A DNA stretch of 35,230 bases, taken from assembly GCA_029258925.1 (NCBI GenBank), contig JAPDJV010000044.1, positions 1 to 35,230 of the forward strand, given 5' to 3'. This stretch comes from Thermoproteota archaeon (lineage in GTDB: Archaea > Thermoproteota > Thermoprotei_A > EX4484-217-1 > JAPDJV01). The notes below the pieces were generated by a model, which worked only from the letters and a program-made list of their open reading frames with translations, ran no database searches and was not told the DNA's origin. Positions within the stretch are counted from its first letter, which is position 1, and the number at the start of each line of letters is the position of its first letter. Of this stretch, positions 1-35,230 are shown piece by piece. A program made the position numbers and the translations under genes.

Positions 1-2
1 TG

Positions 3-110
3 AGCGAGGAGGGCGTAAAAGATTATTTGATGGGGTTTAGAGGCTTAAGAATGGGTTTCCTCCTCAAAAACTTTCTAGTAAGAATTATCCTCAGGTTTGC
101 AGGAAAATAG
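3..110 (+). CDS. C-terminal end of an unidentified protein (partial)
   Basis: An open frame runs in from the left edge and gives 35 residues ending LRFAGK before TAG at 108-110. The peptide is basic and amphipathic (KDYLMGFRGLRMGFLLKNF). The next gene starts 10 bases after this stop, so the two are probably co-transcribed. The tail is too short to identify a family. That it is coding at all is inferred from its composition and from the tight junction with the next gene. Confidence 0.45.
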   Translation, partial: SEEGVKDYLMGFRGLRMGFLLKNFLVRIILRFAGK

Positions 111-120
111 GTGGACATGC

Positions 121-1194
121 TTGAACACAGATTGGCTATTGGAGCTGGAGTCAACGGTTAAAGCAGTATTCCAGAAACCTCTTGGAGGAGGAGTCGTCGA
201 GTGCGGTGTATGCGAGAGGAGATGCAGGATTCCTCCGGGAGGTAGAGGTGCCTGTGGGAATAGAGTGAACTTGGATGGAACACTATATAACATCGGCTAC
301 GGACTGCTAAGCGCCTTGGAGAGTAGACCCATAGAGATAAAACCCTTTTTCCACTTTTGGCCTGGAAGTACTGCAATGACGTTCTCTGGTTACGGATGCA
401 ACATGTATTGTCCATGGTGTCAAAACTACCATTTAAGCTTTAACAAGCCTGATCCGAAACTACATAGCTATACTCTACCGGAGAAAGTTGTTGAGAAAGC
501 CCTAGCTTATAGGGATGAAGGTGTTTGTGCAAGCTTCAATGAACCAACAATACATTTAGAGTACCTGCTAGACGTTTTCACTCTGGCTTCTAAAAAAGGT
601 CTATATTCAACAATTGTCAGCAATGGCTATATGTCTATTGAATCACTTAAGGCAATGGCTAATGCAGGATTGGACGCATTGAACATCGATATTAAGGGTT
701 GTCCCGAGACTTATAGTAGTCATCTCCATAGACTTGACCCTAAAATAGTTTTCAGGAACGCTGTTAAAGCTCTTGAAATAGGCTTACACGTAGAAATGGT
801 TTTCCTAGTTGTAACAGGGGCTAACGATGAAGATGATTGCATTGATTGGGTTTTAAGAAACCACGTTGAGCTATTAGGAGAAGAAGTACCTCTACATGTA
901 AACAGGTATTATCCAGCTTACAAATACTTGAAGCCCCCAACGGACATAGATTTACTGGTGAAAATATATAACAAGGCTAAGTCCATGGGGATAAAATATG
1001 TTTACGTAGGAAATATTTGGGACCCAAGCTACGAGGCAACTTATTGTCCTAGTTGCGGTGAAACATTGATTTATAGGTTACACTATAGGAGTCTCGATGT
1101 GAGACTAGGAACGAACAACTCCTGTCCTAAGTGTGGTCAGAAAATACCTATAAGAGGGAAGATAGTTTTGAAGAGAAGACGCTTCCTCATCTAA
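121..1194 (+). CDS. AmmeMemoRadiSam-type radical SAM protein
   Basis: This radical SAM enzyme belongs to the group related to pyruvate formate-lyase activating enzymes, commonly named AmmeMemoRadiSam system radical SAM enzyme. The N-terminus has a CGVCERRC cluster and a GACGNR motif. The radical SAM [4Fe-4S] motif is CNMYCPWC, preceded by FSGYG. A C-terminal zinc-ribbon-like part has CPSCG and CPKCG. Length, about 357 residues, is normal for the group. TTG at 121 is chosen because AGGTGG lies 6 bases before it. An in-frame TTG at 97 would overlap the upstream gene and has a poorer ribosome site. The partner Memo and AMMECR1 genes are not in the window, so the substrate is unknown. Family assignment is firm and the biochemical role is not. 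Confidence 0.88.
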   Translation: MNTDWLLELESTVKAVFQKPLGGGVVECGVCERRCRIPPGGRGACGNRVNLDGTLYNIGYGLLSALESRPIEIKPFFHFWPGSTAMTFSGYGCNMYCPWCQNYHLSFNKPDPKLHSYTLPEKVVEKALAYRDEGVCASFNEPTIHLEYLLDVFTLASKKGLYSTIVSNGYMSIESLKAMANAGLDALNIDIKGCPETYSSHLHRLDPKIVFRNAVKALEIGLHVEMVFLVVTGANDEDDCIDWVLRNHVELLGEEVPLHVNRYYPAYKYLKPPTDIDLLVKIYNKAKSMGIKYVYVGNIWDPSYEATYCPSCGETLIYRLHYRSLDVRLGTNNSCPKCGQKIPIRGKIVLKRRRFLI

Positions 1195-1241
1195 TTCAAG
1201 ATATTTAGCGTGTACGATTATAATAAGGTTTCAAAAGGTAT

Positions 1242-1250
1242 CTTATAAGG
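1242..1250 (+). promoter_or_regulatory. TATA-like promoter of the broken methyltransferase gene
   Basis: CTTATAAGG lies about 30 bases before the ATG at 1280, where GAGGT provides a ribosome site. A promoter here supports 1280 as the original start of the gene. Confidence 0.4.
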
Positions 1251-1279
1251 TGTCACATTATTATAGAGGTATTTCAAAA

Positions 1280-2337
1280 ATGGTGTTCCATGAGATTGAT
1301 GGCTCGATGAGTGGGAGAAAATCGTATACAAGGTGTTTGAAGGCGAGGAGCCTCCAAGACCTCCGCTTCACTTCGAGTCAGACGATAAAGAAATGGAAGC
1401 GAGGCTAAGCGATATTATTGGGGCAGGAGCTAAAATAGCTTCGTGGAGAAAATATTATGTGCTAGGTGGACCCTTAAGGAGGATCGAAGGCGAAAAACTT
1501 AGATTTTGGGCTAGTAGAGTGGAAGGAGACCGCGTAGATTGGCCCGACTACGATGAAATTATTGAAGCTATCGAGTCCTACACCAAGAGGATAAAGGGGC
1601 TCGTAAAAGACAAGTTTACCCTATTCAAAATTTTGGGTCCAACAGAAACAGCTGAATCCTTCTTCGCCAAACCATTGAGAGAACGTCGTGAAATGAAGTA
1701 GGTAACCCACGAATTTGGTTTCGCACTACTCTTGAAACTGGATAAGCGTAAAGCATACGACATCTATGATCGAATATTAAGTGTGCTGGAAGAACTTGTC
1801 AAGATAGGATGTGATTTAGATAGGGTTGACGCAATTAGAATAGCCGATGACGCTGCCGACTACCACGGCCCACTATATCCAAGGTTCTTCCTCGAAGAAA
1901 AATATTATACGGCCCAGAGAGCAGTGAGAATAGCTAAAAATAGAGGTAAGTACACTATACTTCACTGCGATGGGAACTTGATGAAAGCATATATGGCCTT
2001 AAAACTCACCAAAATATATGATGGACTTCGTCCCCTCGACTTAATGCCTAAGCCCGCTGTTAAAGCGGCAATTAGGTGGATTATGGAGGTAATTAGGTTG
2101 AGGGAGATCGTTGGCTGGAACACCGTCTTCTTTACGGGGATTCCAATAGACCTGGTTTTCAACAACTATGTTGAAGCCCAAGAATTCGTTAAAATACTTC
2201 TAAGCCTACTTGAAGAACATGGTTTGAAGAGACTTGTTCTTTCGACAACACACAGCGAATATCCTGGGAGGAGCTACAATGAGCCCCGAGTACGGATTAA
2301 AATAGATATTTTAAAAAAGGGTTTCCTCTTTAAGTAA
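1280..2337 (+). pseudogene. Uroporphyrinogen decarboxylase (URO-D) family methyltransferase-like protein, disrupted
   Basis: The two halves of one URO-D-fold protein lie in a single frame, interrupted by TAG at 1699-1701. The first half (about 1300-1698) has EEPPRPPLHFES and KILGPTETAESFF. The second (1702-2337) has VTHEFGFALLL, RIADDAADYHGPLYP, HCDGNLM and FFTGIPIDLVF, matching cobamide-dependent methyltransferase relatives of HemE. A second lesion lies near the start. ATG 1280, with GAGGT ahead, opens MVFHEID in one frame, while WLDEWEKIVYKVFEG continues in another. One lost base near 1302 would join them. The repaired protein would be about 350 residues, the usual family length. The only usable start left in the main frame is GTG 1333, which cuts the first helix. 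Inferred to be a recent pseudogene. Sequencing error or readthrough are alternatives. Confidence 0.72.
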
Positions 2338-2413
2338 TCTTTAAATCAAATGTTTCAATTATTATTTTAGGTTATGTGAGTGAAATGATTAAATGATTAA
2401 AGGAGGACCCACC

Positions 2414-3739
2414 ATGGGTATGAAGGAGCTCCTAAGAAAATACTCTGTCCACATATGTATTGGATGGCTGAGCGTCACACTTGTCATGGTACTCTTAACC
2501 ATAATTCTTAACCCAGTTCCACATCCTCCGAGAGAGTATCCTCTTAAAGAGGTTCCCCCAGTATTCACATTGATATTAATAACAGTGTCCCTCTTTTACG
2601 CCATCTATTTAATGTTCAGATACGACGCTAAACCATTATGTGTTCCTATAATATCTGCTGGAATACTGATTTTAGCTGGCCACGTATACACTCTATTAGA
2701 TTACATCTACAATATTGAATTCAAGCCCTACTACTACATCAACATCTGTTCAACTCTATTAATAGCCTTATTTATGTTGCTAGCTGGATTCGATAGTATA
2801 ATCGAGATTATGGGTAGAGTGGAGAGTGGTAGGCGTGAACCAGGATTTATTAGACTAATAGTGGCTATGATATTCATACTGTTTATTTCCGGGATAATAG
2901 GCTTATACATAGTTGATGCACATCAAGGAAAACCTTGGGTTATGAGGGATGAAGCTGACTATATTGGGGCAATATTCGGCATAGTGGCTATTGCTACAAT
3001 ACTCTACGAATTCCGTAGGACTTACAAGATTAGAATATTTGCAGAGAAAGAATACGTTGTATACGCTTTTGCCAACATAGCTATGATAACCATGTGTTCC
3101 ATTACATTATACTATACTCTGAGAGAACTATTTAAGATGGGACCGTACACCATCATTTTAATGCAGGGCGTCTTAGTCCCAATAGGAGTATTTCTATCAG
3201 TATTCTCTTTCATACTATTATTAAATTGGAGCCTCATGGAGGAACTAGCATGTATAAACGCTCCCATGCTCCTACTATTAGAGGCAAGTCCAACCGAAAA
3301 CTATGATGAGAAAATTGAGAGAATGATTTTAAGATTCATGATGAACGGCTTTCAAATTGTTGTTGCAACAAGGCCTAAAAGCCTCTTGTCTAGGAGAATT
3401 GAGTTCGTAGAGAAAAAACCCATAGTGATCCACTTAAGCTATGAAACCCACGAACCAATGAAATTAGAAGATAATCTAATAGTTTCTCCCCCAAACCTGC
3501 TCTACCTAAAGAACTTAGTTAAGAGGATTGCTCGAAACACTAAGACAATACTTATTATAGACAATTTAACTGATCTAATTGCCATGAGGGGCATTAAACA
3601 GGTTTACGAGGAGCTCAGAAGCCTAATAGATAATGTACCCGATAGTGTTGGTATAGTAGCACTGGTATTTAGCAGAGCCCATGATGAGAAAGAACTTGCC
3701 TTATTCAGATCTCTATTCCATAGATCTCTAAAAATGTGA
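2414..3739 (+). CDS. Multi-pass membrane protein with C-terminal DUF835-like domain
   Basis: About seven hydrophobic segments fill the first 285 residues (for example VTLVMVLLTIIL, FTLILITVSLFYAIYLMF, LIVAMIFILFISGIIGLYIV and FLSVFSFILLLNW). The last 150 residues are soluble, with VVATRPKSLLSRR and TKTILIIDNLTDLIAMRGIKQVYEELRSLID. The IDNLTDLI..G motif resembles archaeal DUF835 domains, which are often joined to membrane or sensor modules. ATG 2414 is chosen because AAAGGAGG lies 7 bases before it. An in-frame ATG at 2393 would place that site inside the gene. It appears to be monocistronic. A signalling role is inference and no catalytic residues are visible. Confidence 0.7.
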   Translation: MGMKELLRKYSVHICIGWLSVTLVMVLLTIILNPVPHPPREYPLKEVPPVFTLILITVSLFYAIYLMFRYDAKPLCVPIISAGILILAGHVYTLLDYIYNIEFKPYYYINICSTLLIALFMLLAGFDSIIEIMGRVESGRREPGFIRLIVAMIFILFISGIIGLYIVDAHQGKPWVMRDEADYIGAIFGIVAIATILYEFRRTYKIRIFAEKEYVVYAFANIAMITMCSITLYYTLRELFKMGPYTIILMQGVLVPIGVFLSVFSFILLLNWSLMEELACINAPMLLLLEASPTENYDEKIERMILRFMMNGFQIVVATRPKSLLSRRIEFVEKKPIVIHLSYETHEPMKLEDNLIVSPPNLLYLKNLVKRIARNTKTILIIDNLTDLIAMRGIKQVYEELRSLIDNVPDSVGIVALVFSRAHDEKELALFRSLFHRSLKM

Positions 3740-4091
3740 AGAAAAATCTATGTAACATACAGCGATCCAAATGCACACCATAATCACACTAGCTACCCAA
3801 CACTCTAAAACATTCTACAAGCTCTAGTCAGCAACCCAATTTGCTATTCTAGACAAGTCTCCTTATTACGGTTAATGGAACCATTGGTAGAGTATTGATG
3901 AGAAGAGAAAGAATAGAGTATTGTGATAATCCCCCAATATTACTAGGTCACCACATGGTCATTGGACTGAAACCATGTGAGAACCATTATTAGAAATCGG
4001 CATACTGCATAAGTCCAAACGAGTTATCCATCATTTGGGAACGTCATTGATGAATTAACCTGAATTGAATCGAGGAATTAATGAAAATATT
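3740..4091. other. Intergenic region with one inverted repeat, no convincing gene
   Basis: This gap separates two convergent genes. An open stretch of 46 codons (3853-3990, plus strand) contains one ATG at 3898 but has no ribosome site and resembles nothing I know. CACATGGT at 3952-3959 and ACCATGTG at 3972-3979 form a perfect 8-bp hairpin with a 12-base loop, possibly a terminator. No RNA gene is recognisable. Confidence 0.4.
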
Positions 4092-5342
4092 TTACCTCTT
4101 CTTCAATATCACCAATAGCATAGCTAATATTCCTATAATACCTAGAGCAATCATGATTACCGTCGCCATGTTTATAGGTTGTTCAGGTTGAGTTGTCTCA
4201 GTCCCTGTTACCTGAGTGGCGGAGGTAGTTGGAGTCGTCATGTGTGTAGTCGGAGTAGCTGATGCTATTGGTGTTGTGGGTGTCGTAGGCGAGGGTACTG
4301 TTAAGGTAATTTTCTTAACCAACTCCTTGTTTCCCAGAAAGTCTATTGAATAATATTTGACCTCGTGTTCTCCTGGAGGAAGAATATTCAAGTCTATTGG
4401 AGTAGAGTAGACGTTCCACTCGCTGCAGTCAATACAGTAGTATGTCGAACTTACACCAACACCGTTATCTACTGCTACCAATGATAACATGAGGTTTTCA
4501 GTTATCATACTAGTCGTATTAGGGGGTGTGTTGTCTAGAAGTATGTTAATGGATCTTGTTTCCTCTACGTTCCCGTAGATGTCTACTGAATAATATTCTA
4601 GAGTATAGGGTCCGTCGGGAACATTCGAAATATTGAATGGTGACTGATATATTTTCCAGCTAGTCCATATCGATAGTCTATAGTATGTTGATTTAACCCC
4701 CTTATTGTCTGAAGCGTTTAACGATATTGTTGTAGAGGAAGTTATGTAAGTCACGTTATTCATGGGGATGCTTGGCGACCCAACTATGATAACTGTTTTA
4801 GGAGGCTCGTAATCTTTTGATGCCTCTATTTTGAATTTCCTTATTTCTCCAGGAGACATCTGAATCGTGATGGCCGATTCCTTAATCATGTCCCATTTGA
4901 ATCCGGTTAAGCAGTCTACAAGGGAAAAAATATTGTACTCTGATTTCAGTAGACTCGAATTACTCCAAGATAATGTAATGTTTCTGGACTCCGTGTTTGA
5001 GTAGTATATTATTAAGGTCCAAGAATTGTTTTCAACAGGTCCAAACTTTACGTCTCTTTGAAGCCTATTGTAGGGTTCAGAAAGGTTTTCGATGAAGTAT
5101 GCGTCCAGTATTGGGGGAGGGCTTGGGGGAGGATTTGGCATATCGTGGCTGTCGATTCCATTACTAGCATTATATGCTTCTCCGAAGACAACCTCATCGC
5201 TTAGATTACTTCCGGAAACAGTTATCACTATAGTGCAATTCCATTGATCGCTATATCCGTGAACTCTCAAACCACTATTTAGTATGAGTACTAACATCAT
5301 CGTGGTCAATATTATAAACGCTGAGAGCTTGGAGGCGGCCAT
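4092..5342 (-). CDS. Membrane-anchored cell-surface protein with two OmpL47-like repeats
   Basis: An N-terminal signal segment (AFIILTTMMLVLILN) precedes an outside part. First comes a domain of about 130 residues with VVFGEAYNASNG and DMPNPPPSPPP, shared with the divergent protease gene. Two Ig-like repeats of the OmpL47 type follow, marked by KSTYYR...SPFNIS...YYSVDIYGN and SSTYYC...TPIDL...YYSIDFLGN. After a Thr/Pro/Ser linker, the C-terminal membrane helix MATVIMIALGIIGILAMLLVI is followed by KKR, as in archaeal surface proteins. ATG 5342 has GGTGG just before it. GTG 5357 is an alternative without a good site. A structural or adhesive surface role is likely. Specific function is unknown. 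Confidence 0.78.
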   Translation of the reverse strand: MAASKLSAFIILTTMMLVLILNSGLRVHGYSDQWNCTIVITVSGSNLSDEVVFGEAYNASNGIDSHDMPNPPPSPPPILDAYFIENLSEPYNRLQRDVKFGPVENNSWTLIIYYSNTESRNITLSWSNSSLLKSEYNIFSLVDCLTGFKWDMIKESAITIQMSPGEIRKFKIEASKDYEPPKTVIIVGSPSIPMNNVTYITSSTTISLNASDNKGVKSTYYRLSIWTSWKIYQSPFNISNVPDGPYTLEYYSVDIYGNVEETRSINILLDNTPPNTTSMITENLMLSLVAVDNGVGVSSTYYCIDCSEWNVYSTPIDLNILPPGEHEVKYYSIDFLGNKELVKKITLTVPSPTTPTTPIASATPTTHMTTPTTSATQVTGTETTQPEQPINMATVIMIALGIIGILAMLLVILKKR

Positions 5343-5416
5343 AATGCCACCACACACTTAATCATTCAAGTGTAAAATATTTAATTTTCTCTTTGAAAAC
5401 AATTCCTTTGTAAAAA

Positions 5417-5427
5417 TTCATATATTT
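5417..5427 (+). promoter_or_regulatory. TATA-like promoter of the clostripain-family gene
   Basis: TTCATATATTT lies in the 144-bp divergent region, about 60 bases before ATG 5487. The opposite gene probably uses the AT-rich stretch near 5380-5390. Confidence 0.35.
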
Positions 5428-5486
5428 CCTTCACAACTAAACTAAACAATCATACAATCGATGATTATTGGAGGTTGTATTTATAG

Positions 5487-8400
5487 ATGGCAAGCTACTC
5501 TAACATAGCTTCAATACTTGCCACGATATTCTTAATAATTTCAATGCTATCACCTACCATAATAGGGCTTAAGGTGAATACGCTTCGTCCTCCAATTAAA
5601 ACCATGAAAACCAATGCAAAGAATTGCAGTGTACTTACAATAAGTAGAATAAATACATTTAAGAAACCTTTAATGGAGTCTCCCGAAACCTCTGGAGACT
5701 ATGGGGACACTGTTGTTTTTGTTGAAGACTTTGAAGGAGAGTTTCCGGGAGAATGGTATGTTGAAGATTTAGATAATGCTTCTGGATTTGACTATTGGGG
5801 TGATGATGATTACAGGGCCTACGAGGGCAATTGGAGTTGCTGGTGTGCTAAGACAGGAGAGCATTCGGAAGAGAATGTGCCGAATAGTGAGGTACGCTTA
5901 TACGATAACTACATGGGCGCCGTACTAGCTAGGGGAGGATTTGATGCAAGGTCTTGGGACGTGGCTTCAATATCTTTCTATACATGGTACGATATTGAGG
6001 AGGAATACGATTATCTTTATCTCTTCGTATACGATGGAGAGGACTGGCACATGATATGGGAGGCTACGGGCTCAACTAATGGTGAGTGGAGGTATGTAGA
6101 TATTAGAGTGCCCGATGAATATCTTAATACAGATGATTTCTGGCTCGCATTCTACTTTTATTCTGATATGAGCATATACTTCGAGGGAGCTTATTTAGAC
6201 TACATCCAGGTTAAAACATATGATATTGGACTACTAGATTATAATTTGAACACTAACATTACCAATCCGGGTGAAGCATTCGAGATAAGCTATTATATTG
6301 ATAACAGTTCTCCCTATAATATAGAAGTGGGTCTTGGTGCAGCCCTTAGGGATCCCAATGGAAATATTATCTACGATCATGAAAACGATGTAGTAGTAAC
6401 TGTTCCAGCAAACAGTACTGTATGGGCGGAGAGATTGTTCAAGATGCCCTCAGACGCTGTGAGCGGTAGCTACGATCTCCAGCTAACCTTATGGTCCGGG
6501 GATCCATGGAATAGTAGGCTCTGGCACGATTCCGGATGGATAAGCAATGCGATAGAGTTAGAGTCGAACGAATACTTTTACGATGTAACAATAAATCCCT
6601 TAGACTCTGATGGCGATGGATATAATGATGGGCTTGAAATCGAAATGGATGTAGATACAACCGATGGAACGCTAATGGTTACTGTTGCAGGCTACTTGGT
6701 TGATAGTAATAATAATGTTGTTAACAGTAGTTACGCTTCATGGCAGATAACTGGTGACGCTGTGGAATACGGATACTTGTATGTCTATGTTCCAAATAGT
6801 TCTGAAGCCGGAAACTACCATGTAGACTTGTACCTATATGATGATGAAGGAGATCTTGAAGACTATTATACTTCGGAAAACTATTACCTTTACCCACCTG
6901 GATACCAGGTTCCAGTTAAGAAGTGGACTTTCATAGTTTACCTGGACGGAGATAATAACTTGGAGGATGCAGCTCTGAGAGATCTGAATGAGATGGAGAG
7001 AGTTGGTTCAAACAGTGACATCAATATTTTAGTGTTATTCGATCCATATTCGGGCTATGGAAGTTACGTTTACTACATCGTCCACGACGAAGACGACGAT
7101 GAAGTGAATTCTCCATGCAGTGAACTAGGTGAAGTAAACATGGGAGATCCAAGTACGCTTGCATTGTTCACCGAGTGGGCTATAGAAAACTTTCCTGCAG
7201 AACACTACGTTCTAGTAGTCTGGAATCACGGCAATGGATGGAAGGCTCACGATATTGGCGAAACAGCTGTCTGTTCCGACGACACGGACGAAGATATTCT
7301 AACTATTTGGGAACTCGAAGAAGCTCTAGAGAACATATATGAGGAGAAAGGCGTTGTGATGGATATTATAGCGTTTGATGCGTGTCTAATGGGAATGTTC
7401 GAGGTAGGATATCAAGTAAAAGACTACACTAAAATAATGGTTGCATCAGAGGAGACAGTTCCAGGAAGCGGTTATCCATACGACGCCATCCTATTGGAAC
7501 TAGTATCTAATCCCTCGATGAGTCCAGAAGATCTTTCCAGGATAATTGTAGAAAAGTACATGGAGTTCTATGGTACAAGTGGAGATGAAACTCTCTCAGC
7601 TCTGGATCTAGACAAGGCCAGCGATGTTGCAAATGCGCTCGACAATTTAGCGTACATGCTAATTATTAACGTTAAAAACTATTATGATGAGATCTACGAT
7701 GCATGGAACTACGTGGAGTACTTTCACTACTATTACTACAATGACCTATACCATTATGCACAACTCATTCAAGAATACATTCAAGACGTTGCCATTCAGC
7801 AGGCTGCAGTAAATGTAATGGATGTCGTCGAAGACGCCATAATAGCTGAAGGACATGGATCTGAGCACTCCAACGCGCATGGAATATCAATATATCTCCC
7901 AGCACACGAGGAAAACTACTTCGAGCACTACGAATACTTGAAGTTGTCGCAGGACACTAGGTGGGATGACTTCATAAGAGCTTTCCTGAATCCGGAGGAA
8001 GTGCCAGAAGGCATCCTATGGTACTGTACGGTTTCAATAGAAGAAGGAGAATACTACGACTACGTTGTTTTCGGCGAGGCAACAGACTCCACTGACAGTC
8101 TTGACAATAGAGATGTACCGAATCCTCCTCCAAGTCCAAGTCAAGCCGTGGACATTTATCTCGCAACAGATCTTCCATCACCATATGATAAGCTCTGGGA
8201 GGATTGGCGGAAGGGGCCGAGCAGTAGTAAGGGTTGGATTCTAATAGTTCACTCATACACTACAACACCTATAACAATAACTTTAACATGGAGTTTTGAT
8301 CACCCCGAGAACTTTGAGTATTCTTCAGTAATTCTACGAGACGATACCACTGGCTGTAGAATAGATATGATGGAAAACTCGAGTTACCAGTTTACGTTGA

Positions 8401-8966
8401 GCCCAGGCGAGTCAAGAATGTTGAAAATTGTTTGCGGCAGTATGAGAAGAATATCGTTGTTGTCGAGGGGGTGGAATCTGATAAGTGTTCCTACTGGCGA
8501 GAGCATATCCTTAAGCGATTTACTCATAAATTATAATGGGGAATTTTACACGTGGGAGGAGGCAGCCGAAAACGGAATTGTCATGGAGTATGTTTACGGG
8601 TGGGCTGGAAGCAGGTTTGAGGCTGTTAACAGTATTGATGCTGGGAAAGGTTATTGGGTCTACGTTTACGAGGACTGTGAGCTCTGGGTTTTCGTGGTCT
8701 CTTACAGTACTGGATGGATTGCAAGTCTTCAAGTGGGCTGGAACCTCATAGGGTTACCTTCAACTATAAGTGTAAGCGTTGAAAACCTCTGGATCTACTA
8801 TAACGGTGAATGGTATACGTGGAGTGATGCTGTAAACATGGGGCTCATAGTTCCCTACGTCTACGGTTGGCAAGAAAACTATTATATTCTAGCAGACGTG
8901 ATCGAAGCGGGTCTGGGCTACTGGATTTACGCCAACGTTCCATGCCTCCTATACTATCAACACTAG
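5487..8966 (+). CDS. Secreted clostripain-family (C11) cysteine protease, multidomain
   Basis: This 1159-residue exported protease has a signal peptide at residues 5-27. Residues 70-250 form a lectin/MAM-like jelly-roll region (VVFVEDFEGEFPGEWY). A calcium-loop motif DSDGDGYNDG lies near 373. The C11 domain begins at about 478 with KWTFIVYLDGDNNLE. His581 (WNHGNGW) and Cys633 (DACLMG) are the expected catalytic pair. Asp631, two before the cysteine, occupies the place of the clostripain residue that selects Arg/Lys at P1. Residues 845-985 are the domain shared with the divergent surface protein (FGEATDSTDSLDN, VPNPPPSP). Residues 987-1159 are two tandem repeats, each opening GWNLI and carrying YNGE.YTW and GYW. 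No C-terminal membrane helix is seen. ATG 5487 has GGAGGT 11 bases before it. Cleavage specificity is inferred. Confidence 0.87.
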   Translation: MASYSNIASILATIFLIISMLSPTIIGLKVNTLRPPIKTMKTNAKNCSVLTISRINTFKKPLMESPETSGDYGDTVVFVEDFEGEFPGEWYVEDLDNASGFDYWGDDDYRAYEGNWSCWCAKTGEHSEENVPNSEVRLYDNYMGAVLARGGFDARSWDVASISFYTWYDIEEEYDYLYLFVYDGEDWHMIWEATGSTNGEWRYVDIRVPDEYLNTDDFWLAFYFYSDMSIYFEGAYLDYIQVKTYDIGLLDYNLNTNITNPGEAFEISYYIDNSSPYNIEVGLGAALRDPNGNIIYDHENDVVVTVPANSTVWAERLFKMPSDAVSGSYDLQLTLWSGDPWNSRLWHDSGWISNAIELESNEYFYDVTINPLDSDGDGYNDGLEIEMDVDTTDGTLMVTVAGYLVDSNNNVVNSSYASWQITGDAVEYGYLYVYVPNSSEAGNYHVDLYLYDDEGDLEDYYTSENYYLYPPGYQVPVKKWTFIVYLDGDNNLEDAALRDLNEMERVGSNSDINILVLFDPYSGYGSYVYYIVHDEDDDEVNSPCSELGEVNMGDPSTLALFTEWAIENFPAEHYVLVVWNHGNGWKAHDIGETAVCSDDTDEDILTIWELEEALENIYEEKGVVMDIIAFDACLMGMFEVGYQVKDYTKIMVASEETVPGSGYPYDAILLELVSNPSMSPEDLSRIIVEKYMEFYGTSGDETLSALDLDKASDVANALDNLAYMLIINVKNYYDEIYDAWNYVEYFHYYYYNDLYHYAQLIQEYIQDVAIQQAAVNVMDVVEDAIIAEGHGSEHSNAHGISIYLPAHEENYFEHYEYLKLSQDTRWDDFIRAFLNPEEVPEGILWYCTVSIEEGEYYDYVVFGEATDSTDSLDNRDVPNPPPSPSQAVDIYLATDLPSPYDKLWEDWRKGPSSSKGWILIVHSYTTTPITITLTWSFDHPENFEYSSVILRDDTTGCRIDMMENSSYQFTLSPGESRMLKIVCGSMRRISLLSRGWNLISVPTGESISLSDLLINYNGEFYTWEEAAENGIVMEYVYGWAGSRFEAVNSIDAGKGYWVYVYEDCELWVFVVSYSTGWIASLQVGWNLIGLPSTISVSVENLWIYYNGEWYTWSDAVNMGLIVPYVYGWQENYYILADVIEAGLGYWIYANVPCLLYYQH
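8019..8441 (+). repeat. Domain copy in the protease shared with the divergent surface protein
   Basis: This segment encodes residues 845-985, running from WYCTVSIEEGEYYDYVVFGEA to LSPGESRMLKIV. It matches, across the minus strand, about 4815-5240 (WNCTIVITVSG...VVFGEA...MSPGEIRKFKI). Conserved in both are VVFGEA, D.PNPPPSP, PY..L..D...GP, the WxLI strand and LSPGE/MSPGE. The GEA.DSTDSLD..D.PNPPPSP core resembles the FG...ATDGFD...D.P.PP.PP beta-sandwich motif known from bacterial secreted proteins. That match is from memory. Confidence 0.65.
8442..8963 (+). repeat. Tandem C-terminal repeats (two units) in the protease
   Basis: Unit 1 (residues about 987-1068) and unit 2 (about 1075-1159) share the order GWNLI(S/G)(V/L)P, then INYNGE or YYNGE followed by (F/W)YTW, then YVYGW, then G.GYW(V/I)Y. 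Such GWNLI repeats occur at the ends of secreted archaeal and bacterial proteins. A cell-wall or S-layer contact is inferred. Confidence 0.65.
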
Positions 8967-8986
8967 CGCACATCTTTTATCGTTCA

Positions 8987-9682
8987 TTAAGTGGGAACAT
9001 TATTTCCACGGGCGACAAAGAGCCTCGATAGAAGCGATGGAATAGCGCTAACTGGTAAATATGTTAAAGAGAGAACATCGTGTTTAAGCGAGTAAATGTA
9101 AACTGTTGCAGGGAGTAAGAGCCATATGGCTGGCAAGAATATATGGGTCCATTTACCTAGACCAGCATAATGTAGTACTCTCTTAAAGCTCTCGGTAAGT
9201 CCAATGTAGCCTACTGCGAAAAACGCGAACCCTAGTATTGCAGAAGAAGTTCCACTCAAAACGCCTAGCTCTATGAGTTCTTTAACATCGCCAAACGGCC
9301 TACTCCAACTTAACAATAAGTATCCTGATGAGCTGATAAGAGTCCAATAAGATGTCCAAAATAATAGTAGACTTAGATTTTCCCTAATCTTCTTAAGTAA
9401 GAGTATTACTTGAATGAGAAACGATGTTAGGAGGCAAGCTACGATTCCACCGGAGTACACTAGAACCGCCTTCCATGACTCTGGGAATCCTCTGGGGAAA
9501 TAGAATTCTATGTAAGATGATTCATAGGGCCAAAGAACGGATACGTATATGCTCCTAATACTTCCTCCAAGCACTATTACGAGCAATCCGTGACCGAGAA
9601 CTTCATGCACTATCTCGCCTAGAATCTCCCCAATAAAACAAGTTACAGCTAGAACCAATAAGAACTTCCTTAGCTTCCTCAT
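8987..9682 (-). CDS. Multi-pass membrane protein with HExxxH motif
   Basis: About six hydrophobic segments are visible (LLVLAVTCFIGEILGEIV, AVLVYSGGIVACLLTSFLIQVILL, AILGFAFFAVGYIGLT and IFLPAIWLLLPATVYIY among them). The first contains HEVLGHGL, with His26, Glu27 and His31, so it is HExxxH and not the HExxH of S2P/M50 proteases. An M50-like membrane peptidase with a one-residue longer motif is possible, but a zinc site is only inferred. The start ATG overlaps the stop of the upstream 69-residue membrane protein as ATGA, so the two are translationally coupled and may act together. It is convergent with the protease gene 20 bases away. Confidence 0.68.
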   Translation of the reverse strand: MRKLRKFLLVLAVTCFIGEILGEIVHEVLGHGLLVIVLGGSIRSIYVSVLWPYESSYIEFYFPRGFPESWKAVLVYSGGIVACLLTSFLIQVILLLKKIRENLSLLLFWTSYWTLISSSGYLLLSWSRPFGDVKELIELGVLSGTSSAILGFAFFAVGYIGLTESFKRVLHYAGLGKWTHIFLPAIWLLLPATVYIYSLKHDVLSLTYLPVSAIPSLLSRLFVARGNNVPT

Positions 9683-9888
9683 ACTCTCCTCATCCTTAAA
9701 TATAGAATCAGTGATGCAACTAAAAATCCCACACCTACTACCGCTAGTGGGAGAGTATATTTTCTTAAAGGATATGATATTAGAGGTAGTAAACCCGTGT
9801 ACCTAGACTCATAGGAGTAACAGTATATTGAGGCGGAACAAAAGATCAATCCAATTATTGCAAACAATATTACGATCTTTATGTTCAT
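9679..9888 (-). CDS. Small two-helix membrane protein
   Basis: This 69-residue protein has two membrane segments: IKIVILFAIIGLIFCSASIYCY and LPLAVVGVGFLVASLILYL, with a basic end (RMRRV). ATG 9888 is preceded by AGGAG at 9 bases. An in-frame TTG at 9897 would abut that site and is less likely. It overlaps the HExxxH membrane protein by ATGA. No family is recognised. A partner or accessory role to its neighbour is inferred from coupling. Confidence 0.62.
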   Translation of the reverse strand: MNIKIVILFAIIGLIFCSASIYCYSYESRYTGLLPLISYPLRKYTLPLAVVGVGFLVASLILYLRMRRV

Positions 9889-9925
9889 GAACAGCAACTC
9901 CTAGAATACTGGAAATATCAAGGAG

Positions 9926-9935
9926 CTATATAATT
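9926..9935 (-). promoter_or_regulatory. TATA-like promoter of the two-gene membrane protein operon
   Basis: AATTATATAG on the minus strand lies about 40 bases before ATG 9888. Confidence 0.4.
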
Positions 9936-10011
9936 CTTATCGCAAAGCCTTCTTTAAATAGTGCTTTCTCGAGCTGTCAGACTCAATCAAATATAAATAA
10001 AAAGGGTGGTT

Positions 10012-11322
10012 TTATTGTAGGATTGGAACGGTCCATTTTCCATAAGGTATGAATGCTACTCTTGCGCCTCTTCCATGCTTCTTAAGCGCCTCCTCGAATG
10101 CCTCCTGCAGAGATGTAGTGACCTTTAACCCTACTTCTCGTCCCATGCTGACGTTTTCCTCCTCAGTAACAAACACGACTTCCTTCCTAGTTAGAAGCTC
10201 GTATAACTTGTACCATATGCATCCAGACCACATTTCCCTCTTACGCTGGAAGATATCTCTTAACGCTCTCTCGTGGTTTTCAGGTGTTGGAGGCATGTAG
10301 TCCTTCATAAGATCCATTAATGCGAATCCAGGCCACTCGCCGTAGCCTGGACAGGGTGTTGCGTGAATTATTGTTCCTCCATCTTTAGTTACTAGGTCGC
10401 AGTTATTTACAGCCCAACCTGTATGGAATAATAGGTGGTCTGTTGGCCAGTTAGTTCCAGTTATCGTGATATCGGCCTTCCTATAGGCTAGAGCTGGTAA
10501 TCTTATTGCATAGACCTTATTGTATTCTTCAACACCCTTCCTATGGGCTCGGCGGGGTTCACCCGCAACAATGTTCAGGACCTCCCCATTAACACCTAGT
10601 ACGACATTTACTATGATGTCTAGCCCGGCTAGCTCAGCCGCATCATCGATATCAGCTCTCATAGGATTATCTAAGTTTCCTGGATAAACTCTCGGGGATA
10701 AAGCCATCATGTGATTTATCTCAATAGTTTCATAACTGCAGACACCCGGTAGAATGATCTTTCCTCCCCCACCGTACCCTGCAAAGGGCTCTGCCTGAAT
10801 AAGGCCTATGCCGATCTTAACGTCTGCTGTAGCAACAACTCTATGGATCCAGACAGGTGTTCCACGGGGAGTAATCCCCTTGAAAACATAATCTTCCGTC
10901 TTCCTAGCCTCATTATTGAAAATTCTCTCCCTACCTAGGCGGTCAACAACTTTCCTACCAACTTTCTCCTCAATCTCCTTGTCGTTCAAAGGTGGGACGC
11001 ATCCACAGGCAAAAATCAGCGTTGCCTCAGCACCCGAATCCTCGATCATATCTAATAGTGGTGGGAGCATTAGATGTGCTGGGGTAGGTCTAAATTGATT
11101 GTCCACTATTATTGTCACCCGCCTACCTGGCCTAAGCAGGTCAGAAAACTTGGGTCCAGCCACAGGATTCTCAACAGCTCTCAAAGTCTCTGCTTCAACG
11201 TCTTTAATTGCTGGAGGCATTCGAGGAATAGCAACAGCCACCAAGTTTTTGTCAGGAATATCTAGTTCCAATGTTACTCCACGTTTCTCAAAGGACTCGT
11301 ATGGAACTATAGCTTTATACAT
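10012..11322 (-). CDS. LarA-family (DUF2088) protein lacking the catalytic histidine pair
   Basis: The protein is related to the nickel-pincer lactate racemase LarA. FAGYGGGGKIILPG carries Lys188, at the place of the cofactor-bearing lysine (Lys184 of L. plantarum LarA), and His204 (INH) matches the nickel ligand His200. The two histidines that deprotonate the substrate are missing: the GTHRP motif reads GCVPP here (His108 position is Val109), and the position ten residues before the lysine (His174) is Glu178. Either a different substrate or different chemistry is therefore likely, and lactate racemase should not be assigned. ATG 11322 has GGTGA 5 bases before it. Upstream in-frame TTG 11334 and GTG 11331 are less likely. 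No larB/C/E genes are in the window. Confidence 0.82.
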   Translation of the reverse strand: MYKAIVPYESFEKRGVTLELDIPDKNLVAVAIPRMPPAIKDVEAETLRAVENPVAGPKFSDLLRPGRRVTIIVDNQFRPTPAHLMLPPLLDMIEDSGAEATLIFACGCVPPLNDKEIEEKVGRKVVDRLGRERIFNNEARKTEDYVFKGITPRGTPVWIHRVVATADVKIGIGLIQAEPFAGYGGGGKIILPGVCSYETIEINHMMALSPRVYPGNLDNPMRADIDDAAELAGLDIIVNVVLGVNGEVLNIVAGEPRRAHRKGVEEYNKVYAIRLPALAYRKADITITGTNWPTDHLLFHTGWAVNNCDLVTKDGGTIIHATPCPGYGEWPGFALMDLMKDYMPPTPENHERALRDIFQRKREMWSGCIWYKLYELLTRKEVVFVTEEENVSMGREVGLKVTTSLQEAFEEALKKHGRGARVAFIPYGKWTVPILQ

Positions 11323-11538
11323 TTTAATCACCAAAGCAATTTAGGTAGTATTTATTTTTGGTTATCCTAATAATATTCTTTATTCTACGTCAAAGAATGG
11401 TCTTCCTGGAAGCCTGTAGCTAGGTCGGGAATCCTTACTGCAATTTAATCCAAACCCTATTAGAAAGGGGAAGTAATTGTTGTCTCAAATTAAACTTAAC
11501 TATGATTCACGGCTTTCACGCAGTACTTCATTAAGGAT

Positions 11539-11817
11539 TTAATCTTCCCAGAGCCATGCAGCCATGAATATTAATATTGCAGAGAGAATTATTAATGCGT
11601 AATATATGTCTCTCCAAGTACTCATCCAAACCCAGTACTCCTCCGAGTTCCATGGATCTCCCTCTACTTCCGGATGCTTTCTTACATAGAATGGTAGATC
11701 ATACCATTGACGTTGACAGGTATTTATGTATATTATTTCAAGCTGGTAGAGCGATGAAATTAACATTATAAAGGCTATCGCGAGTATCGTGGCTTTGCCG
11801 AAATTTTTTCTCGGCAA
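11539..11817 (-). CDS. Small membrane protein with two helices
   Basis: The 92-residue protein has hydrophobic segments at both ends (ATILAIAFIMLISSLYQL and YYALIILSAILIFMAAWLW) and a polar, Trp/Tyr-rich loop of about 45 residues between them, probably outside the cell. The start is TTG with AGGAGA 8 bases before it. No family is recognised, and it stands alone between two gaps. Confidence 0.55.
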   Translation of the reverse strand: MPRKNFGKATILAIAFIMLISSLYQLEIIYINTCQRQWYDLPFYVRKHPEVEGDPWNSEEYWVWMSTWRDIYYALIILSAILIFMAAWLWED

Positions 11818-12287
11818 CTTTAATTCTCTCCTAAAGTCTTATGGAGCTTTTTATTCGGGGGAGTGTATTTAACTTTTATTTCTAAACAGCCTAAAGTACT
11901 TATCCCATAGCTAATGTATTTGGGAACATAATCCTTGGTATAAATGTCTCATAAATTTAATGTGATAGGATTTCAGAGATGCTCCAACTTTGGCGAACTA
12001 AAGGGTTTTACTGAAAATCTGTTGTAGAATCTATGATGATTGAGATTGCGGTACAGTTTCTTTGTATTTTGTTTAGAGAACGATAGAGAGTTTGCCTAGC
12101 CACATTTCTTCTTTTTCTGGAAAATTAGAGTTGTTTTTAGGTGGTCTGTTAAATTAACGCTGGTTTAGAGCGCATGTTACAGTAGCGGAAGGGTGAAGGT
12201 GTAGTCCATGCAGTTTAGCTAACTTTTTATGGACGGACACCATATTTTGGTAACGTCCTCGAAAAGTAGCGTACCGGGGAAGTTTAG
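11818..12287. other. 470-base gap without a recognisable gene; holds the ABC operon promoter
   Basis: Both strands lack convincing coding frames. CTTTTTATGG near 12223-12232 is the likely TATA element of the ABC operon. GTCCAT (12204-12209) and ATGGAC (12229-12234) form a 6-bp inverted repeat across it, a weak operator candidate. ATGATGA at 12033 resembles a C box, but no D box follows at the right distance. Confidence 0.35.
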
Positions 12288-13307
12288 TTGAGTTCGAAAA
12301 TTGCTATTGAAGCTAACGATCTAGTGAAGAACTATGTTTCATTTATTAGGAGAGGGATATTCGGTCGACGGAGAGTAGTAGTTGAGGCCTTAAAAGGGGT
12401 CTCATTTGGTGTATTGAAGGGAGAGGTTTTCGGTCTCTTGGGACCCAATGGAGCCGGTAAGACTACAACTGTTAAAATCTTATGTACACTGCTATTACCT
12501 GATAGCGGGACGGCAACTATTTTAGGCTACGATGTCGTTAAGGATGCTTCTAAAGTTAGGAGAATTATAGGTGTTTCGTTAACAGTGGAGAAGGGTTTCT
12601 ACTGGAAGCTCACTGGAAAGGAGAATTTGAAGTATTTCGGCATGCTCTATGGTTTAGATGGGAAATTCCTTGAGGATAGAGTTAACATGTTGCTTGAGCT
12701 TGTTGGATTGAGAAAGCTTGGCGTCGAAGACAAGCTTTACGAAGAATACTCGCTTGGAATGAAGGCTAGGCTAAGTCTTGCAAGAGCTCTTCTCACGGAT
12801 CCGCCAGTAATAATATTAGACGAGCCGACGCTAGGCTTAGACCCTCCATCGGCTAGGTGTCTTAGGGAGATGCTTGTGAAGCTAGCTCACGAAGAAGGTA
12901 AGACCGTTCTAATGACAACACACAACATGTTTGAGGCTGAAATGGTTTGCGATAGAGTTGCAATAATAGATCGGGGAGAAATTATTGTTATGGGAACTGT
13001 TGATGAACTTAAGAAGAGGGTTGCTGGGAGTGTTGGAATAGAAATGTTCGTTCTAACGTCGGCGAGGGCATCTTTAGATAGCATTGCATTGAAGATAAGA
13101 GAAGGTATAGGAGTTCCATGTAGTATTGTAGGAGAGAATGGTGGGTATAGGATTAAAATAGTGTCTCCTTCGGATGAGGTAGATGAGGTCACCTCTAGAA
13201 CTCTCAGAATATTACATGACCATAAGTGTAGCGTTAGGAGGATCGAGGTTAAAGAGCCCACTCTTGAAGACGTTTTCATAAAGCTCACTGGCAGAACAGG
13301 ATTTTAA
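12288..13307 (+). CDS. ABC-2 type exporter ATP-binding protein
   Basis: This ATPase belongs to the DrrA/NatA-like ABC-2 export group. Walker A is GPNGAGKT at residues 52-59, a signature-like YSLGMKARLSLARAL starts at about 154, and Walker B with catalytic Glu is VIILDEPTLGLD. An H-loop (TTHNMFEAE) follows, and the family C-terminal extension of about 100 residues is present. The start is TTG, with GGGGA 6-8 bases before. The two membrane subunits follow directly (10 bases, then a 1-base overlap). The substrate, which may be a drug, a lipid or an ion, cannot be read from the sequence. Confidence 0.92.
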   Translation: MSSKIAIEANDLVKNYVSFIRRGIFGRRRVVVEALKGVSFGVLKGEVFGLLGPNGAGKTTTVKILCTLLLPDSGTATILGYDVVKDASKVRRIIGVSLTVEKGFYWKLTGKENLKYFGMLYGLDGKFLEDRVNMLLELVGLRKLGVEDKLYEEYSLGMKARLSLARALLTDPPVIILDEPTLGLDPPSARCLREMLVKLAHEEGKTVLMTTHNMFEAEMVCDRVAIIDRGEIIVMGTVDELKKRVAGSVGIEMFVLTSARASLDSIALKIREGIGVPCSIVGENGGYRIKIVSPSDEVDEVTSRTLRILHDHKCSVRRIEVKEPTLEDVFIKLTGRTGF

Positions 13308-13317
13308 GGTGGTATTC

Positions 13318-14130
13318 ATGGGTTTAATTTCTCTCCTAAAGTCGGGCATAATGCTAGACATATACTTCTTCAAAAACAATAAAAGTGAACTACTATCAAT
13401 GCTTCTATGGCCATATCTAATGCTAGGCCTAATACTTGGCGCTGGGATGCTTTTTGGAAGTACTTCAGCATTTAAACAGAATACTGGTCTAAATGCTGAC
13501 CCCATAATATACTTCATTGCCTCCACAATAGTTGCAATGGCAGCAATAAGTGTCATGTGGGAGGTTGGGGGGAACATACTTTTCTTAAGGTGGATCGGGG
13601 CACTTCCATATGTTCTCCTAGCACCCCACAGGATTTCGACAACACTCATATTATCGTATATACCCAGATACCTGTTCCTCTCTCTAATCCAGCTCCTCGA
13701 GTTCGCCCCCATAATAATACTAGTGGAAAATCTAAGTAGTGGAGTGCTGAAAATACTTGTTCTAGCATTAGCTATAGTCGTGGGAATGCTCCCTCTCCTC
13801 GGCTTCTCAGCTTTATTCGCGTCCATACTGATATCGATTAAGGAGGAAACCCATGTTCTCAGCTGGCTGAACCCCCTGATATTACTGTTTTCGGGAGCAC
13901 TTTACCCAGCATATTTACTACCATATTGGACTCAAGTCATCTCATGGATTCTCCCATCAACGTACACTATTGAACTCGCTAGACTTGCCTCGATAATAGG
14001 TTCACCCCAGCTAGCTCCAATAACATTTCTAATAGGAGTCCTACTAGGCATGACAATAGTCTACAATTCACTGGCATACATACTCATAGACATTGGTGAG
14101 AGGAAGGCTCTAGGCAAGGGTGCTATATAA
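13318..14130 (+). CDS. ABC-2 type exporter membrane protein (first subunit)
   Basis: This 270-residue polytopic protein has about six helices (including LWPYLMLGLILGAGMLF, IIYFIASTIVAMAAISVMW, ILVLALAIVVGMLPLLGFSALFASILI and PITFLIGVLLGMTIVYNSLAYI). It also has the ABC-2 feature LNPLILLFSGALYPAYLLP before the last helices. ATG 13318 is chosen because AAGGTGG lies 5 bases before it. GTG 13309 is a weaker alternative. It probably pairs with the next gene product as a heterodimer. Confidence 0.85.
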   Translation: MGLISLLKSGIMLDIYFFKNNKSELLSMLLWPYLMLGLILGAGMLFGSTSAFKQNTGLNADPIIYFIASTIVAMAAISVMWEVGGNILFLRWIGALPYVLLAPHRISTTLILSYIPRYLFLSLIQLLEFAPIIILVENLSSGVLKILVLALAIVVGMLPLLGFSALFASILISIKEETHVLSWLNPLILLFSGALYPAYLLPYWTQVISWILPSTYTIELARLASIIGSPQLAPITFLIGVLLGMTIVYNSLAYILIDIGERKALGKGAI

Positions 14131-14918
14131 TGGCTCTAGTAAGGCTCAAGGCCGTTCTCTGGCTACATACTCTCAGATTATGGAGATACAAGTGGTCTTT
14201 TCTTAATCTAATATTGTCTCAAGCGATGTGGGTTTTCCTATTCATACTTGGAATACTCTTATTCGTTCCACGAGACTACATAGGGCTAGCTTGTAGGGAG
14301 GCTTTTTGGATCATTGTTGCCTGGACCATAGTTTCCCAAACATCCACCATGGTAGGTGGTTGGATGCGCTTCTTCATAACACTGGGGATGATTGAAGAAC
14401 ACATTCTAAGGAATATTTCACCCTTCAACGTAGTATTGGGTAGGATAATACCGAGTTCAGCTGTTTCCATAGGAACACTATTATTCATAGCCCTCATATT
14501 CGGTGAAGCCTTTAATACAAATGTTTTTTCAGTATATAACATTGGACTCCTCGTTCTAGGCATGCTACTCATATTTATACAGAGCTTAGCCTACGGTTTC
14601 ACTATTGCCGCACTATCCGTCAGAATAGGTATTTCTAGAGGGATATTTGAGATACTCAGTTTTGCCATAGTAGGACTATTAATGGTTCCAGTAGAAAATA
14701 TTCCATCTCCCCTAAACACACTATTCTTGAGCGTACCCTACGTTGCCCCAATGCATCTCTCGAAACTGGCGCTTTCTTCATCCAATTTCATGCTAATTCA
14801 ATCAACAATAATATCTCTAGTCGAAACAGTTGCAATGATAATAGTAGCGGTACATAGCGTTACTAGCTCCGAGGAGTGGATAAGGAGACAAGGAGTTAAG
14901 GCAGTAGGGTTCATGTAG
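14130..14918 (+). CDS. ABC-2 type exporter membrane protein (second subunit)
   Basis: This 262-residue protein has about six membrane helices (LILSQAMWVFLFILGILLFV, AFWIIVAWTIVSQTSTMVGG, SVSIGTLLFIALIFGEAF-like and NIGLLVLGMLLIFIQSLAYGF segments). The P.ENIPSPLN...VPYVAPMHL loop corresponds to the substrate-side loop of ABC-2 proteins. The ATG shares one base with the previous stop (TAATG), so expression is coupled. The sequence is clearly different from the first permease, consistent with a heteromeric exporter. Confidence 0.85.
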   Translation: MALVRLKAVLWLHTLRLWRYKWSFLNLILSQAMWVFLFILGILLFVPRDYIGLACREAFWIIVAWTIVSQTSTMVGGWMRFFITLGMIEEHILRNISPFNVVLGRIIPSSAVSIGTLLFIALIFGEAFNTNVFSVYNIGLLVLGMLLIFIQSLAYGFTIAALSVRIGISRGIFEILSFAIVGLLMVPVENIPSPLNTLFLSVPYVAPMHLSKLALSSSNFMLIQSTIISLVETVAMIIVAVHSVTSSEEWIRRQGVKAVGFM

Positions 14919-15129
14919 TTCCGGGAGTTAACATAATTGAATTCTGGAGCACTGTTCTACACGGGTCTAATTACAGGGTTAACATGTTGGAGATCACATT
15001 ACCGTTCAAATTAGAGGAGTATCCTTTAACGTTTAATAGTTATCTCAAGATTCTCGTTGACGCGAGATTGTAGTACACAATACTTAAAAGTAATTATTGA
15101 TTCAACACTCTTAAGCATTTAATATAGGG

Positions 15130-15888
15130 ATGGACTTCATGGATGTTATTTTAATGGGACTTCTCGGCAGTCTTGCAGCTGGGCTGTGTACTAGTATTGG
15201 TGCAATACCAGCCCTCTTATTAAAGAGAGTTCCTCAGAGAGTTTTGGATGCAGGGCTGGGTGTTTCAGCTGGTATTATGCTTGCAGCAAGTTCTTTCAGC
15301 CTCCTAGTGCCATCACTCGAGAAAGGCGGCATAGTGTCTACGCTAATTGGATTTACTGCTGGTGCGTTCTTGTTTGAAGTAGTCGACAGAGTAATACCCC
15401 ATATACACCCTATATTAGGGTATGAGGGTCCTCCGAGACCCAGACTTAAAGGAGTTTGGCTCATGGTACTAGCAATAACAATACATAATTTCCCGGAAGG
15501 ATTGTCCGTTGGAGTAGGTTATGGGACAGGGGACTACGCTGCTGCCACAGCTCTAGCTATAGGTATAGGTATACAGAATATACCTGAGGGACTGGCAGTA
15601 GCTCTTCCAATACTTGGGGAGGAAGATTATAGTGGGCTTAAAGCATTCTACTATGCTACTATCTCAGGCCTAGTTGAACCTGTTGGAGGCCTCTTAGGAG
15701 TAGTATTAGTGAGCACTTTCAAACCAGTACTCCCATACGCAATGTCGTTTGCCGCTGGAGCAATGATATTTGTTGTAAGCGACGAGATGATACCTGAAAG
15801 CCATAGGAAGGGCCACGAGAAGACTGCTACAGTAGGTACATTAATGGGATTCCTAATAATGATGTTTCTAGACAACTTGCTCAGCTAG
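15130..15888 (+). CDS. ZIP family divalent metal transporter
   Basis: This is an inner-membrane importer or facilitator for zinc, iron or similar ions, of the ZupT/GufA group. It has about eight helices. The metal-site motifs lie in helices 4 and 5: HNFPEG (His119, Glu123) and NIPEG (Asn150, Glu153). A short HIHP at 91-94 lies in the cytosolic loop that often binds metal. The 252-residue length is typical. TATA-like AATACTTAAAAG lies about 45 bases before. ATG 15130 follows AGGG very closely, and ATG 15139 is a possible alternative. Metal choice cannot be read. Confidence 0.9.
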   Translation: MDFMDVILMGLLGSLAAGLCTSIGAIPALLLKRVPQRVLDAGLGVSAGIMLAASSFSLLVPSLEKGGIVSTLIGFTAGAFLFEVVDRVIPHIHPILGYEGPPRPRLKGVWLMVLAITIHNFPEGLSVGVGYGTGDYAAATALAIGIGIQNIPEGLAVALPILGEEDYSGLKAFYYATISGLVEPVGGLLGVVLVSTFKPVLPYAMSFAAGAMIFVVSDEMIPESHRKGHEKTATVGTLMGFLIMMFLDNLLS

Positions 15889-15904
15889 TGAAAACGAGTT
15901 TCTA

Positions 15905-15927
15905 GTAAACTGCTTCCACAAGTTTAC
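15905..15927 (+). terminator. Possible hairpin downstream of the ZIP gene
   Basis: GTAAACT and AGTTTAC form a 7-bp stem with a 9-base loop, 17 bases after the ZIP stop. No long T run follows, so the terminator role is uncertain. Confidence 0.25.
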
Positions 15928-16080
15928 AAACTCTACAACGATAAAAATAACGACCTCAGTAGGCTAGCATGATGATGGAAATCTTGCAATAAGGATCATA
16001 AACATTGTATTAAACTTTAAGTTTTAGGAAAGCTTAAAGCTAATCTAAGTGAATTCAACTTATGGGGGTTTCTGTTTAGA

Positions 16081-16533
16081 ATGGAGCTCCAAAACTTTTT
16101 AGAAAAACTCATAATGGCATCTGAAGTAGAGAAAAAGTGTTCTCAGAGTTTAATGGTGGAAGCAGGCAAATGCTGGCATGGATTAAGGAGAGCTATGAGT
16201 GCTATTGCCAGAGAAACATATCTTCACCATTTGATTCTCAAAGCCATTATTGAAGGGATTAAGGAGATGGAAGAGCGGTTCACACTAGCCAGGGGACCAG
16301 AGCCTCCTCGACGCCTCGAGGAGAGAATAAAGGACATAATGCACTACCTAGAAGTCTTAAAGGACTATGTTAACATAGAGGCTAGTATGGCTGACCTCTA
16401 CAGCGACCTCTCCAAGAAAGCTCCGAACAACGTATTGTCACTAGTACTCCGGGCTCTATCCGAAAACGAGGTTATTCATAAGGAGACTATTCAAACTTTC
16501 ATAAGAGATCTCGAGAAATCATTAAACAAATAA
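16081..16533 (+). CDS. Ferritin-like four-helix protein
   Basis: The 150-residue protein is predicted as four long helices. Helix 2 carries ETYLHH (E..x..HH) and helix 4 carries ENEVIHKE, matching the ExxxH/ExxH spacing of ferritin-like di-iron sites. Helix 3 has IEASMADLY. It resembles short archaeal ferritin-like or rubrerythrin-like proteins without the rubredoxin part. Iron binding is inferred from these motifs only. A GGGGG run lies 10 bases before the ATG. It follows the ZIP gene on the same strand after 190 bases, which fits metal handling but does not prove linkage. Confidence 0.5.
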   Translation: MELQNFLEKLIMASEVEKKCSQSLMVEAGKCWHGLRRAMSAIARETYLHHLILKAIIEGIKEMEERFTLARGPEPPRRLEERIKDIMHYLEVLKDYVNIEASMADLYSDLSKKAPNNVLSLVLRALSENEVIHKETIQTFIRDLEKSLNK

Positions 16534-16592
16534 TTATTTTGATTAGCCAATTTTCTTATAGGTTCTCCATTTTCCTATTCTACATAGTACAT

Positions 16593-16618
16593 AATGTTTA
16601 AATATAATTTTAAACATT
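16593..16618 (+). promoter_or_regulatory. TATA box embedded in a perfect 10-bp inverted repeat (ECF operon promoter)
   Basis: AATGTTTAAA (16593-16602) and TTTAAACATT (16609-16618) are exact inverted copies separated by TATAAT. The site lies 30 bases before the ATG at 16649, the expected place for an archaeal TATA element. A dimeric repressor covering the TATA box is a natural reading, and the symmetry is visible directly. The regulator is unknown. Confidence 0.6.
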
Positions 16619-16648
16619 AGATATTGATGATTAGGAGAGGTTTTCACC

Positions 16649-16789
16649 ATGAACCTACTCGACATTATTTGGAGTGGACTAGGATACGAATTAGGGAATC
16701 TTGTTAACTGGATTGTGGGGCTGATTGAGGGAGGCCTAGCATACATTATTTGGAAGCTATATAAGAGGCATAGTGATTGGTTCAGGTGA
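16649..16789 (+). CDS. 46-residue single-helix membrane peptide, first gene of the ECF operon
   Basis: The peptide runs MNLLDIIWSG to HSDWFR, with one hydrophobic stretch (LVNWIVGLIEGGLAYIIW) followed by the basic KLYKRH. AGGAGAGG lies 9 bases before the ATG. Its stop sits 6 bases before the GTG of the next gene, whose ribosome site (AGGTGA) overlaps its final codons. Such coupling supports a real gene. No homologue is recalled. A small subunit of the transporter or an anchor for the outside proteins is inferred. Confidence 0.6.
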   Translation: MNLLDIIWSGLGYELGNLVNWIVGLIEGGLAYIIWKLYKRHSDWFR

Positions 16790-16795
16790 TAAAAC

Positions 16796-17386
16796 GTGAA
16801 GCCTATACTAAAAGCGGTGATAGCCATAATAATCATAGCTGCTACAGTTGCAGGAGCATACATGTACTGGCTTCAAACACTACAACAGCCTCCCCCAAAG
16901 CCTACTGGAGAGGTAATATTGACTGTTGAGGGTAAAATTACTAAAACAAACACTGAAGACGGGAGATTTCAGTTCGACATAGATATGCTCGAAAACATTG
17001 CTGACAAGGAGTACACTATTCTTGATCCATGGCTCAAAGAGAGCATAAACTATACTGGCGTAAGCCTGGTTAAGCTCCTTGAATATGTTGGAGCCGAGGA
17101 CAAGGCTGTTAGAATTGCTGTTCGCGCTAGAGACGATTATACAGTTGTCTTCGATATAAAAGGACTTAAAGAGTATGGTCAGGACATTATGATAGCCTTC
17201 AAGGCAAACGGCCAATACATACCTGAGTCGAAGGGAGGTCCATTAAAGATAGTGTTGCCCCCGGATCAAGAACATCAAATAGTTGAACACGTACTAGTCG
17301 GTGTTGTTTCTGGGGAAGGGGTGAACTTCGATAAGGAGTTTAATAGAGCTTTTGAATGGTGGGTTGTAAGAATAATAATACAGTAG
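16796..17386 (+). CDS. Anchored sulfite-oxidase-fold (molybdopterin-domain-like) protein without cysteine
   Basis: An N-terminal membrane anchor (AVIAIIIIAATVAGAYMYWL) and a Pro-rich linker precede a 150-residue outside domain. The order VEGKITK, FDIDMLE, INYTGVSLVKLLEYVGA, IRIAVRARDDYTVVF, MIAFKANGQYIPESKGGPLKIVLP and WWVVRIIIQ follows the oxidoreductase molybdopterin-binding (sulfite-oxidase) fold. The whole protein has no cysteine, so the metal-binding cysteine of true sulfite oxidases is absent. A ligand-binding role is therefore more likely than catalysis. The start is GTG with AGGTGA 5 bases before. It sits inside the ECF operon, which suggests it captures the transported compound. This function is inference. 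Confidence 0.68.
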   Translation: MKPILKAVIAIIIIAATVAGAYMYWLQTLQQPPPKPTGEVILTVEGKITKTNTEDGRFQFDIDMLENIADKEYTILDPWLKESINYTGVSLVKLLEYVGAEDKAVRIAVRARDDYTVVFDIKGLKEYGQDIMIAFKANGQYIPESKGGPLKIVLPPDQEHQIVEHVLVGVVSGEGVNFDKEFNRAFEWWVVRIIIQ

Positions 17387-17402
17387 GAAGCCGGAGGTTA
17401 AA

Positions 17403-19472
17403 TTGTTGAGTATTGATGAAAGTCTCGTAATAAGAGCGTTTTTTCTCTCAATCATACTGCTACTTTACCCATTAAACACCATTCTACACGTTCAAGCTTC
17501 TAATCCTATTGAAGTCGTGGTCTTCGAGGACTCTAATGGTAATGGGGTTTTTGACTCCGGCGAGACTCCTTTAGGGGGTGTTCGAGTGTCTAATATGGAG
17601 CAAATAGTTTTAACTGATGGCTCCGGTAAGACTATTCTGGAGCCTGGACCATATAATACGATATATGTTTCGATTCCATCAGGATATACGAATACTACAC
17701 CATGGTTCTACCGTGTAGTAGATTTTGGGGGAAGACTGGTCTTCGGCCTAAAGACAGTAGAACAGAGTAGGGATTTTTTCATAGTTCAGTTAACCGATAT
17801 ACACTTAGCTGAAGACCCTGGCGAGGTTAGGGAGGTTTTCAAAAATAATGCAACCGTTAACCCTTATGAAACATTCATTCATGCACTTGAAGAGGTTAAG
17901 AGTATTAAGGGGGAAATTGTTTTAGCTGTAACCGGGGACATTGTCGTAGACTCTAATTATCCTGAAACCGAGGATGTTATTGAATGGTATTCGTTATACT
18001 TGAAATCTTTGAGAAGTATTCTTGGAGACGTGAGAGTTATAAGTGTTCCCGGTAACCATGACGTTCATGGAATCAGTAATCCATCTATAAGCCCAGATGA
18101 CCCCGACTATGGTTTGAACCTCTATAGATCCATCTTAGGCCCAGAATATTACTCCCTCGACTACTCCAATGTCCACATAGTTGTCTTAAGCCCGCACATA
18201 GTGGTTGGCAGAGACCTCATATACTCTTTCCCCGAGGAAGAAGTGAAGTGGCTTGAAGAAGATTTGGAACTATCCGGGAATAAGAGTATAATTGTTTTAG
18301 TACACGAGCCTCCAATAAACTGGGTTAAAGACCATGCCACCATGAGGGTCTTAGAACTACTTAACAGTAGAAGGGCTACAATTTTATGTGGCCACTGGCA
18401 TGTAAACGCCTATTTTGAGTATGAGAACCTAAGAATATTTGTATCAGCCTCTCTATCAGCCTCTTGGTGGGCTGGCCTCTCCCGGGACGGGAGCTCTAGC
18501 GGATACACTGTTTACCGTTGGAGTGGAGACGGTATTGAGAGATTCTTTAAGCCCGTGGGTCAGACAATAGTTTTCGAACTGGTTTCACCTAGAAATATTG
18601 CATTGAATGAGGGAACCATCGACCTATATCTAAGCGTTTGGCCTGAAGACACTGATGTCTCCTTTGAGGGGGACGGAGTAGTCGATAATTTTACAATAGT
18701 ATACTCTAACGGTTTGTGGAGAAAAATAAGAGTACCATGGAATTTAACTAATGTAATGCCAGGTTGGAGGAGCATCGTGGTTTCAGGGGGAGGATTCTCC
18801 CGGGAATTCTACTACTATGTCACAAATGATAGTGTACCTTATTCTCAAATAATTAAAATGGCCTCGAAGATTTATGGGAGGAAATATTGTTATATGGGAT
18901 TCTATACTGGGTACAATTTAGCGAAGTACACTTATATTCTCCACGACAACGCTTCTGCAATACTATTAGGTGCAAACTACATTAAGAGAACTCTTAGCCT
19001 GAGCAACGGGGATATTGTGTACTTCGAGGGAATGGTGATGATACCCAGAGAAGACATGTTACTCAAGGATAGGCCAGTAATAGAGGTTTTCGAGGAGCCC
19101 TCTATTATAGGGAGAGCTGATCTAAAGCCTGTTAAGAAGAAGATTAGTGAACTATCTGAGAACACGCCTTTAGTGGAGGTTGAGGGAGATGTTGAGAGCT
19201 CCAACATAGAATATTATGTTCTCAGAGATAGTAGTGGGACAGTTAAAGTTGTGGACTTAACGAGATCCTATCGTCCTGATAAGGGGGCTAAATTGAGGGT
19301 TAAAGGTGTTCCCGTGGAAGTGTATGGAAACATAGTGCTCTTATCTAGGGGAGCCGAGGACGTCTCGGAGATCGTGGAGGGCCAGACTCCTGGTCTAAAC
19401 TTATTGATTTACGCTATTTTAATTGTCATAGTATTGTTGATGATATTCTTTAAGGGGGTGCGTAGAAAGTGA
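17403..19472 (+). CDS. Secreted, C-terminally anchored calcineurin-like metallophosphoesterase
   Basis: A signal segment (FFLSIILLLYPLNTILHVQA) leads to an SdrD-B-like beta domain at about 36-120 (EDSNGNGVFDSGETPLGGV). The phosphoesterase domain has DIH (Asp132, His134), GD (178-179), GNHD (217-220), HEPP and GHWH, a complete two-metal set. A beta domain follows, then an OB-fold-like region with VEVEGDVESS and VKGVPVEVYGN, and a C-terminal membrane helix (LLIYAILIVIVLLMIFF) ending GVRRK. The catalytic part should face outside. The start is TTG with GGAGGT 5-6 bases before. Its stop overlaps the GTG of the ECF S-component as GTGA, linking it tightly to import. Removing phosphate from the ECF substrate before uptake is inferred. 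Confidence 0.83.
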   Translation: MLSIDESLVIRAFFLSIILLLYPLNTILHVQASNPIEVVVFEDSNGNGVFDSGETPLGGVRVSNMEQIVLTDGSGKTILEPGPYNTIYVSIPSGYTNTTPWFYRVVDFGGRLVFGLKTVEQSRDFFIVQLTDIHLAEDPGEVREVFKNNATVNPYETFIHALEEVKSIKGEIVLAVTGDIVVDSNYPETEDVIEWYSLYLKSLRSILGDVRVISVPGNHDVHGISNPSISPDDPDYGLNLYRSILGPEYYSLDYSNVHIVVLSPHIVVGRDLIYSFPEEEVKWLEEDLELSGNKSIIVLVHEPPINWVKDHATMRVLELLNSRRATILCGHWHVNAYFEYENLRIFVSASLSASWWAGLSRDGSSSGYTVYRWSGDGIERFFKPVGQTIVFELVSPRNIALNEGTIDLYLSVWPEDTDVSFEGDGVVDNFTIVYSNGLWRKIRVPWNLTNVMPGWRSIVVSGGGFSREFYYYVTNDSVPYSQIIKMASKIYGRKYCYMGFYTGYNLAKYTYILHDNASAILLGANYIKRTLSLSNGDIVYFEGMVMIPREDMLLKDRPVIEVFEEPSIIGRADLKPVKKKISELSENTPLVEVEGDVESSNIEYYVLRDSSGTVKVVDLTRSYRPDKGAKLRVKGVPVEVYGNIVLLSRGAEDVSEIVEGQTPGLNLLIYAILIVIVLLMIFFKGVRRK

Positions 19473-19954
19473 AAGAGAAGGTTTGGACCACTATTAGGAT
19501 AGCTAGAATAACAGTTCTTCTAGGACTATCCATAGCTGGATCATACATATCTCTTGGTCCAACAGCTGCTTTAGATAGTTTGGCAGGATACTTTGCTGCA
19601 GCATACTTTGGTTTACCTGAGGGAGCAGTAGTTCTTGCTTTAGGCTGCTTCTTCAGCCACTTCTCTAAAGGGCTCATAGGGCTGATTCCAATAGTTTGGA
19701 CCTCCTATCCTGCTATGGCACTAGCGGGGGCAGCATTCGCCTACACCTATAGGGCTTTCAATAAGCCTTTAAACTGGGTTATCTCGCTCACGCTTGCAGT
19801 ATTCATAAACACTTTCGGAGTACTCTTTCCCCTAGTATTCGTGTGGGGTCTAAGCATAATGTTGCCCTACTTCCCAACACTAGCCTATGCATCGTTCATA
19901 AACGCCTTCCTAGGTCTCCTCTTAGCCGAAGCAGTGAATAAGTATAGGGGCTGA
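19469..19954 (+). CDS. ECF transporter S component (substrate-binding membrane protein)
   Basis: The 161-residue protein has about five to six membrane helices (ITVLLGLSIAGSYISLGP, LDSLAGYFAAAYFGLPEGAVVLALGCFFSHF, IPIVWTSYPAMALAGAAFAYTY, WVISLTLAVFINTFGVLFPLVFVWGLSIML and AYASFINAFLGLLLAEAV). Size, the internal G.PEGA motif and position directly before the ATPase and T genes fit an energy-coupling-factor S component. GTG overlaps the preceding stop by four bases. The vitamin or metal carried cannot be read. I could not assign it to a named S family such as BioY, ThiT or CbiM. Confidence 0.8.
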   Translation: MKEKVWTTIRIARITVLLGLSIAGSYISLGPTAALDSLAGYFAAAYFGLPEGAVVLALGCFFSHFSKGLIGLIPIVWTSYPAMALAGAAFAYTYRAFNKPLNWVISLTLAVFINTFGVLFPLVFVWGLSIMLPYFPTLAYASFINAFLGLLLAEAVNKYRG

Positions 19955-19956
19955 AA

Positions 19957-21687
19957 ATGGCTAGAGCCTCAGTGGAACTAGTTAACGTATCCTATTGGTA
20001 TCCTGGTTCGAGCAAGCCTGCTCTAAGAGATATTAACTTGAAAATTGGGAGAGGAGAATTTGTTGTTATAACTGGTCCAACTGGAGCTGGGAAGACAACC
20101 TTAGCCTACATTCTCAACGGCACAATACCCCACTTCATTAAGGGAGGGAGACTTGAGGGGAAGATAATCGTTGACGGCGTAAATACTAAGGAAAACCCGA
20201 TACCCATTATAGCTCAGAAGGTCGGGCTAGTCTTCGACGACCCCGAAATACAGGCTTTCGGTTTAACTGTTTGGGACACCGTTGTGTTCGGGCCATGCAA
20301 TCTAGGGCTACCTTTGAGTGAAGTTAAGAGGAGAGCAAGGTTTGCATTAGAGTCCACAATGCTGTTGGGATATGAGAGGAGGAATCCTATTGAACTGAGT
20401 GGAGGAGAGAAGCAGAGAGTTGCGATAGCTGGAGCTCTCTCAATGCTTCCATCAATACTAGTCTTCGATGAAGCAACTGCAATGTTGGATCCCATTGGAA
20501 GAAGCCAGGTGTACGAGGTTGCAAAGTATTTGAACGAGAAGCACAGGATCACAATAATCATGATAACTCAAATCCTAGGAGAAGTAGCAGAGCTAGCCGA
20601 TAGGATAATCGTTCTAAACAACGGGGAAATCGTCGAGGAGGGAGAAACCAATGAGATTCTATCAAACTACAATGTTATTAGAGAAGCCTCTCTTAGGCCT
20701 CCACAAATAATCGAATTCTTCTATAAACTGAAGAGCAACGGTGTTCTAGAGTTGAACACCATTCCAGCAAGTATTCTCGAAGCAAAGAAGCTCTTAAAAA
20801 AGATACTGAACTCAACGCCCAAACCTATTGCTCTCCCTCATAAGCGTAGACTAAAATTTGAAGAACCCCTAATAATCGTGGAGGACGTACACTACGTTTA
20901 TCCAAGTGGACAGACTGCACTTAGAGGGGTAAGTCTTAGAATAAGTGAGGGAGAGTTCATCGGGGTTATCGGCCAAAACGGTTCAGGTAAGACAACATTA
21001 GCGAAACACCTAAACGGCTTATTAAAACCAAGTAGGGGGAGGGTTATTGTTGGGGGTGTTGACACTAGGAACACTAGTGTATCAAAGCTTGCGAGAATTG
21101 TGGGATATGTCTACCAAAATCCCGACATAATGCTCTTCAAGCCAACCGTGTGGGAGGAAATAGCCTTCGGCCCTCGAAACCTCGGATTAAGTGATGGAGA
21201 AGTGGATAAGAGGGTTAGGGAAGCTATCAGAGCTCTCGGTTTAGAGGGTTACGAGGAGAAGCCCCCCAGCTCTCTCCCAAGAGGGTTGAGGAAGAGGGTT
21301 GCACTTGCCTCAATATTGTCTATGAAACCTAAAGTGATAATCGCGGACGAACCGAATGTTGGACAAGACTGGGTGGAATCCCTAATGGTCATGGAGGCTC
21401 TCAAGGAAGCTAATAGGAGGGGAACTACGATAATGGTGATCACACACGACGTCGAGCTCATTGCAATGTTTGCTGAGAGAATAATTGTAATGGTGGATGG
21501 AAAAATAATTGCCGACGCTTCAACGAGAGAAGTCTTCACTAATAAGAGTATTCTAGAAGAAGCTAGCTTGAAGCTCCCGCAAATAACTATGTTGTTCGAA
21601 GACCAGGGTTTCCATCCTATTACCGTTAGCGAGGCGCTGGAAATAGTCGAGTATTGTAGAGGTGAACCCCGTGGCTCTAGAATATAA
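19957..21687 (+). CDS. ECF transporter double ATPase (fused EcfA-EcfA')
   Basis: Two ABC ATPase domains are joined in one chain. Domain 1 has Walker A GPTGAGKT (40-47), signature ELSGGEKQRV and Walker B LVFDEAT. Domain 2 has Walker A GQNGSGKT (near 338), a degenerate signature SLPRGLRKRV and Walker B VIIADEP, with DVELIA as switch region. The second signature departs from LSGGQ, so the two sites are likely unequal. Many archaea encode a fused pair of this kind. It starts 2 bases after the S-component stop. It energises uptake through the S and T proteins. Confidence 0.92.
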   Translation: MARASVELVNVSYWYPGSSKPALRDINLKIGRGEFVVITGPTGAGKTTLAYILNGTIPHFIKGGRLEGKIIVDGVNTKENPIPIIAQKVGLVFDDPEIQAFGLTVWDTVVFGPCNLGLPLSEVKRRARFALESTMLLGYERRNPIELSGGEKQRVAIAGALSMLPSILVFDEATAMLDPIGRSQVYEVAKYLNEKHRITIIMITQILGEVAELADRIIVLNNGEIVEEGETNEILSNYNVIREASLRPPQIIEFFYKLKSNGVLELNTIPASILEAKKLLKKILNSTPKPIALPHKRRLKFEEPLIIVEDVHYVYPSGQTALRGVSLRISEGEFIGVIGQNGSGKTTLAKHLNGLLKPSRGRVIVGGVDTRNTSVSKLARIVGYVYQNPDIMLFKPTVWEEIAFGPRNLGLSDGEVDKRVREAIRALGLEGYEEKPPSSLPRGLRKRVALASILSMKPKVIIADEPNVGQDWVESLMVMEALKEANRRGTTIMVITHDVELIAMFAERIIVMVDGKIIADASTREVFTNKSILEEASLKLPQITMLFEDQGFHPITVSEALEIVEYCRGEPRGSRI

Positions 21688-22471
21688 GAAGCTCGACACT
21701 TTCTGGCATAACCTGGACTCTAGGACAAAGTTGCTCTGGAGCATACTCGTAATATTACAGTTAGCAGTGTGGACTGATCCAGTATGGCAGCTAGCAACAT
21801 TAGTCATAATAGTTGTTCCAGGATTGATCAGCAGGACTCCTTGGAGACAGCTTAAAACACTGCTCTTATACATGCTCCCATTCACCATATTATTGATAGT
21901 TTTAGAGGCGTTTTTCTATAATCCATCGTACTTCTCGAACCGGGAGCTAGCTGGAGTAATTTTCAGCATAGGGCCTTTCAGAGCAACTATTGGAGGCCTT
22001 CTCTTCGGACTCAATATCGCCGAGAAACTGTTCTTCGCTGTTTTATTCGTAGCAGTGCTCTCATTCACCGTCCCCTTCACCGATCTACTATACATGTTCC
22101 AGAAAGTAGGACTACCTCATCAACTCACTTTCGTAATGGCGACTTCTCTCAGAATAGCACCATTATATCAGAGACTTTACAGGGAGATAACTGATGCCCA
22201 GAAAGCTAGGGGTTGGAGTCTTGAGGGGGCAGGCTTAATCGAGAAATTGAGGAGGATGATGCCTGTTCTAGTTCCATTGTTTGGCCATGCTCTGAACATG
22301 ACTGAGAGACTAGCGCTAGCCATGGAGTCCAGAGCCTTCGGATACACTAAGAAGCCTACTATTCCAGTAGAGTACGTGTTTAAAACGTGGGACTACATCG
22401 TCATATCAGTTATAATAGTATTGATAGCTCTAACGGTATATACTATGATAGCTGGCCTAGGCCAGCTATGA
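21671..22471 (+). CDS. ECF transporter T component (EcfT/CbiQ family)
   Basis: The 266-residue scaffold protein couples the ATPase to the S component. It has about five helices, among them LLYMLPFTILLIVLEAFFY and LFFAVLFVAVLSFTVPF. The coupling helices carry AQKARGWSLEGAG and AMESRAFGYTKKP, matching the two ARG-like motifs that dock on the ATPases. GTG 21671 is chosen because GAGGTGA lies 5 bases before. GTG 21662 is in frame but lacks a site. It overlaps the ATPase gene by 17 bases. It is the last gene of the operon, and its final codons form a palindrome. Confidence 0.9.
   Translation: MALEYKKLDTFWHNLDSRTKLLWSILVILQLAVWTDPVWQLATLVIIVVPGLISRTPWRQLKTLLLYMLPFTILLIVLEAFFYNPSYFSNRELAGVIFSIGPFRATIGGLLFGLNIAEKLFFAVLFVAVLSFTVPFTDLLYMFQKVGLPHQLTFVMATSLRIAPLYQRLYREITDAQKARGWSLEGAGLIEKLRRMMPVLVPLFGHALNMTERLALAMESRAFGYTKKPTIPVEYVFKTWDYIVISVIIVLIALTVYTMIAGLGQL
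22448..22469 (+). terminator. 22-bp perfect palindrome at the end of the ECF operon
   Basis: The half-site ATAGCTGGCCT is followed at once by its exact complement, ending inside the T-component stop codon. T-rich stretches (AAGTTTTCTTAAGCTTTTTG) follow. In RNA it gives a strong stem, and termination or 3'-end protection is plausible. A protein-binding palindrome is the alternative. Confidence 0.55.
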
Positions 22472-22497
22472 AAGTTTTCTTAAGCTTTTTGAGTAGA

Positions 22498-22507
22498 ACT
22501 TAATAAG
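22498..22507 (+). promoter_or_regulatory. TATA-like promoter of the MscS gene
   Basis: ACTTAATAAG lies 47 bases before ATG 22554, after the palindrome that closes the previous operon. Confidence 0.35.
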
Positions 22508-22553
22508 AAGTTCGTTTAATGAATTCTGGGATCACTTGTAGAGGGGGTTTGAG

Positions 22554-23189
22554 ATGGTGGATGTTCATTTGAATGTCGATGAAATAAATGATTACATTAA
22601 AGCAGCATCTAAGAGAACAGTAGACATAATAATAGTTGTGGCATTAGTGATTATATTATCTTTTATGATGGCTAGCACAACATGGTTTTTCACGGAATAC
22701 GGGATCCCGCTAGACTACATTCCCTACGTGCACGCAGCAGAAATCTTCATCTTTGGCTCACTGATAGTTGAGAAAATATCCGCCATTATCATGAAGACTG
22801 TGCTAATTGTCGCCGGGATGGCTGTAGCCAAGGGTGTTAAAACTATTACCAGAATCGTTGGTTACGGAGTCCTAATATCTCTATTAGCCTCGGTTTTCAA
22901 GGCAGATCCAGCTGCAGCCCTAGCAATGGGCGGCTTCATGGCTGTCGTAGTAGGCTATGCAACCCAGCAGGTTTTAGGAAATGCTGTGGCAGGAGTATTC
23001 TTAGTGATGTCTAGGCCCTTTAAAATAGGGGACAAGGTTAAGCTCCTCGGGAAATATGAGGGAACGGTAAGCGAAATAACAGTAATGTTCACGGTCATAG
23101 ATTCCGGGGAGAGAAGAGTGCTGATACCCAGCACGAAGATAATAGGAGACGTTATAGAGGTAATTAAAGAGGAGAAAGCTAGCTCCTAA
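22554..23189 (+). CDS. Small-conductance mechanosensitive channel (MscS family)
   Basis: The 211-residue protein has three membrane helices. The pore helix and following segment read AALAMGGFMAVVVGYATQQVLGNAVAGVFLVMSRPFKIGDKV, which is diagnostic for MscS. A short beta domain (YEGTVSEITVMFTVI, RRVLIPSTKIIG) follows. It ends there without the large vestibule part of E. coli MscS (286 residues), so it is a minimal form. It should release solutes on osmotic downshift. GAGGGGG lies about 6 bases before the ATG. It is convergent with the purine operon and overlaps its last gene by 11 bases. Confidence 0.9.
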   Translation: MVDVHLNVDEINDYIKAASKRTVDIIIVVALVIILSFMMASTTWFFTEYGIPLDYIPYVHAAEIFIFGSLIVEKISAIIMKTVLIVAGMAVAKGVKTITRIVGYGVLISLLASVFKADPAAALAMGGFMAVVVGYATQQVLGNAVAGVFLVMSRPFKIGDKVKLLGKYEGTVSEITVMFTVIDSGERRVLIPSTKIIGDVIEVIKEEKASS

Positions 23190-23760
23190 CATGTTTTATG
23201 AAGTTTTCGAAAATATTCCTACCATACATCGTGTGTGAGACTTCTGGGTGAAATTGAACGCTGAAAACATCTTTAGAGCGATGTTTGAAGGCTTGGTACA
23301 TGCAGTTCTCGCTTGAAGCGAGGTTCACTAGTACGTTAGGCCGCACTTTTACTTCATCGCTGTGGGACTCCCATACAATGAATTTTTTGGGCAATCCATC
23401 GAACAACACGTCTTCGTCAATAACACTTATCTCTACCTCTCCATATTCGGGCTTATCTGCTTTACCGACAACCCCTTTGAAGGCATACGCTATTAGATGA
23501 TGTGATAAGCATATTCCCAAAACAGGTCTATCTGTTTTTACAATTGTTTCGGCGAGCCCGCTTAAGGAATTCCTATCCTCCTCGTTACATAATGATTGGG
23601 GGCCTCCTCCTAAAACTACGGCATCAACATCCCTTAACATTTCCCTGTTAACTAGACTATAATTTATCAGCCTAGCTTTAACTCCTATTTCAATTAGTCT
23701 CCTATATATTAGATGATTGTATTGACCCCCAAAAGAGACTACTATTACGTGGAGAGTCAG
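23179..23760 (-). CDS. guaAa: GMP synthase glutamine amidotransferase subunit (GuaAa), non-standard start
   Basis: This class I glutaminase releases ammonia for GMP synthesis by the PP-loop subunit encoded just upstream. The catalytic triad is visible: Cys84 (GICLSHH), His171 and Glu173 (FHPEV). The N-terminus VIVVSFGGQYNHLIYRRLIEIGVKARLI is typical, but no ATG, GTG or TTG opens it. The frame is closed by TGA just upstream. CTG at 23760, directly after GAGGAGAT, is the only near-standard codon. The first ATG (23640) would remove 40 conserved residues. GICLSHH replaces the usual GICxGHQ. It lies 16 bases after the PP-loop subunit. Either a CTG start, a mutated start or a sequence error is possible. 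Confidence 0.82.
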   Translation of the reverse strand: MTLHVIVVSFGGQYNHLIYRRLIEIGVKARLINYSLVNREMLRDVDAVVLGGGPQSLCNEEDRNSLSGLAETIVKTDRPVLGICLSHHLIAYAFKGVVGKADKPEYGEVEISVIDEDVLFDGLPKKFIVWESHSDEVKVRPNVLVNLASSENCMYQAFKHRSKDVFSVQFHPEVSHTMYGRNIFENFIKHVRS

Positions 23761-23776
23761 ATCTCCTCAACCTCGA

Positions 23777-24898
23777 CTACTCGTATTCTATTGTTGCGGG
23801 TGGTTTAGGTGTTATATCGTAGCATATACATGTTGCTCCCGGTACTTCTTCTTCGATTCTCTTCGCAATAGATAATAGCTTGCTTTTCTCCAAATTGTGT
23901 ACTCTTGCAGTCATATAATCTTCGGTGTCTACTGCTCTAATTAAGACAATATATCCCCCGGTATTTAGGGAACCAGAGATTTTTACTACTATTCTCGATA
24001 TGTTCCCGTCTAGCTGTATTATCTTTAAGAGACTCTGCCACCTCTCAGCGCCCACCTCATTTTCCACTACAACCATTTTACCGTAAGCTCTTACATCTCC
24101 CTTAACCCCCGTAACTCTTACCCCGTTAACCTCGTATATTCCAACCTGTTCCCCCAAAGAACGCTCCAGATCGCTTCTCCTCTCAGCCGAGTTAATCGTT
24201 GCAGCCGCAAAATATTGAGATGCCCCTGTTTCAGCCAGTTCCTCCTCAACTATCATGGTTGCTCTCCGAACCACGTCGAGTTTTTCAAGAGCGAACTCTC
24301 CTATACATCTTATTAGGAGTCCTGGACCCGGGAAGGGTTGTCTATACACTATCTCCTTTGGTAGTCCAAGGTATTCAGCTATTGTCCTCACCTGATCTTT
24401 ATATAATTCTCTGAGTGGTTCAACTACCTTTATTCCTTTTCTCGAAACTTCATCGTAGAAGTCTAACACATTATGCTGTGTTTTTATTCCTCCAAGAGTC
24501 TCTATTACGTCTGGGGCTATTGTGCCTTGGATGAGATAACTGCACTCATATGATTCTATTAGTTCTAACAGTATTTCGTAGAATACTTTTCTAAACGCTA
24601 TTCGCTTTTCCTCGGCATCCTCTAATCCTTTTAGAGCTCTGTAGAACCTGTTCTTTCCGTCAATTACTTTCAACGGCATCATTTTACCTATAATTTCGGG
24701 GACTCTTCTGGGTTCACTAGGCCTCATGAAGCCTGTGTCTATGAACACCGGTTTTAACAGTTCCCCTAAAGCTCTGTAAGCTATTATTGCTGAAGTAGTG
24801 CTGTCGACTCCCCCAGATACAGCTACTAGAGCTTTCCCCTTGACGATCTTCCTAATTTCCTCTATTTTCTCCTCTATGAAAGCTCTCGGATCCCACAT
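23777..24898 (-). CDS. guaAb: GMP synthase ATP-pyrophosphatase (PP-loop) subunit (GuaAb)
   Basis: This enzyme activates XMP with ATP and transfers ammonia to give GMP. The PP-loop is SGGVDS (28-33). The XMP region includes QHNVLDFYDE, YKDQVRTIAEYLGLP and RQPFPGPGLLIRCIGE. The C-terminal dimerisation part ends with YDITPKPPATIEYE, close to the family end. The length of 373 is somewhat longer than the usual 300-310 for archaeal split forms. ATG follows the guaB stop with no gap, so expression is coupled. Confidence 0.94.
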   Translation of the reverse strand: MWDPRAFIEEKIEEIRKIVKGKALVAVSGGVDSTTSAIIAYRALGELLKPVFIDTGFMRPSEPRRVPEIIGKMMPLKVIDGKNRFYRALKGLEDAEEKRIAFRKVFYEILLELIESYECSYLIQGTIAPDVIETLGGIKTQHNVLDFYDEVSRKGIKVVEPLRELYKDQVRTIAEYLGLPKEIVYRQPFPGPGLLIRCIGEFALEKLDVVRRATMIVEEELAETGASQYFAAATINSAERRSDLERSLGEQVGIYEVNGVRVTGVKGDVRAYGKMVVVENEVGAERWQSLLKIIQLDGNISRIVVKISGSLNTGGYIVLIRAVDTEDYMTARVHNLEKSKLLSIAKRIEEEVPGATCICYDITPKPPATIEYE

Positions 24899-26017
24899 CT
24901 AGGGACTCCTCTTAACAACTATGCTGTGAGGCTTAACCTCGTATCTTCCCTGAGGCGATATTCTTGCGAAAACAGCTTTCTCCCATAGCTCGCGTATGCT
25001 TTTAGCTCCAATGTAGCCTAGCGAGGCCTTCATGCTCGCCTCCCAAGCACTCAGCACTTCTCTAACAGGTCCCCTAGCTGGAACAAGTCCTTCAACACCC
25101 TCGTCGATGGCCTTCGAAGGCTTGCTATACCTGTCTAAACTATATCTTTTCATTTTCGCAGCTCTACTACCCATACCCCTATACTCCTTATATATTACCC
25201 CTGAAACCTCGACTACTTTCCCCGGAGCCTCGTCTGTACCGGCTAAAGCATAACCTAGCATAACTGTTGATGCTCCAGCTGCAAGTGCCTTAACCGCGTC
25301 TCCCGGATTCCTTATACCTCCATCAGCTATTACCGGTATTCTCCTAGCACCGTAATCTACTAGTGCATCTGAGACTCTTGCAACTGCGAATAGTGTTGGC
25401 GCTGCAACACCTGTTACTTCCCCTGTTATACATATGCTCCCCGATCCTATTCCAACTCTTAGCGCCGCTGGCTCCTCTAGTTTTGCTAAAATATCCTCTA
25501 CAGCCTTATATGTTCCAATATTGCCTACGATCAAGTCAACCCCTACTCCCTCCATAATCTTCTTCGTTGCCTCCATAACATTCTTGTTATGGAAGTGGGC
25601 TACGTCGACTACAAGTGCATCGACATATCTAGAAAGCTCTATTGCTCTCTTAATGTCGAATGGCGATACTGCCGCAGCAACCATGAGCCTCCCCCTGTCG
25701 TCGACTATAGCATTCGGGTATTCCTCCGGGTTGAAGACGTATGATTTCACTTTCTCGGCCATTTCAACCTCCTCTTCCCTACTGCAGTTCCTATGTAACA
25801 CTCCTATGCAACCGTTTAATGCCAGCTCTATGGCCATTTTGCTCTCGGTTACAGTGTCCATGGGCGAAGAAACTATTGGAATATTTAGCACAATATTCTT
25901 AGTGAACATTGTCTTCAAGTCTGCTTGCGAGGGCTCTATCTCAGTATATCCTGGGAGAAGTATTACATCGTCGAACGTGAGAGCCATGGGTGCCTCAAGT
26001 ATTTTATTTGTAAACAT
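24899..26017 (-). CDS. guaB: IMP dehydrogenase without CBS domains
   Basis: It oxidises IMP to XMP with NAD, the step before GMP synthase in the same operon. The catalytic loop is GSGSICITGEVTG (Cys in SIC). The flap reads YRGMGSRAAKMKRYSLDRYS and includes the Arg-Tyr dyad (DRY) that marks IMP dehydrogenase and is lacking in GMP reductase. EGVEGLVPARG follows. The chain is about 372 residues because the CBS pair is absent: the barrel runs straight from FNPEEYPNAIVDDRGRLMVAAAVS. The start is ATG 26017 (MFTNKILEAPMALTFDDV) with GGTGGAGG just before. It overlaps the upstream phosphoribosyltransferase gene by 14 bases. Confidence 0.92.
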   Translation of the reverse strand: MFTNKILEAPMALTFDDVILLPGYTEIEPSQADLKTMFTKNIVLNIPIVSSPMDTVTESKMAIELALNGCIGVLHRNCSREEEVEMAEKVKSYVFNPEEYPNAIVDDRGRLMVAAAVSPFDIKRAIELSRYVDALVVDVAHFHNKNVMEATKKIMEGVGVDLIVGNIGTYKAVEDILAKLEEPAALRVGIGSGSICITGEVTGVAAPTLFAVARVSDALVDYGARRIPVIADGGIRNPGDAVKALAAGASTVMLGYALAGTDEAPGKVVEVSGVIYKEYRGMGSRAAKMKRYSLDRYSKPSKAIDEGVEGLVPARGPVREVLSAWEASMKASLGYIGAKSIRELWEKAVFARISPQGRYEVKPHSIVVKRSP

Positions 26018-26645
26018 ATGCCTCCACCTTTGGGAAAAATTGTGGGTTGGGTATTGCTTTCGCCTCCCCATTCTCGACGAACAGTTTTATTAATGATTTA
26101 ACCTTGTACCCTGTCTCCCTTAAAACTCTTTCAACACCTTTGAAGCGGGGCTTCTCCAACAATACTACAACATCGACTATTCTATAACCGTTGCTCGTTA
26201 AAGTTTTTATGAGAGCACATATTGTTCCACCTGTTGAAATCATTATGTCTGCTAAAAGTATTCTCAGCGAGGGATCCAAGTTGTTTATGTACAAGTAGGA
26301 TTTCTCGTATCCCGTGGACTTCTCGACAACGATTTCCCCTGGGAGACCATAACCTCTCTTCCTAGCGATCACTAGGGGTTTTCCGGAGATCAAGCTCATT
26401 AAGCATCCTATGTGTATACCCATAGCTTCAGGTACGAGTATTACGTCAGCTTCATTAATATTCGATATCCTGAGCATCTCGAATGCTGCAGCAAGGAGTA
26501 TTCTTGCATCTACTACACCCTGTTCTCCTAGAGGTAGAACAATGTAATCGTAGCTTCTGCCAGCATAAGACTTCCTCACTACAACTCCTTTCTCCTCTAT
26601 AAATCTACTAATCTTCTCGATAAAGCTTGACTCCCTCTCATTCAA
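26004..26645 (-). CDS. Purine phosphoribosyltransferase (archaeal Apt/Hpt-like)
   Basis: It should join a purine base to PRPP, salvaging adenine, hypoxanthine or guanine. The PRPP motif is ILLADIMISTGGT, in place of the usual DD(V/I)ISTGGT, so the first acidic residue is missing. VPEAMGIHIGCLMSLISGKPLVIARKR and a GLPGEIVV flexible-loop region match archaeal Apt-like enzymes. The start is TTG, with AGAGGAAGA about 10 bases before. It is the first gene of the guaB-guaAb-guaAa operon, which fits purine salvage feeding IMP/GMP synthesis. The base it prefers cannot be told. Confidence 0.82.
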   Translation of the reverse strand: MNERESSFIEKISRFIEEKGVVVRKSYAGRSYDYIVLPLGEQGVVDARILLAAAFEMLRISNINEADVILVPEAMGIHIGCLMSLISGKPLVIARKRGYGLPGEIVVEKSTGYEKSYLYINNLDPSLRILLADIMISTGGTICALIKTLTSNGYRIVDVVVLLEKPRFKGVERVLRETGYKVKSLIKLFVENGEAKAIPNPQFFPKVEAYVYK

Positions 26646-26764
26646 CTATACATCTTCCTCTAGACGCATCTTATGGTAAATCTTAATGTGCTAATTTAAA
26701 AATGTTAATGGATATTATCCTACTAAAATTTAAATGTTTAAATCAATAAGCTAATAGTGATCGA

Positions 26765-26773
26765 CATAAATAG
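26765..26773 (+). promoter_or_regulatory. TATA-like promoter of the second phosphoribosyltransferase
   Basis: CATAAATAG lies about 35 bases before TTG 26807 in the divergent region. The purine operon promoter is probably the TTTTTAAATTAG stretch on the minus strand near 26690-26700. Confidence 0.35.
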
Positions 26774-26806
26774 AACTCACACAATATTGAAATTGAGTGA
26801 GAATAT

Positions 26807-27535
26807 TTGAGGAAACTATACTATGATGAAGAATTCTCGGAGAGGATCGGTGTCTTCAAGGATAGGTGGGACGCTGGCATTAAGCTATCTAAGCTACTAG
26901 AAGAGGCTCTAGAGGATATTGGTGTAGAAATAGGCGATACCGTAATTCTAGCTATTCCATCTGGGGGGATCCCGGTTTGCTACTCTATGTGTAAGAGAAT
27001 TGGGGTGAAATTCGACTTAATCATCGTGAGGAAAATGCCGCACCCTCTCAACACAGAGATGGGTATTGGAGCGATGGGACCTGATGGTGAGTGGTTTATA
27101 GAGGATTGGATTCTAAGAAATCTTCCAAGAGAACTAATAGATGAATTGGTTGAGAACGTGAGGAAAGTTATTGGAGAAAGAGAGTCTTTGTTTAGGAGTG
27201 GAAGACCCTATCCAGACTTAAATGGTAGAAAAGTTATTTTGGTTGATGACGGTATAGCAGCTGGCTACACTATGATGGCTGCTGGAGGATTTACTAGGAG
27301 GAAAGGTGCTGAAATGATCATATCAGCTGTCCCTACAGCGTGTTTAAGCAGTGCTAGAAGACTCCTGGAGAGTGGCGTAGTTGACATGGTTGTGTCACCG
27401 AATATTAGATCCTTCATACCCTTCGCGGTTGCCGATGCTTATAGAACATGGTATGATGTTCCTAGAAGCGAAGTCTTGTTGATATTGGAGAATGCTAGGA
27501 GAGAAGGATTATTTGATGCAGAAGAACAGAGTTGA
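26807..27535 (+). CDS. Phosphoribosyltransferase-domain protein (COG1926-like)
   Basis: The protein is 242 residues long. The PRPP motif is VILVDDGIAAGYTMMAA, with both acidic residues. ILAIPSGGIPV and IIVRKMPHPLNTEMGIGA match the group annotated simply as predicted phosphoribosyltransferase. Base or other substrate is not known for the group. The start is TTG with a weak site. It is transcribed away from the purine operon across about 160 bases, so joint control is possible. Confidence 0.82.
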   Translation: MRKLYYDEEFSERIGVFKDRWDAGIKLSKLLEEALEDIGVEIGDTVILAIPSGGIPVCYSMCKRIGVKFDLIIVRKMPHPLNTEMGIGAMGPDGEWFIEDWILRNLPRELIDELVENVRKVIGERESLFRSGRPYPDLNGRKVILVDDGIAAGYTMMAAGGFTRRKGAEMIISAVPTACLSSARRLLESGVVDMVVSPNIRSFIPFAVADAYRTWYDVPRSEVLLILENARREGLFDAEEQS

Positions 27536-27651
27536 TGGGGGTCATTGAATTTGATTGCTGGCTAGCTGTCGAGGAACATGATGAGCTAGTGTTCAAAAGT
27601 CTTCTAGCGCTCTCGCACCATGGTGGACAGACAGTCTATTATTTATTGTAG
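27535..27651 (+). CDS. Possible 38-residue small ORF after the phosphoribosyltransferase gene
   Basis: ATG shares its A with the TGA of the previous gene. The frame encodes MGVIEFDCWLAVEEHDELV to SHHGGQTVYYLL. No ribosome site is seen, so only coupled re-initiation would translate it. It may be chance or a gene remnant. Confidence 0.2.
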   Translation: MGVIEFDCWLAVEEHDELVFKSLLALSHHGGQTVYYLL

Positions 27652-27710
27652 ACGAAGCATTACGAGCACTGTTTTGGTCTCAGGCGGATATGCAGATTAT
27701 GGAGAGAAGT

Positions 27711-28235
27711 TTAATTAGACTTTCTTAAGAAATCCACAGCTTCTTTAACTAGCATATTTGGATCAGCAAAATACCGTATTCTAGATTTCAGTATCGGGTC
27801 GATCATGCCTGTAGGATAGGCTTTCATCAGTTCGTCCGTCGGTAAACCCGTGTTAACTAGTTGAAAGACGTTTATCCCCAAACCTATAGCAGTAACTATC
27901 TCCATGAGTGTGCCGCTTGCCCCTCCTAGAGCTACTAGAATACTGCAACTTCTTAAAAGAATACAGCTTCTAGTTTTAAAGTCCATGCCGGTTTTAACCA
28001 GAATACATTCTTCTGGAACGATGTCTCCCTCATACTCTCTTGGCAAGACGAGTATTACCCTAGACCCCCTCTTCAACCCCTCATCTACTGCAATCCTCAT
28101 TAAACCCCTGTACCCTCCGAGAACAAATGCAACGTTCTCCAATTTCTCGGCAATCCCTCCGATAACCCTCTTTGCTTTCTCGACGTGTACTGGATCAGGT
28201 CTTCCACTATATGCTGCAACACCTATTTGTATCAA
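27711..28235 (-). CDS. SLOG/LOG-like Rossmann protein (TIGR00725-type)
   Basis: The 174-residue protein has IGVAAYSGRPD at the N-terminus, then LGGYRGLMRIAVDEGLKRGSRVILVLP and ALGGASGTLMEIVTAI, the nucleotide-binding motifs of the TIGR00725/LOG-like group. The full LOG signature PGGxGTxxE is represented here by LGGASGTLME. Biochemical role is unknown. The start is TTG with GAGGTGG about 7 bases before. It lies 12 bases after the GH57 gene, forming a two-gene unit. Confidence 0.82.
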   Translation of the reverse strand: MIQIGVAAYSGRPDPVHVEKAKRVIGGIAEKLENVAFVLGGYRGLMRIAVDEGLKRGSRVILVLPREYEGDIVPEECILVKTGMDFKTRSCILLRSCSILVALGGASGTLMEIVTAIGLGINVFQLVNTGLPTDELMKAYPTGMIDPILKSRIRYFADPNMLVKEAVDFLRKSN

Positions 28236-28247
28236 CTCTTTTCCACC

Positions 28248-29786
28248 TCAACCTCTTATTATAGAATTCCTAATGATTTCTATAACCTTTTCCTTAAAAT
28301 TCGCTTCTTCAAGCCCTATTAGTTCATCTAGTTTTGCCGAAACATCTTCAAGTCCAAACATCGTTGTTAGCCATTTCTGTAGATCCCTGTTTTCCACATG
28401 GTATCTTATCGATTTTTCAGGGACAATTTCGATGGCATTCAATAACTCGATTAAGCTCCTAGCCTGTATTCCAACGGGTTTACCTGGCTTCTCGAAGAAC
28501 TGGAATGCTCTGCTCAAGTCAACTCTAAGCCTCTTAGCCACCTTGATCCTATTATCGTTTATTTTATGAGACAATATTGCTACTAGCAGTGTTAGGCTTG
28601 TGAGATATATTTGGTATGATAGGATTGGACTTTTATGGGGACTGAAATAGCTGTGGACTTCCTCTGTTGCACCCCTCTTAGTTGCCATGTAATAGTAGTG
28701 ATCACTAACACCTAGAAGCCTCCAAATCCTCAGTATAGTGGGATCTCCCAGAGCTTTAACGTATGCCTCTAATTCCTGATATAGCTTGAAGCATCTCTGC
28801 TGCATCTCGTTTCCAAGCCATGCGGACAGATCTCTTTCATCAGCCCAGCTAATAGTGCCCCACTCCGGCACGTCTATCTCATCTTTAACCTCATGTTTCT
28901 CCACCGCTTCGCTTGGAGTTATGGTCTCCACGTTATCCCACTTCAACAGTTCTCTTGGAAGCCAGTATAGGAAGTCGTGGATACCGCTCTCGGGCCAATG
29001 GTGTTCTCCGAAAGTCTCGTAGTCCATTGCAATAACTATTATGTCTCCAGGTGTAGCGGAAACCCATGCAGCATATTTTCCAGCTGTTAAAGGATACTCA
29101 CTCCAGTTTCTATCTGAAAACCTGAATCCTATGTCATCGCTTAGCCTATAGTTTCTCATCAAAACTCTTAGCTCGCAGCCCCAAGCCTTGTAAACGTAGT
29201 TTGGGCTTCTCCACCACAAAACTCTCTCCACACCCTCCGTTAAAACAGCCTTATAGCCTAGATTGTTCAGAATCCATGCAATCCTATTGTTATATATGAA
29301 CTCGGTGTTTTCAGCTACTAAAGGCTCTACTCCTAGAATATCCTTCATTATCTCCCTATGCATTTTAAGTTGCTCAATGAATTCTCCAGGCTCGGATAAC
29401 AGGCTTGCGAGACTATGGTAAAATGTTTGCTCTATGAACTCGACCATCCCCGTGCTGGCTAGAGCCCTAAAGCTTTCGATTACTTCCGGCGCCCACTTCT
29501 CACACTGCTCTAAGAAAACCCCGCTGATACTGTAAGATACCTTAAACCTCTTACTACCCCTCTTAAACTCTTCTATGGCATTTAAGATGATGTTGTTAGC
29601 CGGAATATAACATCTCTTAGAAGCTCTCTCCACGACGAGTCTGTCGAGCTCGCTGTTGAAGATGTATTTTTCCAAAGACTCGACGCTAAGTCTACTCCTA
29701 ATAGAGTCTAGTAGCACATTGTATGGTATCTCCCTCCTAATCCTCCTAGGCTGATGCACTTCGAAAACAAATACTACATCTGGCAA
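28248..29786 (-). CDS. Glycoside hydrolase family 57 alpha-amylase-like enzyme
   Basis: It should act on alpha-glucans in the cytoplasm, as no signal peptide is visible. GH57 region 1 is VFEVHQP (residues 8-14). The probable nucleophile Glu162 lies in AENTEFIYNN, and the probable acid/base Asp255 in AMDYETFGEHHWPE. YSISGVFLEQ is the second region. The C-terminal third is helical (AYVKALGDPTILRIWRLLGVSDHYYYM), as in archaeal GH57 enzymes of about 500 residues. TTG 29786 is preferred because GGAGG lies 7 bases before and the protein then begins PDVVFVFEVHQP, like relatives. An in-frame TTG at 29849 lacks a site. Amylase versus branching or transferase activity cannot be told. Confidence 0.88.
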   Translation of the reverse strand: MPDVVFVFEVHQPRRIRREIPYNVLLDSIRSRLSVESLEKYIFNSELDRLVVERASKRCYIPANNIILNAIEEFKRGSKRFKVSYSISGVFLEQCEKWAPEVIESFRALASTGMVEFIEQTFYHSLASLLSEPGEFIEQLKMHREIMKDILGVEPLVAENTEFIYNNRIAWILNNLGYKAVLTEGVERVLWWRSPNYVYKAWGCELRVLMRNYRLSDDIGFRFSDRNWSEYPLTAGKYAAWVSATPGDIIVIAMDYETFGEHHWPESGIHDFLYWLPRELLKWDNVETITPSEAVEKHEVKDEIDVPEWGTISWADERDLSAWLGNEMQQRCFKLYQELEAYVKALGDPTILRIWRLLGVSDHYYYMATKRGATEEVHSYFSPHKSPILSYQIYLTSLTLLVAILSHKINDNRIKVAKRLRVDLSRAFQFFEKPGKPVGIQARSLIELLNAIEIVPEKSIRYHVENRDLQKWLTTMFGLEDVSAKLDELIGLEEANFKEKVIEIIRNSIIRG

Positions 29787-30272
29787 CAGCAATCCTCCAA
29801 GCAATGTTGACGATATATGCTGTGCTAGGATTGAAATAAATGTTTCCAACTCTAAAGTCTAGGAAAATAATAGAAAGATTTAGCTCTAAAGCCCAAATCA
29901 TTGTAAAGTGAACGAAATGGATTGGGAGATGCTTGCGTCCTGTAAACGGCTTAATAGGGGCTATATCTAATATTTTGAAGACTTTCAAGGACTAGGAAAC
30001 CTAAGCTACAAAGGAGATTGTTGAGAGCAGAATAGATATCGTCTGTACTACTATGTTCTTGCTCAATGAGTTTTCAGCAACTAAGCAGCTTAGTATTGTT
30101 TCGCCTACTTCACACCAATATGGTGAATCAAGTGATACTCTCAACTTTACCCAACCATATTTAAGTCCGTTATCCATAACTGTACTTGCTTTGTAGTTGA
30201 TGGCTGAAGCATCATTTATAATTTTTACTCGAATAATACGTAGTTAGGCGATTTAATGTTCAGGTGTTTTCC
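29787..30272. other. Intergenic region with a possible small minus-strand ORF and the cyclo-ligase promoter
   Basis: ATTTATAAT at 30214-30222 is a likely TATA box for the plus-strand gene at 30273. The minus-strand frame 30001-30243 is stop-free (see next entry). Nothing else is recognisable, and no RNA gene was found. Confidence 0.4.
30001..30177 (-). CDS. Possible small or remnant ORF (58 residues)
   Basis: From ATG 30177 the frame reads MDNGLKYGWVKLRVSLDSP and ends in a hydrophobic ILLSTISFVA. The open frame extends upstream without a start to 30243 (RVKIINDASAINYKAS), which looks protein-like. No ribosome site is seen, and it overlaps the plus-strand promoter. A truncated remnant is as likely as a gene. 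Confidence 0.25.
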   Translation of the reverse strand: MDNGLKYGWVKLRVSLDSPYWCEVGETILSCLVAENSLSKNIVVQTISILLSTISFVA

Positions 30273-31022
30273 TTGAATTCGAGTAATGTGAAGGATGTTA
30301 AGAAGAGTATTAGGAAGATTATTTGGAGGATTATGGAGGAAAAGAATATTGCAAGGTTTCCCAGGCCTGTTTACGGTAGAATACCTAATTTTCTTGGTGC
30401 CGAAATAGCTGCATCGAAATTGTCCACTACGAGTATTTGGAGGAAGGCTAGCGTTGTTAAAGTTAATCCTGACTCTCCCCAAAAACACGTAAGATATAGG
30501 GCTCTAGTCGAGGGGAAAACTCTCATAATGCCTACACCTAGGTTGAGAAAAGGCTTTCTACTATTAGATCCTAAGAGAATCCCTGTAGCATCGTATGGTC
30601 ATGCATCAACTATTAGGGGAGCGTTCATATATGGTACGAGAGTTGACTTAGATGGTCTTCCTAGAGTAGAGTTAATAGTGGCTGGCAGCGTGGCTGTTTC
30701 GAAAGACGGTTCTAGGCTTGGTAAGGGCGGTGGCTACGGTGAAATAGAGTACGGTATTCTAAGAGAGCTTGGACTAGTAGATGAGAGTACGCCAGTAGTT
30801 ACAACGGTTCACGAGATTCAAGTATTAGACGACGGCTCGATACCTAGAGAAAGACACGACTTACCAGTAGATATGATAGTTACACCTGTGAGGATAATCA
30901 GAACCACCAAGCCTTTCCCCAAACCAAAGGGAATATACTGGGACCTGTTACCAGAGGAGAGGTTGAAAGAGATACCCTTACTATCGAAATTGAGAGAACT
31001 TTCAAGAAATAGGCACTCCTAA
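30273..31022 (+). CDS. 5-formyltetrahydrofolate cyclo-ligase family protein
   Basis: Members convert 5-formyl-THF to methenyl-THF with ATP. Archaeal members may act on modified folates or have other roles. The family core is visible: KGFLLLDPKRIP, VELIVAGSVAVSKDGSRLGKGGGYGEIEYG (the GKGGGYG loop) and VVTTVHEIQVLD. HDLPVDMIVTP is the usual distal motif. The length of about 249 residues is typical for archaeal forms. TTG 30273 is chosen because AGGTG lies 6 bases before. GTG 30264 is in frame but sits on that site. It stands alone. Confidence 0.86.
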   Translation: MNSSNVKDVKKSIRKIIWRIMEEKNIARFPRPVYGRIPNFLGAEIAASKLSTTSIWRKASVVKVNPDSPQKHVRYRALVEGKTLIMPTPRLRKGFLLLDPKRIPVASYGHASTIRGAFIYGTRVDLDGLPRVELIVAGSVAVSKDGSRLGKGGGYGEIEYGILRELGLVDESTPVVTTVHEIQVLDDGSIPRERHDLPVDMIVTPVRIIRTTKPFPKPKGIYWDLLPEERLKEIPLLSKLRELSRNRHS

Positions 31023-31072
31023 ATGTTTGAGGCCTATTTTGAGACGTTATAGAGGGAAGAAAATAGGGCTAG

Positions 31073-31395
31073 GGTTTCATTCATAAGTTGATTACACGGC
31101 TTGCCAGAATGCTTCCAAATGGAAAGCACAGATTTGAGAATTTAGAGAAGTGGAAATGCGTAACAAGAAAAAGACAAAGCAAAGATATTGCTAAACAAAC
31201 TGGAACTGTAATTCAAAGTATGAGTATCTAAGCATATTATAAGTTTAGAATTAAGCCGTTGATCCTAAGAATATTCCATCAATCTGCTTCACATGTAGAG
31301 AAAAATTATTAAAGCTCCAAAAGGAACAGTTAAGCCTACTAGGTGGTGGCGAGCCTATACAAGCCTTAAGATTCATTGAGCTCAGCCCCTCTTGA
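31073..31395 (+). pseudogene. Decayed TnpB (IS200/IS605-family OrfB) 3' remnant
   Basis: Two frames together spell the C-terminal part of an archaeal TnpB. The first (31073-31231) reads GFIHKLITRLARMLPNGKHR, FENLEKWKCVTRKRQSKDIA and KQTG...IQSMSI before TAA. The second (31255-31395) reads AVDPKNIPSICFTCREKL and GGGEPIQALRFIELSPS before TGA. They match the ENLEK, TRKRQSKDIAK, IQ.MSYK and VDPKNTS..C..C segments of the family. A stop, a frameshift and loss of the N-terminal half show it is dead. The second zinc-ribbon cysteine pair is missing. It is followed by a hairpin typical of the element's right end. Confidence 0.72.
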
Positions 31396-31400
31396 GCTCA
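31377..31400 (+). mobile_element. Probable right-end hairpin of an IS200/IS605-type element
   Basis: TGAGCTCA (31377-31384) and TGAGCTCA (31393-31400) flank GCCCCTCT. Each is self-complementary, so the pair folds as a hairpin across the last codons of the TnpB remnant, where IS200/IS605 right ends and the overlapping TnpB guide-RNA scaffold lie. The element's left end was not found, and no transposase TnpA is present. Hairpin role is inferred from position. Confidence 0.5.
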
Positions 31401-31512
31401 TCACCGCCCTTACCCGCTTATAAGAGAGTCTTAAGTGAGAATATTAATAGTCAGCATTGTTAAATTCCGAAAGAAAAAAGAATGTTATTTGATTGGCCTG
31501 TTTAAATTCTCT

Positions 31513-31875
31513 CTAACCCTTCTTCTCTAAGGCCTTCTTCAACTCTCTTATTCTCTCCTCAACCCCCTTAAGCTCCTCTTGTAAATCCCTTAAGTCTTCC
31601 TCGAGAGCTCTCTTATAGTCTTCTAGCATTGCAAGCTCTTCTTCCGGAGTCATAGGTGGAGGCGGTGGTGGTGGCATGTAATAGTATGGTGGATAGTAGG
31701 CTTGAGGCGGATAGTATGAAGGATATTGAGATGGCTGCGGGTATTGCTGTGCCGACGGCTGCTGGGACTGCTGTTGTGGTTGTGTGGGTTGGTATGTTGG
31801 TGGAGGCGGTGGCGGAGGCGGGGGTGGAGGAGTGTAATATAATCCTCTACGGTACCATCTATACCACCATGCCAT
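31513..31875 (-). CDS. Pro/Tyr/Gln-rich protein with C-terminal coiled coil (DUF5320-like)
   Basis: The 120 residues open MAWWYRWYRRGLYY. They continue through an 11-proline run, a Pro/Gln/Tyr stretch (about 27-60) and YYPPYYYMPPPPPPP, and end in a charged coiled coil at about 75-120 (EEELAMLEDYKRALEEDLRD and on). The coiled-coil tail recalls DUF5320 proteins of archaea and anaerobes. The low-complexity part is unusual. ATG has AGGTGA about 5 bases before. It is the last of three adjacent aromatic-rich genes. It could build a cytoplasmic assembly, but no function is known. Confidence 0.66.
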   Translation of the reverse strand: MAWWYRWYRRGLYYTPPPPPPPPPPPTYQPTQPQQQSQQPSAQQYPQPSQYPSYYPPQAYYPPYYYMPPPPPPPMTPEEELAMLEDYKRALEEDLRDLQEELKGVEERIRELKKALEKKG

Positions 31876-31969
31876 TCAAATCACCTATTTGAGACATTTC
31901 CCGATTAGAATAATGTGTTATTGCTAAAAAAGATTGTGGTAAAAAATTTGTTTAAATTAAGTTTTTATT

Positions 31970-32167
31970 TTACTGTTTTGGCACTTCAATCATAGGCTTC
32001 GTTAGTGCTTCAAGAGCCTTCTTCCACGCGTCAAGCATCGTTCTATACGTTTCAAACAGTATTGCATAGTAGTATGGGTACATCATCCAGTACATCATCG
32101 TGCTCATCATAGTGAACGGATCGTACGGCATTACTGGTGGACCATAATAATAGTACCACCAGTACAC
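31970..32167 (-). CDS. Met/Tyr-rich 65-residue protein with an amphipathic tail
   Basis: It begins MYWWYYYYGPPVMPYDPF, followed by TMMSTMMYWMMYPYYYAILF and a helix TYRTMLDAWKKALEALTKP. Over a third of the residues are Tyr, Met or Trp. GTG 32167 lies 6 bases after the stop of the previous gene, and GGTGGTGA overlapping that stop serves as its ribosome site. No family is recognised. Its helix could pair with the coiled coil of the downstream protein (inference). Confidence 0.6.
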   Translation of the reverse strand: MYWWYYYYGPPVMPYDPFTMMSTMMYWMMYPYYYAILFETYRTMLDAWKKALEALTKPMIEVPKQ

Positions 32168-32173
32168 TTCTAT

Positions 32174-32452
32174 TCACCACCAGTACCAGCCATATCTAGG
32201 GTAGTATGGTACTGGCCAACCGTATCCCGGGTAATATGGCGTAGGATACCATGGATAATACGTTGGATACCATGGGTAAGCCCATCTAGCACCCCATGGA
32301 TAGCCGAAGAGCCACCAGCAAGATCCTCTGCCAAATAGCCAGCCAGGTCTCTGCCATGGTGGGAGATAGCTGAATGGTCCTCTACCAGGCCAAGGTCCTC
32401 TCCAGCCCCACCTGTAACCTCCTCCTCTTCCCCAGCCTGGGAACCAGGCCAT
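32174..32452 (-). CDS. Trp/Gly/Pro/Tyr-rich 92-residue protein
   Basis: The sequence runs MAWFPGWGRGGGYRWGWRGP, then GSCWWLFGYPWGARWAYPWY and repeated YP(W/T)YP and YYPxYGW units, ending YGWYWW. Tryptophan makes up roughly a fifth of the chain, which is exceptional. It has no charged helix or signal peptide. ATG 32452 is chosen because GGTGAG lies 4 bases before, and the opening MAW matches the third gene of the group. GTG 32461 is the alternative. First gene of the group, behind a 12-bp inverted repeat. Function unknown. Confidence 0.62.
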   Translation of the reverse strand: MAWFPGWGRGGGYRWGWRGPWPGRGPFSYLPPWQRPGWLFGRGSCWWLFGYPWGARWAYPWYPTYYPWYPTPYYPGYGWPVPYYPRYGWYWW

Positions 32453-32491
32453 GTTGCTCACCCAAGTATATTATGTGCAATAGTTCAAAAT

Positions 32492-32521
32492 AAATTTTTC
32501 GTGCAATACCACGAAAAATTT
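32492..32521 (-). promoter_or_regulatory. 12-bp perfect inverted repeat upstream of the aromatic-rich gene group
   Basis: AAATTTTTCGTG (32492-32503) and CACGAAAAATTT (32510-32521) flank CAATAC. The repeat ends 40 bases before ATG 32452 and abuts an AT-rich TATA candidate (AATTTATTTTG on the minus strand). It is also about 90 bases past the AOR stop, so it may act as an operator, as the AOR terminator, or as both. Confidence 0.5.
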
Positions 32522-32609
32522 AGCCCAATGTAAATGTAGGGTGATTCTGGATACAATTTAATGTAAACAATTCTTATAGATCATTATGGAGAAAAAGGTT
32601 GTTTAGGTT

Positions 32610-34457
32610 TTAACCGTAGAGAACTCTTGCTACATCTTCTAATCCGAGTTCAACAAGTTTCTCCCTAGTGGGTTTACCGTCGGGATCCCATCCTCTAAGC
32701 TTATAGTACTCGTTCAGCATTGGCTCTAATGCTATCAGCGAGTGCTTGGGATGCACTGGCTTAAACATCTTATAGGGTAGGGTATCGTCTTTTCTTGAAA
32801 CACCCATTCTAACATCGAATGCTCTCTGCAAGTTGAACACTCTTTCACAGGTCTTAGCAAACTCCTCCATGGACATGTTCCAACCGGTTATAGCGTTTAA
32901 GAGGTTCAGTTTATCCGTTACAGTGCATCCTCCAAACGCCATAAACTTGCACTGTATTAAGCAGTCGCACATGCCTTCAAGATCCTGATACTTTATTGTA
33001 GCAAATGCCTGTCCAACCCAGCTTCGTCTATCCGTGGGTTTCTCTAATCCGAATTCAGGTATTACTAGTCCAAGTTCCATACAGAATGGGTCTGCTCTTT
33101 CGTGGCATGCACCCCTTGTTCCCGTGGCATAGTTTATTGCCATAGATAAATGGGCTCTTGGATCATGTGCTGGTATATCAAGTCCCTTAACGTGTACTAT
33201 TATATCGGGAGCACCCTTACCTATTTTCTCAGCTGCCCTCTTGATTCCCTCCGCCAAGACGTCTCCAAGATCTTTCCTCAAAGCTATTTTCTCAACCATA
33301 GCTACCACTGCATCTCCATCTCCCCACTTCAACTCTATTCCTCCAGTATCATTCTTCGTTATCCAACCATTCTCATAGCATTCCATGGCGAATCCTACTA
33401 GGGCTCCAGCGGATATGACGTCTAGGCCATAGCGGTTACATAAGTCATTGGCTTTTGCAACTGCTTCAAGACTATCCACTAGGCAGTTTGTTCCAAACAT
33501 TGCTATAGCCTCATATTCTGGGCCAGCGCCCTCGCAGGCATACTTCTCCGGCTTCTCAACCTTAATGTACCTGTGACAGCCTATTGGACAATTCAGGCAG
33601 GGCTCTTTCTTTACAAATATTTTCTCAGTGTACCTTGGAGCTCCTAAAGCCATTATTCCAGATATGAATTCTCCCTGACTCCAATACTTTACTGGAACAT
33701 CACCCATGAGCTCGTAGCCAACTGGCATGTAGAATGGCGTTCCATGTGCACCAAATGCCGCAGCTCCTTCAGCTATTTTAGGATAAAGCTCCTTACAGAG
33801 CTCCTCAAGTTTCCCTGGTTCAGCTACTTCAACCTCTTTAGTTCCCCTAACCGCAACTGCTTTAAGGTTCTTAGAACCCATTACTGCGCCTAAACCACAT
33901 CTTCCCGCAAACGCGTGTTTATCGCTCATTATACAAGCTATTCTAACAAGATTCTCTCCTGCCTGACCTATAGTGGCAACTTTGGCTTTGGGCTCTCCAA
34001 GCTCCTTTATTATGGCATCATGGGCTTCATAGCTGTCCATACCCCAAAAGTGGGATGCATCCCTTATCTCCACTTCACCATCTTTTATCCAAATGTAAAC
34101 AGGTTTCTCGGCTCTTCCCTGCACGATCAACGCATCGAAACCTGTTTTCTTGAATTCAGGACCCCATGCCCCGCCAGCACAGGAGTCAGCCCATATTCCC
34201 GTTAGCGGCGAGCGGGCTGCAGCAATCCATCTCCCACTTCCCGGGGCCCTAGTTCCCTGATATGGCCCAACGGCGAAGACCAGTCTGTTCTCGGGGCTAA
34301 GGGGATCTACTCCCGGACCCACTTCATCAAATATTATTTTTGCAGCTAGCCCTGCACCGCCAATAAACTTCCTGTAGAAACCCTCCTTCACCTCCTCTAC
34401 TTTAACCTCCCCCCTAGTTAAGTCAACTCTAAGAATTTTACCCATGTAACCGTACAT
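32610..34457 (-). CDS. Aldehyde:ferredoxin oxidoreductase (tungsten AOR family)
   Basis: It oxidises aldehydes to acids and passes electrons to ferredoxin, in the cytoplasm. The 615-residue chain has the family order: GYMGKILRVDLTRGEVKVE, FIGGAGLAAKIIFDEV, GSGRWIAAARSPLTGIWADSCAGG (bis-pterin site), GRCGLGAVMGSKNLKAVAVRG, and the [4Fe-4S] ligands Cys287, 290, 294 (CLNCPIGC) and Cys503 (CLIQCKF). GLDIPAHDPRAH is the second pterin-side motif. Length agrees with P. furiosus AOR (605). ATG 34457 has AGGTGA 5 bases before. GTG 34466 is a weaker option. The aldehyde used (general AOR, formaldehyde or GAP type) cannot be settled. Confidence 0.93.
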   Translation of the reverse strand: MYGYMGKILRVDLTRGEVKVEEVKEGFYRKFIGGAGLAAKIIFDEVGPGVDPLSPENRLVFAVGPYQGTRAPGSGRWIAAARSPLTGIWADSCAGGAWGPEFKKTGFDALIVQGRAEKPVYIWIKDGEVEIRDASHFWGMDSYEAHDAIIKELGEPKAKVATIGQAGENLVRIACIMSDKHAFAGRCGLGAVMGSKNLKAVAVRGTKEVEVAEPGKLEELCKELYPKIAEGAAAFGAHGTPFYMPVGYELMGDVPVKYWSQGEFISGIMALGAPRYTEKIFVKKEPCLNCPIGCHRYIKVEKPEKYACEGAGPEYEAIAMFGTNCLVDSLEAVAKANDLCNRYGLDVISAGALVGFAMECYENGWITKNDTGGIELKWGDGDAVVAMVEKIALRKDLGDVLAEGIKRAAEKIGKGAPDIIVHVKGLDIPAHDPRAHLSMAINYATGTRGACHERADPFCMELGLVIPEFGLEKPTDRRSWVGQAFATIKYQDLEGMCDCLIQCKFMAFGGCTVTDKLNLLNAITGWNMSMEEFAKTCERVFNLQRAFDVRMGVSRKDDTLPYKMFKPVHPKHSLIALEPMLNEYYKLRGWDPDGKPTREKLVELGLEDVARVLYG

Positions 34458-34466
34458 TTTCTTCAC

Positions 34467-34761
34467 CTGCTTAATTATATATTTCGTGTATATAGCTAAA
34501 AATTTTACTACTAATATGACTGGATCATGTAAGTACTCTACATAATAGGACTAATACATACAAATAAGTAATCACATAAAATAATATGTTAAAGGGAAAA
34601 TACTTCATTTTATCTTCAATGATATTTGTTAACTTATTTTCTTGAGTGAGACATAATAAATAATGGTCTAAACTTATTGAACATTAACGTACAACACGGC
34701 AGTAATATATAGAGCCTTAAACTTATATACATACATAATAATGTCTTAGAGGAGTGCTATT
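34467..34761. other. Divergent promoter region of the AOR and gingipain-like genes
   Basis: CTTATATAC at 34722-34730 is a likely TATA box for the plus-strand gene at 34762. The minus-strand AOR promoter is likely within the AT-rich 34480-34500. No coding frame is convincing. Confidence 0.4.
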
Positions 34762-35230
34762 ATGGAGAAAACAGTCTTCATAGCACTACTACTATTTTTG
34801 TCTCCAATACTATTATCCTACAGTTGTCAAATGCTTAAGGCCACCAATACTACTGGATACGAAATCCTAATAATTACCCCCGAAGAATTCTACGATGAGG
34901 CTTTAAGGTTAAAAGAGTTTAAGGATAGAACTGGTAGGCCAACTGCAATAGCTTCTCTCGAGAGAAGCGTTTACCCATCCTTCTCCTATGGTGATGGGCC
35001 TGAGAAGATTAAAAGATATATTGCACTAGTTGAGAGCATATACCACATTAAATACGTCATACTCATAGGAGACGCTGATAAACTGCCTGTTAGGTTCAGG
35101 GTCACCGATAGAACGGAGTCCTCGAAGCTCCCCACTGATGGAGAGGTTGTAGACGCTATTGGAGCATACTATGCTTCAGACATCTACTACGCTGACCTAT
35201 ACAAGGAAGATGGGTCATTCGAGGACTGGG
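34762..35230 (+). CDS. Secreted gingipain-like (C25) cysteine protease, 5' part (runs off window)
   Basis: The N-terminus MEKTVFIALLLFLSPILLSY is a signal peptide. The following part, YEILIITPEEFYDEALRLKE, TGRPTAIASLERSVY, KIKRYIALVESIYHIKYVILIGDADKLPVR and YYASDIYYADLY, matches the start of C25 (gingipain-like) catalytic domains, where YVLLVGD and DxYYxDL are hallmarks. The catalytic His and Cys lie beyond the window edge. GAGGAG lies 7 bases before the ATG. It would be a second exported clan-CD protease in this window, after the C11 gene at 5487. Confidence 0.82.
   Translation, partial: MEKTVFIALLLFLSPILLSYSCQMLKATNTTGYEILIITPEEFYDEALRLKEFKDRTGRPTAIASLERSVYPSFSYGDGPEKIKRYIALVESIYHIKYVILIGDADKLPVRFRVTDRTESSKLPTDGEVVDAIGAYYASDIYYADLYKEDGSFEDW

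Follow-up and report, generated by a model that had tools for sequence, protein, structure and literature searches.

Several described systems resemble parts of the locus reported here. In group I ECF importers, an S component, a fused double ATPase and a T component are encoded in one operon. PruR (Agrobacterium, PDB entry 7KOS; PMC13259868), described in PruR–DcpA and PruR–DTB systems, lies outside the cytoplasm, lacks the molybdenum cysteine of its fold family and has a conserved tyrosine and a C-terminal tryptophan; in bacteria it acts in signalling rather than transport (PMC13259868). The 5TMR sensor kinases, which have the S-component fold, carry an extra N-terminal helix, H0, that runs N-out/C-in (PMC11109136) and is followed by a cytosolic loop leading to six helices. 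CblT and CblS form an α-ribazole salvage pair. According to a 2026 review on pterin signalling, it is unknown by what means pterins pass through membranes (PMC13259868). A PruR-type protein and a transporter encoded in one operon, the arrangement described below, would be a concrete candidate for this passage.

The genes lie in a 35,230-nucleotide stretch of DNA (the window), whose archaeal origin is deduced from a two-subunit GuaA and from relatives that are archaea. It forms contig 19 of G000, a near-complete genome (98.4%) in a collection that holds four genomes of the host's order and 229 of its class. Six open frames are present on the plus strand within 16649–22471, at the positions originally assigned to them, and encode in order a 46-residue membrane peptide, a 196-residue PruR-like protein, a phosphoesterase, an S-component core, a fused ECF ATPase and a T component. 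The peptide and PruR-like genes are 6 bases apart, and the largest gap in the cluster, 16 bases, separates the PruR-like gene from that of the phosphatase; the phosphatase and S genes overlap by 4 bases, the S and ATPase genes are 2 bases apart, and the ATPase and T genes overlap by 26. The close packing noted in the preliminary description, with overlaps or gaps of at most 16 bases and a phosphatase stop that overlaps the S-component start, is therefore confirmed. A likely promoter region (16590..16648, plus strand), assigned by consensus match, contains a TATA-like A+T-rich stretch, TTTAAATATAATTTTAAAC, and a GGAGAGG ribosome site 5′ of the peptide gene. With these elements upstream and no gap exceeding 16 bases, the simplest reading of the sequence is a single transcript starting at the peptide gene; the spacing lends no support to separate transcripts, the alternative that the preliminary description had set against its model. 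The clustering is more than chance, since the nearest relative carries a homologue of the peptide as a fusion with its S component (see below).

The fused double ATPase (EcfA–EcfA′; 19957..21687, plus strand) exceeds the curated thresholds set for the two ECF ATPase families (TIGR04520, 467.7 bits; TIGR04521, 462 bits), and the Pfam domain ABC_tran is found in it in two copies. The T component (21662..22471, plus strand) matches CbiQ in Pfam (E 8e-26) and has ARG and SRA motifs at 182 and 223. The S-component core (19469..19954, plus strand), assigned from Pfam, sequence identity and the tree, spans H1–H6 and is without the H0 of its nearest relative; it matches ECF_trnsprt with an E value of 4e-7 and 30.5 bits, just under the cut-off of 30.7, and its homologue in that relative (genome G004, locus L042) lies above the cut-off with 40.4 bits. 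The S, ATPase and T genes of G004 are in the same order as those of the window, the S proteins are 51–53% identical, and in the tree the two group together (99/95) and join other helix-bearing S proteins with weak support (83/60). An AlphaFold model of a Bacillota S relative, of low confidence (pLDDT 52), has seven helices, H0 and six others, and in fold it comes closest to solved ECF S components, with TMt up to 0.70 at E values of 0.1–0.2, which are not significant. Two ECF-type ATPase domains, a T component with paired coupling motifs and an S component of the ECF fold, the features by which an ECF transporter is recognised, are all present, and the three parts form a dedicated ECF set, as first proposed. 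In this, as in the T motifs and the ATPase scores, the locus resembles group I importers; it differs from them in that its S component is divided into an H0 peptide and a core, and that genes for two anchored outside proteins lie between these.

Within 20560–21310, a glutamine takes the place of the switch histidine in the first half of the ATPase (MITQ), and the signature of the second half is degenerate (LPRGL), which leaves a single complete-looking composite ATP site. Just before the ECF set of G004 (L042:891–2263) lies an RbkR-like gene, for a riboflavin kinase that has a MarR-type helix-turn-helix; divergent to it is a second S-component-like gene, which by eye looks like RibU.

The 46-residue peptide (16649..16789, plus strand) had been taken for an extra membrane part of the system, but it is the S component's own helix H0 in detached form. 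It aligns with the N-terminus of the G004 S protein with a score of 91; shuffled sequences average 26, and none of 5000 reaches the real score. Past the peptide-like segment the G004 protein continues where the window's S core starts. The C-terminal S tails of two archaea that are more distant, G242 and G474, also match the peptide (scores 72 and 70, each reached by 0 of 3000 shuffles), and the S protein of a third, G249 (L113), likewise ends in a matching helix. The peptide is predicted to lie N-out/C-in, having no lysine or arginine before the helix and four after it. In the S proteins of G242, G474 and G249 an extra helix precedes the peptide-like tail. Judged from hydropathy and charge, this would place the start of the tail helix outside the cell and its basic end in the cytoplasm, the same orientation as that of the peptide. 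The YKRHxxWF end of the peptide also closes the distant G242 and G474 tails, and here the peptide is nearer to those tails than is the fused copy of G004. Among the 229 genomes of the class, a profile of the peptide helix gives strong matches in G000 and G004 only. The N-terminal helices of Bacillota S proteins match the peptide by position only, since their sequence similarity to it is at chance level.

As the peptide corresponds to the helix that the closest relative's S protein carries as H0, we conclude that the S component is encoded here in two pieces, which two other genes separate. Either the free peptide is ancestral or two genes were inserted into a continuous S gene, the arrangement being known from one genome. 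The H0 of 5TMR kinases has the same N-out/C-in course and the same cytosolic loop to six helices; in contrast to those kinases, the helix here belongs to transporter S proteins and in the window genome is a separate chain. Its occurrence in N-fused, C-fused and free form among related S components is evidence, of the gene-fusion kind, for an ECF subunit that is small and exchangeable.

The 196-residue protein (16796..17386, plus strand) has an N-terminal membrane anchor, a domain placed outside the cell and no cysteine. It matches Oxidored_molyb in Pfam (E 4e-10) and is the sole match to PF00174 in the window genome. When it was compared with solved structures by phmmer, the best matches were to the pterin-binding proteins 7kos (E 4.7e-19) and 7rkb (E 2.7e-18), and sulfite oxidases and dehydrogenases matched at E 0.3 or worse. 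In the tree it groups with bacterial PruR (100/99), apart from the cysteine-bearing archaeal enzymes; the window row carries a long-branch warning. Y115 stands at the position of the NDY tyrosine in PruR, and the tryptophan at the C-terminal end is kept as well (W188/W189); the position of PruR N102 is occupied by aspartate, which is reported for some PruR groups (PMC13259868). Homologues in the class are 22–32% identical, and more than 90% of rows among the archaeal homologues read have the metal cysteine that the window protein lacks. Bacterial homologues reach 33–38% identity and sit directly 5′ of EAL/GGDEF proteins or hybrid sensor kinases; these are real pruR–dcpA or pruR–kinase (PruR-DTB-like) pairs. 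No DcpA-type or DTB-type membrane regulator directly follows the PruR-like gene of the window, where the next gene is that of the phosphatase.

Judged from these matches and the tree, the protein is PruR-like, closer to PruR than to the molybdenum enzymes of the SUOX fold. The preliminary description had called it a cysteine-free molybdopterin-fold protein; the SUOX fold and the missing cofactor cysteine were correctly recognised, and the PruR-like kind was missed. Identity as a molybdenum sulfite oxidase is rejected on the lack of the cysteine and the grouping with PruR. Fold family, location outside the cytoplasm, absence of the molybdenum cysteine and the conserved tyrosine and tryptophan are shared with PruR. 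The window protein differs in being archaeal, in its N-terminal helix anchor, in the aspartate at the N102 position and in the greater length of the segment that leads to the C-terminal tryptophan; it shares its operon with a phosphatase and an ECF unit, and neither DcpA nor a sensor kinase is encoded there.

The third gene (17403..19472, plus strand) encodes an extracellular calcineurin-like phosphoesterase (Pfam Metallophos, E 9.4e-14), laid out as a signal segment, an SdrD_B/CnaB-like domain, the catalytic domain, a C-terminal region and a C-terminal membrane anchor at 665–683 with a basic tail behind it. All five metal motifs are kept (DxH 132, GD 178, GNHD 217, H 301 and GHxH 330). The anchored exterior phosphatase first described is thus upheld, and with it the presence of two anchored outside proteins in an ECF cluster, one held by an N-terminal and the other by a C-terminal anchor. 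No homologue of the phosphatase was found at E 1e-10 in the 228 other genomes of the class, nor by phmmer among solved structures, and matches on plasmids are partial and distant only. Nor is it similar to the CnaB-type outside protein of G249 (BLASTP E 0.36), which is 64% identical to that of G242.

The anatomy of the locus is well supported: gene order, the relationships to H0 and to PruR, and the intact phosphatase and ATPase motifs are all read from the sequence. From it we infer co-transcription, hand-over between the proteins, the direction of transport and the substrate, which would be a pterin or a nucleoside-like compound. The model put forward initially, in which the phosphatase frees a compound, the SUOX-fold protein binds it and the ECF unit imports it, is possible, with a pterin now the candidate substrate. 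Our preferred reading, tentative and somewhat short of probable, is that of a dedicated importer in the style of group I, with a two-chain S component, that takes up pterin after external dephosphorylation and capture. A pterin present outside the cell as a phosphate or cyclic phosphate, such as a dihydroneopterin phosphate, would be dephosphorylated by the phosphoesterase, and the PruR-like protein would capture the free, probably reduced pterin close to the membrane. The pterin would then be handed to the S component (core and H0), which would topple onto the T/ATPase module and release it inside at the cost of ATP. The phosphoesterase and PruR-like genes are probably co-transcribed with both S halves. 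That the ECF unit, the outside PruR-type protein, the outside phosphatase and an S component made of the 46-residue helix and the core together constitute a pterin importer is conceivable rather than likely.

Pterins resemble guanosine derivatives, and relatives of the S component adjoin nucleoside or cobamide-loop genes. The similarity of the 196-residue protein to PruR, with tyrosine and tryptophan kept, points in the same direction. The host also lacks an MptA-type GTP cyclohydrolase, which is present in all three order-mates and would suit pterin import weakly; MptA is likewise absent from G004, G242 and G474 and present in five others. Little weight is given to this absence, however, because 244 of the phylum's 316 near-complete genomes (77%) lack MptA and 72 have it, and on this base rate it was set aside as evidence of a need for pterin. 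Against pterin import also stand the lack of any gene for a pterin-handling enzyme in the operon, the signalling rather than transport role of bacterial PruR, relatives' neighbours that favour nucleosides or sugars, and a single-sequence structure model of the PruR-like protein that is unusable (pLDDT 41).

Moreover, neither the PruR-like nor the phosphatase gene adjoins ECF genes at the 27 other S loci of the tree set or in G249, in the stretches read, some of which lie on short contigs. Both are missing beside the ECF genes of the closest relative, G004, as well, and viral contigs that were searched held no relatives. The co-occurrence with the ECF set that a neighbourhood survey was to reveal is therefore absent in all relatives read, an outcome that the preliminary description had named as refuting its model, and for this reason the combination of PruR-like protein, phosphatase and ECF unit is lineage-specific, seen in one genome so far, and not a conserved system. 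At L099, a cysteine-bearing SUOX homologue lies about 6 kb from the S gene.

The main rival to a pterin is a nucleoside-like substrate: the ECF unit would import a nucleoside or other ribose or sugar compound, with the phosphatase as an ecto-nucleotidase and the PruR-like protein as an accessory or sensor. On the evidence of the relatives' neighbour genes, the S family leans to nucleoside, cobamide-loop or sugar compounds. Bacillota S loci adjoin a PfkB kinase, an ADP-ribosylglycohydrolase, a DeoC-type aldolase and a SorC regulator; a second S locus of G004 has an amidohydrolase and IF-2B-type isomerases as neighbours, and PfkB stands beside the S component in G127, G327 and G454. In many other archaea of the phylum a related S component adjoins an AIRS/ThiL-like kinase, often with cobalamin genes close by. 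Near the S loci of G242 and G249 are fucosidase, GH4 and sugar-isomerase-like (xylose-isomerase-like and AraA-like) genes, suggesting that the ECF operons there encode a sugar importer. We nevertheless consider this rival rather unlikely for the window, the operon of which contains none of the relatives' catabolic genes; the AIRS kinase is absent from its genome, and the PruR-like protein would be left unexplained.

Two of the Bacillota ECF operons (L053:6765–12119 and L057:6787–15110) carry a SorC regulator and a PfkB kinase, L057 additionally an ADP-ribosylglycohydrolase, a DeoC/LacD aldolase and an alcohol dehydrogenase, and they may be units of nucleoside or sugar uptake and breakdown. At L089:2238–3453, L095:6425–8747, L100:6446–8748 and similar archaeal loci, the S gene lies beside one or two AIRS/ThiL-like kinase genes. 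Loci of this type have no NCBIfam name and, by gene context, look like the counterpart of the CblT/CblS pair. A profile of the AIRS-like kinase was silent in G000 and G004, and the α-ribazole (CblT) reading of the window S component is not supported, its kinase being absent and the identity of such kinases with CblS presumed.

An improbable explanation is that the PruR-like protein and the phosphatase belong to an extracellular pterin or redox module of their own, inserted in the ECF operon and playing no part in transport. Their genes do form one block exactly where the S gene of the closest relative is continuous, and neither adjoins ECF genes elsewhere; but the spacings of the block are minimal, its end shares 4 bases with the S gene, and ECF operons of related S components repeatedly include anchored outside proteins, although unrelated ones. 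In G242, G249 and G474 an anchored CnaB-type protein is encoded between T and S (L105:4382–8455, L113:8898–13000 and L102:622–4781, in the order ATPase, T, CnaB-type protein and an S component with two extra C-terminal helices). Anchored outside partners in ECF operons are thus not unique to the window, although their kind differs.

Less probable still, and compatible with any of the other readings, is that the peptide is a decaying, functionless remnant of gene insertion; the split is known from a single genome, but the peptide has its own start, ribosome site and stop, and keeps the YKRHxxWF end common to the distant tails. We regard as very improbable indeed that the ECF unit is an exporter loading the outside PruR-like protein with a cofactor, for despite the flavin export proposed for FmnA/EetB in Listeria (PMC9973259) and the occurrence of pterins outside cells by an unknown exit route (PMC13259868), the host lacks MptA to make pterins by that route, an outside phosphatase suits capture better than export, and the sequence gives no sign of export.

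The ECF set is followed in the window by a purine nucleotide region (23179–27535), with genes for GuaA in two subunits and GuaB, these gua genes being on the opposite strand, and for two phosphoribosyltransferase-like proteins. Upstream, two divergent genes (4092–5357, minus strand, and 5487–8966, plus strand) encode surface proteins with a common motif, VVFGEA...PNPPPSP, the larger of which has by eye the look of a clostripain-type peptidase.

Follow-up and report, generated by a model that had tools for sequence, protein, structure and literature searches.

What is the function of three adjacent archaeal genes whose small products are extremely rich in tryptophan, tyrosine, proline and methionine? 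The window, by which we mean the whole stretch of 35,230 nucleotides analyzed here, contains three such neighbors, named A, B and C. The initial annotation had singled them out for this composition; all three frames are found at the place it gave, on the minus strand, and their composition is as it described.

Organization and conservation of the trio

32174-32452, minus strand: gene A, W/G/P/R-rich protein of 92 residues, starting MAWFPGW
31970-32167, minus strand: gene B, Met/Tyr-rich protein of 65 residues with a GTG start, beginning MYWWYYYY
31513-31875, minus strand: gene C, protein of 120 residues, starting MAWWYRWYRR
32458-32463, minus strand: Shine-Dalgarno sequence GGGTGA of A
32174-32181, minus strand: Shine-Dalgarno sequence GGTGGTGA of B, overlapping the stop codon (TGA) of A
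31880-31885, minus strand: Shine-Dalgarno sequence GGTGAT of C

The genes had also been described as tightly ordered. This holds for A and B, which are separated by 6 nt, but not for C, which lies 94 nt from B, possesses its own Shine-Dalgarno sequence and may have its own promoter. Conservation of the trio, which had been named among the points to examine, extends to other families and orders of the class: orthologues in the same order occur in G001 and G006, both from other families and G006 also from another order, and dN/dS for close pairs of trio orthologues is 0.02–0.18 (0.07–0.18 for A). On these comparative grounds the three genes are under purifying selection and are genuine rather than chance frames. 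In two of the nearest relatives, C is followed by a gene for a zinc-ribbon protein with G/R/K/W-rich flanks (L063:6154-6381 and L077:4179-4454).

Features of the encoded proteins

Protein A contains 17 Trp, 15 Tyr, 17 Pro, 17 Gly and 8 Arg and is devoid of Asp and Glu (39% W/Y/F, 18% G, 9% R, 0% D/E), giving a pI of 9.8. It carries the family motif WPGxGPxSxLPPWxRPGWxxGRGxC and has a long Y/P/W tail.

32315-32395, minus strand: conserved motif block of A, residues 20-46, PWPGRGPFSYLPPWQRPGWLFGRGSCW

The PGxG...PPWxRPGW block is nearly invariant in an alignment of 25 proteins. Among 76 unfused homologues of A, acidic residues are absent from 61 and GRGxC is present in 68, and the Cys of GRGxC is one of 19 columns that are invariant across 36 unfused homologues. 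Yet A is predicted to be disordered (pLDDT 48), even with 36 homologues supplied, which for so strongly conserved a protein is expected if the chain takes up its fold on binding a ligand or partner. When one genome per species was scanned, relatives with the A motif appeared at 211 loci, nearly all of them archaeal. The best 80 of these 211 loci belong to Thermoproteota lineages, Bathyarchaeota, Hadesarchaea, Methanomethylicota, Thermococcus, Methanocellales, Archaeoglobi and one Asgard, and include one record labeled WOR-3, a bacterium, which may be mis-binned. Within the phylum, 104 of 398 genomes have an A-motif gene.

Protein B (12 Tyr, 10 Met) has an aromatic N terminus, and AlphaFold predicts a single helix of 44 residues (residues 17-60) with pLDDT above 90 over its middle. 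It is found beside A at 24 of the loci examined, some of which were reached twice. Its Kyte-Doolittle maximum of 0.73 is below the usual 1.6 for transmembrane segments and its Wimley-White octanol score is favorable; with these scores and the predicted helix, a soluble-bundle helix and a membrane-associated helix are both compatible. A Pfam match of B to ELO (E 0.36) was put down to chance arising from composition or coiled coil.

Protein C (29 Pro, 15 Tyr, 13 Gln) consists of an aromatic/Arg-rich N terminus, a poly-Pro/Gln/Tyr middle and a C-terminal coiled coil.

31516-31653, minus strand: coiled-coil segment of C, TPEEELAMLEDYKRALEEDLRDLQEELKGVEERIRELKKALEKKG

Pfam matches of C to Prefoldin and Tektin were dismissed on the same grounds as that of B to ELO, and a search of NCBIfam gave no useful match. 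A site for metal binding by several cysteines was found in none of the three proteins, nor was a NifX domain, and both points weigh against the metal-sulfur role proposed below.

The trio is a split DUF5320-like protein

In many relatives, the motif of A and the coiled coil of C form one DUF5320-like protein of 83-126 residues, which aligns N-terminally with A and C-terminally with C. Since the two parts are so joined elsewhere, the trio is, by these alignments, a split form of this protein with B added. Of the 25 motif-family proteins, 13 match the DUF5320 profile (PF17253; best E 4e-8). In the window, residues 69-103 of C align to profile positions 63-97 with 21 bits (E 8e-4), below the curated cut-off of 27 bits, and A and B have no match to DUF5320 in a Pfam profile search; a DUF5320 search of the window's own genome likewise gave no match. 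We therefore call the proteins DUF5320-like and do not place the trio in DUF5320. The likeness extends to the one-piece relatives, which combine a G/R/aromatic N terminus with a coiled-coil C terminus. Here, in contrast, each half has its own gene, that for a third protein, B, lies in the middle, and A has the PPWxRPGW motif and its long tail. A search of the literature available to us on DUF5320, DUF134 and UPF0251 found no functional study.

Gene neighborhoods and fusions

Neighbors were counted with profiles of our own building within 3 kb of the motif ORF at 79 named loci. A DUF134 gene is present at 44 of these, a NifX-like gene at 38 and a MinD/ferredoxin ATPase gene at 32, and 63 loci have at least one of the three. 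At L117 the genes form a single-strand run, DUF134-A-B-C-NifX-MinD-MinD, and complete operons are also found at L116, L136 and L149, the order at L136 being NifX-MinD-MinD-A-B-C. In addition, NifX is fused to a G/R-rich tail or linker and a coiled coil at seven loci (L112, L125, L144, L155, L177, L181 and L187); the coiled coil of C is of the same type as that of some NifX fusions and as the C terminus of the one-piece relatives. In Thermococcus (record L157), a NifX gene and an A-type gene overlap at the end of the former.

B is altered in G016 and G037. At the G037 locus (L061), compared with its close relative G016, B lacks its middle and is 36 residues long, and the NifX gene upstream of A is an open frame of 78 residues versus 160; from these sequences, the module seems to be decaying in G037.

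The genome to which the window belongs has these genes scattered, with the trio on contig C19, a NifX-MinD-MinD operon on C3, a second NifX gene on C4 and DUF134 on C2. That the trio is not physically beside NifX, MinD or DUF134 here speaks against assigning it to their system. In the C3 operon (L108), the NifX gene precedes a pair of genes for MinD ATPases that carry Fer4 domains (Pfam CbiA/ParA plus Fer4), an order that recurs at many other loci. It is adjoined by a NifU_N gene and two class-V aminotransferase (cysteine-desulfurase-type) genes (L108:6302-8501), one of which looks split or frameshifted.

A shared palindromic operator

Upstream of A, a palindrome, ATTTTGTGCNNNNGCACAAAAT, is found at 77 of 102 loci, some of which were reached twice. 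Sites were scored with a weight matrix (consensus ATTTTGTGCAATTGCACAAAAT), with a minimum of 8 bits and a maximum distance of 150 bp from A; this count is partly circular, because the training sites of the matrix came from the same loci. Elsewhere than upstream of A, 18 sites occur in 1.02 Mb, most of them at NifX, DUF134 or MinD genes. The real matrix gives 120 sites, as opposed to 0-4 for column-permuted symmetric matrices, in which composition and symmetry are preserved. The training set contained no site from the window genome and none picked for a position upstream of NifX, so sites of these two kinds are largely free of the circularity.

The window itself contains two sites upstream of A and a weaker one upstream of C:

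32470-32491: operator site O1, PWM score 17.3, 17 nt upstream of the ATG of A
32491-32522: operator site O2, PWM score 10.2, a perfect inverted repeat, TAAATTTTTCGTG-caatac-CACGAAAAATTTA
31910-31931: weak, tentative operator-like site, PWM score 5.7, 35 nt upstream of the ATG of C

O2 has 13-bp arms and lies 26 bp from O1, and this is the only place in the genome that matches its core within 3 mismatches. The repeat was also considered as an intrinsic terminator, and none was recognized; a bacterial-type promoter scan gave no information, which is expected in archaea. Sites frequently come in tandem, spaced by 24-26 bp (L199, L202, L213 and L216, besides 32470-32522 of the window), and such pairing suggests that the operator is bound cooperatively.

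At unlinked places of the same genome, the NifX-MinD-MinD operon on C3 is preceded by an operator site at a distance of 19 nt (score 22.1), and the second NifX gene, on C4, by one at 33 nt (score 13.2). In a Thermococcus genome, a site scoring 32.9 bits lies some tens of nucleotides upstream of an IssA-like gene, and DUF134 follows ~3 kb further on. It is the same operator at unlinked sites of one genome, together with the linked operons of other genomes, that ties the trio to the NifX-MinD system.

A genome-wide pattern search gave exact matches at two places, namely the site on C3 described above and another on C6. The latter directly precedes a gene for a Cys-rich protein (CxHYxNGKC...CPxF; L226:3994-4293, C6 ~5993-6292), itself followed by a radical-SAM gene. 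The protein has a cationic W/R tail, MWGRRVRRRWRRGRRGFQW, and no Pfam match, and in Thermococcus (L157) the same Cys domain occurs as a fusion with a NifX protein; judged by these features it is probably a further regulon member. Another operator-like site (PWM score 15.7; L227:3895-3916, C1 ~128394) lies after a ribosomal-protein-like gene cluster.

The position of the operator also bears on the tungsten enzyme encoded next to the trio, which the initial annotation had taken as a ground for its cofactor idea. The gene for this aldehyde ferredoxin oxidoreductase-type enzyme (AOR; 32610-34466) lies directly upstream of A on the same strand, and the trio might serve it, for example, as a module for handling tungsten/molybdopterin or thiometallates. 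AOR-family genes also occur near the split loci of G001 and G002 and near L189, and the binding of Mo-Cu-S clusters by NifX-domain orange proteins (PMC6345978) leaves room for thiometallates. However, AOR and A are separated by a gap of 149 bp with the operator inside it, no operator-like site was found at the 5′ end of the AOR gene, and an AOR gene lies within 3 kb of the motif gene at only 2 of the 79 named loci. Moreover, the AOR of the window is not an orthologue of the AOR-like genes near G001 and G002, which are from different subfamilies. We regard service to AOR as highly improbable; a partnership is rejected for want of conserved linkage and because the subfamilies differ, and the tungsten-enzyme neighbor is, on this genomic comparison, incidental.

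DUF134 as candidate regulator

DUF134/UPF0251 (PF02001), a protein with a sigma-70-region-4-like HTH, is the candidate reader of the operator. Its gene is beside the motif gene at the 44 loci counted above; it is none of the trio proteins, and in the window genome it is located on another contig. Among near-complete genomes, DUF134 is present in 7 of 7 operator-positive versus 9 of 16 operator-negative ones (hand count; p ~0.05), and the operator occurs in 0 of 7 that have the motif gene and lack DUF134. Named draft genomes contain DUF134 in 22 of 28 cases, in a sample picked largely because its motif loci carry the operator. At most one-piece loci beside DUF134 the operator is absent (L069, L074, L076, L079, L082, L083 and L085); one-piece motif genes directly behind DUF134 may use a different control element, and upstream of DUF134 at the operator-negative loci no consistent alternative palindrome or repeat was found. 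Because several DUF134-bearing genomes lack the operator, its co-occurrence at most suggests that DUF134 is the operator-binding protein.

A proposed role in iron-sulfide storage

The annotation's idea of metal-cofactor handling and its connection to DUF5320 are supported, though in a form that differs from the original one and is narrower, by the conserved DUF134/NifX/MinD neighborhoods, the NifX fusions and the operator common to the trio, the unlinked NifX-MinD-MinD operon and the Thermococcus IssA-like gene. From this genomic evidence, we consider it very probable that the trio belongs to an archaeal metal-sulfur system of the IssA/ORP type. Our full reading, in which we have somewhat more confidence than doubt, is that the split DUF5320-like trio is the scaffold or storage module of an IssA/ORP-type metal-sulfur regulon. 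In this reading the other members of the regulon, which appears to be undescribed, are NifX-like (IssA-like) proteins bearing G/R/W tails, a MinD/ferredoxin ATPase pair and, as the probable regulator, DUF134. As to the module's task, analogy gives bulk iron-sulfide storage, as opposed to cluster delivery or a plain structural role, a nearly even chance.

If so, A would be the free-standing counterpart of the IssA tail, its Arg/Trp/Tyr/Gly chain wrapping an anionic thioferrate-like iron-sulfide polymer that is assembled on the NifX/IssA domain. The coiled coil of C and the long helix of B would serve to cross-link A with the NifX proteins, giving particles, the part given to B being a guess, and the MinD/ferredoxin ATPases would mobilize the stored Fe-S into clusters.

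The proteins could instead form a structural condensate or scaffold held together by Trp/Tyr/Arg/Pro interactions and devoid of any metal role. The composition of A and C, the predicted disorder of the conserved A, the coiled coil in C and the long helix in B would all suit such a material, but against it stand the conserved linkage to NifX/MinD genes, the fusions, the operator that those genes share with the trio and the almost invariant Cys in the GRGxC motif of A, and we consider it quite unlikely. The co-assembling material or condensate that the initial annotation envisaged would be compatible both with a conserved yet predicted disordered A and with the published IssA-thioferrate particles of 20-300 nm (PMC5524996).

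More speculatively, and with the chances leaning against it, many archaea might store iron sulfide in a granule of several subunits that serves anaerobes much as ferritin would. Disordered Trp/Tyr/Arg-rich A proteins would coat or nucleate thioferrate, the coiled-coil and helical linkers C and B would determine how the particle is built, synthesis of the polymer would fall to IssA-like proteins and its mobilization to MinD-type ATPases, and a single palindromic operator, read by DUF134, would serve them all.

The operator and neighborhoods join DUF5320 and DUF134, two families of no known function, into one testable system that is present in many archaeal phyla, and they provide a concrete role hypothesis for a family of extremely Trp-rich archaeal proteins. 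IssA has been characterized in Pyrococcus furiosus; such a system would bear on the packaging and regulation of thioferrate in other organisms. If our reading is true, a protein-bound iron-sulfide store or handling granule would be widespread in anaerobic archaea.

Comparison with the ORP complex and IssA

The ORP complex (MrpORP) of Desulfovibrio also combines a NifX-domain protein with two MinD-type ATPases, and the MinD pair of the operator-sharing operon, with two 4Fe-4S motifs in each protein, matches the description of Orp3/Orp4 (PMC6345978). In contrast, the five published ORP proteins include none of the A, B or C types, and the orp operons are sigma-54-controlled (PMC6345978), whereas control here is by a palindrome, probably with DUF134. 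This pairing of MinD/ferredoxin ATPases raises the question of whether the module is a chaperone or delivery device for one complex metal-sulfur cluster, an ORP-like Mo-Cu-S or Fe-S cofactor, and not a bulk store. The PDB relatives of NifX include an orange protein entry (2wfb), and the genes that adjoin the C3 operon, for a NifU_N scaffold and for cysteine-desulfurase-type enzymes, would fit this role as well. However, the cationic, aromatic, Gly-rich tails are closer to the storage protein IssA, and a cationic C-terminal tail is published as absent from Orp9 (PMC6345978), so that we regard cluster delivery as rather unlikely.

Bulk storage draws on the comparison with IssA, the thioferrate storage protein of P. 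furiosus. Its unstructured tail, Pro-rich and then cationic, aromatic and Gly-rich, was suggested to wind around the anionic chain of thioferrate that is formed on the NifX domain (PMC5524996). The NifX domain (PF02579, IPR003731) has no match in A, B or C, and a difference from IssA is that in the window's own genome it resides on unlinked genes, where the tail is short or absent. Protein A has the composition of the tail: cationic, aromatic and Gly/Pro-rich, with no acidic residues and one Cys. The Thermococcus IssA-like protein of 191 residues, also with one Cys, has a tail that resembles the published one (pI 10.9; 11 Pro, 18 Gly, 9 Arg and 15 aromatic residues), and its gene carries the same operator as A.
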